A stretch of 64,000 nucleotides of DNA, taken from Sulfurimonas sp. (GTDB lineage Bacteria > Campylobacterota > Campylobacteria > Campylobacterales > Sulfurimonadaceae). Of this stretch, positions 1 through 64,000 are shown piece by piece. Numbering within the stretch: the stretch's first letter is position 1; each line of letters opens with the position of its first letter. The position numbers and the translations under genes are program-made. Location of the stretch: contig NZ_JAQVKP010000004.1 in NCBI RefSeq assembly GCF_028694605.1, positions 1 through 64,000 of the forward strand, in the 5' to 3' direction. Under the pieces are notes generated by a model. It saw only the letters and a list, made by a program, of their open reading frames with translations. It was not told the origin of the DNA and searched no databases.

Positions 1-87
1 TATTTGATTGATGTTTTGTATTATTTTTGTGGTAAAAAATTATAACATTTACATGATTTCAAAAGGCTTTTTAAAATTTAAATTAGC

Positions 88-270
88 TTAAATTATTGGT
101 TGTTTGCGGGAATCTGCAAGTGGCTCGCTAATATCCACTTTTTTTTGGGAAAAGGATGTTGCCCCATAAGAATCACTCTTCAGCTTGCTTTTTGCCTTAT
201 TGTCACGCAAAAGCTGATTATAGTACATAACATTATTTCTGTGATTATCCAAATCTCTTTCCATATCCAT
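88..270 (-). CDS. small hypothetical protein (60 aa)
   Basis: A short hydrophilic protein of 60 residues, rich in Asp, Asn, Arg and Lys, with no signal peptide or membrane segment. I do not recognise the family. Support for a real gene is a GAGGA ribosome-binding site about 8 bases before the ATG and a possible -10 box (TATGAT on the minus strand, near 309-314). It follows the EnvC-like gene in the same direction after a gap of about 100 bases, so it probably has its own promoter. It could also be a spurious frame in AT-rich DNA. Confidence 0.5.
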   Translation of the reverse strand: MDMERDLDNHRNNVMYYNQLLRDNKAKSKLKSDSYGATSFSQKKVDISEPLADSRKQPII

Positions 271-373
271 CGTTATATCCTCGTCTTATCCATATTTTTC
301 ACTATTTTATCATAGCTTATCAAAAAATAAACAAAAAAAATTAAATAAAATTATATGGAATATATCAAAAATA

Positions 374-1597
374 TTACTGAAACAGAGCAACCGGATTTAT
401 ATGAAATGATTTTTGCGTTACTTCAAAAATGAGCTCATCGCCTATCCTTCCTATCACAGAACCCTTTCTTACTTTTTTTCCTTTTTCTATATCCGGTGCT
501 ATCTGAGAGAGATTTGCATAGATAGTATGAAGTCCATTATCATGCTCAACAATGACAATATTATTTAAAACAGGTGTTTTATCTGCATAGATAACTTTAC
601 CGTTAAACACTGTTTTAACTTTCTCGTTTGGCTGATTTGGCTTTAAAGAGATAGATTCATTGAAAACTTTGATACCATAGATAGGGTCCGTATAGTTTCC
701 ATACTGCTTTGTGATTTTATATGGTTCAAAAGGCGGTATAGTTTTTTCTCCGACATAGAGTTTTGTTTTTACGGCTTGGTAACTGCTTCCATGTGTTTTT
801 ACTTTTGGCAAATTGTCATTTGAGATACTCTCCTTTGAATCAAACGCTTCTGCTCTTTGAGCCTCTTCCTGAGCTTTTGAGAGTTCATCTATCTTTATAA
901 TATTAAGATTTGCCAATGTTTTTTTTAGAGAATCCTGCTTATTTAAAATCTCTTTTAACTCTTTTTTATAAGACTCTCTTGCAATTTTTAAATTTTTGAG
1001 CGACTCAATATTTGCCTCTTGTGTCTTTTTAATCTCTTTTCTTTTTGCATCAATAGAGGCTATGGCACTCTCTATTACGCTAACATGCTGATTTAAAACA
1101 TCTATGTTTTTAGAATTTTCATGAAACTCTTTATTAAGCTCTTTGATTTTTACTTTTGCACTCTTTAGCATACTTTGCAAAACTTCATACTCAATAAGCG
1201 ATTCTTCACTTGCACTATACTCCTCTTCTAAAATAACAGATAAAGAGACGCTTTGTGCGATAGTAAAAACCAACTCCTCCTCTAGCTCATTGCTGTTTTT
1301 TCTTAAGCTCTCTTGAACACCTTTTAGAGATTTAATCTCTTCAACATTTGTATCATAACTTCCCTCTTTTTCTACAAGTTCATCCTGAAGTTTTTTAAGA
1401 ATTTGCTGCTGATGGGCAATCTCTTTTTCATGAGAGATAATTGCTTGTGCGGTCTCATCCATTTTTTGACTGATAAGCTCTTGTGTCTTTGCGTAAACGC
1501 CTATCTCTGAGCTTGTTTTTTCTATTTTTGTATCTACACTTGTCTTTGCCATTAAAGAAAATGGAATAAGCAGGAAAAAAGGAAGTAAACGAATCAT
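374..1597 (-). CDS. EnvC-like murein hydrolase activator, degenerate LytM domain
   Basis: Exported protein of 407 aa: a signal peptide (about 1-17), a long charged coiled coil (about 20-255), then a LytM/M23-type domain (about 285-405). The domain keeps the fold signature (for example GKVIYAD and GSVIGRIG), but the zinc ligands of active M23 peptidases are missing: no H-x3-D in the YGIKVFN segment, and the usual HLHFE reads LIFEV. This is the pattern of E. coli EnvC, which does not cut wall itself but activates amidases under FtsEX control. Its ATG overlaps the ftsX stop (ATGA), so ftsE-ftsX-envC are translationally coupled. The role as FtsEX partner is inferred from domain pattern and context. 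Confidence 0.85.
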   Translation of the reverse strand: MIRLLPFFLLIPFSLMAKTSVDTKIEKTSSEIGVYAKTQELISQKMDETAQAIISHEKEIAHQQQILKKLQDELVEKEGSYDTNVEEIKSLKGVQESLRKNSNELEEELVFTIAQSVSLSVILEEEYSASEESLIEYEVLQSMLKSAKVKIKELNKEFHENSKNIDVLNQHVSVIESAIASIDAKRKEIKKTQEANIESLKNLKIARESYKKELKEILNKQDSLKKTLANLNIIKIDELSKAQEEAQRAEAFDSKESISNDNLPKVKTHGSSYQAVKTKLYVGEKTIPPFEPYKITKQYGNYTDPIYGIKVFNESISLKPNQPNEKVKTVFNGKVIYADKTPVLNNIVIVEHDNGLHTIYANLSQIAPDIEKGKKVRKGSVIGRIGDELIFEVTQKSFHINPVALFQ

Positions 1598-2406
1598 GCC
1601 TCTTCTTTATGCCCTAAAACAATCAAAGATGCCAAAATAATCGAAATCATTACTGAAACACCCAAAATCATCAAAGAATCATCAACAGGATTAAACACAA
1701 CAACTTCAATGCCAATATTTCTAAATTGCTCAAGTACCCAAGGATAGGAAGAGAGATAAGCAAAAACACCAAATGAAACAAAGCTTGCTATAAGCGCATC
1801 AACAATTGCAAGTCTAAAAAGCACAGCAGAGCGCAGCCAAAGAGCAGCACCAAAAAGCCCCATAATACTCATGCGTTCATTATGCTTATACTGCCATATT
1901 CTCAACTCTTTAAAGATAAGCAGAAGTGTTACGACAAGCACAACGCTCGAAAAAAGCGTCACTACATTTTTAAAAAGAAGCAAAAGCTTATAAATGGTAT
2001 CGTGGGTATGAGCAAAATCCTCTACCTTTGTTATTGCATTGTGAGCAAGCAAGTCACTTTTTAGCTTTTTTATCTCATCCGGCGAAGGATAGTGCTTTAA
2101 TGATAGTTTATAAAATTTTGGCAATGTCAATTTTAAAAGCTCTATATTTGTACTCTTCATATCACTGCTCAATTTCTTTATAACAGAATCAGGAGCAATC
2201 TCTTGGGCTTGAGATATAATTTTATTGATTTTGGAAAATGCATCACTGCTTAACTCCTCCTTGCTTACTGCAATTACAGAGTAATTTTGTGAAAGCTTCA
2301 CCTTATAGGCATCAATAGAACGCTCAACAATAAAAAAAAGCTGCATTGAAAAAAGTATGCTTAAAAGTGCAACAACAAGCGAGAGGTGATTTCTAACTGA
2401 TTTCAT
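1594..2406 (-). CDS. ftsX: cell division protein FtsX
   Basis: Integral membrane subunit of the FtsEX complex, which couples ATP hydrolysis to control of septal wall hydrolysis. The 270-aa protein has a first membrane segment near residues 10-30, an extracytoplasmic loop, and three further segments in the C-terminal half, the usual FtsX topology. The ATG at 2406 is preferred because GGAA sits 6 bases upstream; an in-frame ATG at 2418 has no ribosome-binding site. The start lies inside the end of ftsE and the stop overlaps the start of the EnvC-like gene, so all three are coupled. Confidence 0.88.
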   Translation of the reverse strand: MKSVRNHLSLVVALLSILFSMQLFFIVERSIDAYKVKLSQNYSVIAVSKEELSSDAFSKINKIISQAQEIAPDSVIKKLSSDMKSTNIELLKLTLPKFYKLSLKHYPSPDEIKKLKSDLLAHNAITKVEDFAHTHDTIYKLLLLFKNVVTLFSSVVLVVTLLLIFKELRIWQYKHNERMSIMGLFGAALWLRSAVLFRLAIVDALIASFVSFGVFAYLSSYPWVLEQFRNIGIEVVVFNPVDDSLMILGVSVMISIILASLIVLGHKEEA

Positions 2407-3064
2407 GTATGTTTCCATATTCTATGTGAAAATGTTTATAATCAACGTTCAGATTTTTTGGAATATTATGCGTAACGACAATAACTGTTGTTTTGAGTTG
2501 ATTATTTGCACCTTCTAAAAGATTCCAAATAAGTTGTGAAGAGTACTCATCAAGGTTTCCTGTAGGCTCATCCGCCATAATCAAAATAGGATTGTGCGCA
2601 AGCGCTCTTGCCATGGCAACTCTTTGCTGCTCTCCGCCGCTTAGTTCTAGCGGATACTTTCCTATTTGATGATTAAGGCGAACATGTTTTAAAAGTTTCT
2701 CAACCTGATCTTGAGCAACATTTTTAAGATAGCCGTTTATCAACAGAGGAAGCATAATATTTTTTTCTATTGTCCACTCTTTGACAAGTTTATAATCTTG
2801 AAAAACAATTCCCATATGCCTTCTTAAAAAATTAAGTTTTGAACGTGAAATGGCTTTAAGCTCAACACCGCCGACTACAAGAGAACCTTGCTTAGGCTTG
2901 AGCGCTCCATAAAGAGACTTGAGAAGCGTTGACTTCCCGCTTCCGCTTGCTCCTGTAATAAAGACAAAATCGCCGGAGTTTATGGAGAAACTTGCTTTAT
3001 TGATAATGGTTTCATTGTTAGAATATGCCAAAGAGAGGTCTTGAGCGATAATAACTTTATCCAT
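2393..3064 (-). CDS. ftsE: cell division ATP-binding protein FtsE
   Basis: Cytoplasmic ABC ATPase of FtsEX, 223 aa. Walker A (GASGSGKST, about residue 40), the ABC signature (LSGGEQQR, about 141) and Walker B followed by DEPTGNLD (about 158) are intact. LolD/MacB-type ATPases look similar, but an FtsX-like permease and an EnvC-like protein directly downstream favour FtsE. It overlaps the end of trmB by 8 bases and ftsX by 14. Confidence 0.92.
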
Positions 3065-4229
3065 GAAGCGCCTCGCTTAAAAATTTATGTGCCAAAAGAT
3101 TGCTTCTTGATTTGAGCGGTTTTTTTGGATAGTAATGTGCGCTTTCGCCTCTGATGATTACATATACATGTTCGGGCTTATCAAAACTTCCCATAGAAAG
3201 ACGCAGCATAACCCCATCTTCAAGGGTGTAGCTTCTCTCAAAATTAAGAAAACCTCCATCAAATTTTTTGACAGTTTTGTAAAAGTCCAGTATCTCTTGC
3301 GGTTTTAGTCGCACTGTAGAAAAATCAAAATCTCCCTCAAGCAAAAGCTCCAAAGACTCCTCATCGTTTATCATAGTTAGGTCATAGATGTTTTTTTCCA
3401 TCTTTTTCCACCTATCTTCATACTTGCTCGTAACTGCAATATCTTTGTTTTTATTGATATGAAGTGTGGTTCTGTTTAGGGCTATAAATGTCTCATAAGA
3501 GTATGAATAGTAGTTTTCACTGTCCGTTCTAAGCTCTAGCGTTCCACCTACATTTAAAATACGCCTTGCTTCTTCAACAAATGCGCTTGAGATAACTCTT
3601 CTGTGTGGTTTCTTATCCCATGGAACAGGAAAATGAACATAAATTTTCTCTACAATATTGGATGGAACAAGCTCCATAAAAAGTCTTGCATCATAGTTGA
3701 GCACCAAAATATTATTAAGATTTTGGATTGTGATTTGCTTTAAAACCTGTTCAATAGAGGGGGTGTGAATCTCTATCCCAATAAATAAAACATCTGGATT
3801 TTTAGAGGCTTGATGAAGCAAGTGACGACCCGAACCAAAACCAACCTCTATACGGATTTTTTTATTTTCCGGAAAATTTTCTGCAAAATAAGTTATATCT
3901 TTAAGAGCTGTTACTTCTCTAAGATGGATATTTTTTTGGTGATGAGGTACATTGGATGCGACAACGTCCATTCCGGAGAGATGTGCGTAAGATAGAAGTG
4001 CTTTATGTACATTATAGACAGAAGTCGGTCTTGTAAGCTTATCGCTTTTTAGAAGTTTCTTACCCTCTTCATCAATTACCAACAAAAAAAAATCATCTTC
4101 ATCTACTTTGACAGAGATGAGCTTTTCCTCCTGGTATGATGTGTTTTTTGCCATAAAATAGAAAGAGACTCCATCTGCAGAAGATGGAAACTCTATCTCT
4201 TTAAACTCTTTTATATGTAAATGCGGCAT
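3057..4229 (-). CDS. trmB: tRNA (guanine-N7)-methyltransferase TrmB with N-terminal extension
   Basis: S-adenosylmethionine-dependent enzyme forming m7G46 in tRNA. The SAM-binding loop (GFGSGRHLL) and the TrmB motif ([13 protein letters not shown]) are both present. At 390 aa it is far longer than the roughly 240 aa of E. coli TrmB: about 120 residues precede the SAM fold and about 60-80 follow the core. I do not recognise the extensions; long forms are known in this phylum. It lies between the FN3 lipoprotein (10-base gap) and ftsE (8-base overlap), so it probably shares their transcript. Confidence 0.88.
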
Positions 4230-4239
4230 TAATTCTCGT

Positions 4240-5625
4240 TTAGTTAAAATCTTTCATAGGGATAATCACCTCTTCAACAGGTGCGGCTACTGGCGGCTGC
4301 TTAACAGTGCTTTTTTGCTCAACTTCTCTCTCAATGACAGCAGGTTCTCTCTTTTTTGGAACCATATTTTTGTCTTCGATTATCATCTTAATCTCTATAC
4401 TAGGCTCTGATTTAATCCCATTTGCATCTACGGCAAATATCTTATAATAGTAAGTTTTCTCATTCTGCACATTGGAGTCTATAAATTGATTTCCTTTTAT
4501 ATTTTGAAAATCTTCAATTGAGCTCTCAAAAAAACTTTTACTTGATTTCTTCTGCACTATGTAGCTTTTTGCCCTAGAATCAGTACTAATCCAAGAGAGT
4601 TTTACCTGTCCGTTTACATATTTCGCTTCTGCAAGTGAAGGAGCAGCAGGCTTTACCAATGTTCTTCCAAGTGCACTGTAATTTGAGTTAATGCTCTCCA
4701 GTTTATCTCTATCTACAACACTCACTCTATAAAAATACTCTTGACCATCCTCTTTTACCATATCAACATAAGAGTTTGACTTTGTTTCAGCAAGCAGTTC
4801 ATAACTTCCATTAATGCTTCCAGATCTGTAAACTCTGTACATCAAAAAGTCAACTGTTTCACTTTTTTTCCAGTTAACTTCTATCTTCTTCGGTATATCA
4901 GTAGAAGCTACTACCTGCATAATTTGGGCAGGAAGCTCTTTTGTTAAAACGGTAACTTCCTGACTTGGCTTGGAAATAATTCCATCAAATGTTTTTACCC
5001 GAATACGATATATATAGGTAAAATTATCTTTTAACTCGGTATCGATATATTCTGCATTCAAACGTCCGTCCACCGTTGCTATATCAGTCCACTTACTGCT
5101 TTCAAGAGTTCGTCTTTGAACAATATAGGATTTAACTTTCTCATTTGCATGCGGACGCCATATAACTTTGGCGCTTCTTGGCATTCCCTGTCTGCTGTGA
5201 ATCCAAATAACAGATTCCAACTCAGGAAGAGAAGCAATAACCGTTGCCGCACTTTTTTGTGATTCCGCTTTTGTACTATATGTTTTAAAATAGTAGCTAT
5301 AGCGTTTATTTGGCTCTATATTTGTATCAAGATAGTGTGTTGAAAAACGGCTGGCAACAGTATCGTAGTATGCGTCCTTCTTGCTATCGTCTTGACCGAC
5401 TATGGTTCTATAGATATAAACACCCTCTACTCTTTGGTCATCAATCGCTTTCCACTCAAGAGCTATCGAATTTGTATCTATTATTGTACCATTTGGCGTA
5501 AGCTCTACCATCGGTAAAGTAGTATCAATAATCGTCTCTTTTTTAGGTACAGGAACCGTACCACTGCATCCACTAAAAATAAGTAGCGAAACCGCGTACA
5601 ATGTTGCTAATGTCTGTAACTTCAT
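4240..5625 (-). CDS. fibronectin type III repeat lipoprotein
   Basis: Lipoprotein of 461 aa. Residues 1-20 form a lipoprotein signal ending in a lipobox (LIFSGC), so the mature protein should be lipidated at Cys20. About four FN3-type beta-sandwich repeats follow (roughly 40-130, 135-230, 232-325, 330-415), recognisable by recurring YxYRV/YYYKI strands and L-x-W segments, then a Pro/Glu/Val-rich tail. No catalytic motif was found; a structural or binding role in the envelope is an inference. Its first 53 bases overlap the end of the upstream pseudouridine synthase in another frame. Confidence 0.82.
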
Positions 5626-6544
5626 CTATCTGCTCCGTATTAAATTTTTTGCTAACGTACTCTTTTGTCTCCTTATCCAAAGGCGCTACAAAAGATACCT
5701 GTTTTTTTGTCGTCGGGTGTATAAAGTATATGCTGTACGCATGAAGCAAAATACGTTCCGATTTCTCTAGTTTTGGGCTTTGAGCATAAATATGATCTCC
5801 CACGATATGGCGATTTATCTTCTCTAAATGAACACGGATTTGATGTGTTCTTCCCGTAAAAAGCTTACATGCAATAAGCTGATTTTTTTCATCTTTTGAT
5901 AACGCCAATGCTTTAAAAAGAGTTTTTGCATATTTTCCATGCTCCAAACATGCCATCTTAAGTCTATTGTGCGGACTTCTGGCGATAGGGCATTCCACTG
6001 CAACCATATCTTCTTTAAGCGGTGGATTAACAACGGCTAAGTAATACCTTCCCATGCTTTTATCTTGAAGTTGGTTGGATAAAAACTCATGTGACGCATT
6101 ATTTTTAGCTATAACCATTGCACCGCTGGTACCTTTGTCAAGCCTATGCACGATTCCGTGTCTCTCATCTCCGCTGAGCGTTGAGAGGCGAATCCCTTTA
6201 TGCTTAAGCCAGTCAACCAGTGTCGCTTCTTTAACGCTTGGAGCAGGATGCACGGTCAATCCGCTTGGCTTATTAATAACCAACACATCATCATCTTCAT
6301 AAAGAACCTCAACGCTAAAATCTATCTCTAGTGCAGGTTGCATTTTGGCATCAGGCAAATTTACCGTAACAATTTGATTCTCTTTAAGTTTAACCCCTGC
6401 ACGTGAAACAATCTTGCCGTCCACAAGAACAGACTCTTTTAAAATAAGCTGTGCAATCTGTGAACGACTTTGACCTATCTGCGATGCAAGAAACGTATCA
6501 AGACGCTCTACATTATCGCAAATATAAGTTTGTGTTCCATTCAT
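5573..6544 (-). CDS. rluD: RluA/RluD-family 23S rRNA pseudouridine synthase
   Basis: Converts uridine to pseudouridine in large-subunit rRNA. An N-terminal S4 RNA-binding domain (about 10-65) is followed by the RluA-type catalytic domain with the active-site motif HRLDKGTSG (catalytic Asp) and the conserved TGRTHQIRVH segment. Length, 323 aa, is normal for RluD. Which of the RluA/C/D group it is cannot be settled by eye; the S4 domain excludes RluA itself. It is divergent from rodA. The last 53 bases also encode the signal peptide of the FN3 lipoprotein. Confidence 0.85.
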   Translation of the reverse strand: MNGTQTYICDNVERLDTFLASQIGQSRSQIAQLILKESVLVDGKIVSRAGVKLKENQIVTVNLPDAKMQPALEIDFSVEVLYEDDDVLVINKPSGLTVHPAPSVKEATLVDWLKHKGIRLSTLSGDERHGIVHRLDKGTSGAMVIAKNNASHEFLSNQLQDKSMGRYYLAVVNPPLKEDMVAVECPIARSPHNRLKMACLEHGKYAKTLFKALALSKDEKNQLIACKLFTGRTHQIRVHLEKINRHIVGDHIYAQSPKLEKSERILLHAYSIYFIHPTTKKQVSFVAPLDKETKEYVSKKFNTEQIDEVTDISNIVRGFATYF

Positions 6545-6559
6545 TATAAACCTTTATGA

Positions 6560-6565
6560 TACAAT
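6560..6565 (+). promoter_or_regulatory. -10 box candidate for rodA
   Basis: TACAAT lies 27 bases before the rodA TTG start in the short divergent gap between rluD and rodA; an overlapping TATGAT begins at 6555. No good -35 hexamer was seen, which is common in this phylum. Confidence 0.4.
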
Positions 6566-6591
6566 TTCTAAATTTTTATGGAGTTTAAAAT

Positions 6592-7704
6592 TTGTGGAGA
6601 ATTGATAACCGCATTTTAGCACAATTTGATATATTTTCCATTATCTTAATTATTCCTCTTGTGCTTACATCCAACTGGCTTATAGGAGAAGCCGTTCCGG
6701 CACTTGCGCAAAAACAGCTGGCTTATATAGGGGTTGCGGCATTAACATTTCTAGCCGTTTTTTTACTTCCCATTCGTAGAATGAACTGGCTTATTCCTTT
6801 TATCTACTGGATTAGCATCTTTCTTCTTTTTATGGTTGAGTTTTTTGGGCATGCAAGGCTGGGCGCACAAAGATGGATAGATATACCTTTTATTAACGCC
6901 ACTATTCAGCCATCAGAATTTGTAAAACCCGCCTTAATTTTAATGCTTGCCTATCTCATCAACAAATCGCCTCCGCCAATGAACGGATACAAACTCAAAG
7001 AATTTCTAAAAATCAGTTTCTATATTTTGCTGCCTTTTATTCTTATAGCAAAAGAGCCTGATTTAGGCACTGCCCTTGTGCTTCTTCTTATAGGTTTTGG
7101 GGTGCTATTTTATATCGGTGTTTACTGGAAAATATGGGCATTTTTAGTTGGTGGGATTCTGCTTTTTTCGCCGATTGCCTACCAATTTTTACTTCACGAC
7201 TACCAAAGGACAAGAATCCATGATTTTGTAAGCGAAAAACCGTCCTACCATGTGCAGCAGTCTATTATCGCCATTGGTTCAGGCGGATGGAACGGTAAAT
7301 CCAAAGAAGATGCGACACAGACACAGATGCGTTTTTTACCTATTGCAACAAGCGATTTTATCTTTGCTTTTTTGGTTGAGAGAACCGGATTTTTAGGCGC
7401 AATGGGTGTTATCTTGCTATATGCTTTGCTTATCCTGCATCTCATGAGCCTAAGCATCTTCAATAGTGATTATTTTATAAAAGTTGTAACCATAGCCATT
7501 GCATTTATGATTTTTATCTATATGGGGGTAAATATCTCTATGACCATAGGATTTGCCCCTGTTGTTGGAGTTCCTTTGCCTATGTTTAGTTATGGGGGAA
7601 GCAGCTTTATCAACTTTATGATTCTATTTGCGATTATGCAAAATCTCATTACGTTTAGATATAAAGACATGTATGACGGGCGTGGAACAAAGAGTTTTCT
7701 CTAA
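6592..7704 (+). CDS. rodA: rod shape-determining protein RodA (SEDS glycosyltransferase)
   Basis: SEDS-family peptidoglycan polymerase that extends lateral wall glycan strands with a class B PBP. The 370-aa protein has about ten membrane segments and the SEDS signatures GARRWIDIPF-like (here GAQRWIDIPF), QPSEFVKPALI, KEPDLGTALVLL and GVPLPMFSYGGSS. RodA rather than FtsW is favoured by similarity to the Campylobacterota RodA form and absence of nearby mur genes. The start is TTG: GGAG at 6580-6583 is 8 bases upstream and no ATG fits. It is divergent from rluD. Confidence 0.9.
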   Translation: MWRIDNRILAQFDIFSIILIIPLVLTSNWLIGEAVPALAQKQLAYIGVAALTFLAVFLLPIRRMNWLIPFIYWISIFLLFMVEFFGHARLGAQRWIDIPFINATIQPSEFVKPALILMLAYLINKSPPPMNGYKLKEFLKISFYILLPFILIAKEPDLGTALVLLLIGFGVLFYIGVYWKIWAFLVGGILLFSPIAYQFLLHDYQRTRIHDFVSEKPSYHVQQSIIAIGSGGWNGKSKEDATQTQMRFLPIATSDFIFAFLVERTGFLGAMGVILLYALLILHLMSLSIFNSDYFIKVVTIAIAFMIFIYMGVNISMTIGFAPVVGVPLPMFSYGGSSFINFMILFAIMQNLITFRYKDMYDGRGTKSFL

Positions 7705-7737
7705 AAATTCTGATTTGTCAATGGGCGTGGGATAAAA

Positions 7738-7814
7738 TGGCGCAGCGGACGGGGCTCGAACCCGCGACCCCCTGCGTGACAGGCAGGTATTCTAACCAAC
7801 TGAACTACCGCTGC
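7738..7814 (-). tRNA. tRNA-Asp (GTC), copy 2
   Basis: A 77-nt cloverleaf with acceptor GCAGCGG/CCGCTGC, anticodon loop CTGTCAC (GTC), T-loop TTCGAGC and encoded CCA. Identical to the copy at 8193-8269. Last gene of the six-tRNA array. Confidence 0.97.
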
Positions 7815-7890
7815 GCATTTAAAAAGGATTTTTTGTACTAGTAAGATAAATTTTAATAAATCTGAAATTTAACACACTACAATCAAAAAA

Positions 7891-7966
7891 TGGTGGGCAT
7901 TACAAGACTCGAACTTGTGACATCTACCTTGTAAGGGTAGCGCTCTACCAACTGAGCTAAACGCCC
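7891..7966 (-). tRNA. tRNA-Val (TAC), copy 2
   Basis: A 76-nt cloverleaf: acceptor GGGCGTT/AATGCCC, anticodon loop CTTACAA (TAC), T-loop TTCGAGT, encoded CCA. Identical to the copy at 8098-8173. Confidence 0.97.
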
Positions 7967-7995
7967 ATTTTTATAACTGTAAACACCAACTAAGA

Positions 7996-8071
7996 TGGCG
8001 ACCCCTAAAGGATTTGAACCTCTGTCCCTACCATGAAGTGATAGTGTCCTTGGCCACTAGACGAAAGGGTC
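7996..8071 (-). tRNA. tRNA-Glu (TTC)
   Basis: A 76-nt cloverleaf: acceptor GACCCTT/AGGGGTC, anticodon loop ACTTCAT (TTC), T-loop TTCAAAT, encoded CCA. It sits at the centre of the array between two identical Val genes. Confidence 0.97.
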
Positions 8072-8097
8072 ACTTTCATTCAACAAAAGGTTTAAAA

Positions 8098-8173
8098 TGG
8101 TGGGCATTACAAGACTCGAACTTGTGACATCTACCTTGTAAGGGTAGCGCTCTACCAACTGAGCTAAACGCCC
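8098..8173 (-). tRNA. tRNA-Val (TAC), copy 1
   Basis: A 76-nt cloverleaf with anticodon TAC and encoded CCA, identical to 7891-7966. Confidence 0.97.
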
Positions 8174-8192
8174 ATTTTAAAATTAGACTAAA

Positions 8193-8269
8193 TGGCGCAG
8201 CGGACGGGGCTCGAACCCGCGACCCCCTGCGTGACAGGCAGGTATTCTAACCAACTGAACTACCGCTGC
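8193..8269 (-). tRNA. tRNA-Asp (GTC), copy 1
   Basis: A 77-nt cloverleaf with anticodon GTC and encoded CCA, identical to 7738-7814. Confidence 0.97.
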
Positions 8270-8281
8270 GCATTTAAAAAA

Positions 8282-8357
8282 TGGTGTCCTGTGATGGATT
8301 CGAACCATCGGCCACCTCATTAAAAGTGAGATGCTCTACCGGCTGAGCTAACAAGAC
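8282..8357 (-). tRNA. tRNA-Lys (TTT)
   Basis: A 76-nt cloverleaf: acceptor GTCTTGT/ACAGGAC, anticodon loop CTTTTAA (TTT), T-loop TTCGAAT, encoded CCA. It is the promoter-proximal gene of the array. Confidence 0.97.
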
Positions 8358-8384
8358 ATACCCTCTATTTGTTTAGAGGACGAA

Positions 8385-8413
8385 ATTATAGGCAAATAGG
8401 TTTTAATTGTCAA
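8385..8413 (-). promoter_or_regulatory. consensus sigma-70 promoter of the tRNA array
   Basis: On the minus strand TTGACA (8413-8408) is separated by exactly 17 bases from TATAAT (8390-8385), the textbook strong promoter arrangement. The leader to tRNA-Lys contains a small hairpin (CCTCTA...TAGAGG) that may guide 5' processing. A clear -35 is unusual in this window and fits a highly expressed stable-RNA operon. Confidence 0.85.
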
Positions 8414-8431
8414 GAAAAAAAGGAACAAATT

Positions 8432-9520
8432 TTAAAAAAAAGTCTCTTTATCAAGCAAAAGCAGCATTTTTACAGCAAAAAGCACACTTTGCTGCTGTAT
8501 ATAGTTTCTATCTCCTTTTAGATGAAGGCGGCTCTCTTTATGCAGCCCTTTACTTCTTACGCTTATAAAAACCGTACCTACCGGCTTATAGAGAGTCCCG
8601 CCTCCTTCACCTGCAATGCCGCTTATTGAGATAGTATAATCAGCATTGCTCACATTCATGGCACCCTCGCTCATCTCAGCAACAACTTCATTGCTAACCG
8701 CACCATACTCTTCAAGTGTTTTGCCATTCACCCCAAGCCAATTCTCTTTCATGTTGTTTGAATATGTTATAAGAGCACCTTCAAAAATCTTTGACACTCC
8801 GTTATGTTTTGTAAAATAGCAGGTTAGCAATCCACCTGTACAACTCTCCGCAAAAGCAATTTTTTTACCGCAAGATGATATTTTTTCTATGATATAGCTT
8901 GGCATATTTGACGCCGCTATAAGTTTATTTGGAAGAAGCTGTTTTGCAGAGGCAATAAACTTAGATATATTTCCATACTTTTTACTCCTTACATTAACCT
9001 GTAGCCACTCATCAATCAAACTTACAATATCAATCTTGAGATCATACATCTGTGCTATGGGCAGGAGCATTGCCATGGCACTCTCTTTGTCTTCTTCAAA
9101 AAGATGCATTGTTGCTTTAGAGTCCTCAATATCAAGCAAAATTTCCGGAAATTTCTGCATCTCATCCATGTGAACTACATTTGTTATAGAATCCTTATAC
9201 TCCAAAAGATAGCTTCCATCCTCAAAAACAGAGGAGTTTGAGGGAATCAGCATATCCTCTTTTAAGATTTGATTGTCTCCGGTGACCGTACAAAGAAGCT
9301 TGCCGATGGTTGAGAAGTGCTGTTTTGTTGTTACTATAATCTGTCTTTTATGACTATTTAACTCTTTGTCAAGATATAAAAAGAGTGAATTATCGCTCTC
9401 CTTAAAAAAAGTGATGGAGTGGATAAAGTCTGTTTTTTGCTCTATTTTTCTCATGACATACTCCCGAAGCGGTGCATTATGTACAAACTTATTGCCGATG
9501 AAAACAAGATGAAGTTTCAT
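8432..9520 (-). CDS. CinA-family protein (nicotinamide-nucleotide amidase domain)
   Basis: The C-terminal half (about residues 200-355) is a CinA C-terminal / PncC domain with the motifs FAESCTGGLL and ISISGIAGEGGG; this family deamidates nicotinamide mononucleotide for NAD recycling. The N-terminal half (about 1-195) does not show the MoCF/COG1058 domain of full CinA and is divergent; I cannot assign it. Length 362 aa is a little under normal CinA. The gene begins about 110 bases from the divergent ileS. A role in competence is not supported by anything visible here. Confidence 0.78.
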   Translation of the reverse strand: MKLHLVFIGNKFVHNAPLREYVMRKIEQKTDFIHSITFFKESDNSLFLYLDKELNSHKRQIIVTTKQHFSTIGKLLCTVTGDNQILKEDMLIPSNSSVFEDGSYLLEYKDSITNVVHMDEMQKFPEILLDIEDSKATMHLFEEDKESAMAMLLPIAQMYDLKIDIVSLIDEWLQVNVRSKKYGNISKFIASAKQLLPNKLIAASNMPSYIIEKISSCGKKIAFAESCTGGLLTCYFTKHNGVSKIFEGALITYSNNMKENWLGVNGKTLEEYGAVSNEVVAEMSEGAMNVSNADYTISISGIAGEGGGTLYKPVGTVFISVRSKGLHKESRLHLKGDRNYIQQQSVLFAVKMLLLLDKETFF

Positions 9521-9592
9521 GATGAGAGTGCCTTTGAAAAGTTGATTTTGGCAATTATATTACATTAAAGTGGCTTTTAAACGCTTAAGAGA

Positions 9593-9598
9593 TATAAT
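9593..9598 (+). promoter_or_regulatory. -10 box of ileS
   Basis: TATAAT, 29 bases before the ileS ATG, in the divergent gap with the CinA-family gene. No convincing -35. Confidence 0.6.
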
Positions 9599-9627
9599 CC
9601 AGAAATTTTCTATGATTTGGAACAGAT

Positions 9628-12387
9628 ATGGATTACAAAGATACACTCCTTTTACCTACTACAAAATTTGAGATGCGAGGCAATCTCATAAACAACGAAC
9701 CAAAAAGATATGCTTCATGGGATGAGAAAAAAGTCTATGAAAAAATGAAGAAAAACCGCAAAGATGCGCAAAGTTTCACTCTTCATGACGGTCCTCCATA
9801 CGCAAACGGTCACACGCACATCGGACATGCTCTCAATAAAATCTTAAAAGATATCATCATAAAACATAACTATTTTAGCGGTAAGTCTGTACGTTTTACT
9901 CCGGGTTGGGATTGTCACGGTCTGCCGATTGAGCAGCAGGTTGAGAAAAAACTCGGCGGAAAACAGAAAAAAGAGCTGCTTGAGACTGCCAAAATCAGAG
10001 AGCTTTGCCGTGCTCATGCATCGGAGTTTATAAACATCCAGAGAGAAGAGTTTAAAAAACTCGGTGTCATAGCAGACTGGGAAAATCCCTATGTTACCAT
10101 GGATTTTAAGTTTGAGGCAAATATCTACCGTACACTTTGCAATGTCGCTAAAAAGGGGCTTCTTATAGAGAGAAGCAAACCCGTATTTTGGTCATGGGCT
10201 GAGAGAACCGCACTTGCCGAAGCAGAAGTAGAGTATGAAAACAAAGAGTCGCACTCTATTTTTGTGGCTTTTGAACTAAATAATGATGCGAAAAGCAAAC
10301 TTGGCATAAATACTAAGGCTGCACTTGTTATTTGGACGACAACGCCTTGGACAATTCCTGCAAATACGGGAATATCTATAAATCCAAACGAAGAGTATGT
10401 GCTTACAACAACAGGCTATATCGTTGCAAAAGAGCTTTTGGGGTCTTTAAGGGAGCAAGATATCTTAAGTGGGGATATAGCAAAAACCTTTAAAGCCAAA
10501 GAGTTTGAAAATCTTTTAGCCCTAAACCCTCTAAATGGCAGAACTTCCCGCATTGTTCTGGGTGAGCATGTTCTTATGGACAGCGGAACTGGATGTGTAC
10601 ATACGGCTCCGGGTCATGGGGAGGATGACTACCGTATCGGACTTGCTTATGACTTGGAAGTTATCATGCCCGTAGATGAAACAGGATGTTTTGACGAGAG
10701 TGTGGTAGGTTTAGGGCTTATTCCAAATGGAGAAAACTTTGTCGGTCGCCACATCTTCAAATCAAACGATGAACTAATCGAGATGATGGGTGAGAGCGTA
10801 CTAAAAGTAAGCAAATTTACCCACTCTTACCCACACTGCTGGAGAAGCCACACACCTCTTATATTTAGAGCGACAAAGCAGTGGTTTATCTCAGTTGACG
10901 GAACTCCAAAGGGTGAAGATAAAACACTAAGAGAGATAGCCCTTAATGAGGTTGAAAAAACTCTATTTTTCCCTGAGAGCGGTAAAAATAGACTAAGAAG
11001 CATGGTTGAAAACCGCCCTGACTGGTGTATCTCCCGTCAGAGAGACTGGGGAGTACCGATAGCATTTTTTAGAGTAAAGGCTACCGGTGAAGTCCTGCTT
11101 GATGAAAAAGTCTTAAATTTTGTTGCTATGATTTTTGATATGCATGGAAGTGATGCATGGTACTCAATGTCCATAGAAGAGCTACTCTATCCGGGTGCAG
11201 GCTTTAAGGCAGATGAGCTTGAAAAAGTAACAGATATACTTGACGTATGGTTTGACAGCGGCTCTACATGGTATAGTGTTTTAAAATCCCGCAATTATGA
11301 TGCAGGAGAGTATCAAGCAGACCTTTACTTAGAGGGAAGCGACCAGCATAGAGGATGGTTCCAGTCATCTATGTTTTTAAGTACGGCAGTTGAACATAAA
11401 GCTCCATATAAGATGGTTTTAACTCATGGTTTCACCGTTGATGAGAAAGGTGAGAAAATGTCCAAGTCAAAGGGCAATGTTGTCGCACCGGATGCAGTTT
11501 TAAAAGAGTACGGCAGTGAGATCCTTCGTCTTTGGGTTGCGTCAAGCGATTATCAAGGGGATCTTAAAATCTCTCAAAACATCCTAAAACAGAGTGCTGA
11601 GAACTACCGCAAACTTAGAAATACTTTTAGAATTATGCTTGCAAATATCAGCGACCTAGAGAGCCTCACCCCATACAATGAGATGGGTGAGCTTGACAAA
11701 TGGATACTCGGCGAAGCAAAAACTGTGCTTGACGCTGTTTATAAATCTTTTAACGGCTACAACTTTGTTCACGGTATGAGCATGCTCAATAACTTTATAG
11801 TAAACGAGTTAAGCGGTATCTACATCGACATAACAAAAGACTCTCTATACTGTGATGCTAAAAATGACCCAAGAAGAACCTCAAGCCAAAGCGCCATGGC
11901 TCTTATTGTTCGCTCTCTTCTCACACTCATCGCTCCGATTTTGACATACACGGCAGATGAGATAACAGAGCATCTTCCTGCGTTTTTAAAAGGAGGCAAA
12001 GAGGATATTTTCGACTTTGCTCACGAGAGCATTAAGAGCGTTGATTTTACTTTTGACGCTGCATATATGAATGGTGCAAGAGAGAAGTTTTATGAGATAG
12101 TTGATGGGCTTAAAAAAGAGAAGGTTATCAAAAATACTTTAGAGCTTATTTTAGTAACAGAATCCGCAAAAATTGCCGCAATGGACAAAACCGCAGCAGA
12201 GGATTGGTTTGTAGTTTCAGGTATATCTCACACAGAAATAGTAGAAGAACTTGGAAAATTTGATGTTGATGGAGATATCTTTGTTATACAAAAAGCATCC
12301 GCTTCAAAATGCCCTAGATGCTGGAAGTACCAATCAATAGACGAAGAGCACACATGCGAAAGATGTTCAAAGGTACTAAATGGCTGA
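9628..12387 (+). CDS. ileS: isoleucyl-tRNA synthetase
   Basis: Charges tRNA-Ile. Class I synthetase of 919 aa, the usual bacterial length: HIGH motif at residues 64-67 (within GHTHIGHA), the CP1 editing domain in the middle, KMSKS near residue 611, the anticodon-binding domain, and a C-terminal zinc-ribbon (CPRC...CERC, about 895-912) typical of the bacterial type. The stop overlaps the start of a 40-codon membrane peptide gene by 8 bases, suggesting coupled translation. Confidence 0.97.
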
Positions 12388-12502
12388 TTTTACCCAGCCC
12401 GTATCTTTTACATTTATAGCATCTACCATAGCTGTCATATTTGCCATAGTAGGTATCGGCGTAGCATTTGTCAAGCTAGGGAAAAAGTCGAGAAATCAAT
12501 AG
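12380..12502 (+). CDS. 40-aa single-span membrane peptide
   Basis: ATG at 12380 opens a 40-codon frame overlapping the end of ileS by 8 bases. The product starts [10 protein letters not shown], has one hydrophobic span (about residues 12-31, rich in Ile/Ala/Val/Gly) and a basic tail (KLGKKSRNQ), the profile of a small inner-membrane protein with its C-terminus inside. I do not recognise it. Overlap with the ileS stop allows translational coupling. Alternative: a chance frame, although one strong span plus a positive-inside tail in 40 codons argues for a real peptide. Confidence 0.5.
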
Positions 12503-12606
12503 GGCTGACTACTTTAAAAAGTATAGATTCACTCACAGGAAAAGCTCAAAAAATTGAGTGGACAAAGGGAAAATGGAATGGAAAACATACTTTACCAAAT
12601 GTTGTT

Positions 12607-12621
12607 TATTGATTTGTTTTA
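12607..12621 (+). repeat. 15-bp direct repeat, left copy
   Basis: TATTGATTTGTTTTA, repeated exactly at 13268-13282. The two copies bracket the toxin-antitoxin remnant, with similar AT-rich sequence just beyond. Confidence 0.6.
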
Positions 12622-12629
12622 GATATATG

Positions 12630-12647
12630 CATTCCTAGGTGGAACTT
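12630..12647. repeat. palindromic 18-bp repeat, copy 1
   Basis: CATTCCtagGTGGAACTT. The same 18 bases with a different central triplet (aaa) occur at 13906-13923. TTCC...GGAA is self-complementary. It lies just upstream of the antitoxin promoter. Confidence 0.5.
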
Positions 12648-12686
12648 TTTAAACGAGAAAATTCCATAAAAGTCATTTGATTTTGA

Positions 12687-12692
12687 TATAAT
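12687..12692 (+). promoter_or_regulatory. -10 box of the antitoxin gene
   Basis: TATAAT in the context TTTTGATATAATTG, 28 bases before the antitoxin ATG. Confidence 0.55.
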
Positions 12693-12719
12693 TGTATATA
12701 TTTAAAATCGAAGTTTGAT

Positions 12720-12953
12720 ATGTTAGCCTTAAAGCAAGAACAACTTTTTTATGAGATAGATATTTTACCAATAGATTTGAAAGCTAAGATGGTTGATAAA
12801 ATATTAGCTAGTATTACTCCTTTAAACAGTCAAATAGATAGGCTATGGATAAAAGAAGCCAACAAAAGAAAACAAGAGATTGAATCAAATTCCGTTACAC
12901 TAGTTGATGGAAATGAAGTTTTTAAAAAAATATCTCAAAGACTCCGCTCATAA
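12720..12953 (+). CDS. antitoxin of an addiction module (Unstab_antitox type)
   Basis: A 77-aa acidic and amphipathic protein resembling the short 'addiction module component' antitoxins (PF09720-type) that pair with RelE/ParE toxins: an N-terminal helix with ILPIDLKAKMVDKIL, a middle RLWIKEANKR segment, and a C-terminal toxin-binding region ending in SQRLRS. The frame is intact with its own -10 box. It is followed directly (TAA then ATG) by a ParE/RelE-type toxin gene that carries two frameshifts, so this antitoxin is probably an orphan. Family assignment is by pattern and by the neighbouring toxin remnant. Confidence 0.75.
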   Translation: MLALKQEQLFYEIDILPIDLKAKMVDKILASITPLNSQIDRLWIKEANKRKQEIESNSVTLVDGNEVFKKISQRLRS

Positions 12954-13242
12954 ATGACCTACTCTTTCCACCCAGACGCTGAACTTGAATTAATACTTCA
13001 GTTGATTATTATCAAGAGTGTCAAGATGGACTTGGTGCAGAATTTGCATATGAAGTTCAAAAAACAATCCAAAGAATTTTAGAATATCCAACTGCCTGGC
13101 AAAAACTAGATGGAGACATAAGAAGATGTTTAACAAACAGGTTTCCATTTGAATAATCTATTTTCAAAGAGATAATGAAATTATTATTTTAGCTGTTATG
13201 CAACTTCATAGAAAACCAAACTACTGGAAAGACAGAAGCTAA
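12954..13242 (+). pseudogene. ParE/RelE-family toxin, two frameshifts
   Basis: The ATG follows the antitoxin stop without a gap. Read in the ATG frame it starts MTYSFHPDAELEL and then hits stops. Restoring one base near 12992 (an A in TTAATA) and one near 13151 (a G in TTTGAA) gives a continuous 96-aa protein with a typical ParE/RelE layout: FHPDAELEL at the start, VDYYQE, a middle QKTIQRILEYP, IRRCLTNRFPFGIIY, and the C-terminal LHRKPNYWKDR. Both lesions are single-base losses, so the toxin should be inactive; a sequencing error at two sites is less likely. The spacing is typical of a co-translated antitoxin-toxin pair. Confidence 0.88.
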
Positions 13243-13267
13243 ACAAATATATAACAAAACATTTCTA

Positions 13268-13282
13268 TATTGATTTGTTTTA
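13268..13282 (+). repeat. 15-bp direct repeat, right copy
   Basis: Exact copy of 12607-12621, placed between the toxin pseudogene and the end of the next minus-strand gene. Consistent with a duplicated junction around an inserted toxin-antitoxin cassette. Confidence 0.6.
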
Positions 13283-13285
13283 CAT

Positions 13286-13762
13286 CTATAATTTGCTATT
13301 TACACAATCTTTGTTATCTATATCAATCTCACCGAGATAGGTAAAATTATCCCATCTATACAAATATTTATAATTTACCCCTTTTTCCAGAGCGACTCTT
13401 GTCATAGGAGTGGTACAGATAGAATTTAGCTGTAATTTCTTCATACTTTCTATCAACTCGTTGGCAAATTTACCCTTCTCTTTTTTCGTCATTTTTTGAA
13501 TATCTATGCGAGTTATGTCAATTAAAGCCTTTTCCTCAATTATAGTGTTTACAACTACAGTTGAATCGATATGCGTTGAAGAGATAATATAAGAGGCCAC
13601 ATCTACTCGCATTGGCGCTGTTTTTGCCAGTTCTTCAGATGTAGCCTTGGCAATCTCTTGCGCACTATAACCATCATAAATCAATCTTGCCTCTTTCATA
13701 CTTTCACCATTTGATTGTAAACACAACAACCCGCTTAATGCAACTATTTTTAGTAACTTCAT
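13286..13762 (-). CDS. exported protein of unknown function
   Basis: Translated from the ATG at 13762 (GGAG about 8 bases before it); a longer frame reaches 13795 but has no ribosome-binding site and would bury the signal peptide. The 158-aa product has a signal peptide (MKLLKIVALSGLLCLQ, about 1-18) and a mixed alpha/beta mature part of about 140 residues with two cysteines (in NSICTTPM and DKDCVNSK-like context near the end) that could form a disulfide. No family recognised; probably periplasmic. Confidence 0.65.
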   Translation of the reverse strand: MKLLKIVALSGLLCLQSNGESMKEARLIYDGYSAQEIAKATSEELAKTAPMRVDVASYIISSTHIDSTVVVNTIIEEKALIDITRIDIQKMTKKEKGKFANELIESMKKLQLNSICTTPMTRVALEKGVNYKYLYRWDNFTYLGEIDIDNKDCVNSKL

Positions 13763-13905
13763 AACATCGCTCCATCTAAATATCCAAAATGCCAACTTGT
13801 TTTAAATTAAATCATCATTAACCATCAGTAACAAAAAATATAATTCCTCTCCCATACTGCGCCTTGGAGTCTATATCTTGGTTGATTATTTTCTGTTCAC
13901 ATACA

Positions 13906-13923
13906 CATTCCAAAGTGGAACTT
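13906..13923. repeat. palindromic 18-bp repeat, copy 2
   Basis: CATTCCaaaGTGGAACTT, matching 12630-12647 at 15 of 18 positions with only the central triplet changed; it continues into ACTTGGGAGCC. It lies between the exported-protein gene and the gatA promoter. Confidence 0.5.
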
Positions 13924-13957
13924 GGGAGCCAGAAAAGAAAAAACAGACACATTTTGC

Positions 13958-13963
13958 TATAAT
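13958..13963 (+). promoter_or_regulatory. -10 box of gatA
   Basis: TATAAT within ATTTTGCTATAATGC, a typical Campylobacterota extended -10 with a T-rich upstream stretch, about 45 bases before the GTG start. Confidence 0.65.
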
Positions 13964-14008
13964 GCACAAAATAATTTATAAAAAACACCTCTAAAGATAG
14001 GAAGAGTA

Positions 14009-15352
14009 GTGATTACGTTAAAAGAAGCATTAAAACTAAACAAAGATGAGTTAGCAAAATTAAAAGATGAGTTAAAAGCAAAAATTAAGGTAAATAGTGA
14101 TTTAAACGCTTATATAGATGTAAACAATGTAGGTAGCGGAGTTCCTATCGCTATAAAAGACAATATTCAAGTAAAAGATTGGTCTGTTACCTCTGGCTCA
14201 AACATACTTCAAGGATATGTAGCTCCGTATAACGCTACTGTAATCAAGAAGATGCTCGCTAGCGGACTAAGCCCTTTTGGCAGAACAAATATGGACGAAT
14301 TTGCTATGGGAAGTACAACGGAGTCTAGCTTTTATGGCAAAACCCTAAATCCTCACAACAGAGATTGCGTTCCTGGTGGAAGCTCAGGCGGAAGTGCGGC
14401 TGCGGTTGCGGCGGGTCTTGCTATTGCGGCTCTTGGGAGCGATACTGGCGGGAGCATCCGTCAACCTGCCTCTTTTTGCGGTATAGTTGGTATGAAACCG
14501 ACTTACGGCAGAGTGAGCCGTTATGGTTTGGGAGCTTATGCTTCGTCACTTGACCAGATAGGACCGATGACACAAACCGTAGAAGATGCAGCGATTTTAT
14601 ACGACATCATCAGCGGACATGACGAGAAAGACTCTACGAGTGCAAACAAAAATGACAAAGTATGTGACAACCTAAACCCTAATCGCAAACTAAAAATAGC
14701 CGTTTTACCAAAACATATAGAAAATGCAAGCGGGGATGTGAAACAAGCCTACACTTTGGCGATAGAAGCTCTAAAAAAAGCAGGACATGAGATAGTTGAA
14801 CGAGAACTTATGGACGCAAAATATGATATTTCTGCCTACTACATAACTGCAACTGCGGAAGCTACTACAAACCTAGCCAGATATGACGGTATCCGCTATG
14901 GAAGCAGAGTTAGCGGAAAAGACCTAAACGACACATTTGTTCAAACAAGAAGTCAAGGTTTTGGTGACGAAGTAAAACGCCGTATTTTGCTTGGAAACTT
15001 TGTACTCTCAAGCGGATACTATGAAGCCTACTATGTAAAAGCACAAAAAACAAGACACCTCATCAAAGACCAATACTCAAAAATCTTTGAAAATGTAGAT
15101 CTTATTCTCTCACCGGTCGCACCGACAACTGCAAACAAGTTTGGTGAGCTGTCAACTCCGATGGAGATGTACCTAAGCGACTTGTACACCATAAGTGTAA
15201 ATCTAGCAGGACTTCCTGCTATCTCTGTGCCTGTTTCAAAAAGCTCTGAGGGGATGCCGATAGGACTTCAGCTAATCGCAAACGCTTATGAAGAGCAGAC
15301 GCTATTTGATGGGGCACTTAGTTTGGAGAAAGCTATAAACTACCAAAAATAG
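14009..15352 (+). CDS. gatA: aspartyl/glutamyl-tRNA amidotransferase subunit A
   Basis: Glutaminase subunit of GatCAB, releasing ammonia from glutamine to amidate Glu-tRNA(Gln) or Asp-tRNA(Asn). The 447-aa amidase-signature protein shows the Ser-cisSer-Lys triad: Lys50 (AIKDN), the GGSSGGS loop (residues 123-129) and Ser149 in SDTGGSIRQ. The start is GTG with AGGAAG just upstream. gatB and gatC are not in the window, which is normal for this phylum. The HMA-type protein follows after 26 bases. Confidence 0.95.
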
Positions 15353-15378
15353 ACAAATTCTATAAAAAAGGCTTAGTC

Positions 15379-15663
15379 ATGCAAAAGAGCTTCAGAGTTC
15401 AAAATATCAAATGTGTCGGATGTGCCAACACTATAAAAGAGGCATTAAAAGAGGAATTTGGAGCTGTTGATGTTGACTTGATGCAAGAACCTAGAGTTGT
15501 TACGCTTGAAATAAAAGATGAGGAGCCAGAAAAGAGTTTTCGCAAAAAAATGAAATCTCTTGGCTATCCTATGGAAGATGAAGAGTTGGGAGCATTTACA
15601 AAAGGCGGACTTAAAGCCAAAAGTTTCATCTCATGCGCTATCGGAAAGATAAACGAAAACTGA
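15379..15663 (+). CDS. heavy-metal-associated (HMA) domain protein, CopZ-like
   Basis: A 94-aa cytoplasmic protein. Residues 1-65 match the HMA fold with the metal-binding CVGC motif (Cys12, Cys15) in the first loop, as in copper chaperones, although the usual M-x-C-x-x-C is K-C-V-G-C here. About 25 extra C-terminal residues include another cysteine (SCAIGK). No metal ATPase is adjacent. It probably binds a soft metal ion; the physiological metal is not determinable. It is in line with gatA. Confidence 0.75.
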   Translation: MQKSFRVQNIKCVGCANTIKEALKEEFGAVDVDLMQEPRVVTLEIKDEEPEKSFRKKMKSLGYPMEDEELGAFTKGGLKAKSFISCAIGKINEN

Positions 15664-15666
15664 CTT

Positions 15667-16467
15667 TTAAAAATTAGGTTTGATTATATACTCATAAGTT
15701 GAAAAAAGTATCTCCACTCCGATAAGCCAGATGATAATCCACTCTAAAAATTCGCTCGATTTTTGGTTGACTCTGTCTGTTATAAACTCAACCGAATCTT
15801 TCAAAAACGAGATTTTGTACTCGATAACATCAAATCTTGGTTTTAACTCCAACTGCATGGCAAGCTGATTGTAAAGTGATTCAAGCTCCAAATCATCCCA
15901 GATAATATCGGGTTTGTCCAAAAGATAGAGCTGACTCAGTATTTCAAACCTCTCTTTTGCTATTGCACCCGCAAAACCCATAAGGTTTTTTCTATCTTTT
16001 GCTTTTATATTTTCTATCTTATCGTAAAGTTTTTTACTCTCAAGCATCTTGGCTTCAAGCGACTTTTCTCTTATCTCCAAACCCACGCTTTGAGAGAGCG
16101 CAAGCGATATGATGGAAGCAACCGATTTGTTAAATTTGTTGTATTTGATGGTGTGTGTATCGATAAGCGGTTTGTCGCAAAGAGTATCTACAACCATAGG
16201 GTAGTCTTGATTTATAAGTGCCGTTTGGTAGTGAGGCGCTTCTTTGATTTTAAGCCTATGTAGAAACGACTTTATCTCTTCATGGTTAAAGTTGCAAAAT
16301 GTAATTACACCAAAAGAGGAAGCAAAAATAAATTTACCGTTTGTTGTTTCACCGACAAGCGATTTCTCTATGGTTGTAAGGATTAAGCCCGGAAACTCTT
16401 TTTCAAGGTCATTTTTTGTGATGATTTTTGGTATCTCTACAGATACAAATAATATTCTTGACTCCAT
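15667..16467 (-). CDS. RMD1/DUF155-family protein with C-terminal membrane anchor
   Basis: A 266-aa protein resembling the RMD1/YagE (DUF155) family: an N-terminal alpha/beta part, a helical middle (VASIISLALSQSVGLEIRE and SKKLYDKIEN-type heptads) and one C-terminal membrane span (about 242-260, WIIIWLIGVEILF). Yeast relatives are mitochondrial inner-membrane proteins; the bacterial role is not established. It ends 3 bases from the convergent HMA gene and is divergent from guaB. Confidence 0.7.
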   Translation of the reverse strand: MESRILFVSVEIPKIITKNDLEKEFPGLILTTIEKSLVGETTNGKFIFASSFGVITFCNFNHEEIKSFLHRLKIKEAPHYQTALINQDYPMVVDTLCDKPLIDTHTIKYNKFNKSVASIISLALSQSVGLEIREKSLEAKMLESKKLYDKIENIKAKDRKNLMGFAGAIAKERFEILSQLYLLDKPDIIWDDLELESLYNQLAMQLELKPRFDVIEYKISFLKDSVEFITDRVNQKSSEFLEWIIIWLIGVEILFSTYEYIIKPNF

Positions 16468-16559
16468 TGCACGGCTCTCATTTTATTTTTTCCCATTATA
16501 CCAACTTTCTATCTCCATTTTATTACCACGGCTTTACCTCTTTTTAACCACAAAAAAAG

Positions 16560-16565
16560 TATAAT
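16560..16565 (+). promoter_or_regulatory. -10 box of guaB
   Basis: TATAAT, 52 bases before the guaB ATG, preceded by an A tract. Confidence 0.55.
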
Positions 16566-16590
16566 CCACAGAATTTTTATAGCAACATAA

Positions 16591-18063
<1,473 letters not shown>

Positions 18064-18074
18064 CCTTTCATTAC

Positions 18075-18096
18075 GGGCATAAAATTTTTTATGCCC
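18075..18096 (+). terminator. hairpin after guaB
   Basis: Perfect 10-bp inverted repeat GGGCATAAAA/TTTTATGCCC with a 2-base spacer, 12 bases after the guaB stop. No T run follows directly, although a T-rich stretch occurs about 15 bases later, so the terminator call is moderate. Confidence 0.5.
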
Positions 18097-18194
18097 AAAA
18101 ACTCTCCTATTTCTTTTTTTTAAAACCAAAAATACACAACATTACCCATGTTTTATTGACTTTCTTAAGAAAAGATAGTAAAATTTATTAATAT

Positions 18195-18200
18195 TATAAT
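18195..18200 (+). promoter_or_regulatory. -10 box of the SLAC1-family gene
   Basis: TATAAT 20 bases before the ATG. Upstream, at 18161-18172, lies the palindrome TTTCTTAAGAAA, a possible operator. Confidence 0.45.
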
Positions 18201-18220
18201 TTTAGATAATAAAAGGTTGT

Positions 18221-19186
18221 ATGATGGAAAATAGTCAAGAAAAAAATAGGTTGAAATTTTTTCCTATCATGATGTATGCTATTGTTATGGGTTTGAGCGG
18301 GTTAACCATAACTTACCAAAAAGCAGCTCTTTGGCTTGATTTCTCTGCTCTTTTTGGTGAGGTTTTCATGGTTTTGACAACTGCTGTTTTTGCAGTTGTT
18401 TCACTTGTATATCTCAAAAAATTCTTCAAATACAAGATGGCAGTTGCCAATGAATTTTCTCATCCTGTGCGTGTTAATTTTTTTGCTGCCGTCTCCATCT
18501 CTATGCTTATGTTATCCATTATTTACAAAGAAAGTTTTCCTACCATAAGTGCCATTTTTTGGTATCCGGGGACACTTTTACACTTCTATCTCACTATGCA
18601 CACTATAGCCTTTTGGATAAACAAAAATCAACAGCTTGACCACTCCAATCCTGCTTGGTTTATCCCTATAGTCGGTAATGTTTTGATTCCTGTAGCAGGT
18701 GTCGGCTTTGTTGATATTGGCTTATTGCTCTACTTTTTTAGCGTTGGTATGTTCTTTTGGATTATACTTTTTGCCGTACTTCTCAATCGCATCATCTTTC
18801 ACCACCAACTCGCCGTCAAATTTATGCCGACACTCTTTATCCTTATTGCGCCCCCTGCCGTAGGCTTTATCGCTTACTTTAAAATGTTTGGCGTCATCGA
18901 TACTTTTGCGCTTTTTCTCTTTAATCTGGCACTATTTTTTACACTTTTGGTTCTATTTATGTACAAAAATTTTATTCGTATCAAGTTTTTTATCTCATGG
19001 TGGGCGTTTGTCTTCCCAATCGCTGCCATGGCGATAAGCTCCATGTTGATATTTCATGAGAGAGGTTCACTGTTTTTACAACTCCTCTCTTATGTGATGC
19101 TTGGTGCAGCAACGGTTATAGTTATTATTGTTGCTTATCAGACGATTTTGCATATAAGAAAGGGCGAAATTTGTATTCAAGAGTAG
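18221..19186 (+). CDS. SLAC1/TehA-family anion channel or transporter
   Basis: A 321-aa integral membrane protein with about ten membrane segments and the layout of the tellurite-resistance/dicarboxylate (TDT) family: FPIMMYAIVMGLSG near the start (matching the conserved F-x-x-x-M-G-x-x-G of TehA) and HPVRVNFFAAVSIS in segment 3. Relatives conduct chloride, nitrate or malate, or take part in tellurite and sulfite handling. The substrate cannot be told from sequence. An in-frame ATG at 18224 is an equal start option. Confidence 0.8.
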   Translation: MMENSQEKNRLKFFPIMMYAIVMGLSGLTITYQKAALWLDFSALFGEVFMVLTTAVFAVVSLVYLKKFFKYKMAVANEFSHPVRVNFFAAVSISMLMLSIIYKESFPTISAIFWYPGTLLHFYLTMHTIAFWINKNQQLDHSNPAWFIPIVGNVLIPVAGVGFVDIGLLLYFFSVGMFFWIILFAVLLNRIIFHHQLAVKFMPTLFILIAPPAVGFIAYFKMFGVIDTFALFLFNLALFFTLLVLFMYKNFIRIKFFISWWAFVFPIAAMAISSMLIFHERGSLFLQLLSYVMLGAATVIVIIVAYQTILHIRKGEICIQE

Positions 19187-19220
19187 TTACGTTTACCAAT
19201 AAAATTTCAAAGGAAGCAGA

Positions 19221-19607
19221 GTGAAAAAAAGTATATTTATGGATAAGTACCCGGTTTACAGTATTGAGTTTGCGAAGAGCGAAATGAGAGTTGCAACTGC
19301 AAAAGATGTTGTTGAGTATTTTAAAGAGAAGATTCAAAATCACCCGATTGCGCAGTTTATCGCTGTTTTTGACCATTACACACATACAAAAAATCTCGGC
19401 GGTTCGATGATGGATGGCTTAGAGGATGCGCAAAATATCATCTTCTGTTTTGGACAAACCATCCCTAATACAAAAATTTTAGCGGCACGTCCTAGAAGCA
19501 TCGGTGTTTGTGAGTTTGAAGATAAAATCGTTATAGACTTTATGGAGCCACCAAGAGAAGAGTTAAACAAGGTAATGGAAGAGTGGGCAAAAGGTTTAAA
19601 ACACTAA
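19221..19607 (+). CDS. conserved hypothetical cytosolic protein (128 aa)
   Basis: A 128-aa soluble protein without signal or membrane segment. Notable segments are IAQFIAVFDHYTHT, a central IIFCFGQTIPNT and a C-terminal MEPPREELNKVMEEW. I recognise it only as a type of protein seen in sulfur-oxidising Campylobacterota, without known function. AAAGGAAG before the GTG start supports the call; an internal ATG (residue 7) is an alternative. A small hairpin (AAATAC...GTATTT, about 19647-19664) follows. Confidence 0.6.
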   Translation: MKKSIFMDKYPVYSIEFAKSEMRVATAKDVVEYFKEKIQNHPIAQFIAVFDHYTHTKNLGGSMMDGLEDAQNIIFCFGQTIPNTKILAARPRSIGVCEFEDKIVIDFMEPPREELNKVMEEWAKGLKH

Positions 19608-19663
19608 AAATATATCATTAAAACGAAGATTAAACCATTTTCGCTAAAATACCTTTTAGTATT

Positions 19664-19805
19664 TGATGTTACGCACTTTTATGAAAAGGGGCGTAAGACA
19701 CCATATGATTCTCGAAAAACTATGTTTTTCGTAGCTTTAGGGGGTTGGAAGGGACTTTAGTCCCTCCCGCTAAAACGGACTTGTTCGTTTTAGCGCGTAA
19801 CATCA
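19664..19805. repeat. multi-hairpin structured element before metY
   Basis: TGATGTTACG (19664-19673) pairs perfectly with CGTAACATCA (19796-19805) and encloses at least four hairpins: CTTTT/AAAAG (about 19676-19688), CGAAAAAC/GTTTTTCG (about 19713-19731), GGGACT/AGTCCC (about 19751-19764) and CGCTAAAACG/CGTTTTAGCG (19768-19777 with 19786-19795). No frame crosses it. It could be a palindromic interspersed repeat or an RNA leader controlling metY; I see no match to a known SAM riboswitch. Confidence 0.6.
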
Positions 19806-19833
19806 GATAATATTTAAGTCAAGGGTGAGCAAT

Positions 19834-21099
19834 ATGGATTTGCAAACGATAGCACTGCACGAGGGTTACACAAAAGATTCACAAGGAACGATGGTTGTTC
19901 CCATCTACCAGACAACAGCGTATGAGTTTCGTGACGTACAGCACGCTGCAAATCTCTTTTCACTCAAAGAGTTAGGCAACATCTACACACGCCTAAACAA
20001 TCCGACTACAGATGTTTTTGAAAAAAGATTTGCAGCCTTAGAGGGCGGTGCGGCTGCACTTGCCACCTCAAGCGGCATGAGTGCTATCTTTTTTGCTATC
20101 GCAAATGCTGCCGAGTCCGGAGACAATATCGTTTGTGCAAAACAGCTTTATGGCGGAAGTTTGACGCTAAACACGCACACACTAAAACGTTTTGGCATTG
20201 AGGCAAGATACTTTGATGTACACGACATGGCATCTCTTGAAGCTCTCATAGATGAAAAAACAAAAGTTATATTTTTTGAGTCACTGACAAATCCGAGTAT
20301 AGACGTAGCAGACATTGAAGCCATTACTGCTATTGCAAACAGACACGGTATCCTCACGGTAGTTGACAACACGGTTGCAACGCCGATTTTATGCCGTCCG
20401 TTTAAGCATGGAGCCGATATCACGGTTCATAGTGCAAGCAAATACACAACAGGACAGGGTCTTGCTATCGGAGGGATTTTAGTAGAAAGAGAAGATTTGG
20501 TTTCAAAACTTCGCACAAACCCTCGCTATGAGCATTTCAACAAACCGGACGCATCATACCACGGACTTGTGTATGTAGATACAAATCTTCCGCCATATAC
20601 GCTTAGAGCAAGACTTTCACTTGCACGTGATTTGGGGGCTGTTTTGTCTCCTTTTAACTCATGGCTCTTTATTCAAGGGATGGAAACACTCTTTCTGCGC
20701 ATGCAAGAGCACTCTAAAAATGCCCTCGCACTTGCAGAGTTTTTAGAGTCACATCCAAAAGTAAAAAAAGTAAACTATCCGGGGCTAAAGAGCAATGCAA
20801 ACTACAAAAATACACAAAAATATTTTGAAGGCGGTTTATGCAGCGGGCTGCTCAGTTTTGAAGTAGCATCTCTTGAGGAAGCAACAAAAATAGTAAATGC
20901 AACAAAACTCTACTCTTTAGTGGTCAACATCGGCGATTCTAAATCCATTATCACTCATCCTGCTTCAACAACGCATCAGCAGTTAAGTGACGAAGAGTTG
21001 GCGGCATGCGGCGTTCCTGCCGGACTTATCCGCATCTCATGCGGACTAGAGAGTGCAAGTGATCTTATAGCAGACATGAAACAAGCTTTAGAGGCGTAG
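19834..21099 (+). CDS. metY: O-acetylhomoserine sulfhydrylase
   Basis: PLP enzyme that makes homocysteine from O-acetylhomoserine and sulfide, bypassing transsulfuration. The 421-aa protein has the Cys/Met-metabolism signatures: PIYQTTAYEF near the start, the cofactor pocket SSGMSAIFFA, and HSASKYTTGQG with the PLP lysine near residue 203. Length and the downstream metX indicate MetY rather than MetC/MetB. I use the ATG at 19834 because AAGGGTGA is correctly spaced before it; a GTG at 19825 overlaps that site. Confidence 0.93.
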   Translation: MDLQTIALHEGYTKDSQGTMVVPIYQTTAYEFRDVQHAANLFSLKELGNIYTRLNNPTTDVFEKRFAALEGGAAALATSSGMSAIFFAIANAAESGDNIVCAKQLYGGSLTLNTHTLKRFGIEARYFDVHDMASLEALIDEKTKVIFFESLTNPSIDVADIEAITAIANRHGILTVVDNTVATPILCRPFKHGADITVHSASKYTTGQGLAIGGILVEREDLVSKLRTNPRYEHFNKPDASYHGLVYVDTNLPPYTLRARLSLARDLGAVLSPFNSWLFIQGMETLFLRMQEHSKNALALAEFLESHPKVKKVNYPGLKSNANYKNTQKYFEGGLCSGLLSFEVASLEEATKIVNATKLYSLVVNIGDSKSIITHPASTTHQQLSDEELAACGVPAGLIRISCGLESASDLIADMKQALEA

Positions 21100-21101
21100 C
21101 G

Positions 21102-22208
21102 TTGTCACTCAACCTCAAAACATATACCGAACACTTTACAAACCCGCTCTACCTTGAGAGCGGGCGTATTTTAGAGCCTTATGACATAGCGTATGAGACT
21201 TATGGAGAGCTAAATGATGACAAGAGCAATGTTATAGTTATCTGCCACGCACTCACAGGTTCACACCACTGTGCGGGGACTTATGAGGGCGATAAAAAAG
21301 CGGGATGGTGGGATAATCTCATCGGTTCAGGCAAAGCAGTCGATACCGACAAATACTTTGTTATCTGCACAAACGTTATAGGAAGCTGTTTTGGTTCCAC
21401 CGGTCCTATGAGCCCGCAACATCCGCACCACAACCCATACCGCTACAAATTTCCGGTTATTACCATCAAAGATATGGTAAAAGCTCAAAGAATCCTTTTT
21501 GACAAACTCGGCATACACAATGTTCATGCTATAATCGGCGGTTCGATGGGCGGCATGCAGGCACTTCTTTTTGCGATTCACTATCCAAACTTTGCATCCA
21601 AAATCATCTCTATGGCAACGACACACGCAACCCAGCCTTGGGCAATAGCATTTAACAAAGTAGCGCAAGAAGCTATCCTTAAAGACCCTGATTTTAAAGG
21701 CGGCTATTATGACAGTCAAACCATAAAAGAAAACGGTCTCTCAGGTATGGCAGTGGGCAGAATGGCAGGATTTATCAGCTTTTTATCGTATGAGTCGATG
21801 CAGAGCAAGTTTGGCAGAGAGTACAAAAACACAGATGGACTTTACGAGCTTTTTGGCAAGTTTCAAGTGGAGCTTTTTTTGGAGTATAACGGTTACAACT
21901 TTACTAAATGGTTTGACCCGCTCTCGTATCTCTACATCACAAAAGCTATCAATATCTACGACATCTCACGTGGATTTGATTCGCTTGGAGAGGCGCTTAA
22001 AAAGATAACATGCGAACTCCATCTTATGAGTTTTAGCAACGACCAGCTTTTTAAAAACTTTGAGATGAAAGAGATTGGCGATGCACTTGCAAAAATCGGC
22101 AACACTAACTACACCTATGTCGATATAGAGAGCGACTACGGGCATGACGCATTTTTGGTAGAAGTCGAGAAATTTGAAGAGTATGTAAAGGATATTTTAA
22201 ATGGCTAA
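21102..22208 (+). CDS. metX: homoserine O-acetyltransferase
   Basis: Acetylates homoserine with acetyl-CoA, supplying metY. Alpha/beta hydrolase of 368 aa with the nucleophile elbow GGSMGGMQ (about residue 148), the oxyanion segment CHALTGSHH, an Asp (in SNDQLF) and the final His in DYGHDAF. Starts at TTG with GAGG 7 bases upstream, 2 bases after the metY stop. The end overlaps xseB by 8 bases. Together the pair gives direct sulfhydrylation, sensible in a sulfide-rich niche. Confidence 0.93.
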   Translation: MSLNLKTYTEHFTNPLYLESGRILEPYDIAYETYGELNDDKSNVIVICHALTGSHHCAGTYEGDKKAGWWDNLIGSGKAVDTDKYFVICTNVIGSCFGSTGPMSPQHPHHNPYRYKFPVITIKDMVKAQRILFDKLGIHNVHAIIGGSMGGMQALLFAIHYPNFASKIISMATTHATQPWAIAFNKVAQEAILKDPDFKGGYYDSQTIKENGLSGMAVGRMAGFISFLSYESMQSKFGREYKNTDGLYELFGKFQVELFLEYNGYNFTKWFDPLSYLYITKAINIYDISRGFDSLGEALKKITCELHLMSFSNDQLFKNFEMKEIGDALAKIGNTNYTYVDIESDYGHDAFLVEVEKFEEYVKDILNG

Positions 22209-22395
22209 AGAAACAGAAGGCTTTGAATCAAAACTGGAGAGTGCGAAGAAAGTTTTAGAAACTCTTATGAATCCCGAGATTACACTTCAAGAGAGCCTCA
22301 AAGCGTATGAGCAAGGGATGAGTGAACTAGCCACTGCCCAAAAGATGCTTGAAGAAGCAGAGATAAAAATCAACGAGATAAAGAGCAAACAATGA
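22201..22395 (+). CDS. xseB: exodeoxyribonuclease VII small subunit
   Basis: A 64-aa helical protein with the XseB pattern: FESKLESAKKVLETLMNPEITLQESLKAYE-type spacing of an acidic helical hairpin and the Y-x-x-G-x-x-L stretch (YEQGMSEL). It is the small subunit of the single-strand nuclease ExoVII; the large subunit xseA is not in the window. It overlaps metX and the next gene (ATGA). Confidence 0.9.
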   Translation: MAKETEGFESKLESAKKVLETLMNPEITLQESLKAYEQGMSELATAQKMLEEAEIKINEIKSKQ

Positions 22396-23189
22396 GAGCC
22401 GCCGTACTTCAACTCAGTGCGCAAGGGATGAGTTCGACAAAACTATATAACTATATCCGCATCGCCTCAAAACAAAATATCAAACTGCTGCTTTTGGGCG
22501 AATATATCCTAAACCCTTTTTTCAAAGAACTTCAAGAACTCTCCTCCAGCATGATTGATGAGCAGGCGAAGCATCAGGCAAAAGTTTTAAAAGAGATGGC
22601 ACATACCTATGACATAACCATAGTAGCGCCTTTGGCAGTTGTCAAAAAAGGTAAAGTTTACAAAACCATAGCAAAGTTTTCCCCCTCTTCCACCTCTTAC
22701 TATGAGCAGCAAATTCTTATCAACTACCCGCATTGGAGCGAGGAGAAGTTTTTTGCCAACACGCCAAAACCGCTCTATTCTCCTATGATATTTAAAGTAG
22801 ATGGCTTCAAGTTTGCGCTATTGAGCGGATTTGAACTCCACTTTGATACGATGTTTAGCGAGATTGCAGCAAAAGGGGTGGATTGTATCTTGCTTCCGAG
22901 TGTCTCCACGTTTGACTCTTATGAGAGATGGAAAACGCTTATACTCTCACGTGCATTTACCCATAACTGCTACATTTTAAGAGCAAACAGAATCGGTGAA
23001 TATGCCGACAAAGAGCATGTTTGGAATTTTTACGGCGATTCACTTCTTGCTTCTCCAAACGGTGAACTTTTGGAGCATCTTGGCAATAAAGAGGAGCTTA
23101 TGATTGTCGATATGAGCCATACAGAGGTAGTGCGTGCAAGAAAAGCGTGGGGTTTTAGAGATGCACTGCACAAAAGAAGCTCCCTATGA
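22392..23189 (+). CDS. carbon-nitrogen hydrolase (nitrilase) family protein, catalytic residues lost
   Basis: A 265-aa protein with the nitrilase-superfamily fold: a Glu (Glu37 in LLLLGEYIL), the GKVYKTIAKF strand, GVDCILLPS, the helix with RWKTLILSRAFTHNCYI, and NRIGEY...FYGDSLLASPNGE. Two of the three catalytic residues are not where expected: the Lys of Y-x-K-x-x-L is Gln (YYEQQIL) and the Cys of (I)CYD is Gly (LLSGFE, Gly146). It is probably not an amidase; a binding or scaffold role is possible. It is coupled to xseB and the ThiF-like gene. Confidence 0.72.
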   Translation: MRAAVLQLSAQGMSSTKLYNYIRIASKQNIKLLLLGEYILNPFFKELQELSSSMIDEQAKHQAKVLKEMAHTYDITIVAPLAVVKKGKVYKTIAKFSPSSTSYYEQQILINYPHWSEEKFFANTPKPLYSPMIFKVDGFKFALLSGFELHFDTMFSEIAAKGVDCILLPSVSTFDSYERWKTLILSRAFTHNCYILRANRIGEYADKEHVWNFYGDSLLASPNGELLEHLGNKEELMIVDMSHTEVVRARKAWGFRDALHKRSSL

Positions 23190-23857
23190 TAGAGTATTTT
23201 CACAGGCAGATACAGCTTTGGGGCAAAGAGAGACAAGATGCGCTGCAAAACAAAAAGATAGCCGTCATCGGAGCAGGAGGGCTTGGAAGCTCCCTTGCTT
23301 TTGCGCTCGGTTCTAGCGGTATCGGTGAGATACATCTAGTCGATTTTGATACGGTCTCCATCCACAACATCCACCGCCAAATCGCTTTTAAAATCGGCGA
23401 TGAGGGCAAAAGCAAAGCCGCGTTAAATGCAGAACTTATAGAGCAGAGATGCCCATTTGTAAATGCTATCTCCCATCAGTGCGATTTTGAAACATTCTCT
23501 CAAAAAAACATAACCGTTGATTTGATTATCGACGCAACAGACAATCTCCCAACACGAGGTCAAATAGACGACTACTGCAAAAGCAAAAATCTGCCTTGGA
23601 TTTACGGAAGTGTCGAAGCATTTCACGGACAGGTCTGTTTTTTTGAGGAGTCCTCTTTTAGGGATGCCTTTAAAATTTCATTGCAAACACCAGCAGGAAT
23701 CGCAGCACCAATCGTTATGCATATCGCCTCGCTACAGGCAAATTTGGCACTTAGATACTTGGCAGGTCTGAGTGTAAAAAAAGACCGGCTTTACTATCTT
23801 TTTTTCAATGAAGAGGGTGAACTGATTATGCAAAAATTCGGACTCCCAAAAACCTAA
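23186..23857 (+). CDS. ThiF/MoeB/HesA-family adenylyltransferase
   Basis: E1-like enzyme that adenylates the C-terminal Gly-Gly of a ubiquitin-like sulfur carrier (ThiS/MoaD type). The 223-aa protein has the nucleotide loop IGAGGLGSSLAF (about 28-39), the Asp/Arg signature DFDTVSIHNIHRQ and IDATDNLPTR. It lacks a visible pair of zinc-binding CxxC motifs and a rhodanese domain, so ThiF, MoeB and TcdA cannot be separated. Starts in an ATGA overlap with the nitrilase-like gene. Confidence 0.82.
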   Translation: MIEYFHRQIQLWGKERQDALQNKKIAVIGAGGLGSSLAFALGSSGIGEIHLVDFDTVSIHNIHRQIAFKIGDEGKSKAALNAELIEQRCPFVNAISHQCDFETFSQKNITVDLIIDATDNLPTRGQIDDYCKSKNLPWIYGSVEAFHGQVCFFEESSFRDAFKISLQTPAGIAAPIVMHIASLQANLALRYLAGLSVKKDRLYYLFFNEEGELIMQKFGLPKT

Positions 23858-23868
23858 GGAGCTAGAAT

Positions 23869-24393
23869 ATGAAATTTTTACTACTTCTTTATTTAATTGT
23901 TTTTAATCTTTTGGGTGCAGAAATTGTAGATACGAAATTAAAGACAAAAGCCGAACTTGAAGCGATTGAGCGTCATGCAATTGTATTTGGTACCGGAGAT
24001 GCGACAAAAGTTTATGTTTTTGTAGATCCGCTGTGCAGATACTCCCGTGCTCTTATGAAAAAAATTTATGAAAATAAGATGCTTCAACTTTCAAACACTT
24101 ACTATATCTTTTTATATAGACTGCCCCGCATTGAATCCGAAAAGACAATGCACTATATTTTAGAGTCATCAAACCCAAAAGAAGCGCTTATAGAAGTAAT
24201 GATTGATGAAGAGATAATAGACACAGATAGCGTCAAAGCAAAACCAAGTACACTCAAAGCACTCAAAGAGATAGCCAAAGTCGGTGCAACGCTTGACATG
24301 ACACAACGCCCATACATGATTTCCTTTGATAAAGAATCAAAATATTGCAGAGTATCGGAAGGGTCGGCATCTTGTCTTGAAGAGTTTGAGTAG
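23869..24393 (+). CDS. periplasmic thioredoxin-fold protein with CxxS motif
   Basis: A 174-aa exported protein (signal peptide about 1-17). VYVFVDPLCRYSRALMKK resembles the active-site strand and helix of DsbC/DsbG-type thioredoxin folds, but the site is Cys56-Arg-Tyr-Ser59 rather than CxxC, so it cannot carry out normal dithiol exchange. Two more cysteines lie near the C-terminus (KYCRV and ASCLEE). It could act as an isomerase-like or substrate-trapping protein, or be a non-redox homologue. It follows the ThiF-like gene by 11 bases and is probably the operon's last gene. Confidence 0.7.
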   Translation: MKFLLLLYLIVFNLLGAEIVDTKLKTKAELEAIERHAIVFGTGDATKVYVFVDPLCRYSRALMKKIYENKMLQLSNTYYIFLYRLPRIESEKTMHYILESSNPKEALIEVMIDEEIIDTDSVKAKPSTLKALKEIAKVGATLDMTQRPYMISFDKESKYCRVSEGSASCLEEFE

Positions 24394-24462
24394 TCATTAA
24401 CCTCAGCGCAAAAAGACTAGCTATGTTACCTATTTTTTAACTTGGGTTCCAAATAGTTAAAA

Positions 24463-24478
24463 TGCACTAAAGAGTGCA
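24463..24478 (-). terminator. terminator-like hairpin after the HTH gene
   Basis: TGCACT/AGTGCA with a 4-base loop, followed on the minus strand by ATTTTAA; located 14 bases past the stop of the minus-strand HTH gene and also able to close the plus-strand met operon. Confidence 0.5.
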
Positions 24479-24491
24479 ATAAACTATCTTT

Positions 24492-24947
24492 TTAACCAAA
24501 TTTATATGACAACTCTTTATACTCTTTTAGTAATGTTTCAAGTTTATCTAAAAATATTTCAGGAGCATAAATCAAAAGATCTTGAATTTTATAGAATCTA
24601 TCTATAGGTATCTGTTTATTGGATTTTTCATTGCATATTTTTGTTTTTAATATATCTTTTTCTTCGCTTGATAAAGTTTCTAAAATATATTTCAAGAATT
24701 TTTTTCTAGCTCTTTGAGTGTCATCAAAAAGCAATTGTTCAGGTATATCTAACACCTCTGCCACATATGGAATAAGTTCTATTTTCATCCCTATTCTGCC
24801 ATTCAGATAGGCATATATGCTATTTCGAGACGGTATTTCATTTGTATTTTTCAATTTTGGTTCTAATGCTATCAATCTTTGCGCAAACTCTTTTTTTGAT
24901 ATTTTTTTATCTTTTAAGAAAAAATTTATTTTTTCATAAACTTCCAT
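24492..24947 (-). CDS. helix-turn-helix transcriptional regulator (XRE-like)
   Basis: A 151-aa protein. Residues about 5-70 look like a lambda-repressor-type HTH (KKISKKEFAQRL as helices 1-2, SRNSIYAYLNGRI as the recognition region, and VAEVLDIPEQLLF as helices 4-5). The C-terminal 80 residues are helical and charged and not recognised. The divergent arrangement with the CZB chemoreceptor and several inverted repeats in the 173-base gap suggest autoregulation and control of that neighbour; this is inference. Confidence 0.7.
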   Translation of the reverse strand: MEVYEKINFFLKDKKISKKEFAQRLIALEPKLKNTNEIPSRNSIYAYLNGRIGMKIELIPYVAEVLDIPEQLLFDDTQRARKKFLKYILETLSSEEKDILKTKICNEKSNKQIPIDRFYKIQDLLIYAPEIFLDKLETLLKEYKELSYKFG

Positions 24948-25000
24948 TTTATAAAAATCCTGCTTTTTTACAGATGTTATAAAAATAAAAAATACAAAGG

Positions 25001-25046
25001 ATACAAAAATAAATATATTTATATTACTATAAGTATTTTTTTGTAT
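25001..25046. repeat. spaced inverted repeat in the HTH/chemoreceptor gap
   Basis: ATACAAAAA (25001-25009) and TTTTTGTAT (25038-25046) face each other across 28 bases; another ATACAAA lies at 24992. Candidate half-sites for the HTH regulator in a very AT-rich promoter region. Confidence 0.35.
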
Positions 25047-25077
25047 TATATGAAATATATTAATATATAATTAATTA

Positions 25078-25103
25078 TTTTTGTGATAATGTTATCACAA
25101 AAA
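25078..25103. promoter_or_regulatory. 26-bp near-perfect palindrome before the chemoreceptor gene
   Basis: TTTTTGTGATAA and TTATCACAAAAA are exact complements around a 2-base centre. The element ends just before the ribosome-binding site (AGGGGAAG) of the chemoreceptor gene, so a bound protein or an RNA hairpin could block translation or transcription. GTGATAA...TTATCAC recalls operators of dimeric HTH/CRP-like proteins. Confidence 0.6.
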
Positions 25104-25120
25104 AACAATAAGGGGAAGCA

Positions 25121-26233
25121 ATGTTCTTTGGTAAAGATAATAAATCGTTAGAGATTATAGAAAAAAAAGAGAGCGAGATTAGGGAGGTAAACTGTTATTT
25201 GGATGAGGCAAAAAAAAGAATTACTTCACTTGAGAGCGAATTATCAAGCTTAAAAAAAGAGAAAAAGCTAAATGAACTTATTGTCAACCTTGCCTCACAC
25301 CTAACAGATACTTGTTATGTAGATTTAGTAAATTTGCAAAATGAACTAAATGCCAATTTATCATCACTTGACGATGTAAGCCAAAAGAGCGAAGTAAACA
25401 GTTCCGATGTACATAAGGCTCTTGGCGGCATGCAGTATCTTATGGGGACGATGGGTTCGCTTTTAGAACATATCAACAATACTTACGAACAGGTAAGTAC
25501 GCTAAACACCAATGTCGAAAATATTTCACAGGTTATAAATCTTATAAAAGATATTTCGGATCAAACAAATCTTTTAGCTCTAAATGCTGCCATAGAAGCT
25601 GCCCGTGCAGGCGAACATGGAAGAGGATTTGCAGTTGTTGCGGATGAAGTCAGAAAACTTGCAGAAAGAACCCAAAGAGCTACAAGCGAAGTAGAAATTA
25701 CCGTTCAGAGCCTCAAGCAAAATACACAAGAGATACATGAACATTCAAGATCTATGGAAGATTTATCCTCAAACTCAAATGAACAGATTGACGAATTACA
25801 AAACAAAATGAACAACTTGCTCAATTCTACAAATATCATTGCATTTGAGAACCAAAATGTAACAAATGCCATCTTTATGATTCTCGTAAAATTAGATCAT
25901 CTGCTATTTAAATCAAACGGCTATAAAAGCGTTATAATGCAAGAAGTTTCAGGAAGCTTTGCTTCTCATTCTGAATGTCGTTTAGGAAAATGGTATGAAA
26001 GCGGCATCGGCAAGGAGAAATTTAGTAAAACGCAAAGCTACTCCCGCTTAGAGTCTCCTCATAAAGAAGTGCATGATAATATCAAAAAAGCCGTAGAGTG
26101 TGTTACGAACCAAACTTGTGTAGCTAATGCCCAAGATATTATAAACTATTTTATCAATGCACAAAATGCCAGCCACAAAGTAGTAGATACCCTTAACAAA
26201 ATGTTACAAGAAGAGAGAAGTACTAGGTCATAA
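25121..26233 (+). CDS. soluble methyl-accepting chemotaxis protein with C-terminal CZB domain
   Basis: A 370-aa cytoplasmic chemoreceptor with no membrane span. Residues 1-60 are coiled coil; about 100-250 hold the signalling domain with the hairpin tip ([19 protein letters not shown] and [16 protein letters not shown]); about 255-365 form a CZB zinc-binding domain with its His-Cys-His-His ligands ([24 protein letters not shown]). The layout matches Helicobacter TlpD-type receptors, which respond to oxidants such as hypochlorite or to energy state through the zinc-bound Cys. A methylation helix pair appears short. It is divergent from an HTH regulator. Confidence 0.88.
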
Positions 26234-26282
26234 AGATGTCAAACACAACTTTTATCTTTTCAAACAATTATAAAAATTATGC

Positions 26283-26307
26283 TATACTTTTTTCAATTAA
26301 TTGAAAA
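26283..26307 (+). promoter_or_regulatory. -10 box and palindromic operator candidate of the ATPase gene
   Basis: TATACT (26283-26288) is followed immediately by the perfect 18-bp palindrome TTTTCAATTAATTGAAAA (26290-26307), placed where transcription would begin and ending 8 bases before the ATG. This is a natural repressor site. Confidence 0.5.
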
Positions 26308-26315
26308 GAGTAATC

Positions 26316-27494
26316 ATGCAAAAACTTCTTGAATTATCAAATCTCTACTTCTCTCTGCCGACTCCTAAGTTTAAAAGATATTTATTTAAGGAGATTGATT
26401 TTCAATCAAAACTCATTGGCATTCTCGGTCAGAGGGGTGTCGGTAAAACTACGCTTATCAAACAACTAGCCGATAGTTATGATTTACCTATCTCAAAAAT
26501 GCTCTATATCAGCGCCGATAACATCGTAAATACTCTAAGTGAGATAGCCATCAAATTTAGCTCTTTTGGCGGCGAGTTGCTTATCATAGATGAAATCCAC
26601 AAGGCAGAAAATTTTGCACTTGAACTTAAAACTATCTATGATTTTGTAAATATCAAAGTGATTTTTTCAGGCTCTTCGGCTCTTGAGATAGAAAATTCCA
26701 AAGTTGATTTAAGCAGAAGAGCACTTTTTTATGAGCTTGGAAGTCTATCTTTTCGCGAGTTTATAGCCATAAAATATGAGCTGGAATTAGAAGCCATCTC
26801 TTTAGAAAACATCTTGAACAATCATCAAGAGATAGCTCAAATGATAAAAAAAGAGTTCAAACCACTCGAATATTTTAACAACTATAAACTCTTTGGGGCG
26901 TATCCTTTTTTTACAGAGGGAGAAAAGAGTTACAACCTCAGACTCAATGAGATTATAAATATCATCCTAGATAGCGAGGTTGCAACTATTTACAATGTCG
27001 ATAGCGACAAAATAAATACCATACGAAAACTTCTACATCTGCTTTGTGCTTGCGTCCCAATGGAATTAAACATACAAAATCTTGCAAAAGAGAGCGGTAT
27101 CAGCAGAAACACACTCTATTCATATCTCTACTACCTTCAAAAAGCGAATCTCATAGAGATTATCGGTGGAGATTTTAAAAACAAAAAGCTACTCAACAAA
27201 CCGGATAAAATCTATCTTGAAAACATTAATCTTTACAATATTTTATGCGATAACCAAAATTCAGGAAGCCTAAGAGAGAGTTTTTTTGTATCTCAACTTA
27301 AACAAAAGTACAGTGTCAAATGTGCTCATCTTGGAGATTTCAAGGTAGATAACAGATATATTTTTGAAGTAGGCGGAAAAAATAAAGATTTTAAACAAAT
27401 CAAAGATGTATCGGACTCTTTTGTCGTTGCAGATGATATTGAGATAGGATTTGGAAACAAAATACCACTCTGGCTTTTTGGATTTGTTTACTAA
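26316..27494 (+). CDS. AAA-type ATPase with DUF4143 domain
   Basis: A 392-aa member of the widespread 'ATP-binding protein / DUF4143' group. N-terminal P-loop ATPase: Walker A GQRGVGKTT, Walker B LLIIDEIHKA, sensor FSGSSALEIE. The middle has a winged-helix-like part (IQNLAKESGISRNTLYSYLYYL) and the C-terminus a nuclease-like beta core (FKVDNRYIFEVGGK). The function of the family is not established. The ATG at 26316 is preferred over an upstream TTG at 26301 that lies inside the palindrome; AAGAG precedes it. It stands alone with its own promoter, as these mobile accessory genes often do. Confidence 0.8.
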   Translation: MQKLLELSNLYFSLPTPKFKRYLFKEIDFQSKLIGILGQRGVGKTTLIKQLADSYDLPISKMLYISADNIVNTLSEIAIKFSSFGGELLIIDEIHKAENFALELKTIYDFVNIKVIFSGSSALEIENSKVDLSRRALFYELGSLSFREFIAIKYELELEAISLENILNNHQEIAQMIKKEFKPLEYFNNYKLFGAYPFFTEGEKSYNLRLNEIINIILDSEVATIYNVDSDKINTIRKLLHLLCACVPMELNIQNLAKESGISRNTLYSYLYYLQKANLIEIIGGDFKNKKLLNKPDKIYLENINLYNILCDNQNSGSLRESFFVSQLKQKYSVKCAHLGDFKVDNRYIFEVGGKNKDFKQIKDVSDSFVVADDIEIGFGNKIPLWLFGFVY

Positions 27495-27558
27495 TTAGAC
27501 TTCATAACCTAAAAATTAGATTCCAAATCAAGTTTGAATGACGAGAATTGTGAGTTTT

Positions 27559-27587
27559 CGTCACCCTGAACTTGATTCAGGGTCTAG
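27559..27587. repeat. dispersed hairpin repeat, copy 1
   Basis: A 29-bp sequence identical to 55630-55658; its core CCCTGAA/TTCAGGG forms a 7-bp stem with a 5-base loop. It lies in the 178-base gap between the ATPase gene and dapC. Similar CCCTGAA-type hairpins are dispersed in many bacterial genomes. Confidence 0.7.
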
Positions 27588-27638
27588 TTTTGCAAAGAAG
27601 TCTATTGCTGTTTTGCGGGAAATAAATTAGATTTTAGA

Positions 27639-27644
27639 TATAAT
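27639..27644 (+). promoter_or_regulatory. -10 box of dapC
   Basis: TATAAT, 28 bases before the dapC ATG. Confidence 0.55.
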
Positions 27645-27672
27645 TTCGCCTATTTTAAAAGGCACGAACACT

Positions 27673-28812
27673 ATGAATTTTGAACCATATCCATTTGAAA
27701 AACTTACTGCTTTACTTCAAGATATTACTCCAAATAGCGCGTATGAGCCGTCTGCTTTGACTATCGGCGAGCCGCAGTTTGAGACACCTCACTTTATACA
27801 AAAAGCTCTTTGCAACAGCGCTTCGCAACTCAGACGCTACCCTAAAACAGTTGGTGAAGATGAGCTAAGAACTGCACAAAGAGAGTTTGTCGCAAAAAGA
27901 TTTGGCGTATCGCTGCATGAAAACCAAATCATTCCTACTTTTGGAACAAGAGAGGTTCTTTTTAACTTTCCGCAATATTTTCTTTTTAACAAAAAAGAGC
28001 CGACCATAGCTTTTACAAATCCTTTTTACCAGATTTATGAAGGTGCAGCCATCGCCTCAAGAGCAAAAACTCACTATCTCAACCTTACGCCGCAAAACGG
28101 TTTTAAACCAGAGATAGATGAAGCCATGCTATCAAAATGCCATCTTGTAATTTTAAACTTTCCAAACAATCCTACTGCATCAACGCTAACACTTGAGGAG
28201 CTTGGAGAGTGGGTAAAACTAGCTCTCAAACATGACTTTCTTCTCTTAAATGACGAGTGCTACAGCGAAATTTATACCGACAAACCTATCCCCTCACTTC
28301 TTGAAGCCTCGGTACATGTCGGCAACGCTTCATTTAAAAATGTACTTGTTATCAACTCCATCTCAAAACGTTCATCGGCTCCGGGGCTTCGTTCCGGCTT
28401 TATCGCAGGAGATGCGGAGATTTTAGAAGGGTACATGAACTACAGAACTTATGTCGGATGTGCTTCTCCGCTACCTCTGCAAAGTGCGGCGGCTGTGGCT
28501 TGGCGTGATGAAGAGCATGTAGAAACGGCACGTGAGATTTATGTGAAAAACTTTGAGATAGCACGTGAGATTTTAGGTATAGAAATCCCTGAAGCCACAT
28601 TTTACATCTGGCTAAAAGTCCCATCGGCTCTGGAGTTTACAAAGAAACTCTACCGTGAGTACAATGTCAAAGTTTTACCGGGCGAGTTTTTGGCAAGAGA
28701 GGATGCAAATGGCACCAATCCGGGAGAAGAGTACGTTCGTATCGCCCTTGTAGAAGATACGCAAAAAGTAGAGAGTGCATTGAAAAGAATCAAGGAGTGT
28801 TTATATGTCTAA
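27673..28812 (+). CDS. dapC: N-succinyldiaminopimelate aminotransferase
   Basis: Class I/II PLP aminotransferase of 379 aa; in this phylum the family member at this position makes succinyl-diaminopimelate for lysine and wall synthesis. Visible motifs: NFPNNPTAS, LLNDECYSE, and SISKRSSAPGLRSG with the PLP lysine (about residue 231). Substrate assignment rests on family resemblance and on the nearby murC; other aminotransferase specificities cannot be excluded. It overlaps the next gene by 8 bases. Confidence 0.8.
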   Translation: MNFEPYPFEKLTALLQDITPNSAYEPSALTIGEPQFETPHFIQKALCNSASQLRRYPKTVGEDELRTAQREFVAKRFGVSLHENQIIPTFGTREVLFNFPQYFLFNKKEPTIAFTNPFYQIYEGAAIASRAKTHYLNLTPQNGFKPEIDEAMLSKCHLVILNFPNNPTASTLTLEELGEWVKLALKHDFLLLNDECYSEIYTDKPIPSLLEASVHVGNASFKNVLVINSISKRSSAPGLRSGFIAGDAEILEGYMNYRTYVGCASPLPLQSAAAVAWRDEEHVETAREIYVKNFEIAREILGIEIPEATFYIWLKVPSALEFTKKLYREYNVKVLPGEFLAREDANGTNPGEEYVRIALVEDTQKVESALKRIKECLYV

Positions 28813-29311
28813 TGTAGAAAAACTTAAAGAGGATGTTTTTAAGGCTGTGCAAGAGGGCGATTTGGCATCGCTTTATATGCTTGAGGAGCGGGCATACAGC
28901 ACATTTGAAGAAGATATGCTTCAAGATTTTTACGCAAATATACTCGACATGGCACTGGAGAGACTTACCGATACGCTTGAGGCACATAGAGTTATGGACA
29001 TAAACGAGGTACAGGATTTTGCAACACTAAGAGCCTTGTATGAGTATGCCATGGAAAACTACAGCGCCGCAAAAGTAGAGGATGCCAGCGCACTTTTTGA
29101 GGTTCTTGGCGGTCTTAGCAACGACAAAGAATTCTCAAAAGCACTTAAAATTCACTGGCTTGCCGCTGCAAAAAAGATTTCACTTGATGACTTTTTAGAC
29201 AACATCGCCGATGTTGAGGCAACACAAGAAGCAGGAACTTTTTATATAAGTTCTTTTAATGAAAAAGAGGCACGAAAATTGCTTGAAAATGCCCAAAGCA
29301 GTGGAGAGTAA
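28805..29311 (+). CDS. conserved hypothetical helical protein
   Basis: A 168-aa acidic, mostly alpha-helical cytoplasmic protein without signal peptide. I do not recognise a domain. Overlap with dapC and a 4-base gap to murC place it in the same operon, so it may have a housekeeping role linked to wall precursor synthesis, but that is only context. Confidence 0.72.
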   Translation: MSNVEKLKEDVFKAVQEGDLASLYMLEERAYSTFEEDMLQDFYANILDMALERLTDTLEAHRVMDINEVQDFATLRALYEYAMENYSAAKVEDASALFEVLGGLSNDKEFSKALKIHWLAAAKKISLDDFLDNIADVEATQEAGTFYISSFNEKEARKLLENAQSSGE

Positions 29312-29315
29312 GCGT

Positions 29316-30629
29316 ATGAAAATTCATTTTATCGGGATTGGCGGCATCGGCATTTCAGGTTTGGCACAGTACATGCGTTACAAAGGACATGAAATCAGCG
29401 GTTCAGATATCGCCGATACACTTATCACGCAAAAATTACGTAAGCTTGGCATCTCCATTACCATCCCTCATGATGCTTCCGCCATAAACGAGCAAGATTT
29501 GGTAGTACACTCCGCCATCATCCGTCCTGACAATCCCGAAGTTATGGCAGCAAAAGCAAAGGGCATTGAAGTTCTTGCACGCCGTGAAGCACTGCCTCAA
29601 ATACTCGGCGATTTGAAAGTTTACGCCGTTGCCGGAGCGCATGGAAAAAGCACGACAACTGCGATACTTACAGCCATAATGGATGGCTCTGCCATCATCG
29701 GTGCAGAATCAAAAGCGTTTGGTTCCAATGTACGCTATGACGATACAAACGATGTGATGATATTTGAAGCAGATGAGAGTGACGGAAGTTTTCTCAACTC
29801 CAACCCGCACTGCGCTATCGTGGTCAATGCAGAGCCGGAGCATATGGAGTACTATGATTACAACTTTGAACTCTTTTACGAATCTTACAAAACTTTTATA
29901 AAATCTGCTCCATGCCGTGTCTTAAATGCCGAAGACCCATTTTTGAGCAAACTTGTAAACGAGATAGAAGCCCATTGGCTCTACCCAAGCCGTGACATTG
30001 CAAATATAGAGTATATTCTTATCAACGATGAGCCGCATACACGTTTTACGCTCAAAGATTTTGGGAGTTTTGATGTTTGGGGCTTTGGCAAGCATATCGC
30101 ACTTGATGCTTCACTTGCTATTTTAGCGGCAAGAGAGTCTATGGATATAGAGACTATCAGAGAAAAGATACTTACATTTAAAGGTATCAAAAAACGATTT
30201 GATATCGTCGGAGTTGAAGATGACAGCGTTATCATTGATGATTACGGTCATCATCCAACAGAAATAAAAGCAACCTTTGAATCAGTCAAAGAGTATGCAC
30301 AGCTTAAAGGTTTTGACAAAATTACAGCTATCTGGCAACCACACAAATACTCTCGCACCATAGACAATCTTGAGGAGTTTATCAACTGCTTTGAGGGTGC
30401 GCAGGAGCTTATTATCCTTCCTGTTTGGTCGGCAGGTGAAGCAAAGAGAGAAATTGACTTTGCCCAAAAATTTAAACGCTATAACCTCACTATGGCAGAC
30501 AACATCAAAAGAGCAGACAACACCATTAGCGTCATAAAAGACAAAGAGGAGCTAAAAACGCTTGATAAAGGGCTTATCATCGGTTTTGGTGCGGGGGATT
30601 TAACTTACCAAATCAGAGGGATAGCGTAG
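29316..30629 (+). CDS. murC: UDP-N-acetylmuramate--L-alanine ligase
   Basis: Adds L-alanine to UDP-MurNAc, the first peptide step of peptidoglycan synthesis. The 437-aa Mur ligase has the nucleotide-fold start IHFIGIGGIGISGLAQ, the ATP loop GAHGKSTTT (about 106-114), the FEADESDGSF segment and DDYGHHPTE. The ATG at 29316 fits GGAGAG upstream; a longer frame from 29259 runs over the previous gene. The stop overlaps the next GTG by one base. Confidence 0.95.
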   Translation: MKIHFIGIGGIGISGLAQYMRYKGHEISGSDIADTLITQKLRKLGISITIPHDASAINEQDLVVHSAIIRPDNPEVMAAKAKGIEVLARREALPQILGDLKVYAVAGAHGKSTTTAILTAIMDGSAIIGAESKAFGSNVRYDDTNDVMIFEADESDGSFLNSNPHCAIVVNAEPEHMEYYDYNFELFYESYKTFIKSAPCRVLNAEDPFLSKLVNEIEAHWLYPSRDIANIEYILINDEPHTRFTLKDFGSFDVWGFGKHIALDASLAILAARESMDIETIREKILTFKGIKKRFDIVGVEDDSVIIDDYGHHPTEIKATFESVKEYAQLKGFDKITAIWQPHKYSRTIDNLEEFINCFEGAQELIILPVWSAGEAKREIDFAQKFKRYNLTMADNIKRADNTISVIKDKEELKTLDKGLIIGFGAGDLTYQIRGIA

Positions 30630-30958
30630 TGGCATACCTCGCCGGAATTGTTATCGTCGGACTTTTTTTCCTAGTTTTGCACTACTTTACGGAACTTACT
30701 CGCAAACAAAAAGCCGTTGTGACCGGCGTAGCACTCTTTTTTGTGCTTTTTGCTTTAGCGTTTAACACCTATGCTGATACACAAAGAGACAAGATGCTAG
30801 AGGTTGTTGCAAGATTTAACCAAAACAGCACGGTAAAATGTGGTGCACTTGATGTAAACAACACAAATTTCACACTTAGTATCGGTACATATACCTTTAT
30901 AGGTAAAGAAAAAACACCGTTTTACGGTCAAATGATTAGTGTCTCCAAATGCGAGTAG
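30629..30958 (+). CDS. small membrane protein of unknown function
   Basis: A 109-aa protein with two hydrophobic segments (about 2-20 and 30-47) and a C-terminal soluble part of about 60 residues with two cysteines (KCGAL and SKCE). The GTG start overlaps the murC stop and the gene overlaps mutS2, so translation is coupled both ways. The two cysteines and the topology suggest a periplasmic disulfide-bearing domain. Not recognised. Confidence 0.72.
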   Translation: MAYLAGIVIVGLFFLVLHYFTELTRKQKAVVTGVALFFVLFALAFNTYADTQRDKMLEVVARFNQNSTVKCGALDVNNTNFTLSIGTYTFIGKEKTPFYGQMISVSKCE

Positions 30959-33171
30959 AGGCAACTTCCAAGATTGATACGCTTATCAATCAACTCGATT
31001 TAAACGAGCATATAAACGCATTTAAGCAATTTTTCTCCCGTGAACACTCCCTTTACATTGAGGGTGACCAAGAGCTTCATTTTCGCTACATTCAAGCACT
31101 TGATGCCATAGAGTTTAACGCTCCTCCAAAAGTAGCAGACTTTACAAACGCAAAGCTTCATCTCCAAAAACAAGGCGTACTACAGTTTGAGCAGATTTTT
31201 GAGTTTATCAAAGTTGTGCGCTATTTTCGTTATTTTAAGAACAAAAACCTTAGCGGCATTATCGGCGAGTGGATGGAAAAGTTCATCATTGAACCAAAGT
31301 TTTTTGAAGTTGAGAAGTATTTTACACATGACGGCAAATTTGAAGAGAATCTTGATGAGATGCTGTTTGGTTTGGGCGAGAGGATAAAAGAGCATAAAGC
31401 TAACATCAGCAGTTCGCTCAAAAGACTTACTTCAAGTCCAAAAATCTCACCATATCTCATCGACACGCAAGTCCATCTCATAAACGATGAAGAGTCTCTT
31501 TTGGTGCGTGGCGGGTTTAACCATGTCCTAAAAGGTGCTATTGTGGGCAGAAGCAGCAGCGGCGGATTTTATGTCTCACCGGATGTTATCCTCAAAACAA
31601 AAGAGCAGATTCGCTACATAACTCAAGAACGTGAAGCGATTTTTTATACTTATGCAAAAGAGTTTTCCTCCAAGCTTGCTGCCCTTTTGCCATTTCTTAA
31701 CTTTATAGACAAAGAGTTTACTAAATTTGACAACTATCAAGCAAGAGTTCTGTTTGCTAAAAGTAAAAATCTGCAACTCATCAAATCAAAAAAAGACTCA
31801 AAAATCATTCTAGAGGGCTTTATCCACCCTGCTCTTCATCACGCAAAGCCTATCAATGTCGATTTTTCCAAAAATATTTTGATGATAACAGGTGTAAATG
31901 CCGGCGGAAAAACTATGCTTTTAAAGTCGATTTTAAGTGCGGCTTTTATGGCAAAATACATCATCCCCATGAAGCTAAACGAACACAAATCTCATATAGG
32001 GAGTTTTAAAAACATACTAGCCATCATCGACGACCCCCAAAATGTTAAAAATGATATCTCTACTTTTGCAGGGCGTATGCAAGAGTTTTCAAGGATTTTT
32101 GAGTATAGAGATGCGCTTGTCGGAGTTGATGAGATAGAGCTTGGAACAGACAGCGACGAAGCTGCCGCACTTTTTAAAGTGATGCTTGATGCGCTTATCG
32201 TGCGTGGACAAAAGATAGTCGTCACAACGCACCACAAACGACTTGCCGCACTTATGGCAGACCGTGATGATGTCGAACTTATGGCGGCGATTTACGACGA
32301 GCAAAACAGAGTTCCGACTTATGAATTTATGCACGGCATCATCGGGAAAAGCTATGCTTTTGAGACTGCAAGCAGGTACGGCATCGCAAACAACATCGTA
32401 AATGAAGCAAAAAAACTTTACGGTGATAACAGCGAAAAGTTAAATATTCTCATTGAGAGAGGCTCACAGCTAGAGAGAGAGTTGAAGCAAAAACACAAAC
32501 TTGTCGATGAAAAACTTGAGAGCATAAAAGCCAAAGAGTTAGAGTTAAAAGAGCAAAAACAGATGGTTTACGAAGAGCTGGAGCGTGAGAAGAAAGCTCT
32601 TAAGCAGAGCTATGAAAGCGCCATCAACGAGGCAAAACAGGCCGCTCGTGCAGGCGATATGCAAGCTATCCATAGAGCAATGAATGAAGCAAACAAAAAA
32701 CTACCGCAAGCCAAAAAAGAACCGCAAATCGCACAAATCACCGAGTTTAACGTAGGCGATAGCGTGAAGTACCACAGCAAAAAAGGCGTAATTGTCGCCA
32801 TGAAAGATAAAAAAGAGGCAATTGTCGAAGTTGACGGTATGCGCGTTAGAGTAAAAACTTCACAACTCAAACACACACACATACCACATCAAAAACCAAA
32901 AACCGATGTAAATCTCAATGTCCAAAAAAGAGCGGGACTCAAATGCGACCTACACGGCATGAGAGCCGAAGAGGCAACAGAGGTTTTGGATAAATTTATC
33001 TCAGACGCACTCATCAACGGCTGGGATGAAGTCATAGTCTATCACGGCATAGGAACAGGAAAACTCTCTTACGCCGTTAAAGAGTTTCTAAAAGCTCATC
33101 CAAAAGTAAAAAGCTTTAGCGATGCACCTATAAATATGGGCGGATTTGGCGCAAAAATAGTGTCATTGTAA
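30949..33171 (+). CDS. mutS2: endonuclease MutS2
   Basis: MutS-family ATPase/nuclease of 740 aa; relatives suppress recombination or act on collided ribosomes rather than in mismatch repair. The ATPase core (ITGVNAGGKTMLLKSI, about residues 304-319; VDEIELGTDSDEAAA) is followed by a long coiled coil (about 490-580), a KOW-like region, and a C-terminal Smr nuclease domain (about 665-740, DLHGMRAEEA and HGIGTGKL). The mismatch-recognition domain I is absent, as expected for MutS2. Confidence 0.95.
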   Translation: MRVEATSKIDTLINQLDLNEHINAFKQFFSREHSLYIEGDQELHFRYIQALDAIEFNAPPKVADFTNAKLHLQKQGVLQFEQIFEFIKVVRYFRYFKNKNLSGIIGEWMEKFIIEPKFFEVEKYFTHDGKFEENLDEMLFGLGERIKEHKANISSSLKRLTSSPKISPYLIDTQVHLINDEESLLVRGGFNHVLKGAIVGRSSSGGFYVSPDVILKTKEQIRYITQEREAIFYTYAKEFSSKLAALLPFLNFIDKEFTKFDNYQARVLFAKSKNLQLIKSKKDSKIILEGFIHPALHHAKPINVDFSKNILMITGVNAGGKTMLLKSILSAAFMAKYIIPMKLNEHKSHIGSFKNILAIIDDPQNVKNDISTFAGRMQEFSRIFEYRDALVGVDEIELGTDSDEAAALFKVMLDALIVRGQKIVVTTHHKRLAALMADRDDVELMAAIYDEQNRVPTYEFMHGIIGKSYAFETASRYGIANNIVNEAKKLYGDNSEKLNILIERGSQLERELKQKHKLVDEKLESIKAKELELKEQKQMVYEELEREKKALKQSYESAINEAKQAARAGDMQAIHRAMNEANKKLPQAKKEPQIAQITEFNVGDSVKYHSKKGVIVAMKDKKEAIVEVDGMRVRVKTSQLKHTHIPHQKPKTDVNLNVQKRAGLKCDLHGMRAEEATEVLDKFISDALINGWDEVIVYHGIGTGKLSYAVKEFLKAHPKVKSFSDAPINMGGFGAKIVSL

Positions 33172-33172
33172 A

Positions 33173-33192
33173 AACTCCCGCAATGGGGAGTT
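33173..33192 (-). terminator. terminator of the barrel gene
   Basis: AACTCCC/GGGAGTT with a 6-base loop, followed on the minus strand by TTT; it overlaps the end of mutS2 and lies 18 bases past the true barrel stop. Confidence 0.7.
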
Positions 33193-33210
33193 ACAGGAGA
33201 GAAAGAGAAA

Positions 33211-33739
33211 TTAAAATTTGTAGTTTACGCCGACAAACCAGTTAGAAATCGGGTCAATTTCCAGCTTCACATCAACACCGCTCACTGTTATCGTATCTTG
33301 CATGTTTGACTTCATATAGCGATATCCTGCTTCAACTGAAAAATTGTCATTGATTGCGCTGCACACCAAAAACAGCTCCTGAGATATCTAATTCCGGCAA
33401 CTCATCATCATCTGCTGAGCCGTATCCGACAAAAGCGCCGACAAATGGCTTAAAATCATCATTTCCGATTAGATAATCATACCCGATTCCAATATGGTAA
33501 GAATCTCCTCCATCAACATTTACATTTTGATAGCATATTGACGCACGGTTGTTTTTATCAAAATAATATCCGACTTTCAAAGTTTGAGAACCGCCATCAT
33601 CACTCTCTTCTGCGCTAACACCGCTAGCTGAAGCTTTCATATCGAATTTCGTATTTCCGACATCTACTCCAACATAAATACCGCTATCCGCCGCCATCAA
33701 TCCGCTAGCCAACAATGCAGCTAAAGCAATTTTTTTCAT
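33211..33739 (-). pseudogene. outer-membrane beta-barrel (porin/opacity-type) gene, one frameshift
   Basis: The ATG at 33739 (GAGG 6 bases before it) starts a signal peptide (MKKIALAALLASGLMA) and a small barrel with alternating strands (LKVGYYF, SICYQNVNV, YHIGIGYDY, PFVGAFVGYG). The frame ends early at 33347, after GAVFGVQRNQ. The rest of the barrel is intact in another frame: INDNFSVEAGYRYMKSN to the end WFVGVNYKF with the C-terminal Phe typical of barrels. The shift lies between about 33352 and 33373; removing one T of the TTTTT run (33368-33372) restores a 175-aa protein. Either a decayed gene, a phase switch or a sequencing error. Confidence 0.85.
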
Positions 33740-33763
33740 TTTAACCTCTTTTTTTAATTTTCA

Positions 33764-33781
33764 AACTAACTATGGTTAGTT
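33764..33781. promoter_or_regulatory. operator-like inverted repeat, site 1
   Basis: AACTAAC-TATG-GTTAGTT, perfect 7-bp arms, between the barrel gene and the HTH gene and nearer the barrel gene. Shares the AACTA/TAGTT arms with site 2. Confidence 0.6.
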
Positions 33782-33820
33782 GATAAGAAATTTTATTATT
33801 AATAAACTTACATCAATATT

Positions 33821-33834
33821 AACTATAGGTAGTT
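33821..33834. promoter_or_regulatory. operator-like inverted repeat, site 2
   Basis: AACTA-TAGG-TAGTT, same arm type as site 1, overlapping the AGGT ribosome-binding site of the HTH gene; suggests autorepression. Confidence 0.5.
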
Positions 33835-33837
33835 TTT

Positions 33838-34092
33838 TTGCAAGACATAACAGAAAGTGATATTGACACACTACATCGTAAAATCGGTGCAAATGTTATG
33901 CGTATCAGAAAAGAAAAAGGCATCACACAGCTTGAACTTGCGCTTTCTATAGGTTTAAAATCGGTCGGACTTATATCTGTAGCAGAAATTTACCACAACA
34001 AAAAACACTTCAATATCGAACATCTTTATAAAATCGCTTGTGTACTGGATGTTGAAATAGTTGAGTTTTTTAAAGAGATTCATACAAAATAA
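33838..34092 (+). CDS. small XRE-family transcriptional regulator
   Basis: An 84-aa single-domain HTH protein: RKIGANVMRIRKEKGITQLELALSIGLKS carries helices 1-3 of the lambda-repressor fold, and FNIEHLYKIACVLDVEIVEFF the last helices. The TTG start is chosen because the first helix (residues 8-25) would be lost from the internal ATG. The gene is divergent from the barrel pseudogene with two inverted repeats between, so it is the likely regulator of both; this is inference. It ends 26 bases before the flavoprotein gene. Confidence 0.8.
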   Translation: MQDITESDIDTLHRKIGANVMRIRKEKGITQLELALSIGLKSVGLISVAEIYHNKKHFNIEHLYKIACVLDVEIVEFFKEIHTK

Positions 34093-34118
34093 CTACTTCA
34101 TTATGTTAAAATCCCTTG

Positions 34119-35321
34119 ATGAATAAAACAAAAACAGTAGCAATTATCGGCGGTGGTGCGTCAGGGCTTTTATGTGCTATCTTTTGCGCTAAAGGCGGTG
34201 TAGAGGTAGATGTTTTTGAGCAAAACTCAAAATGCGCAAAAAAGATACTAGCATCAGGAAACGGGCGTTGCAACATCACAAACAAAAATGTATCTTCAAG
34301 CGACTACTTCTCGCAAAATCCCTCTTTTGTGGAGTTTGCACTCAGAGAGTTTGGGTATGAAGAGTTTAAAAAGTTTTCTCAAAGTATAGGGCTTTTGCTT
34401 GATGAAAAAGAGGATGGACGAGTATATCCGCTTAGCAATGAGGCAAAAAGTGTTGCATCTACTCTTATAAATTATGCAAAGAGCCTTGGGGTAAATTTTT
34501 ACACGGATACAAAAATAACAGATATAAAAGCTCTTTTTAAAAAATATGACAGTGTAGTCGTAGCAACAGGTTCTTGTGCCGCTTCTCATTTAGGCGGCAG
34601 TGATGATGGGCTTAGATTTGCAAAAGAGTTTGGGCATAACATCATACCTATATACCCATCGTTAGTACAACTTCATCTCGCTTCTCTAGCACCAAAGAAA
34701 ATGAGCGGTGTAAGAGTAGATGCCGTAGTAACACTCTACATAGACGGCAAAAAAGAGCAAAGCATAAGCGGAGATGTTTTGTTTAGCGACTATGGAGTAT
34801 CGGGCTTTGCAGTACTGGATATTTCTCAAAGTGCAAGTTTGGCTCTTTTAGAGAAAAGAAAAGTGGAAATATCCCTAAATTTACTTAGCGGTTTTGATAT
34901 GCAAAAGCTCTCATCACATATACAAAAGATAGCTTCAAACATAAAAAATTTTACAATTCTTGATATTTTAAACTCCATTGTACCCTCAAAAGTAGCACAG
35001 ACTCTTTTGGATGAATTAAAAATACCATTAAGCATAACATCAGACGAGATAACCGTAAAAATAGCCAAAAATATAGCAAATACTCTTTTAAACTGGCGTT
35101 TTGAAGTAAACGACACGCACGGTTTTCGTCACGCAGAAGTTGCAGGCGGCGGAGTAGATACAACTGAGATAAACCCAAAAACAATGGAATCTTTAAAGCA
35201 AAAAAACCTCTATTTTTGCGGTGAAGTTTTAGATGTCGTAGGTCGCCGCGGCGGCTACAACTTTGCTTTTGCTTGGGCAAGCGGATATTTGGCGGCTAGG
35301 GATATAGCAAAATCTTCATAA
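34119..35321 (+). CDS. HI0933/YhiN-family flavoprotein (NAD(P)/FAD oxidoreductase)
   Basis: A 400-aa flavoprotein with the N-terminal dinucleotide-binding motif IIGGGASGLLCA (about residues 9-20), the family hallmark SGNGRCNITN, and the C-terminal FAD segment CGEVLDVVGRRGGYN. Relatives are described as BaiN/RdsA-type; the physiological role is uncertain. ATG at 34119 is used; a TTG directly before it (34116) is possible. No strong ribosome-binding site is seen. Confidence 0.85.
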   Translation: MNKTKTVAIIGGGASGLLCAIFCAKGGVEVDVFEQNSKCAKKILASGNGRCNITNKNVSSSDYFSQNPSFVEFALREFGYEEFKKFSQSIGLLLDEKEDGRVYPLSNEAKSVASTLINYAKSLGVNFYTDTKITDIKALFKKYDSVVVATGSCAASHLGGSDDGLRFAKEFGHNIIPIYPSLVQLHLASLAPKKMSGVRVDAVVTLYIDGKKEQSISGDVLFSDYGVSGFAVLDISQSASLALLEKRKVEISLNLLSGFDMQKLSSHIQKIASNIKNFTILDILNSIVPSKVAQTLLDELKIPLSITSDEITVKIAKNIANTLLNWRFEVNDTHGFRHAEVAGGGVDTTEINPKTMESLKQKNLYFCGEVLDVVGRRGGYNFAFAWASGYLAARDIAKSS

Positions 35322-35488
35322 ACTCAGAAACATATGACACTTTTTAGATGGAGACTAAAGAGTTGTCAACAACGGAGTTAAAATAGGGAGTTTTTTCGTA
35401 AACAATTACGAAAAGTAGCCTTAAGCAACTAGGGTTTAGTTTACTCCTTTTATTGATTTTTTGATTTTATCCATAGAAAATCCTTTCA

Positions 35489-35836
35489 TTATCTGAGCAA
35501 CTCTTTTTGTTTTTTGGTAAGTTTATTGTAAATGAGCTCATAAGAGTGGTCTATAAGTTCTTTTAAAAGTGCATCATCCGCATCGCCGCCGAGTGTTACG
35601 GTGTTCCAGTGTTTCTTGTTCATGTGGTATCCACCTTTTACCGACTCATACAAAGAGCGAAGTTCTATGGCGTAAACGGGGTCACATTTTAGGTTGATGG
35701 ATAGCGGTTTTTCGTCTGCCGTAAGGGCAAACATTTTCTCAGCTATGCGATAAACCCGCACAGTTTTATCAAACGGATAATCAAAAGTCGCACCTTTTTT
35801 TGAGAGCAGATAAGCGTCTAATTCTTTAAAGTTCAT
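35489..35836 (-). CDS. MmcQ/YjbR-family DNA-binding protein
   Basis: A 115-aa protein with the YjbR fold pattern: LLSKKGATFDYPF near the start, VYRIAEKMFAL, INLKCDP and the GGYHMNKKHWNTV segment. The family has a CyaY-like fold and is described as DNA-binding, without a firm function. AAGGAAA lies before the ATG. The 167-base gap downstream holds only a hairpin (TTTTTCGTAA/TTACGAAAA, about 35392-35413). Confidence 0.85.
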   Translation of the reverse strand: MNFKELDAYLLSKKGATFDYPFDKTVRVYRIAEKMFALTADEKPLSINLKCDPVYAIELRSLYESVKGGYHMNKKHWNTVTLGGDADDALLKELIDHSYELIYNKLTKKQKELLR

Positions 35837-35899
35837 CTCTTTTTCCTTTCAAACCAAATTTTAACTAGCTAAAAACACTTTTACAAAAACACCAAACCC

Positions 35900-37237
35900 T
35901 CAAATCCCCATCCCGTTTAGCTGATTGGCAACATACTTCGCATGATTGTCCGTCATGCCGACTATGTAGTCAACCACTCTTTGGTACATATTGTATAAGC
36001 TTTGCGTTTTTTGAGGTCTGTTCTCGCCCATCAGCTCTAGTGCTCTTTTGTTTCTAAAAGAGAGTTTTGTCTCATCGCCTTTTTTATATAGCTCGTAGGT
36101 GGCGTGCATTAGGTTTTCTAGCAGAGTTTCTATGATGTTGTAAGCACCGAGTTCTAGCTCTATCTTTCTTTTTTCGTTAAATATTTTTGCGCTTCCAAGC
36201 TTTTTTGCTTCTTTGATGGCGGTTTGAAACTCCCTTTTTGTAAAAAGTTCAATCAAATCTTTTGGCTGTTCATCGCTTACTACGGCATCAAAATTTTCTT
36301 CAAAAACTTCCATCGTATGAACGGCTAAGAGATGTATAGAGATGGCGACTAGTTTTGAGACTTTTTTCGTATCCTCGATGCACTCGTTATCGTATATTTT
36401 TGCAACTTCCTCTTTGCCGCAGATAAGGGTAAAGATATTTTTTACATCCTCTAAAGTTATGATTTTTAGCTCTAGTGCATCTTGCAAATCCAACAGTCCG
36501 TAGCAGATGTCGTCTGAGGCTTCCATAAGGTATGAGAGAGGATGTCTTTTAAAAGTACCATCCGTTTTTAACAACCCAAGCTCATCAAACAAAAGTTTAA
36601 AAAAATCCGCCTCACTCTGAAAATAGTTAAATTTTGATTTGCCGATATTTTTGCAGTTGCTTGATGAGTGCGGATACTTTACCAAAGCACCAAGTGTTGC
36701 AAAAGTAAGATTCATTCCGCCGCCAAAGAGGTTGTTTTCTATTTGAGTGACGACTCTAAAACTTTGTGCATTTCCGTCAAGATGGATAAAATCCTCTATC
36801 TCGTCTTGCGACAACTCTTTTAAAAAATCTTCATTTCTATTTGTCTCAAACCACTCTTTTATAACCTCTTCTCCTGCATGTCCAAAAGGCGGATTTCCGA
36901 TATCATGTGCCAAACAAGCGGTCTGGATGATGTATGCGACATCGTAAGGATTTATCTCTAAATACGGGTATTTTTTACTCAAAAACTCCCCGACTCTAAG
37001 CCCCAGACTTCTGCCCACACTCGCAACTTCAAGGCTATGCGTGAGTCTGTTGTGAACATGGTCGTTTTTTGAGAGCGGATGTACCTGTGTCTTTTTTGAG
37101 AGCCTTCTAAATGAGTTGGAGAAAATTATCCTGTCATAATCTTTATGAAAACTGCTTCTGTAATATTGTTGATTCTCATCCTCTTTTATCTCATTATCGG
37201 AGTAGTATCTTTTTTTTGAAAGTAACATTTGCCACAT
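35900..37237 (-). CDS. dgt: deoxyguanosinetriphosphate triphosphohydrolase-like protein
   Basis: HD-domain enzyme that hydrolyses dNTPs to nucleoside and triphosphate. The 445-aa protein has the HD metal ligands (RLTHSLEVA and CLAHDIGNPPFGHAGE), the further Asp in MEASDDICYGLLD, and the N-terminal RSSFHKDYDRIIFSNSFRRL typical of Dgt. GGAG 7 bases before the ATG supports the start. Substrate preference (dGTP or several dNTPs) is not determinable. Confidence 0.9.
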   Translation of the reverse strand: MWQMLLSKKRYYSDNEIKEDENQQYYRSSFHKDYDRIIFSNSFRRLSKKTQVHPLSKNDHVHNRLTHSLEVASVGRSLGLRVGEFLSKKYPYLEINPYDVAYIIQTACLAHDIGNPPFGHAGEEVIKEWFETNRNEDFLKELSQDEIEDFIHLDGNAQSFRVVTQIENNLFGGGMNLTFATLGALVKYPHSSSNCKNIGKSKFNYFQSEADFFKLLFDELGLLKTDGTFKRHPLSYLMEASDDICYGLLDLQDALELKIITLEDVKNIFTLICGKEEVAKIYDNECIEDTKKVSKLVAISIHLLAVHTMEVFEENFDAVVSDEQPKDLIELFTKREFQTAIKEAKKLGSAKIFNEKRKIELELGAYNIIETLLENLMHATYELYKKGDETKLSFRNKRALELMGENRPQKTQSLYNMYQRVVDYIVGMTDNHAKYVANQLNGMGI

Positions 37238-37354
37238 TTTATCTCCATTTATAGGGATTCCATGCTGTTATCATACAGAAACAAAACTTCAAAAATAAAA
37301 ATCTCAACACTTTTTGGATAAACTACTACATTGACCCGCAAAAAGGAGATTTTT

Positions 37355-37909
37355 ATGTCAACTTCGCTCATTATCTTAGTCGTTTTGGCTCTTATACTCG
37401 TCTTGATGTACAACTCGCTTGTTTCAAAGAAAAATCAGGTTGAAAATATCTTTGCAAGTGTTGATACGGTTCTTAAAAAACGCTACGACCTCATCCCAAA
37501 TCTTGTTGCGAGTGTAAGCAAATATATGGAGCATGAGAAGTCGCTTTTGCAAGAGGTTACAAAACTTCGCTCTGAAGCTACAAAGCCAAATATCAGCGAT
37601 GGAGAGAAAATAGCTCTCGATGCAAAAATCAGTTCTGCCCTTGGCTCCATCATGGTGGCGGTTGAAGCCTACCCTGAACTTAAAGCAAATGAAAATGTGA
37701 TGCACCTGCAACACACGCTGCATGAGGTAGAAGAGCAGATATCGGCGGCTCGACGTGCTTACAACCAATCGGTTACAGACTACAACAACGCTATTGAGAT
37801 GATACCGACAAGTTTTATGGCGTCACTTATGCGCTATGGAAGAAAGCAGGTGTTTGAAATTGATGTGAGCGAGAGACAAAATGTTAACGTAAAAGAGCTT
37901 TTTAGCTAG
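37355..37909 (+). CDS. LemA family protein
   Basis: A 184-aa membrane-anchored protein: one N-terminal span (about 4-22) then the LemA helical domain with the signature NQVENIFASVDTVLKKRYDLIPNLV-type run and VTDYNNAIEMIPTSF. The ATG at 37355 has AAGGAG upstream; an earlier TTG frame start is not used. Eight bases separate it from the DUF3137 gene, a pairing common in this phylum. Function is unknown beyond envelope association. Confidence 0.88.
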   Translation: MSTSLIILVVLALILVLMYNSLVSKKNQVENIFASVDTVLKKRYDLIPNLVASVSKYMEHEKSLLQEVTKLRSEATKPNISDGEKIALDAKISSALGSIMVAVEAYPELKANENVMHLQHTLHEVEEQISAARRAYNQSVTDYNNAIEMIPTSFMASLMRYGRKQVFEIDVSERQNVNVKELFS

Positions 37910-37917
37910 GCATAGCG

Positions 37918-38859
37918 ATGAAAAGTGTAAGCGAACTGACAGACTTTTACTACAAAAACCTCTATCCCACACTTGAAAAACTGGAAAAAGACAGAAAAAA
38001 CCTCAGCCATCGCATCGTTATGGTTGGGATTTTTCTCACGCTTATTGCGGGCGTTGCAGCATACTCACTCAAAGGTTTTTATGAATTTGTTCTTTTTGCT
38101 TATATTGCGCTGGGTGGTATAGCTTATAAATTTTTAGTGCATGATTATACTCATGAGTTTAAGATGAGCGTTATCAAACCGCTTATTCACTCTATAGATT
38201 CAAGTTTGCTCTACTCTTCCACAACGCATGTCTCAGAGTATCTTTTTGAATACTCTCACCTATTTTCCTCACCGGACAAACTAAGCGGAAATGACTATGT
38301 CAAAGGTCAAATTGACGGTATCAACATCCAGTTTTCAGACCTTCATGCCCAAAAGAAGCATCAAAACTCTAAAGGCAAAGATACCTGGACTACCATCTTT
38401 CAAGGGCTTTTTATCGTTGCGGATTTTAACAAACACTTTAACGGAGAGACAATCGTTCTGCCCGACACCGCACAAAGCACTTTTGGAGAGCTTATAGGGC
38501 AATGGCTTCAGTCAAACAATGCCGCAAGGGATGAGCTTGTCAAGATGGATGACCCGTCGTTTGAGAAGGAGTTTGTCGTTTACTCCGACAACCAGATAGA
38601 AGCCAGATACATCCTCTCGCACGCACTAATGAAAAAACTGCTCGATTTTAAGCACAAATCGGCTCATCCAGTATATATCTCTTTTATAGGAACGCATATC
38701 TATATGGCGATTAGCTATGACAAAGACCTCTTTGAACCGTCTGTTTTTCGCTCACTCTTAGAGTATAAAGTGGCGATGGAGTATGTAAAAACACTTCATT
38801 TAGCCATAGGTGTCGTTGAAGAACTCAAACTAAACCAAAAACTTTGGAGCAAAAGATGA
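37918..38859 (+). CDS. DUF3137 domain membrane protein
   Basis: A 313-aa protein with two adjacent membrane spans (about 35-55 and 57-75) and a long cytosolic C-terminal domain containing FQGLFIVADFNKHFNG, typical of DUF3137 proteins paired with LemA. Function unknown; the pair may form an envelope complex. The stop overlaps the next ATG (ATGA). Confidence 0.82.
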   Translation: MKSVSELTDFYYKNLYPTLEKLEKDRKNLSHRIVMVGIFLTLIAGVAAYSLKGFYEFVLFAYIALGGIAYKFLVHDYTHEFKMSVIKPLIHSIDSSLLYSSTTHVSEYLFEYSHLFSSPDKLSGNDYVKGQIDGINIQFSDLHAQKKHQNSKGKDTWTTIFQGLFIVADFNKHFNGETIVLPDTAQSTFGELIGQWLQSNNAARDELVKMDDPSFEKEFVVYSDNQIEARYILSHALMKKLLDFKHKSAHPVYISFIGTHIYMAISYDKDLFEPSVFRSLLEYKVAMEYVKTLHLAIGVVEELKLNQKLWSKR

Positions 38860-39632
38860 ACGAAAAAGAGATGTTTTTACAGAGCATCAAAGATTTTCTC
38901 ACTCCCAAAATGCTTAGGTTCTCTGTCATGCCATTTCTCATCACGCTTGTGGTGATGTATGTACTATTTTTTACTTTAGCGGGGATGGGCGTGGAGCAGC
39001 TGGGAACTATGCAAATAGAGAGTTCGCAGACAACCATCCAAAATGGTGTACCGCACACCGAGAGCCTGAGTGCGCAGCTTGAGGATTCTTCCATCATCAA
39101 GTTTCTTATGAGCTACACCCTCACCTCATGGTTGGCAACCTTTCTTATCTACACCGTGGGTGGGTTTTTGACCATCTACCTCTCTGTTTTTATCGCAGTT
39201 ATCGTAATCGGATTTTTAACCCCTTTTGTCTTGAAAGAGTTGCAGGCAAGACACTATAAAGATGTCACAATGACAGGACATTCCAACCCTATAATGGCTC
39301 TTTTTTTAGCACTTAAATGGATAGCGGTGATGCTTTTGCTCTTTTTGCTCTTTATCCCCCTCTACTTCATCCCGCTTCTTAACATCGTAGCCATCAACAT
39401 ACCGCTCTACTATTTTTTTCATAAAATGCTCACTTTTGATATCGCCTCAAACATCTGCACCAAAGAGGAGAGCAGACAAATCGGCTACTTTAGCGGCAAC
39501 AAAATAATGGTAAAAACAGCAGCGCTTTACCTGCTCTCGCTTGTTCCTTTTGTTATCTTCTTTACAGCTATCTTTTTTGTGATTTACTTGGGGCATACCT
39601 ATTTTTCAGAGGTAAAAAAAATAAGGGCATAA
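38856..39632 (+). CDS. EI24 domain (CysZ-like) membrane protein
   Basis: A 258-aa integral membrane protein with about five hydrophobic segments; the pattern LRFSVMPFLITLVVMYVLF near the start and the C-terminal IFFVIYLGHTYF fit EI24/CysZ-type proteins. CysZ is a sulfate transporter, but many EI24 proteins have no known substrate. ATG at 38856 has GGAG 8 bases upstream. Last gene of the LemA-DUF3137-EI24 set. Confidence 0.78.
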   Translation: MNEKEMFLQSIKDFLTPKMLRFSVMPFLITLVVMYVLFFTLAGMGVEQLGTMQIESSQTTIQNGVPHTESLSAQLEDSSIIKFLMSYTLTSWLATFLIYTVGGFLTIYLSVFIAVIVIGFLTPFVLKELQARHYKDVTMTGHSNPIMALFLALKWIAVMLLLFLLFIPLYFIPLLNIVAINIPLYYFFHKMLTFDIASNICTKEESRQIGYFSGNKIMVKTAALYLLSLVPFVIFFTAIFFVIYLGHTYFSEVKKIRA

Positions 39633-39637
39633 GAATT

Positions 39638-40057
39638 TTAGGGCTTTGATATCTCCAAATCATCCATCATTACATTGATAAGTTTTGCGAAAAGTGCCTC
39701 TTTTTGCTCTCCTTTGTAGTCCATGTAAGCGGTATAGATTTTTTCTTGTTCATAAAAAAGTTCGATTGAGACAAGCCCGTCAAAACTGTAGTCCGACGAT
39801 GTTTTTGAGAGTGGATTTGTACAGGCTTTTTTGTAGTTTCTGTGTTCGGCTCTTAGGCGATAAGGAGATTTTGCAACCAAAAAACCCATTTTTTGCATGA
39901 TAGTTTGCACACTCTCTTTTGAAAATGTATCATTGGCAACAATCTCTATGGAAGAGAAGTTTGCGCCGATTTTGTTTTTGTTATGGATGTTTGTGTAGAT
40001 TTTACCATCACACCCGATAAAAAAAAGCACAAAAGCGAGCAAAAAACCTTTTTTCAT
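39638..40057 (-). CDS. small lipoprotein of unknown function
   Basis: A 139-aa lipoprotein: signal with lipobox FFIGC (Cys16), then a mixed alpha/beta domain of about 120 residues. The SKESVQTIMQKMGFLVAKSPYRLRAE part resembles the alpha/beta pattern of secretin- or LptE-like envelope domains, but I would not name a family. It converges with the EI24 gene and starts 9 bases from the end of the helicase gene. Confidence 0.72.
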   Translation of the reverse strand: MKKGFLLAFVLFFIGCDGKIYTNIHNKNKIGANFSSIEIVANDTFSKESVQTIMQKMGFLVAKSPYRLRAEHRNYKKACTNPLSKTSSDYSFDGLVSIELFYEQEKIYTAYMDYKGEQKEALFAKLINVMMDDLEISKP

Positions 40058-40066
40058 ATAAAAATC

Positions 40067-42148
40067 TCACTCATCCTCATCCGCTCCATCTTTCAAAACC
40101 ATCGCTCTGTAGCTCTCATCTTTTGGGACAAGCCCTGCCTCATAGAGAAACTGTGAGGGCAAAAAGTTCATCTTTTTGATTTTGTCAAATTTGGCATAGC
40201 TTAGATAGAGTATATCTTTGGCACGGGTAACGGCTACATAAAAAAGTCTTCTCTCCTCATCCAGTGAGCCGCCGCGCTGCATCAGTTTTCGGTTTGGAAA
40301 GCGTCCGTCCATCAAATCAACGATGTAAACCTCTTTGTACTCCAAACCTTTTGAAGCGTGGACACTTAGCAGGTTTACTCCCTCGCCTTGCGTCAAGTCT
40401 GATGAGCCTAAAATCATAGCGTTTAAAAAGCGTTCATGCTCATTGTAAGGCACGGAGAGTTCTTCGAGCAAAATCATCTTTCGCTTTATCCGCACCAGCG
40501 ACTCGGCTTTTTGCCTCTCGTCAACCGTTCCGTCTTTAAGCAACGCTCTTTTGCTTGAGAGCTGTTCTGCTATGTATGTGTAGATGGCGGAATCTGCGAT
40601 TTTTTTGACGATGGTACGAGGCTGTTTTACGCCTTTTAAGTCACGAAAGAGAAGATAAAAATCGTGCAAAAATGTCGCACTCTCTTTGGTAAGTTTTGGG
40701 TGTTTTAAAATCGGATTTTTCATAAACTTCTCTTCAAAGTTGCATTTTGCAAACTTTGCCACACTTCCAAGCTCCAAAAAATCATCAAAAAGCCCTAGCT
40801 GATGGTTTAGTTTTCTCTTCTCAAAAGGATTGGTTATGGAGACATCCGGAGCGTAAAGCCCATAAAAGATACTTCCATGCCCAAGGCGTTTAAGTGCGAT
40901 ATAAATCTCTTTTGCCATTGCACTACCTACCCCTTTTGCAAACTCAAAGAGATGGATAAACGCCATCATGTCCGATTCGTTAACAAGCAGCGTGTAAAAA
41001 TCAAGCACTGCTTTTACTTCACGCGCATCAAAAAAACTTGTTCCGCCCTTTCTTCGACAGTTGATGCCAAGTTCACGCAATGCTACTTCTATACCATCGG
41101 CAGAGGAGTTGTTACGAAAGATAACGGCTATCTCATCACGCACGGTGAGTGTTTTACTTATCTTGTGGGCGATGTCGTGGTACTGGTCAAAAAGTTCATC
41201 ATACGCCAGAAGTTTTGGAGGCTCTGCGTGCTGCACTCGTGTAACTTCAAGTTTTTTAGGGTAAATCCTCTCATTGTACTCTATGACTTTAGAAGCAAGT
41301 GAGAGTATGGGAACAGTGGAGCGGTAGTTTTTTGTCAAGGTGTGAACAGTGGCATTTGGATATTTTTTTGAAAAGGAGCCGATGATAGAGATATCAGCGC
41401 CGTTAAATGCGTAAATACTCTGGTCATAATCCCCAACACAAAAGAGCGATGGAGGGTTCATAGCATCTATGAGCGTGCCTTGAAGCGCATTGGTGTCTTG
41501 ATACTCATCCACAAGCACCTCTTTGTATCCAAGCTCTTTTGTGGCGCATAGTCTGCGAAAGTTGAGCAGCAAATCGTTGAAATTGACAAAACCGTACTCT
41601 TTTTTAAGCTCCTCAAACTCATCTACGATATCGGCGTAAATCATGGCAAAAAGCTCATGTTCGGGAAACTTTGACTTGACCCACTCTTCAAAATAGGCAT
41701 TTAACTCCGTATTTTGATATAAAGAGTACATATCGTAAAGATAGTTTCCGCCATAAGGAGAAATCTCCGCTCCCAAATGCCCAAAAGAACGCTTTTCATA
41801 GACACTTCTAAAAAGGGTTTTCAACTCTCTTTGCTGCTTTAAGACAACTTTTTTATCATCTTTTTTAAGCCATCTGTAGCTCACCGCATGAAAGGTTCCC
41901 GCATCTATTTTTGAAGCTATCTCTTTTCCAAAGTACTCCGCTACCCTCTGCACCATCTCAGCTGCGGCTTTGTTGGTAAAGGTAAGAAGCAAAATCTCAC
42001 TAGGTTTGACACCGCTGCCAAGCAGGTAGGCTATGCGCCCTACAATAGTCGAAGTTTTGCCTGTTCCTGCCGAAGCAATGATGAGATTTTGAGCGGATTT
42101 GGATGTAGCAGCAAGATACTGCTCCTGATTTAAGCGGGAAAGCGGCAA
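40067..42148 (-). CDS. UvrD/Rep-family DNA helicase
   Basis: Superfamily 1A 3'-5' helicase of 693 aa: Q-motif LSRLNQEQYLA, Walker A ASAGTGKTSTI, motif II VDEYQDTNALQ, motif III GDYDQSIYAFNGA, motif IV LTKNYRST, motif VI VAVTRAKDILYL. A UvrD/PcrA-type repair or replication helicase; PcrA, UvrD and Rep cannot be separated. TTG at 42148 is preferred because AGAGGAG is 7 bases upstream; a TTG at 42175 lies before that site. Confidence 0.9.
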   Translation of the reverse strand: MPLSRLNQEQYLAATSKSAQNLIIASAGTGKTSTIVGRIAYLLGSGVKPSEILLLTFTNKAAAEMVQRVAEYFGKEIASKIDAGTFHAVSYRWLKKDDKKVVLKQQRELKTLFRSVYEKRSFGHLGAEISPYGGNYLYDMYSLYQNTELNAYFEEWVKSKFPEHELFAMIYADIVDEFEELKKEYGFVNFNDLLLNFRRLCATKELGYKEVLVDEYQDTNALQGTLIDAMNPPSLFCVGDYDQSIYAFNGADISIIGSFSKKYPNATVHTLTKNYRSTVPILSLASKVIEYNERIYPKKLEVTRVQHAEPPKLLAYDELFDQYHDIAHKISKTLTVRDEIAVIFRNNSSADGIEVALRELGINCRRKGGTSFFDAREVKAVLDFYTLLVNESDMMAFIHLFEFAKGVGSAMAKEIYIALKRLGHGSIFYGLYAPDVSITNPFEKRKLNHQLGLFDDFLELGSVAKFAKCNFEEKFMKNPILKHPKLTKESATFLHDFYLLFRDLKGVKQPRTIVKKIADSAIYTYIAEQLSSKRALLKDGTVDERQKAESLVRIKRKMILLEELSVPYNEHERFLNAMILGSSDLTQGEGVNLLSVHASKGLEYKEVYIVDLMDGRFPNRKLMQRGGSLDEERRLFYVAVTRAKDILYLSYAKFDKIKKMNFLPSQFLYEAGLVPKDESYRAMVLKDGADEDE

Positions 42149-42193
42149 AAAAACTCCTCTAAAAAAAGAGGGCAATTATACCGCTTTAAAACT

Positions 42194-42691
42194 TTAGATT
42201 TGAACAAATCCAGACGGTTTTACACCACACACGGGGCAGTTTTGTGTCGGTTCTCCTATCTCTATGTAACCGCACAGAGGACAGAGATAGATACCTACTT
42301 CATCTATATCTTTTCCTTCTCTTACGGCTTCAAGCGCTTTTTTATAAAGCTCGGCGTGAACCTTTTCAGCTTCCATCGCCCATCCAAACATCTTCTTTGC
42401 TTTATGTCCCTCGGCAACAGCTTGTTCATACATCGGCGGGTACATATCTTCATACTCGTAAGTCTCTCCGCCAATCGCCGCTTCAAGGTTTTCTAGCGTT
42501 GAGCCTATCTTATCCATTGCTTTTAAATGTCCCTCAGCGTGAATCTTCTCAGCTTCTGCCGTTGTGCGGAAAAGCTTTGCGATGTTTGCAAACCCGTCTT
42601 TTTCCGCCTGCTTTGCAAACGCACTATACTTTTGGTACGCTCCGCTCTCTCCGCTAAATGCTACCTCTAAGTTCTCTTTTGTATTTGGCAT
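42194..42691 (-). CDS. rubrerythrin
   Basis: Non-haem iron peroxidase of 165 aa that reduces hydrogen peroxide in anaerobes and microaerophiles. Four-helix di-iron part with EAYQKYSAF-like ligands (GESGAYQKYSAFAKQAE, AEAEKIHAEGH, EAEKVHAELYKKA) and a C-terminal rubredoxin knuckle (CPLC...CPVC). Read together with the host-attachment-like gene (11-base gap). An oxidative-stress role is expected. Confidence 0.93.
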   Translation of the reverse strand: MPNTKENLEVAFSGESGAYQKYSAFAKQAEKDGFANIAKLFRTTAEAEKIHAEGHLKAMDKIGSTLENLEAAIGGETYEYEDMYPPMYEQAVAEGHKAKKMFGWAMEAEKVHAELYKKALEAVREGKDIDEVGIYLCPLCGYIEIGEPTQNCPVCGVKPSGFVQI

Positions 42692-42702
42692 GCTTACTCC
42701 TA

Positions 42703-43134
42703 CTATTTTTCAAAATGCTCTAAGAGCTTGTTGGTTGGAATTTTTGTCAAATCGGCATGAAGATTTATCTTCATATCTTTCTTAATATTCTCAGCAATTA
42801 ACTCTACGATTTGATTGTTAATAGCCTTTGGTGCGGCAAAGTACCATACGTCATAACTATTTTTTTGCAGAGCCTCGGCAAGTTGCTCTCCTATCTCTTT
42901 GATTCTTCTGCGTTCCCATTCAAGGACAAGGTTATGATCCTCACCCGCACCGCTGCCGCCGGCACTCATAAAGTGACCCTGCTGATCAGAGACCTTCTCG
43001 CTTAATCTTTTATGCGTCTCAAGGCTGTCTATATCCTCAAGAAGCTCCAACGACTCTCTGCCGAGCGAATCTTTTTTTACTTCAAACAATTTAAAATGCT
43101 GCAAATCAGCAATTACAATAAGCTTTTTTAACAT
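42703..43134 (-). CDS. host-attachment (Host_attach) family protein
   Basis: A 143-aa cytoplasmic protein of the family named after an Agrobacterium attachment gene: LIVIADLQHFKLFEV at the start, FAAPKAINNQIVELI and DLTKIPTNKLLEHF at the end. The real role is not known; gene company with rubrerythrin hints at stress, not host contact. First gene of the pair; the 264-bp inverted-repeat element lies just upstream. Confidence 0.75.
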   Translation of the reverse strand: MLKKLIVIADLQHFKLFEVKKDSLGRESLELLEDIDSLETHKRLSEKVSDQQGHFMSAGGSGAGEDHNLVLEWERRRIKEIGEQLAEALQKNSYDVWYFAAPKAINNQIVELIAENIKKDMKINLHADLTKIPTNKLLEHFEK

Positions 43135-43164
43135 GAGAACTCCAATCTATTCATTGAATTTAAG

Positions 43165-43428
43165 GGCACCTCTAAAAATTCTAACCACCTTCAGCGATAA
43201 AGCCAAGTTCACAATCAAGGCGGCTCTTTGCAGCCCTAGCTAAGGCTAAGGCAAAAAGAGGCAACGCAGAGTGTGGGCTTGGCTCTATCGCCCTGCGGGA
43301 GGGTTTAAAAAAGCGATATGCCGCAAAACTTTTTATCGCCTTAGCGTTGGCTAAGGCTCAAAAAAGATTTTGCATCATCTCATCTTTTTTAAATCCCTCT
43401 GAAGGTGGTTAGAATTTTTAGAGGTGCC
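43165..43428. mobile_element. 264-bp non-coding element with perfect 29-bp terminal inverted repeats (MITE-like)
   Basis: Bases 43165-43193 are the exact reverse complement of 43400-43428. The interior has no open frame of note but has further symmetry: GGGTTTAAAAAAG near 43307 against CTTTTTTAAATCCC near 43385, and GCTAAGGC/GCCTTAGC pairs. TTAAG occurs on both outer flanks, a possible target duplication with one base of asymmetry. It fills the 446-base divergent gap between the host-attachment-like gene and valS; the rest of the gap holds only the valS promoter. Alternative: a transcribed structured RNA. Confidence 0.75.
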
Positions 43429-43536
43429 ATTAAGAAATATAACAACTTCATTCTATCAAGAAATTATAAAAATATTCTTTAAAAATCGACAAAAAATCAA
43501 GCGTGCAGTATAAGTACATCCTCACAACATTTACGC

Positions 43537-43542
43537 TATAAT
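43537..43542 (+). promoter_or_regulatory. -10 box of valS
   Basis: TATAAT within TTTACGCTATAATCGC, 39 bases before the valS ATG and about 110 bases after the inverted-repeat element. Confidence 0.6.
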
Positions 43543-43580
43543 CGCGAACTTTTAAACCAGAAAATTAAGGTAACTTAAAT

Positions 43581-46208
43581 ATGTCAAACAGCTACGAACC
43601 GCAACTTACGGAAGATAAATTTTATAAAATTTGGGAAGAGCGAGGCTACTTTGAAGTGGACGCAAACAGTTCTATTCAAGAAGAGGGAAAAAACTTCTCC
43701 ATCATGATGCCTCCGCCAAACGTTACGGGACGTCTTCACATAGGTCACGCACTCACATTTACGCTTCAAGATATCATTACCCGCTACAAAAGAATGGACG
43801 GTTACAAAACTCTATGGCAGCCCGGGACTGACCATGCAGGGATTGCGACACAAAATGTCGTTGAAAAACAGCTTCTTGCAGAGGGAACGACCAAAGAGGC
43901 AATCGGCAGAGAGGCGTTTTTAAAGAGAGCGTGGGCGTGGAAAGAGGAGTCGGCAGGAATCATGACTTCACAGCTTCGCAAAATGGGAGTAAGTCCTGCT
44001 TGGAAGCGTGAGCGTTTTACGATGGACGACGGACTTCAAAAGTCAGTTAAAGAGGCATTTGTGCATCTCTACAACCAAGGGCTAATCGTTCGTGGAAACT
44101 ACATGGTAAACTGGTGTACGCATGACGGTGCGCTTAGCGACATAGAAGTTGAGCATGAAGACCACGACGGCAAGTTTTATCACATCCGCTACCCGTTTGC
44201 AGATGGAAGCGGCTTTGTAGAAGTTGCAACGACAAGACCTGAGACATACTTTGGCGATACTGCCGTTATGGTTCATCCAGAAGATGCACGCTACAAGCAC
44301 CTCTTGGGTAAAAAAGTAAGACTTCCGCTAACAGACAGAGAAGTCGCCATCATCGCCGATGAACATGTTGATATGACCTTTGGAACGGGTGTGGTAAAAG
44401 TCACTCCCGCACACGACCAAAACGACTACGAAGTGGGCAAAAGACATGATTTGGAGTTCATCACGGTATTTGACGAAAAAGGTATTTTAAACGACTATGC
44501 AGGCGAATTTAAAGGACTGGAGAGACTTGAAGCAAGAGAGATAATCGTAAAAAAATTATCTGATGAAGGCTTTATCGTAAAGGTAGAAGACCATAAACAT
44601 CAAGTCGGACACTGCTACAGATGTAAAAATGTAGTCGAACCTTACATCTCAAAGCAGTGGTTTGTAAGAAGCGAAGTGGCTAAAAAATCGATAGAAAAAA
44701 CAAACAACGGCGAAGCAAAATTTTTCCCTCCTCACTGGATAAACTCATACAACTCTTGGATGGGCGATTTGCGTGACTGGTGTATCTCTCGCCAACTTTG
44801 GTGGGGACATCAGATACCTGTATTTTACTGCGGCGATTGTGACCATGAGTGGGCAAGTCTAAAAGATAGTGAGCATGAGTGTCCAAAGTGTGCTTCAAAA
44901 AACATAGCGCAAGACCCTGATGTTCTTGACACTTGGTTTAGCTCCGCCCTCTGGCCTTTTTCTACGCTTGGGTGGGGAAATGGCGATGTTGACATGGACA
45001 AACTCTTCACCTCGCAGGATATGAAAGATTTTTATCCAAATTCGCTTCTTATCACAGGCTTTGACATCCTCTTTTTCTGGGTTGCCAGAATGATGATGAT
45101 GGGAGAGAGTTTTATAGGTGAGTTGCCGTTTAACCACATCTACCTTCACGCACTCGTTCGTGATGAGCATGGGCAAAAGATGTCCAAATCAAGAGGCAAT
45201 GTTATCGACCCTCTTGATATGGTTGAGAAATACAGTGCCGACATACTCCGCTTCACTCTTGCCATCTCCGCGGCACAGGGGCGTGACATCCGTATGAGTA
45301 CGGACAAATTGGAGCAAAACCGCAACTTTACAAACAAGCTCTACAATGCGGCAAAATTTTTGCAGATGAATGTTGCAACATTTCCTGATTTGAGAGGTTT
45401 TTGTGTTGAGAGCGACCTTGGGCGCTATATGCTCTCTCGCCTCAACATGGCTACACTTGAAGTTCGTTCATGTATGGATGAGTACAGATTTAACGATGCG
45501 GCAACCGTGCTTTATCGCTTTTTATGGAACGAGTTCTGTGACTGGGGAATCGAGCTTAGCAAAGCGGACAAAGGCGCGATTGTAGAGCTTGGAGCAATTT
45601 TTAAAGAGGCTATGAAGCTTCTTCATCCGTTTATGCCTTTCATCACCGAGTATCTCTACCATGAACTCTCAGGCACGAGCTTGGAAGACGGCGAATCAAT
45701 CATGCTTATGAAGTATCCATTTAAAACAAAAAAGCGAGAAAAAGATGAGGCAAAATTTGAGCTTATCATGGACGCTATCGTCTCTATCCGCCGTGCAAAA
45801 GTTTTAGTCGATTTGGCAAACCAAAAGATAGAAAAAGCTTATGTCAAGATGGAGGGCATCTCAAGCAAAGAGCAAGAGTCGATGATACCGTTTATCTCAA
45901 GACTGGCAAAGGTAGAAGTTGTAGAGTTCACAGATGTAAAAATAGAAAATGCCATAAGCGACATCTCCCAAAAGTGCGAAACTTTTATCCCGACACAAAG
46001 CATCGACCTCACGCCTATCATCAGTCGTCTTACAAAACAGGATGAAAAACTCCAAAAAGAGATAGACAAAATCGGCGGCATGCTAAACAACGAACGCTTT
46101 GTTGCAAATGCGCCAGAGGATGTCTTGGCAAAAAACCGTGAGCTATTGGCGGATGCGCAGGATAAGCAGACAAAAGTAAGGGAGCAGTTACACTCACTGC
46201 AAAACTAA
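43581..46208 (+). CDS. valS: valyl-tRNA synthetase
   Basis: Charges tRNA-Val; the window also holds two tRNA-Val genes. Class I synthetase of 875 aa: HIGH in GRLHIGHA (about residue 53), the editing domain, KMSKS near residue 533, the anticodon domain, and the C-terminal ValS coiled coil (about 810-875). Two CxxC pairs (about 430-450) form a zinc ribbon, as in the type found in many bacteria. The SulP gene starts one base after its stop. Confidence 0.97.
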   Translation: MSNSYEPQLTEDKFYKIWEERGYFEVDANSSIQEEGKNFSIMMPPPNVTGRLHIGHALTFTLQDIITRYKRMDGYKTLWQPGTDHAGIATQNVVEKQLLAEGTTKEAIGREAFLKRAWAWKEESAGIMTSQLRKMGVSPAWKRERFTMDDGLQKSVKEAFVHLYNQGLIVRGNYMVNWCTHDGALSDIEVEHEDHDGKFYHIRYPFADGSGFVEVATTRPETYFGDTAVMVHPEDARYKHLLGKKVRLPLTDREVAIIADEHVDMTFGTGVVKVTPAHDQNDYEVGKRHDLEFITVFDEKGILNDYAGEFKGLERLEAREIIVKKLSDEGFIVKVEDHKHQVGHCYRCKNVVEPYISKQWFVRSEVAKKSIEKTNNGEAKFFPPHWINSYNSWMGDLRDWCISRQLWWGHQIPVFYCGDCDHEWASLKDSEHECPKCASKNIAQDPDVLDTWFSSALWPFSTLGWGNGDVDMDKLFTSQDMKDFYPNSLLITGFDILFFWVARMMMMGESFIGELPFNHIYLHALVRDEHGQKMSKSRGNVIDPLDMVEKYSADILRFTLAISAAQGRDIRMSTDKLEQNRNFTNKLYNAAKFLQMNVATFPDLRGFCVESDLGRYMLSRLNMATLEVRSCMDEYRFNDAATVLYRFLWNEFCDWGIELSKADKGAIVELGAIFKEAMKLLHPFMPFITEYLYHELSGTSLEDGESIMLMKYPFKTKKREKDEAKFELIMDAIVSIRRAKVLVDLANQKIEKAYVKMEGISSKEQESMIPFISRLAKVEVVEFTDVKIENAISDISQKCETFIPTQSIDLTPIISRLTKQDEKLQKEIDKIGGMLNNERFVANAPEDVLAKNRELLADAQDKQTKVREQLHSLQN

Positions 46209-46209
46209 A

Positions 46210-47868
46210 ATGAGCAAACTTTTTGAACCTAAACTTTTTACTCTGCTCAAATCAGGTATAAGCAAGGAGCAGATAACGACTGATATCTTTGCAGGTATCG
46301 TGGTTGGTATCGTTGCTCTTCCGCTATCTATCGCTTTTGCGGTGGCTTCTGGGGTATCGCCTGAAAAAGGACTAATTACGGCTATCGTTGCAGGCTTTCT
46401 TATCTCGTTTTTGGGCGGCAGCAGAGTCCAAATCGGCGGACCGACAGGAGCGTTTATCGTTATCCTATATGCCATAGTTGAACAGTATGGTGTGGACGGA
46501 CTGATGATTTCTACCATTATGGCAGGAGTTATTTTGATTGCCTTTGGGCTTCTGCGCCTTGGCAATCTTCTCAAATACTTTCCGCATCCGCTTATAGTTG
46601 GCTTTACAAGCGGTATTGCGGTGGTTATCTTCTCTACACAGGTAAAAGATGCACTTGGTCTTCCCATCGACAAACTGCCATCTGAATTTTATGAAAAATG
46701 GGTAGTCTATTTCTCACATCTTGGAGAGGCAAACCTCTATGCTATAGCTATCACCGTTGCAACTATTCTTATAACACTCTATTCCAAACATATCACAACA
46801 AAAGTACCGGGTTCTTTTGTAGCTATTATTTTTATAACACTTATCGTTCAAATATTTGCTATTCCCGTGACAACAATCGAATCCTTTTTTGGAGAAATCC
46901 CTAGCAATTTTAGTTTTGCCATGCCATCTGTAGAGCTTAGCACACTCCATATATACATCGCCCCTGCTCTAACCATCGCTCTTCTTGGTGGCGTTGAGTC
47001 TCTGCTCTCGGCAGTTGTAGCAGATGGTATGATAAGCGCAAAACACCGTTCCAACACAGAGCTTATAGCACAAGGCATCGCAAATGTCGTTACTCCGTTT
47101 TTTGGAGGCATCACCGCAACAGGAGCAATCGCCAGAACTGCGACCAATGTCAAAAACGGTGCACGAACACCCATAGCAGGAATAGTTCATGCACTTACGC
47201 TTCTTTTGATTATGCTTTTGTTCGCAAGCTACGCAAAACTTATCCCGATGGCTGCTCTTGCGGGCATACTTATCGTCGTCTCCTACAATATGAGCGAATG
47301 GCGTTCTTTTGTCTCTATACTTAGGGCCTCTCCCTTTGACATCATAGTTCTGCTTAGTACCTTTTTACTGACCGTGTTTGTCGATTTGACGGTAGCTATC
47401 CAAATCGGTGTTGTACTCTCCTCGCTTCTTTTTATGAAACGAATGGCAGATTTGGGTGCAGCTCCATCAGCGCGGGTGGATAGCGATGTTTTAGAGGATT
47501 ACTCAAATGTTCCGGATGGCATCAGCATCTACGAGATAAGCGGTCCGCTCTTTTTTGCCTCTGCAAAACAGTACTCCGAGATTATTAAAAATATAGGCTT
47601 TCAGAGCCAAATCCTCATCATCCGCATGCGCCATGTCCCTTTTGTCGATGCCACGGCTCTTCATAACTTTGCAGAGATGATAAAAATCTTGCAACATGCA
47701 GGAGTAAAGATAGTCCTCTCAGGCGTTCAGGAGAGTGTTTTTAGAGACCTTAACAAAAGCGGGGTTGTCTCGTTGGTGGGGGAAGCAAATATTCTCAGCT
47801 CTTTTACAAAAGCTCTGGACTATGCCAAAGGGGTTTTAGCAAGTTCTTCAGAAGGTTCTCCAAGGTAA
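46210..47868 (+). CDS. SulP-family anion transporter with STAS domain
   Basis: Inner-membrane SLC26/SulP transporter of 552 aa: about 12-14 membrane segments (VGIVALPLSIAFAVASG and GPTGAFIVI are family signatures) and a C-terminal STAS domain (about 435-545, VPFVDATALHNF). Relatives carry sulfate, bicarbonate or dicarboxylates; the substrate is not clear. In an autotroph, bicarbonate uptake is plausible. Its last 49 bases overlap the convergent EAL gene. Confidence 0.88.
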   Translation: MSKLFEPKLFTLLKSGISKEQITTDIFAGIVVGIVALPLSIAFAVASGVSPEKGLITAIVAGFLISFLGGSRVQIGGPTGAFIVILYAIVEQYGVDGLMISTIMAGVILIAFGLLRLGNLLKYFPHPLIVGFTSGIAVVIFSTQVKDALGLPIDKLPSEFYEKWVVYFSHLGEANLYAIAITVATILITLYSKHITTKVPGSFVAIIFITLIVQIFAIPVTTIESFFGEIPSNFSFAMPSVELSTLHIYIAPALTIALLGGVESLLSAVVADGMISAKHRSNTELIAQGIANVVTPFFGGITATGAIARTATNVKNGARTPIAGIVHALTLLLIMLLFASYAKLIPMAALAGILIVVSYNMSEWRSFVSILRASPFDIIVLLSTFLLTVFVDLTVAIQIGVVLSSLLFMKRMADLGAAPSARVDSDVLEDYSNVPDGISIYEISGPLFFASAKQYSEIIKNIGFQSQILIIRMRHVPFVDATALHNFAEMIKILQHAGVKIVLSGVQESVFRDLNKSGVVSLVGEANILSSFTKALDYAKGVLASSSEGSPR

Positions 47869-49052
47869 TATCCTTGCGAGTAGTCGATATCAAGCTCTTT
47901 GACTTTAGCTTGCACTTCTGCACTGTGAACAAACTCCGCAATAATTTTTATACTGCTTTTTTTACAGAGCAAAACTATCGCTTCTACTATTATCTCACTG
48001 TTTTTATCATTTAAAATATTTTTTATAAAAGAGCCGTCAATCTTTACATAATCGGGCGAAAACTCCAAAAGTCTGGAAAAGTTTGAACTCTGACTTCCAA
48101 AATCATCGATAGCTATTTTAAACCCGTGGCGTCTTAGCGAATTGAGTTGATCCAGTATCTCAGGAGTATCAAGCGTATCTATATCTTCCAATATCTCAAG
48201 CACTACTCTTGATGGCGTGATACCATATTTTTTTGCATTTTTAAGTAGAAACTCTTCCAAAAAGTTAAGATATAAATCCGTGTTCGTGATATTAATAGAA
48301 AACTCAAATTCATTAGCACTAAACATCTTAAAACTCTGCGTAATCACCGTCTTTGTTACAAGAGAAAGTGTTCCTGTAAGCTTTGAAGCCTCCATAAATC
48401 GTATAGGCGGAGTAAGAATTCCATTATCACAAATCCTGACAAGACACTCATACTTCTCTACTTTGCCCGTCGCATTGTTGATGATTGGCTGATAGTAGGT
48501 AAGAAGATGCTCACCTTCAAATGCCTCTTTTATCTTGTTTACCCAATAGACATTTTCCTGCTGTTTTTTGATAAAAGCAGAGCTTGCATCATAAATCTTA
48601 AATGATGCCCGCTTATGCTCCCTAAGCTCTTCGATTGCCGTTCTTGCTTGGTTGAGTATCTCACTTCCGCCGCCTATTGCTATACCCACGCTTATAGAGA
48701 CTTTTACGCTAATATCTTCAGCTACTTCTATCTCACTCTGGTCAAAAAAAGAGATCATAGAGCTTGCCGCATCACTAAGTCTTTGCAGGCTCATCATCTC
48801 TAAGCAAACAATGGCAAACTCATCCGAATTGATGCGAAAAAGCATAGAAGTGTATGGTTTTGCCAGAGAAAGAAGCTCTGCTATACGCACAAGTGCCTTA
48901 TCTCCTATCTCAAATCCGTATCTATTGTTGATATTATTAAAATTATCAATATCCACCAAAAAGAGATTTGCATGTTTAACATGTCGCAAATAATCAATCA
49001 AAGCAAATCTGTTTGAAACATTGGTCAAAGAGTCACACTGTAGATTTTGCAT
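47820..49052 (-). CDS. cytosolic GGDEF-EAL protein, degenerate GGDEF
   Basis: A 410-aa soluble protein: GGDEF domain (about 5-155) followed by an EAL domain (about 165-405). The cyclase signature reads NSDEF instead of GGDEF, so it should not make c-di-GMP. The EAL part keeps most metal and catalytic residues (ECLVR for EALLR, LEILED, IDDFG, KIDGSF, QGYYLGEP), although GVE is replaced by FVH, so it may be a weak phosphodiesterase or a c-di-GMP receptor. It lies 9 bases after the transglutaminase-like gene, in the flgH transcript. Confidence 0.85.
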   Translation of the reverse strand: MQNLQCDSLTNVSNRFALIDYLRHVKHANLFLVDIDNFNNINNRYGFEIGDKALVRIAELLSLAKPYTSMLFRINSDEFAIVCLEMMSLQRLSDAASSMISFFDQSEIEVAEDISVKVSISVGIAIGGGSEILNQARTAIEELREHKRASFKIYDASSAFIKKQQENVYWVNKIKEAFEGEHLLTYYQPIINNATGKVEKYECLVRICDNGILTPPIRFMEASKLTGTLSLVTKTVITQSFKMFSANEFEFSINITNTDLYLNFLEEFLLKNAKKYGITPSRVVLEILEDIDTLDTPEILDQLNSLRRHGFKIAIDDFGSQSSNFSRLLEFSPDYVKIDGSFIKNILNDKNSEIIVEAIVLLCKKSSIKIIAEFVHSAEVQAKVKELDIDYSQGYYLGEPSEELAKTPLA

Positions 49053-49061
49053 CTTTTAGTC

Positions 49062-50483
49062 CTATTTTACAATAATATATTCTACCGGTTTTTTGTCTTT
49101 ATATTTTGGCATACTCATCCCCAGAGTTGCATTCACATAAGTTGGATCAGCGACAACAAACCTTTTGGATTTTATACTCACGCTATCTCCCTCAAGAGGT
49201 ATATAAAGCGCTGTTGCCATGTGGTCTTTATATTTCACTCCTACAACATTGATGCCAAAAAACTCTTTAACAAGAGAAGAAAAGAGAATCGCCCTATCTT
49301 CGCAATCCGATTTGTCATAGTAAAGCGTCTCTTGCGCAAACATCACTTTTTCTCGTGAAAACTGCTCATTGTCTTGCTGATAGACAAAAGCACTCTGCAC
49401 AAAGTGAAGTACAAAATTGATAGCGTTACTCGCTTTTTTTCCGCTGATATACTCTTTAAAAGCGATACTTAAATCACTCAAAGTAGCTCTTTCAAGCGGT
49501 GCATTAAAAAAAGTCTCATAATCTGCCTGTGGGTATGTTGCCATAAAATCTATAAGATTTTTATTATAACTAAATAAAACATTATAATTCTCTCCTTGTA
49601 AAGAGAATTTAAGCGATTTTTTCTGAATATTTTGTGCAAATCTTGGAAGCATTTCTAAAGAGAGGTCAAGCTCTTTTGTTGCATTTGGGTACTCCTGATC
49701 ATAGGAAAAAATTCTTCCTACCCCACCTTTTGCATAGTTAGCGACAACGTAATAGTTTTTATTGCCAAAGCTGTATCTTGGCGTAGCATAGATACTCTTT
49801 TGTGCATAGTGCATCAAAACCGTATGTCCGTTTGCTAAACCGATTTTTACTGCATATCCGAGCTTGTTGAGCAAAAACCAGCTTAAAAGGTTTGTATTAT
49901 CTGAATTTGATGCTGCCGTTTGCGAGATTTTTGTAACTAAAAGATAAACCCCCCAGTCATTAAGCCCCATCTCCTTAGCCGCTGCTTGTATGTCCGCTAC
50001 CAACGTCTCATAATCACTGGAAGCCGCAGCTGAAAAAAAGTTGGTTATCCCACTCTGATTTTGGGGATAAAAGTTGCTTTTTTTAAGGCTTTCAGAGAGT
50101 TCAAACGACATCTTTGTTCCAAAAAAATCAAAAGAGAGTGCTTTTTGCTTGATAATCTGAGGTTTTATCTCAACGATTACAGACTCATTTGCATCCTCTT
50201 TAACTTGAAGATATATTTTTGGACCGACTGGATTTTGGACTTGCGGCGCTATAGGAGTAATGTTTAAAGGTTTTGGCTCTTCATAAAGAGGAGTTGGCTT
50301 TTGCTCGTTAAACGCCTTCCATTCTTGTTTAAGATATTTTTCAAAGGCATTATCCCTTTCATCTTTGTAGCTTTTAAAAGATTCGGCTTGAGCTTTTTTA
50401 AAATCCTTAAAACTCTGCTGCGCATAAAGCGGTGTAAACGCCAACAGCAGCCAGAGACTAAAACGGCCACACAGATTGAACAA
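49062..50483 (-). CDS. exported transglutaminase-like cysteine protein
   Basis: A 473-aa exported protein: signal peptide (FSLWLLLAFTPLYA), a charged helical segment (about 25-75), a middle domain, and a C-terminal transglutaminase-like core with the presumed triad Cys (SDCEDRAIL), His (KDHMATAL) and Asp (VADPTY). Such domains act as proteases or amidases. The TTG at 50483 follows GGGG by about 9 bases and gives the best signal peptide; longer frames from 50522 or 50555 reach far into flgH. It follows flgH and precedes an EAL protein, so a link to flagellar or surface control is possible but inferred. Confidence 0.72.
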   Translation of the reverse strand: MFNLCGRFSLWLLLAFTPLYAQQSFKDFKKAQAESFKSYKDERDNAFEKYLKQEWKAFNEQKPTPLYEEPKPLNITPIAPQVQNPVGPKIYLQVKEDANESVIVEIKPQIIKQKALSFDFFGTKMSFELSESLKKSNFYPQNQSGITNFFSAAASSDYETLVADIQAAAKEMGLNDWGVYLLVTKISQTAASNSDNTNLLSWFLLNKLGYAVKIGLANGHTVLMHYAQKSIYATPRYSFGNKNYYVVANYAKGGVGRIFSYDQEYPNATKELDLSLEMLPRFAQNIQKKSLKFSLQGENYNVLFSYNKNLIDFMATYPQADYETFFNAPLERATLSDLSIAFKEYISGKKASNAINFVLHFVQSAFVYQQDNEQFSREKVMFAQETLYYDKSDCEDRAILFSSLVKEFFGINVVGVKYKDHMATALYIPLEGDSVSIKSKRFVVADPTYVNATLGMSMPKYKDKKPVEYIIVK

Positions 50484-51180
50484 TTTTTGATCCCCACCCC
50501 TGCTCTGTCGCACGCTCCACATCCCCTTGTGTTTTATAAAGAATCTTTGCATCACTCATTTGTGAAGAGTTGATGGTGTTACTCTGGTCAATGTCATACG
50601 GACGTATAACTCCGCCTATCTGAATAATCTGTTTTTGGTTGTCTATAAGAATCTCTCTGCTGCCGGAGATAAAGTAGTTCCCATTTTCCAAAACTTTAAC
50701 AATCCTCGCCGAAACGGTCGTTGTAAAAGAGGCATCCTTGGTTGCACTTCCCTGCCCCTTATATGCACTCTCAGAACCGGCGTTAAATCCAAGATTTGCT
50801 ATACCGTTGAGTTTGTTTACCGCAGAGTTAACTGCCGAATTTGAACCCGTTGAAGTAAAAGCACCGCCGCCAAGACCAAGCGAATCACTCTCACTCAACT
50901 GCTTTGAACCGCTGTTTGAACTCTTTGCCGTCTCAGAGATAACCACCGTCACAATATCATTTACATGCATCGCTTTATGGTCGGAAAAGAGGGGATTTTC
51001 CCCCTGCCCAAAGATACTGCCCGTCGATGTAAAATCTTTCCTATCCTCACGCGAGGGCATCTGTTCCACGTACGCAGGCGGTTCAAAATCTATCTTAGGC
51101 TCTGTCAAATTTGCAGTACAACCAGAAAAAAACATTATAACATAAATAGGCAGCAAAAACGGCAAAAACTTCTCTCTCAT
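50458..51180 (-). CDS. flgH: flagellar L-ring protein FlgH
   Basis: Outer-membrane lipoprotein forming the L-ring of the flagellar basal body. The 240-aa product from ATG at 51180 has a lipobox (MFFSGC, Cys20), the conserved FSDHKAMHVNDIVTVVISE segment, and the typical C-terminus with ISGSREILIDNQKQ and GGVIRPYDID. A longer frame to 51447 would add a non-homologous N-terminus over the divergent promoter. It is not beside other flagellar genes. It overlaps the transglutaminase-like gene by 26 bases. Confidence 0.93.
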   Translation of the reverse strand: MREKFLPFLLPIYVIMFFSGCTANLTEPKIDFEPPAYVEQMPSREDRKDFTSTGSIFGQGENPLFSDHKAMHVNDIVTVVISETAKSSNSGSKQLSESDSLGLGGGAFTSTGSNSAVNSAVNKLNGIANLGFNAGSESAYKGQGSATKDASFTTTVSARIVKVLENGNYFISGSREILIDNQKQIIQIGGVIRPYDIDQSNTINSSQMSDAKILYKTQGDVERATEQGWGSKIVQSVWPF

Positions 51181-51203
51181 CGCATCTCTCTTTCTTATTC
51201 TGC

Positions 51204-51209
51204 TATAAT
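51204..51209 (+). promoter_or_regulatory. -10 box of yqeY
   Basis: TATAAT within TTCTGCTATAATCATAG, 35 bases before the yqeY ATG in the divergent gap with flgH. Confidence 0.6.
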
Positions 51210-51244
51210 CATAGCAATAATAGTTCCAAACAAAAAGGCAAAAT

Positions 51245-51688
51245 ATGAGTTTAAGAAACAAAATTAATGAAGATGTAAAAGAGGCTATGAAAGCTAAAGA
51301 CGCAAAAAAAAGAGATGCGCTAAGGCTGCTTATGAGTGCTTTTAAACAGATAGAAGTTGATGAACGCAAAGAGTTGAATGACGATGATGTCATCAAAATC
51401 ATACAACAGCAAATCAAAAGAAGAGACGATTCGGCGCAGCAGTACAAAAATGCAAACAGAGAAGAGTTGATGCAAAATGAACTTGATGAGATTGCATACT
51501 ACAAAGAGTATCTACCTGCGCAACTAAGTGACGATGAACTGACTTCGGCACTCAAAGAGATAATAGCAAAAGTCGGAGCAACAACTATAAAAGATATCGG
51601 AAGAGTTATGGGAACTGCAAGCAAAGAGCTATCAGGCAAAGCAGACGGCAAAAGAATCAACGAATGTGCTAAGAGTTTGCTTAGCTAA
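51245..51688 (+). CDS. yqeY: GatB/YqeY domain protein
   Basis: A 147-aa protein of the YqeY family, helical and resembling the C-terminal domain of GatB: LRNKINEDVKEAMKAKD near the start, ALRLLMSAFKQIEVD, RRDDSAQQYKNANRE and IKDIGRVMGTASKEL at the end. It may bind tRNA, but the function is unproven. It converges on the MATE gene with a 2-base gap. Confidence 0.92.
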   Translation: MSLRNKINEDVKEAMKAKDAKKRDALRLLMSAFKQIEVDERKELNDDDVIKIIQQQIKRRDDSAQQYKNANREELMQNELDEIAYYKEYLPAQLSDDELTSALKEIIAKVGATTIKDIGRVMGTASKELSGKADGKRINECAKSLLS

Positions 51689-51690
51689 TA

Positions 51691-53013
51691 TTATATTTTA
51701 GTATCCAGCCAAACTCTCTTTTTATAGATAGCCATATAGACGACTCCCTTGATAAGCGTCTCAACATTCATAATAATAAAAATCGCCTCGATAGGATAGC
51801 CTAGTTTGTAGGCGATAAAAGAGGGTATGACGCGAAAAATCCAGAGCGAAAAAACGCTGATTTTAAGTGTTGTTTTGGTTGCTCCCGCACCTCTTAGAGC
51901 ACCTGAGTAAACAAACATGATAGCAAGAGGTATTTGCGCCAAACCTACAAAGATAAGATAGTATGATGCCACGGCTATGGTCTGAGTGTCTTGCGTGAAA
52001 AAGCCTACCAAAAACTCCGGAAAAAGGATGAGCACCACCCCAACACTTCCCATAAACATGTACGCTATGCGTCCGCTGATAATGCCCATGGCATAGGCTC
52101 TCTCTTTCTCTCTCGCACCCAAACTCTGCCCCACAAGCGCAGTTGCGGCGATAGCAAAACCAAACCCCGGCATAAAAGCGATTCCCTCTATGCGAAGCCC
52201 TACCTGATAGCCCGCCAACTCCGCCGTTCCGTAAGCGGCGATAATGGCTACAAAAAACAAAAACGAGATACTCGATATACCCCGCTCCAGCGCCGCACTC
52301 CATCCCACATGCCACACCCTGATAATATCTTTGATGCGAAAAAGTGGAAGTATGCCAAGATGTGCGTGTGGTTTTTTTAGTAGCAAAAAGTAAGCAGCGA
52401 CATTGAAACCATAAGCAAAAACAGTCGCATACGCCGCCCCCTCTACCCCCATCGCCTCAAAACCAAAATGCCCAAAGATAAAAACATAGTTCAAAAAAGC
52501 GTTGAGTGCGGAGGAGAGAAGTTTGATATAGAGCGAGTTTTTTGTATCGCCAGCCGCTGAGAGGGCGTTATAAAAAAGCGCATCGATAAACATAAAAACC
52601 ATCCCAAGAGAGATAATCTTAAAGTAGAGCGCACCCTGCTCCACCACTTCTGCTTCTGCTCCCATCATGGCGTAAATATACTCACTTCCAAAGTAACCGC
52701 CAAAACTTACAAAGAGAGAAAAAACCGCTGCAACAATGGCAAGAGCGTAGAGAAGTGCGGAGGCTCTCCTTTTTCTCCTCTGCCCGATAAAACGAGAGAT
52801 AAGTGCATTGCCGCCCACAACATAGAGCGTCATAAGCACATTGACAATCATCATAAACTGCATGCTCATCCCAACTGCCGCAAGAGCCGAGACGCTTACC
52901 ATCCCTACCATAAGCATATCAATGAGGATTTGCAAGATATCGACTAGATGTTTGAGTGCGGCAGGAATGGCGATGGAAAATACTTTACGGGTATCTTGAG
53001 AGACTAAAAAAAT
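51691..53013 (-). CDS. MATE-family multidrug exporter, probable ATT start
   Basis: Na+/H+-coupled exporter, about 12 membrane segments. The open frame has no ATG, GTG or TTG early enough: the first normal start is TTG at 52935, which would delete the first half of membrane segment 1 and has no ribosome-binding site. The frame stays open upstream, encoding a normal MATE N-terminus (VFSIAIPAALKHLVDI) back to ATT at 53013-53011, and AGAGGT lies 6 bases before that ATT. Translation from ATT gives 440 aa, the normal length. The gene overlaps the previous stop by 10 bases, so it is coupled. Confidence 0.75.
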   Translation of the reverse strand: MFLVSQDTRKVFSIAIPAALKHLVDILQILIDMLMVGMVSVSALAAVGMSMQFMMIVNVLMTLYVVGGNALISRFIGQRRKRRASALLYALAIVAAVFSLFVSFGGYFGSEYIYAMMGAEAEVVEQGALYFKIISLGMVFMFIDALFYNALSAAGDTKNSLYIKLLSSALNAFLNYVFIFGHFGFEAMGVEGAAYATVFAYGFNVAAYFLLLKKPHAHLGILPLFRIKDIIRVWHVGWSAALERGISSISFLFFVAIIAAYGTAELAGYQVGLRIEGIAFMPGFGFAIAATALVGQSLGAREKERAYAMGIISGRIAYMFMGSVGVVLILFPEFLVGFFTQDTQTIAVASYYLIFVGLAQIPLAIMFVYSGALRGAGATKTTLKISVFSLWIFRVIPSFIAYKLGYPIEAIFIIMNVETLIKGVVYMAIYKKRVWLDTKI

Positions 53014-53279
53014 TGCGCCACCTCTTGCATAGCTTCAAAAAGCGCCTCTTTTGTCTCAAAAAGAAGCTCTTTTTTTTCTCGCACCTTCTCACCTGATGGG
53101 GTAAAGTCAAAAACCAAAACGTAGGAAACTATCTTGACTTTGTCGGTGTTCATATCTGCCCATTCAAGGCTCATCTCGGCAACTTCTCCATGTGCGTCCA
53201 CAACAGCCGCGGGGTAGAGACGTGTCACTTTTGATAAGTCAAGCACGCCGATTTTTGAGTGATAAAACATCTCTTTCAT
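53004..53279 (-). CDS. conserved hypothetical protein (91 aa)
   Basis: A 91-aa soluble protein with alternating strands (VKIVSYVLVFDF) and a C-terminal helix ending in EAMQEVAQFF. No known domain. The ATG overlaps the stop of the EAL sensor gene (ATGA), and its end overlaps the MATE start, so it is translated in a chain of three genes. Confidence 0.72.
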   Translation of the reverse strand: MKEMFYHSKIGVLDLSKVTRLYPAAVVDAHGEVAEMSLEWADMNTDKVKIVSYVLVFDFTPSGEKVREKKELLFETKEALFEAMQEVAQFF

Positions 53280-55456
53280 GCTTGCTCTTGTTCACCTATG
53301 AGGTCGGTCGGCTTCCCAAAATAGTACCCTTGAAACTCATCTACGCCATACTCTTTAAGGAGTTCAAAAATCTCTTCATTTTCTACATACTCCGCAACAG
53401 TAGTGATGTGCAGCTCACGGGCAAAACTGATGATACTCTTAACCAAAATTTTCGAATCTTCATCACTTAAGATATTGCAAATAAGAGAGCCGTCAATCTT
53501 AAGATAGTCAGGTTTTATCTCCAAGATATGCGCATAGTTTGCATAGCCGCTTCCAAAATCATCTATGGCAATCAAAACACCCATCGCTCTTAGTTTTTTC
53601 ACTACTTGAAGCAGCCTCTCAAAGTTTTCGACACCCTCTTGTTCTGTTATCTCCACAACTACTCTTGATGGCGAATCAAGCTTTTCTATCCCATCCATCA
53701 ATGTTTTTATAACAGATGGGTTGAAAAAATCATTTGGCAGAAAATTTAAAGAGATACGTTCCTCTCTGTTTTGAAAAAACTTCAAAGAGAGACGCAAAAT
53801 CTCTTTTGTCATCTTGATATAAAGCTCGCTGTTCATGGCGATACTCAAAAATTCGTTTGGATACATAATCCTCTTTTTACCGCCGTCATACGCAACGATA
53901 CGCATCAATGCTTCATACTTAACCGCTTTTCCGTTATGATCTGTGATGGGTTGAAAAAACGGGATTACGTTTTTGTGTTCAAGGGCATGTTTAATGCTTC
54001 TTTTTACTTTGACAACAGTTTGAGAATGCTCTTTTGTATCTACTTTTTGCGAGTAAATCATAAAAGAAAGGGACTCTTTTCTTGCCTTTTTAAGTGCCAT
54101 TTGCGCATACTCAAGCGAATGTTCATTGTCAAATGCCACTCCTGAGTACATCTCTACACTAATAATCTCTTCAGCCTCTTTGAGTGCGATTTTAAGTGCA
54201 TTTACCCTTTGATGCAGCTCTTTGAGAGTTTTATAGCAGGTCTCCTCATCAAAAAAATCCTCCTCTTTTAAAAGCACAAACTCATCCGATGAGATTCTAT
54301 AAGCACTAAAGCCCTTCTCTTTTGCAAAATCACTAAAAAGTGCCGCAACTCGGATAAGAACTTCATTGCCGACATCCACACTGTAAAGTTCGTTGATAAG
54401 GCTAAACTCTTTGATATTGCTAACTATAAGCACTTTGCCGTGTTGGGTAAAAAGTGCGTCATTTAGTGCGTATCTGTTAAACAGTCCTGTCAGATGGTCT
54501 ATATAAATCTGTTTTGAGTAATAATTTAAGATTTTTGTAAAACTCTGATGCATTAAAATAACCAAAATAAGCATAGCAGAGGCAATAAGAAAAAAGAAAC
54601 GCTGTAAAAATTCAGTATCTTTTTTAAGGATATCGCTTATATCAAATCCGACAACAAGGTAACCCATCGTCTGTAAAAGATGATTTTGCAAAGCTATGGA
54701 CATATCAACCTTATAACTCATCTTTTTGTCTGTCTGTTTTTGCAAAAAGTAGTTTTTTAGACTTGTGTTGCCACGAACAAGTTGAAGCTTATCGTCTATT
54801 TTCACTACTGCTTTTTGGTCAAGCAAAATCTCAAGCTGCGCTCTCTCAAGCGCAACACCTACATCAATTTTGAAAACCGCACCAAGCTCCTCCAAAAAAG
54901 CCCTCGGATTGATACCAAGCTCTACATTGCCAACATAAACATCTTTGTAAAAGATGGGTTTTGTAAGACGGTAGGTTATATCAAGGTTGCCCACTTCAAA
55001 GCCGCTAAATGGACGTCTTAACATATTTGTGTCAACTATTAAAGTACGCTTTTTGTTTAGTTCATCCCCAAAATAGTCCGGCTGATGCGCACGCAAAAGA
55101 GTGATGTTTTCTGTGGAACGAAAAGTAAGAATATCTGCATCTTTTTGCACATCTCTAAGCTTTTTATAGTAAGGCTCAACGATTCGCTTCAGTGCCTCAT
55201 AATCCCTGCGAGCCATCGCCTCTGCCAACCCCTCCGCCGCAACGATATTTGAGAGTTTAAAACTCAAATCGGCTTCACTTTTTTGGATATTTTCTAAAAA
55301 TAGATTCTTTGTACCCCAAGCTATTCTTTGAAACTCCTGTTCAACCGATTTTTCAAGCTGACGCTCCAAGAGTATGTAGATACCCACAAGCGAGAGCAAA
55401 AAGAGAGATAGCGTCAAAATAAGAGTATTGCGTTTGATTTTACTTGGAAGATTCAT
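53276..55456 (-). CDS. membrane sensor GGDEF-EAL phosphodiesterase
   Basis: A 726-aa inner-membrane protein: N-terminal span (about 10-30), a periplasmic sensor region of about 240 residues, a second span (about 285-305), a GGDEF domain (about 320-470) and an EAL domain (about 480-720). The cyclase site reads SSDEF, so it is probably inactive. The EAL part is complete: YEALMR, LNFLPNDF, EITE, IDDFGSGYANY, KIDGSLI, AEYVE, QGYYFG. It is likely an active c-di-GMP phosphodiesterase responding to a periplasmic signal. First gene of a coupled run with the 91-aa and MATE genes. Confidence 0.88.
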   Translation of the reverse strand: MNLPSKIKRNTLILTLSLFLLSLVGIYILLERQLEKSVEQEFQRIAWGTKNLFLENIQKSEADLSFKLSNIVAAEGLAEAMARRDYEALKRIVEPYYKKLRDVQKDADILTFRSTENITLLRAHQPDYFGDELNKKRTLIVDTNMLRRPFSGFEVGNLDITYRLTKPIFYKDVYVGNVELGINPRAFLEELGAVFKIDVGVALERAQLEILLDQKAVVKIDDKLQLVRGNTSLKNYFLQKQTDKKMSYKVDMSIALQNHLLQTMGYLVVGFDISDILKKDTEFLQRFFFLIASAMLILVILMHQSFTKILNYYSKQIYIDHLTGLFNRYALNDALFTQHGKVLIVSNIKEFSLINELYSVDVGNEVLIRVAALFSDFAKEKGFSAYRISSDEFVLLKEEDFFDEETCYKTLKELHQRVNALKIALKEAEEIISVEMYSGVAFDNEHSLEYAQMALKKARKESLSFMIYSQKVDTKEHSQTVVKVKRSIKHALEHKNVIPFFQPITDHNGKAVKYEALMRIVAYDGGKKRIMYPNEFLSIAMNSELYIKMTKEILRLSLKFFQNREERISLNFLPNDFFNPSVIKTLMDGIEKLDSPSRVVVEITEQEGVENFERLLQVVKKLRAMGVLIAIDDFGSGYANYAHILEIKPDYLKIDGSLICNILSDEDSKILVKSIISFARELHITTVAEYVENEEIFELLKEYGVDEFQGYYFGKPTDLIGEQEQA

Positions 55457-55629
55457 TACGCTCTTTTGTGATAGATTTTTTTTTGTTAATGAAATTGTAT
55501 CCCTCTTTATCTTAAAGTTTTTTAAGCTTTAAACAAACCGTTTTATTTGCTTCACTCACCCTAAACTTGTACCGCAAGGGTATTTCCTTTGGTCATTCGT
55601 GGTCTTTGGTTTACCAATGAAGAACTAGC

Positions 55630-55658
55630 CGTCACCCTGAACTTGATTCAGGGTCTAG
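55630..55658. repeat. dispersed hairpin repeat, copy 2
   Basis: Identical over 29 bases to 27559-27587, with CCCTGAA/TTCAGGG stem. It lies in the 279-base gap between the EAL sensor gene and the TolC-like gene; nothing else was recognised in that gap except AT-rich sequence and a run of short TTTGG/CCAAT motifs. Confidence 0.7.
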
Positions 55659-55735
55659 GTTTTGGTATTTCCACAAAAATTTCACAAAAATAGGGAATAA
55701 TAAGTTTTTTAAAACCCTAATTTCGTGGACGCTTT

Positions 55736-56977
55736 ATGAAAAAAACTCTTCTTCTTTTTCTCTCTTGTTTTACACTTTACGCAAAAACGCTCACAGTCGA
55801 TTCGTGTATTGAAGCGGCACTGCAAAATCATCCGGATATCAAAAGGCTCTCTCTAAGCAGCTTGCAAAGCGGCTCTTTGGTCGATATCGCCAAAGCCGAC
55901 TATCTGCCTCAGCTCAACCTAAATGCCCAGTACAACCCGCACAACACATTTACGCTACAGCAAAACGGTACATTTAACACCATAGAGGATGACAACTTTA
56001 TAGCAGAGGCAAAAGTGACGCAAAAGATATATGACTTTTCAAAAACCGCCTCAACCATAGAAGCGTACGAAAAAAACAAAAACGTCACTGCGCTCTCGCT
56101 TGAAGAGGCAAAATCGCTTCTTGCCTTTAGCGTAAAAAATCTCTACAACAAAGCGCTTTTCCAGACAAAAGCACTCAAGACAAGACAAAAAGACATAGAA
56201 ACAAAAGAGGAACTTTACAAACAAGCAGAAGCTCTTGTGCGTGAGGGACTAAAAACAAAGGCGGATGCTTCAAGCATGCTAAGTGCGCTCTACAACGCAA
56301 AAGATGCTTACGCTACCACAAAAGCCGAACTTGACAAGGCGGTTGCAACGCTCTTTTTGTATATGGGAGAAGAGGCGGATTTGAGCGTGACACTAGAGGA
56401 GAACGCACCCACAACGCTTCAAAGCGCAAACGCACTCGATACCATTTTTGCAAAAAATCCCTCACTTTTGGGTTTAAGCGAACAAATCACAAGAGACACG
56501 CTTCTCTACAACGCTTCAAAAGCCGCAAACTATGGCTCTGTCGATGCGGTGGCTTCTTACACTTATCAAGATTCACTTAGCAAGTATGACACTTCCATGC
56601 TCGGCATAGGCATAAACATCCCGCTCTACAGCGGCGGCAGGCTAAGTGCGCAAAATGAGTACACACGCATAGAAAAAGAGAAGACAAAAGAGTCCTACAA
56701 AGCAAAAAAACTCCAACTTGAGGAGCAGACACTCACACTTATAGCCGATTTAAAGCGTTACAAGGCAACCATTGAGGCAAAAGAAGCACTCATCAACTCA
56801 TCCCTTGCAACCAAGGAGATAGTCGAAGCACGCTACAAAGAGGGGCTTTCAACCTACATAGAGGTTTTGGATGCGGCAACTACTCACCTTCAAGCACAGC
56901 TTGGACTTCTTGAGGCGAGATTTGCGCTCCAAAACATTCAAAATAATTTAGAGTATTTACAAGGAGAGAAAAAATGA
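55736..56977 (+). CDS. TolC-family outer-membrane channel
   Basis: Outer-membrane exit duct of a tripartite exporter, 413 aa: signal peptide (about 1-16), then two repeated TolC halves with long heptad helices and the LEEAKSLLAFSVKNLYNKALF and YSGGRLSAQNEY segments. Overlaps the adaptor gene by 4 bases, so channel, adaptor, permease and ATPase form one operon. Confidence 0.88.
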   Translation: MKKTLLLFLSCFTLYAKTLTVDSCIEAALQNHPDIKRLSLSSLQSGSLVDIAKADYLPQLNLNAQYNPHNTFTLQQNGTFNTIEDDNFIAEAKVTQKIYDFSKTASTIEAYEKNKNVTALSLEEAKSLLAFSVKNLYNKALFQTKALKTRQKDIETKEELYKQAEALVREGLKTKADASSMLSALYNAKDAYATTKAELDKAVATLFLYMGEEADLSVTLEENAPTTLQSANALDTIFAKNPSLLGLSEQITRDTLLYNASKAANYGSVDAVASYTYQDSLSKYDTSMLGIGINIPLYSGGRLSAQNEYTRIEKEKTKESYKAKKLQLEEQTLTLIADLKRYKATIEAKEALINSSLATKEIVEARYKEGLSTYIEVLDAATTHLQAQLGLLEARFALQNIQNNLEYLQGEKK

Positions 56978-58119
56978 AAAGTTGGATGAAGTACATGCTT
57001 ATCGCCGCCGTTATCATCGCAGGAGGCACGCTATTTTACAAAAAAGTGTATATTGTCAAATCAACTTTTGAGATAGCACAACCCACAAAAGGCGACCTCA
57101 AAGTCTCCATCCGAGGTATCGGAAATGTTGACGCAAAAAACATCTATGCCATCACTGCACAGAGCGGAGGACGCATAGAGGAGATACATTTTGATGAGGG
57201 AATGTGGGTCAAAAAAGGGGATTTACTTCTTAGCATTGATGCGGTTGAGCTTCCATCACTCATAGGCGAGGCAAAAGCGACACTTCAAAAATCTTCTCAT
57301 GAAGCCGCTTCAGCCAAAGAGAATATAGTGAGTTTGGAGGCGCAAAAGGTGCTTCTTGAAGCTACACACGAGCGATACAAAAAGCTTTTGGAGCAAAAAT
57401 TTGTCTCTCAGGCAGAGTATGACAAAGCAAAAAGCGACATAGACAACATCAAAGCGCAGGTAAACGCACAAAAGGCAAAAATCGCCTCCGCCGCTTCAGA
57501 AGAGCAGCGTATGCAAAAAAACATAGAAGCACTCCAGACAAAGCTTGAGCGGCTTAAAGTTTACGCTCCCATCGATGGTTATGTTATCTCAAAAGAGGCG
57601 GAAAAAGCCTCTTATGTTCTGCCCTCAACCGTTATCTTCAAGATAGTTGACCCTGCCACGCTATGGGTGAGGGCGAACATAGATGAGAGAGTTGCACAAA
57701 ATGTAAAAGTGGGACAAGACGCATCCATCAAACTCCGCTCAAAACCAAACGAAAAGCTAAAAGGAACACTTCAGCGTGTAGTTGCCATGAGCAACGCCGT
57801 GACTTTGGAGCGTGAGGTAAACATCGGTTTTGACGCTACACCGGAGACTTTTTATATCAACGAACAAGCAGAGGTGAACATTCACATAGCGACACATAAA
57901 GATGTTCTAAAAGTACCGCTGAAACTTTTAAGCAAATACAGCGGTAAAAAAGGTCTCTGGGTGGCAGAGAGTGATAGAGCCTACTTCAAAGAGGTATCTG
58001 TTTTGGCGCAAAATGATGAAGAGGCGGCGATTGGCTCCGGCATAGAGATTGGTGCGGAGCTTTTAGTGCCAAAGATAAACAACAAACCGCTTAGTGATGG
58101 AATGAAGATTTTTCGATGA
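56974..58119 (+). CDS. periplasmic adaptor protein of an ABC exporter (HlyD/MacA-like)
   Basis: A 381-aa membrane fusion protein: one N-terminal span (about 5-22), a biotinyl-lipoyl-like hairpin domain (VSIRGIGNVDAKNIYAI; GRIEEIHFDEGMWVKKGD), a long coiled coil (about 100-185) and a beta-barrel (KVYAPIDGYVISKEA). It links the inner-membrane permease to the TolC-like channel. Gene order matches MacA/DevB-type systems. Confidence 0.9.
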   Translation: MKSWMKYMLIAAVIIAGGTLFYKKVYIVKSTFEIAQPTKGDLKVSIRGIGNVDAKNIYAITAQSGGRIEEIHFDEGMWVKKGDLLLSIDAVELPSLIGEAKATLQKSSHEAASAKENIVSLEAQKVLLEATHERYKKLLEQKFVSQAEYDKAKSDIDNIKAQVNAQKAKIASAASEEQRMQKNIEALQTKLERLKVYAPIDGYVISKEAEKASYVLPSTVIFKIVDPATLWVRANIDERVAQNVKVGQDASIKLRSKPNEKLKGTLQRVVAMSNAVTLEREVNIGFDATPETFYINEQAEVNIHIATHKDVLKVPLKLLSKYSGKKGLWVAESDRAYFKEVSVLAQNDEEAAIGSGIEIGAELLVPKINNKPLSDGMKIFR

Positions 58120-59261
58120 TTGATTTAGCTAAAAGAGACATAGAGCACACACTTGGCAAGTTTTTAGTCACCGCTATGGGTGTTGGGATGCTGCTTGGGA
58201 TAGTCCTTATCATGATTGGCGTTTACCGTGGGATGATGGTGGATGCAGAGATTTTGCTTGATGATATCAGTGCGGATTTATGGATAGTACAGGAAGACAC
58301 GCTTGGACCTTTTGCCGAATCATCCAGAGTTTATGAAGACCTAAAAGATATCATCTATGTGATGGAGGGCATAGAGACAAGCGAGGCGATGACCTTTCAA
58401 AACATCCAGCTTCCGCGCCCAGAAAAACCGGTGCGTGTCGTGGCGGTGGGGTATGATATAAGAGGTCTCATCAACCCTGTCAATCCAAAGAGGCTGATTG
58501 AGGGCAGAGACATTAAAAACGACCATTACGAAATCGTCGTTACAGACAAAACAGGCTTTAAGCTAGATGACAAAATCAAGCTTGGACGCAACTTCTACAC
58601 CGTTGTAGGCATCACCCACAGCACCGTCTCCAACGGCGGCGACCCGCTTGTTTATATCAGCCTCAAAGATGCTCAGGATTTGCAGTTTTCCTACTCAAAC
58701 AAAGAGATTCAAAACAATGAAGCCAGAGGGGTAAAAAACTCTGAAACATTCGTAGTCAACGTTATCGTGGCTCGTGTAAAAACAGGTTATGATGTGAACG
58801 ATGTCGCAAAAGAGATACGCAAATGGCAGCACAAAAGCGTCTATACCGCCGCACAGCAAAAGATGATTTTGACAAAAAATCTTATAGAAAAATCAGCAAA
58901 ACAGATAGGACTTTTTACCGCTATTTTGATTGTAGTTTCTACCATCATCATCGCACTTATCATCTACACCATGACACTGGAGAAGATGAAGGAGATTTCT
59001 ATTATGAAGCTAATGGGGCTTCCAAACTTGCTTATCATCTCCATGATTGTCAAAGAGACGCTGCTTCTTGGCGTTTTTGCTTTTATCTTTGGAAACATCT
59101 TCTCTCATCTCACTTATGACAAGTTTCCAAAACGCATCGTGCTTGAGATACCGGATGCGTGGGCGCTTTTTGGTGTCGTTATCATCGCTTCCATACTCGC
59201 CTCTTTTGTAGGTGTCAAAAAAGTTATCAGCGCCGACCCCTCAGCGGCGATAGGAGGGTGA
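58116..59261 (+). CDS. ABC exporter permease (FtsX/MacB-like, DevC type)
   Basis: A 381-aa permease with one N-terminal span (about 18-40), a periplasmic domain (about 45-265) and three C-terminal spans (about 270-375), the type VII (MacB/LolCE) layout. MacB proper is fused to its ATPase; here the ATPase is separate, as in DevC/LolC systems. The ATGA overlap with the adaptor gene and 1-base gap to the ATPase gene show one transcript. Confidence 0.85.
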   Translation: MIDLAKRDIEHTLGKFLVTAMGVGMLLGIVLIMIGVYRGMMVDAEILLDDISADLWIVQEDTLGPFAESSRVYEDLKDIIYVMEGIETSEAMTFQNIQLPRPEKPVRVVAVGYDIRGLINPVNPKRLIEGRDIKNDHYEIVVTDKTGFKLDDKIKLGRNFYTVVGITHSTVSNGGDPLVYISLKDAQDLQFSYSNKEIQNNEARGVKNSETFVVNVIVARVKTGYDVNDVAKEIRKWQHKSVYTAAQQKMILTKNLIEKSAKQIGLFTAILIVVSTIIIALIIYTMTLEKMKEISIMKLMGLPNLLIISMIVKETLLLGVFAFIFGNIFSHLTYDKFPKRIVLEIPDAWALFGVVIIASILASFVGVKKVISADPSAAIGG

Positions 59262-59262
59262 A

Positions 59263-59976
59263 ATGCAAAAAGAAACAGCCATAAAAGTAGAAAACTTGGT
59301 CAAAAACTTCGGTAAAGGCGACAACCTTGTCAAAGTCATAGAAAATGCCTCGTTTGAGATAAAAAAAGGGGAACTAGTAGCCCTCATAGCTCCAAGCGGT
59401 GCAGGAAAAACCACGCTTCTTATGATGATAGGATGCGTGCAAGAGCCTACAAGCGGAGAGATTTGGTTGGGAGAAGATAAAGTTTACGACAACAGATGGA
59501 CGGCTAAAGATACACGTAAAATCCGCCGAGAAAAGATAGGCTTTATCTTCCAAGCCCACTATCTCATACCATTTTTAAACATTATAGAAAACATCACGCT
59601 TCTGCCGCAAACCAACAAAGTAAGCGAAAAAGCAGCAAAACAAAAAGCGATGGAACTCTTGGAGTACCTCGACATCGCCGATAAAGCCCACGCCATGCCA
59701 TCACAGCTCTCAGGCGGACAAAACCAAAGAGTAGCCATCGCCAGAGCATTAGCCAACAACCCCCAAATCATCCTAGCCGACGAACCAACCGCCGCCCTTG
59801 ATGCCCAGCGTTCCATAAGTGTTATCAAGATGCTCAAAAAAATAGCCGAGGAACAAAATGTCGCCATTATTACCGTAACCCACGACGACCGCATCCTTCC
59901 ATATTTTGACAAAATCATGAAGATAGAAAACAGAGGGATTATTTTTCATACGCTAGATGCTGAGAGGATTATCTAA
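59263..59976 (+). CDS. ABC exporter ATPase (MacB/LolD/DevA type)
   Basis: A 237-aa ATPase: Walker A APSGAGKTT, signature LSGGQNQR, Walker B ILADEPTAALD and the H-loop THDDR. It powers the preceding permease. The substrate of the exporter is unknown; peptides, siderophores, lipids or metal-related compounds are all possible for the type. Confidence 0.9.
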   Translation: MQKETAIKVENLVKNFGKGDNLVKVIENASFEIKKGELVALIAPSGAGKTTLLMMIGCVQEPTSGEIWLGEDKVYDNRWTAKDTRKIRREKIGFIFQAHYLIPFLNIIENITLLPQTNKVSEKAAKQKAMELLEYLDIADKAHAMPSQLSGGQNQRVAIARALANNPQIILADEPTAALDAQRSISVIKMLKKIAEEQNVAIITVTHDDRILPYFDKIMKIENRGIIFHTLDAERII

Positions 59977-60035
59977 TCCACAATTATTTCACTACTTTGT
60001 ATCATAATGTGTCAAATCAAAACTAAGGATACAAA

Positions 60036-60284
60036 ATGAAGAAAATTTTACTCGCGTTAGTGCTACTTGGTACTTTTAGTATGGCAGAGGAGAGTTTTGC
60101 TGCACATGAAGCAAAAATGCAACAGATGCAGGAGCGTACTCAAAAGCAAGACGGTACAGGAGAGCAAAAAAGAAACAAAAACCAAAATCGCTCAGGAAAA
60201 TCAGAGCAGTCAGGTTCAGGTCCAAAAGACGGTACCGGCAACCAGTACAAAGGTGCAAACGGCAGCGGCGGCGGGAGAAGATAG
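60036..60284 (+). CDS. small exported low-complexity protein
   Basis: An 82-aa exported protein: signal peptide (about 1-17, ending FSMA), a short helix (SFAAHEAKMQQMQERTQ) and a glycine-, serine-, asparagine- and lysine-rich tail with repeated KDGTG/QDGTG motifs. AGGA 7 bases before the ATG supports the call. It sits between the exporter and the two-component system. It resembles small periplasmic proteins that accompany metal-stress or envelope-stress sensors, but I can only say it is secreted and disordered; it could also be exporter cargo. Confidence 0.68.
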   Translation: MKKILLALVLLGTFSMAEESFAAHEAKMQQMQERTQKQDGTGEQKRNKNQNRSGKSEQSGSGPKDGTGNQYKGANGSGGGRR

Positions 60285-60358
60285 GGTGGAAATTCACTCA
60301 AACGGTATAATGCAGCAGATGCAGATGAAAAGCGTTTATGCATAAAAAAGATTTTAGG

Positions 60359-60372
60359 TATAATCTTTTATG
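60359..60372 (+). promoter_or_regulatory. -10 box directly before the response-regulator start
   Basis: TATAAT (60359-60364) ends 5 bases before the ATG at 60370; flanking AAAAGATT (60346-60353) and AATCTTTT (60362-60369) are inverted repeats. If used, the transcript would begin at or beside the ATG and be leaderless. No good ribosome-binding site is present. Confidence 0.4.
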
Positions 60373-61032
60373 AAAATTTTATACCTAGAAGATGATATTG
60401 CCCTCTCAGAGACGATTACGGAGTTTTTGTGCGATGAGGGATTTGAAGTGGTAAGTGTTTATGACGGCGAAGAGGCTTTGGAAGCGATTTACAGAGACAA
60501 TTTCGACATGCTTTTGCTAGATGTCAATGTCCCTCACATCAATGGATTTAAGCTTCTTCAAGAGTTGCGTGGTGCAAACATAACAACGCCTGCTATCTTT
60601 ACCACTTCACTCAACAGTATAGACGACCTCTCAAAAGGATATGACGTCGGTGCGGATGACTACATCAAAAAACCTTTTGTTTTAAAAGAGCTGCTTTTTC
60701 GTATCAAAGCACTTTTAAAGCGGGAGTTTAAGATTCAAAACGAAGTGACGCAAATCACGCAAGGTATCAACTTCAACACACTTACTCATGAACTGATTTT
60801 GCATGACCAAAAAGTGCTGCTTCACCCAAAAGAGGTTTTGCTTTTAAAACTGCTCCTCAAACATAAAAACGAATGCGTCTCTTTTGAAGAAATTTACCAA
60901 AATGTCTGGTCTTTTGAATCTCCACACAGCGATATGAGTCTTAGAACCTACATAAAAAACCTGCGCAAACATCTCGGAAAAGAGAGGATTTTAAGTATTA
61001 AAAAAGTGGGGTACAAATTTGTACAAGAGTGA
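60370..61032 (+). CDS. OmpR-family response regulator
   Basis: A 220-aa regulator: receiver domain (1-118) with phosphoacceptor Asp51 (LLLDVNVP), acidic pair Glu7/Asp8, conserved Lys101 (YIKKPF), and a C-terminal winged helix (about 130-218, RTYIKNLRKHLG). It probably controls the exporter and/or its small secreted neighbour. The gene overlaps the kinase gene by 14 bases. Confidence 0.92.
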   Translation: MKILYLEDDIALSETITEFLCDEGFEVVSVYDGEEALEAIYRDNFDMLLLDVNVPHINGFKLLQELRGANITTPAIFTTSLNSIDDLSKGYDVGADDYIKKPFVLKELLFRIKALLKREFKIQNEVTQITQGINFNTLTHELILHDQKVLLHPKEVLLLKLLLKHKNECVSFEEIYQNVWSFESPHSDMSLRTYIKNLRKHLGKERILSIKKVGYKFVQE

Positions 61033-62167
61033 AAAACAGACTATTTTTTATGTGCTTGGTCTCTACCTCAGCTCCACGCTCCTGCTTATTTTTACACTTT
61101 TTAGCAGCTACTATCTCTACAAACTTGATGAGCGTGAACATCAAGAGAAGAGAGTTTTAAAAGATTATGCTTTAGTGCTTGAGGAGAAGCTTCTTGGGGT
61201 TCATAAAAACAGCGACACAAGGTACGAATACCCACGATTTAGAGAATTTCAAAGCGCTATTTACGACATAGATAAAAACCTCATCTTCTCAACACTCCAA
61301 AAAATGCCTAAAAATCTGGAACAGGAGTTTTTTTTTCAAGGAGACAATGTTTATTACATCGCTCCGCTAAAACCATACTATCTCGGCGGTGCGTATGCCG
61401 TGATAGAGAAAAAACAAGAGCCGCTTCACATCATAGGCGATATTGTTATAGCCGCTCTTCTTGTTGTTCTAATCGCTCTTGTAACTTCTTTTTTTCTTGT
61501 AAAACTTGTCTTGCGACCTCTGCGCAGCACGCTGCATCTGCTTGACAACTTTATCAAAGAGACCACGCACGAGCTTAACACACCCATCACGACTATTCTT
61601 ACCAACATTGAAACACTTGGCAGTGAAGAGTGTGACGAAAAGTCTATGAAAAAGCTCCAACGCATCAAAACAGCGTCCATGACTATCTCCAATCTTTATC
61701 AGGATTTGGTCTATCTGCTTCTAAACCATCAAGTCGCATCACAAAACCAAACGCTTAACCTCTCAGAAATTGTGCGCCAAAGAGTACATTACTTCTTGGA
61801 CACGGCAAATGCAAAAAAACTCACGCTTGATGTAACACTCCAAGATAATGTTCTCTTTTTTGCCGACAGACAAAAGATGGAGCGTCTCATCGACAACATT
61901 CTCTCAAACGCCATAAAGTACACCAACAAAGCCACCACCATCACCATTACGTTATTGCCATCTTCTTTTGTGATACAAGACGAGGGGAATGGCATGAGCC
62001 AAGAAGAGATAAACAGGATTTTTGAGCGATACAGCAGATTTGACAAAACACAGGGCGGTTTTGGCATCGGTTACAGCATTATCAAGTCTATCGTTGATGA
62101 GTACGGCATACGTATTGTTATAGATTCGGAGCAAAAAAAAGGAACAAAGGTAACACTCACATGGTAA
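61019..62167 (+). CDS. sensor histidine kinase
   Basis: A 382-aa inner-membrane kinase: spans at about 10-32 and 140-165, a small periplasmic loop of about 105 residues, HisKA with His184 (THELNTP), and the ATPase core with N-box (NILSNAIKYT), G1 (DEGNGM) and G2 (GFGIGYSI). There is no typical HAMP domain between span 2 and the His helix. Starts at TTG within the response regulator gene, with GGGG upstream. It overlaps the cytochrome gene by 7 bases. Confidence 0.9.
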   Translation: MYKSEKQTIFYVLGLYLSSTLLLIFTLFSSYYLYKLDEREHQEKRVLKDYALVLEEKLLGVHKNSDTRYEYPRFREFQSAIYDIDKNLIFSTLQKMPKNLEQEFFFQGDNVYYIAPLKPYYLGGAYAVIEKKQEPLHIIGDIVIAALLVVLIALVTSFFLVKLVLRPLRSTLHLLDNFIKETTHELNTPITTILTNIETLGSEECDEKSMKKLQRIKTASMTISNLYQDLVYLLLNHQVASQNQTLNLSEIVRQRVHYFLDTANAKKLTLDVTLQDNVLFFADRQKMERLIDNILSNAIKYTNKATTITITLLPSSFVIQDEGNGMSQEEINRIFERYSRFDKTQGGFGIGYSIIKSIVDEYGIRIVIDSEQKKGTKVTLTW

Positions 62168-62487
62168 AAATAACGCTTCTTATCCTTACACTTGCAACTT
62201 TTATGAGTGCCTCAAGCTTTGAAGAGAACTGCCTAAAATGCCACAGCAAAGACTTCAAATTTGCAATGATGATGAAAAAATACACCCAAAATCATAGCAG
62301 CGAACGAAAAATCAAAGAGGCAATCTTTGACTACCTCAAAAACCCGAGTGCCGACAAATCCGTTCTCCCGTACGAGTACATCAACAGATTTGGCGTCAAA
62401 GAAAAAACAACTCTCGACGATGCAACGCTAAGAGAGATGATAGATATCTACTACAAAATGTTTAACATCAAAGAGAGGATTTATTAG
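62161..62487 (+). CDS. small monohaem c-type cytochrome
   Basis: A 108-aa exported protein: signal peptide (about 1-18), haem motif CLKCH (Cys24, Cys27, His28) close to the mature N-terminus and Met residues (MMMKKY) as possible axial ligands. One haem. It is coupled to the histidine kinase, which suggests a redox input or an output in respiration; this is inference. It converges on the DUF808 gene. Confidence 0.82.
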   Translation: MVKITLLILTLATFMSASSFEENCLKCHSKDFKFAMMMKKYTQNHSSERKIKEAIFDYLKNPSADKSVLPYEYINRFGVKEKTTLDDATLREMIDIYYKMFNIKERIY

Positions 62488-62489
62488 AC

Positions 62490-63341
62490 TTACTTCCCTC
62501 TCACCATATAAAAAACCTTTACAACCGCCAAAACAACCGCACCGATAACCAATCCAAGCAGCATTTCATTGACTATGGCAGGAACACCCTCTAAAAAGTA
62601 GTGGTGCAAAAACTCCACCTTGTGCGCAATGATGCCGCCACCAACCAAAATCATGGCAAAAGTTCCCACAAACGCAAGCGTTTTTATCACTTTTGGCATA
62701 GCATTTATAAGTAAAGCACCGCTTCTCTCATACCCTTTACCGATAAGCCAAAAACCGACATTATCCATCCGCACTATCATTGCAACAAACCCGTAAACCC
62801 CAAAAGTAGCCACCAAAGCCACTATAACCGTAGAGACAGCCTGTACCCCAAAAGATTTCTCCGCCACAGCAGCAAGAGCGATAACGACTATCTCCACAGA
62901 GAGGATAAAGTCAGTCAAAACCGCCGACTTGATTTTTTCTTTTTCAATCTCCAAAATAGTCTCAGGCGTGGAGTTCAGCAGCTCCTCTTTATCTTCATGA
63001 TGTTCTTTGTGTAAAAGCCACTCCTCTATCTTCTCCACCCCCTCATAAAGCAAAAAAAGCGCACCAAAAACAAGGATAACCGTGATAAGAGCAGGAGCAA
63101 CCGCACTTAAGACAAAAGCCACAGGCAAGATAATCACCTTATTTTTAAGCGACCCCTTAGTAATAGCCCAGATAACCGCCAACTCCCTAGACTGCTCAAA
63201 CCCAGTCGCCTTTTGTGCATTTACCGCCAAATCATCCCCAAGTATCGCCGCCGTCTTTTTAGTAGCCATCTTGCTAGCCACCGCCACATCATCAGCAAGC
63301 ATTGCAATATCATCTAAAAGTAAAAAAATTCCTGATGCCAT
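62490..63341 (-). CDS. DUF808 family membrane protein (YedI-like)
   Basis: A 283-aa membrane protein with the family start MASGIFLLLDDIAMLADDVAV, the KMATKKTAAILGDDLAVNA segment and several hydrophobic spans (about 70-105, 150-190, 230-275). No function is known. It has a 10-base gap to the MFS gene and is in the same direction, so both may be co-transcribed. Confidence 0.88.
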   Translation of the reverse strand: MASGIFLLLDDIAMLADDVAVASKMATKKTAAILGDDLAVNAQKATGFEQSRELAVIWAITKGSLKNKVIILPVAFVLSAVAPALITVILVFGALFLLYEGVEKIEEWLLHKEHHEDKEELLNSTPETILEIEKEKIKSAVLTDFILSVEIVVIALAAVAEKSFGVQAVSTVIVALVATFGVYGFVAMIVRMDNVGFWLIGKGYERSGALLINAMPKVIKTLAFVGTFAMILVGGGIIAHKVEFLHHYFLEGVPAIVNEMLLGLVIGAVVLAVVKVFYMVRGK

Positions 63342-63351
63342 TTATCTCCCC

Positions 63352-64000
63352 TTATTTTAAATTCTGCGTTTTCAAAATCCAACGCACATAAAACGCACCC
63401 ACTAAAAACCCTGCTCCCATGAGCCATGTTATGAACTCCAGCGAGTAACCGTCCGTTGCCAAAAATCCTATCATAAAAGATGTAAATGTCGCCATAGACA
63501 AAAAGAGCATGTCATTGTATGCCACTATGCGTCCGTAGTATTTTTTATCTATATTTTTTTGCAAAAGCGTGTAAGTGTGCGACCAGAGCGTTGTTGTAAA
63601 AAAGCCCACTATCACACTTGCAAAGAGCGAGAGGTAAAAATGCTCCATCATATACGCCCAGAGCCAAATCGCAAAGCCTTGTGCGACAAAAACATAAACC
63701 AGCCTCTTGTCGTTGACAAATCTGCCCATGATGATAGGTCCGACCACAAGCCCCAAAGCTCTAAAAGCATGCAAAAGCCCAAGCGCAAGCGATGTTGCGA
63801 TAATGGAAGCGTAGTATTTCTCCACCATCAAAGCCACCAGCGCATCAAATGCAGTCAAACCTACAAATGCATGAAGTGCCATCAGATGAAGCGCATGCGG
63901 ATTTTTTTTGAGATACCTAAATGTATCGCCCATCATCCGCAACAAACTCTCCTTGCTTTTTATAAAATCCGTCTCAAGCCTTAGCGTATAAAGAAGCCAA
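63352..64000 (-). CDS. MFS transporter, C-terminal part (cut by window edge)
   Basis: The frame stays open to the last base of the window, so the start lies beyond it; a TTG at 63945 is not the true start. The visible 215 residues form about five to six membrane segments, preceded by a basic cytosolic loop (SKESLLRMMGDTFRYLKKN), the C-terminal half of a major facilitator superfamily transporter. GRFVNDKR in the loop between spans fits MFS signature loops. Substrate unknown. Confidence 0.82.
   Translation of the reverse strand, partial: WLLYTLRLETDFIKSKESLLRMMGDTFRYLKKNPHALHLMALHAFVGLTAFDALVALMVEKYYASIIATSLALGLLHAFRALGLVVGPIIMGRFVNDKRLVYVFVAQGFAIWLWAYMMEHFYLSLFASVIVGFFTTTLWSHTYTLLQKNIDKKYYGRIVAYNDMLFLSMATFTSFMIGFLATDGYSLEFITWLMGAGFLVGAFYVRWILKTQNLK

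Follow-up and report, generated by a model that had tools for sequence, protein, structure and literature searches.

Where does translation of an exporter gene begin when its reading frame offers no conventional start codon before the first membrane helix is well under way? This question is raised by a MATE-family gene on the minus strand of a Sulfurimonas window, by which we mean the whole 64,000-nucleotide stretch of DNA analysed. ATG, GTG and TTG are all absent from this frame until the TTG at 52935, codon 27 counted from an ATT further upstream, and the first ATG (residue 33) lies six codons past that TTG. The initial annotation had proposed that the gene starts at the ATT, and the comparison described below strongly supports this assignment. 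The features concerned are listed here.

51691..53013, minus strand: MATE-family exporter gene, 440 codons from ATT to stop, assigned by Pfam, TIGR00797 and a structure model.
53011..53013, minus strand: very probable ATT start codon of the MATE gene (62 ATT and 13 ATA at the same place in 90 loci; its A kept at a synonymous site of the 91-aa gene).
53020..53026, minus strand: Shine-Dalgarno (SD) sequence AAGAGGT, within the 91-aa gene (Glu codon GAG in 79/79 pairs with the overlap; no synonymous change counted on the tree).
53035..53037, minus strand: in-frame TGA closing the MATE frame upstream, read from the sequence.
52933..52935, minus strand: TTG, first canonical start in the MATE frame, at residue 27 in helix 1, rejected as the start from the sequence, the relatives and the model.
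53004..53279, minus strand: 91-aa gene of an uncharacterised family, with a 10-nt overlap with the MATE start, present in 111 of 135 genus genomes.

From the TGA (53037-53035), the MATE frame reads AGC TAT GCA AGA GGT GGC GCA before reaching ATT (53013-53011), and continues as TTT TTA GTC TCT CAA GAT ACC CGT AAA GTA TTT TCC, with AGAGGT at 53025-53020 exactly 6 nt ahead of the ATT. In this region the 91-aa gene, which is read in the other phase, comes to its end (...CAA TTT TTT TAG); it shares 10 nt with the frame that begins at the ATT, giving a gene pair in which the downstream start overlaps or abuts the upstream stop. The overlap is about 16 nt in most loci, and 85 overlapping pairs were found. 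The 91-aa protein is predicted with a confident fold (pLDDT 92) and its family has the invariant motifs RLY, AEMSLEW and LVFD; searches of Pfam, NCBIfam and the PDB returned no match, by sequence or by fold. Its own upstream neighbour, a gene for a dCache_3-GGDEF-EAL protein (53276-55456, minus strand), overlaps it by 4 nt (ATGA). A late first canonical start, at codon 15 or beyond, occurs in 7 of the 54 long frames of the window, the MATE frame being the one of these that was compared with relatives. Elsewhere in the window, a 192-codon open frame (63406-63981, plus strand) has its first canonical start 51 codons in and an SD-supported ATG at codon 78.

The product of the frame matches Pfam MatE (1.3e-52) and TIGR00797 (6.1e-81, above the curated cut-off), and its AlphaFold model (pLDDT 89.8) has the transporter Aq_128 as best PDB match (6z70, TM 0.94), such that both a domain match over the cut-off and the fold itself place it in the MATE family. 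In the predicted model, helix 1 comprises residues 6-37, with the ATT taken as residue 1. A start at the TTG or at the first ATG would hence delete most of this helix. The sequence and the model together bear out the statement of the initial annotation that no normal start precedes the TTG, which itself lacks a ribosome-binding site and falls inside helix 1.

We inspected the same place in relatives, combining 30 same-genus loci and 80 named loci into 90 distinct loci. GGT-N6-ATT/ATA stands in frame with MATE in 75 of these 90 (62 ATT, 13 ATA), most of the loci being metagenome assemblies and all being related to one another rather than independent. The ATT with AGAGGT 6 nt ahead and an in-frame TGA upstream, as initially annotated, is thus an arrangement shared well beyond the window. 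Most of the related loci have no ATG, GTG or TTG before helix 1. The distance from ATT to the body of the MATE protein varies (11, 12 or 13 codons, always in frame), while the spacing between GGT and ATT is constant. On the tree, a quick one with some weak forks, ATT is spread over the whole Sulfurimonas clade, deep branches included, and ATA occurs mainly in one group; the outgroups in the family carry ATG (L215-L219) or TTG (L220). The near-cognate codon is therefore conserved across species at proper spacing behind an SD, in frames that mostly hold no ATG, GTG or TTG able to give the full-length protein.

Replacement of ATT by a canonical start in orthologues, a possibility raised in the initial annotation, is seen as ATG in seven loci (L033, L064, L098, L029, L107, L108 and L089) and as TTG in one (L111, Sulfuricurvum), beside the 75 that keep the near-cognate arrangement. 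In L089, the SD is broken and the ATT has gone with it; an ATG lies five codons down. The ATT is shifted one codon downstream in L050 and L014, stands behind GAGGA in L069, is followed two codons later by GTG in L076, and is present in L057 in a frame broken by an N run. L102 (L102:1430-1480) has ATT without an SD, another upstream gene and no canonical start, and L068 (L068:140-175), also with another upstream gene, has no canonical start and seemingly only an ATC, behind GGAG. Together with L076, where either the ATT or the GTG could be the start, and L089, these two loci conform poorly to the general arrangement. About 10 loci contain an ATG, GTG or TTG five codons beyond the ATT, as expected by chance for a Leu/Ile/Val/Met codon, and this codon is not preceded by its own SD.

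Because the SD and the start lie within the 91-aa gene, the constraint on them can be read from its synonymous sites. GAG encodes the Glu that contributes to the SD in every one of 79 overlapping pairs, against a GAG share of 55.5% elsewhere in the same genes. The codon that supplies the A of the start in overlapping pairs is CAA wherever it encodes Gln (58/58) and AAA wherever it encodes Lys (23/23), with shares elsewhere of 59% and 81%, respectively. In the 18 non-overlapping 91-aa genes (20 minus L054 and L057, which do overlap MATE), the same Glu is encoded by GAG in 7 and by GAA in 6, and the trinucleotide at the start position varies. On the MATE tree, parsimony counts 0 changes at the SD Glu column in 66 loci, against 11-18 at those other Glu columns that hold 50 loci or more, and no change at either of the Gln columns belonging to the SD and the start.

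The MATE frame itself also appears to be translated this far upstream. In 77 loci, pN/pS is 0.265 over the eight codons that follow the 91-aa stop; it is 0.13 over the 21 codons preceding the first ATG and 0.257 in the body of the gene, while the shifted frames (77 loci) give values near or above 1 and many stops. Purifying selection thus acts on MATE-frame codons past the 91-aa stop, and translation must therefore begin upstream of them.

Four other accounts of this region were weighed against the ATT start. The relation of the two frames, a point that goes beyond the initial annotation, would also fit a programmed -1 frameshift or slippage on CAA TTT TTT TAG, fusing the 91-aa and MATE proteins with the internal AAGAGGT as stimulator: the phase is right, A TTT TTT is present in the window and in many relatives, and an SD-like element lies upstream. 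Many species that share the arrangement nevertheless lack the T-run (CAA TTA TTT, CAA TTA TTG, GAC TTA TTT, CAA CTA TTT, AAA TAC TTA and AAA TTA TAC), so that no conserved slippery sequence in the 0 frame was found among the loci compared. Moreover, four loci without the upstream 91-aa gene keep SD-N6-ATT, loci with changed contexts have gained ATG and no fusion, and L056 carries a MATE-frame TAA directly before the ATT. On this evidence we rejected frameshifting as highly improbable. The seven consecutive T at the junction might instead point to an assembly or sequencing error, which could conceal an ATG or GTG at 53013 or the loss of a T whose restoration would join both frames. Yet the arrangement recurs in about 80 independent assemblies, including the complete genomes G012 and G032, and in species without the homopolymer. 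This excludes an error, a concern of the initial annotation, leaving it a vanishingly small probability.

Two further accounts place the start downstream. TTG 52935 and the ATG six codons on are the first canonical starts, and a pipeline limited to such codons would presumably pick one of them. Neither has an SD, and the TTG is unconserved: in most of the 30 same-genus loci, its place is taken by CTT, CTC, TTA or similar codons, contrary to the normal downstream start that the initial annotation had considered as a refutation, and the first canonical codon is usually an ATG in helix 1. Aq_128, the closest solved relative, aligns with the MATE product from residue 9, and coding selection reaches upstream of both codons; together with the loss of most of helix 1, this makes either start extremely improbable. 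Another near-cognate codon, such as the ATC/ATT of a conserved L-I-S five codons on, where an Ile or Val codon is common, could also be the true start. This codon would lie about 21 nt from the SD, and the window and others show GTC, CTC or TTA there. The constraint falls instead on the A of the upstream ATT, and it is the spacing from SD to ATT that is constant, while the length of the linker varies. We consider such a start very improbable.

Taken together, we conclude that the Sulfurimonas MATE exporter gene is very likely translated from AUU (AUA in one species group), directed by an SD and placed within the overlap with the 91-aa gene. As judged from comparison of sequences, the position and identity of the start, as well as selection on both the SD and the A of AUU, appear to be established. 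AAGAGGU would pair with 16S rRNA to place AUU in the P site, where initiator tRNA would read it as Met. Since translation of the 91-aa gene stops about 8-16 nt into the MATE frame, re-initiation by terminating ribosomes is probable there, and ribosomes finishing the 91-aa gene are probably the main supply for this weak start. Output of MATE per mRNA is probably well below that from an AUG, judging by other bacteria. The overlap makes a coupling of the exporter to the 91-aa gene plausible, and an IF3-type limitation of the MATE start is plausible by analogy. A special RNA structure at the 91-aa/MATE junction was also considered and dropped, as folding of this junction gave a z-score of -0.54.

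The overlap also offers a reason why the start has not simply become ATG, an aspect beyond the initial annotation. A single base change would convert ATT or ATA to ATG, but in the 91-aa gene it would replace Phe, Leu or Tyr by Cys or introduce a stop codon, and it is thereby blocked. The case thus illustrates a gene locked into a weak start by an overlap. Loci in which this context has changed indicate how far the explanation extends. The 91-aa gene has been lost in L044, L052, L066 and L069, all of which keep the SD-N6-ATT block; L052 and L066 have a common, different upstream gene, and in L052, L066 and L044 the block remains although the sequence immediately before it has diverged. Since these loci retain the MATE start without the 91-aa gene, they at least do not depend on coupling. 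At least three lineages without the overlap still have ATT, one base from ATG, and the overlap is therefore not the whole explanation. That AUU has outlasted the 91-aa gene in these lineages suggests that the weak start is tolerated or favoured, and not only trapped. In L033, L064, L098 and L029, the upstream DNA has been replaced, and an ATG lies no more than two codons away from where the ATT would be. Separately, two genomes (G002 and G015; L167 and L194) have about 830 bp between the 91-aa and MATE genes, and in both the MATE gene carries an ATG.

These losses bear on whether AUU was itself selected, so that IF3 activity or re-initiation would fix the exporter at a low level relative to the 91-aa protein. 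The retention of AUU after loss of the overlap favours this reading, as do analogues with measured effects (PMC5472188, PMC13009471). Against it, the four loci that adopted ATG after upstream replacement evidently tolerate it, and infC itself starts at TTG in this group. We regard such selection as a serious possibility, if one with somewhat less than an even chance. Its broader form, in which AUU/AUA has served over the whole history of Sulfurimonas as a selected control element, setting a low ratio of exporter to 91-aa protein via re-initiation or IF3 discrimination and being kept after decay of the partner, is offered tentatively and appears rather doubtful. If true, it would present a transporter held low by a near-cognate start codon at the scale of a genus.

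Because the non-canonical start is kept across dozens of species, automatic annotation should truncate this protein, and pipelines allowing only ATG, GTG and TTG would miss the first half of helix 1 of the transporter genus-wide. The locus also constitutes a natural experiment, with dozens of species bearing the overlap, several losses by different routes, and outgroups with ATG or TTG. Synonymous-site conservation of an SD and an ATT inside the preceding gene could furthermore provide a search route for more such genes. To our knowledge, few bacterial genes have been documented to carry conserved AUU/AUA starts, and a literature search on Sulfurimonas and start codons found no report of this case.

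The best-known parallel is infC, which the initial annotation had invoked. In the window genome and in nearly all readable relatives (L143, L228-L249), infC starts at TTG, as GAGGT-N6-TTG overlapping the thrS stop. An autoregulation of infC through AUU, AUC or AUA was thus not found in the same organism, and the parallel is an analogy; of the initial interpretation, the ATT start is strongly supported, and the link to infC holds by analogy only. The AUU starts of E. coli infC and pcnB have been reported to limit expression (Sacerdot et al. 1996; Binns and Masters 2002, as cited in PMC2268962 and PMC13009471). These genes share the AUU start with the MATE gene and belong to a different class from a transporter, and the autoregulation of E. 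coli infC is without counterpart here.

A closer likeness is found in S. aureus, where conserved AUU/AUA starts with an SD are described in excerpts of one report for cvfC1 (AUU) and for ccpN and infC (AUA), and where AUU/AUA starts yielded about 10% of AUG (PMC13009471). According to the same excerpts, the S. aureus genes have an extended SD motif, in contrast to the shorter AAGAGGT of Sulfurimonas MATE; ccpN encodes a repressor rather than a transporter, and gene overlap is not described in them (PMC13009471). For sigR of Streptomyces, initiation at GTC is repressed by IF3; the codon is GTC in 32 of 34 species and GTT in 2 (PMC5472188). sigR resembles the present case in its non-canonical start, strong SD, genus-wide conservation and position next to a translationally coupled partner gene (PMC5472188). 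Its non-canonical GTC is, however, on the upstream gene of the pair, whereas the AUU/AUA of MATE is on the downstream gene, inside the overlap, and control by IF3 has been demonstrated for sigR, whereas for the Sulfurimonas MATE start it is plausible by analogy. IF3 also matters in re-initiation (PMC2268962). For the protein, the closest solved structure is the Aquifex aeolicus MATE transporter Aq_128 (PDB 6z70, 6fv6; 32% identity), a comparison that bears on the protein and not on the start codon. The principle of a conserved near-cognate start is hence known from infC, pcnB, sigR, ccpN and cvfC1; what is new here is the class of gene, the placement of the start within an overlap and the diversity of natural variants.
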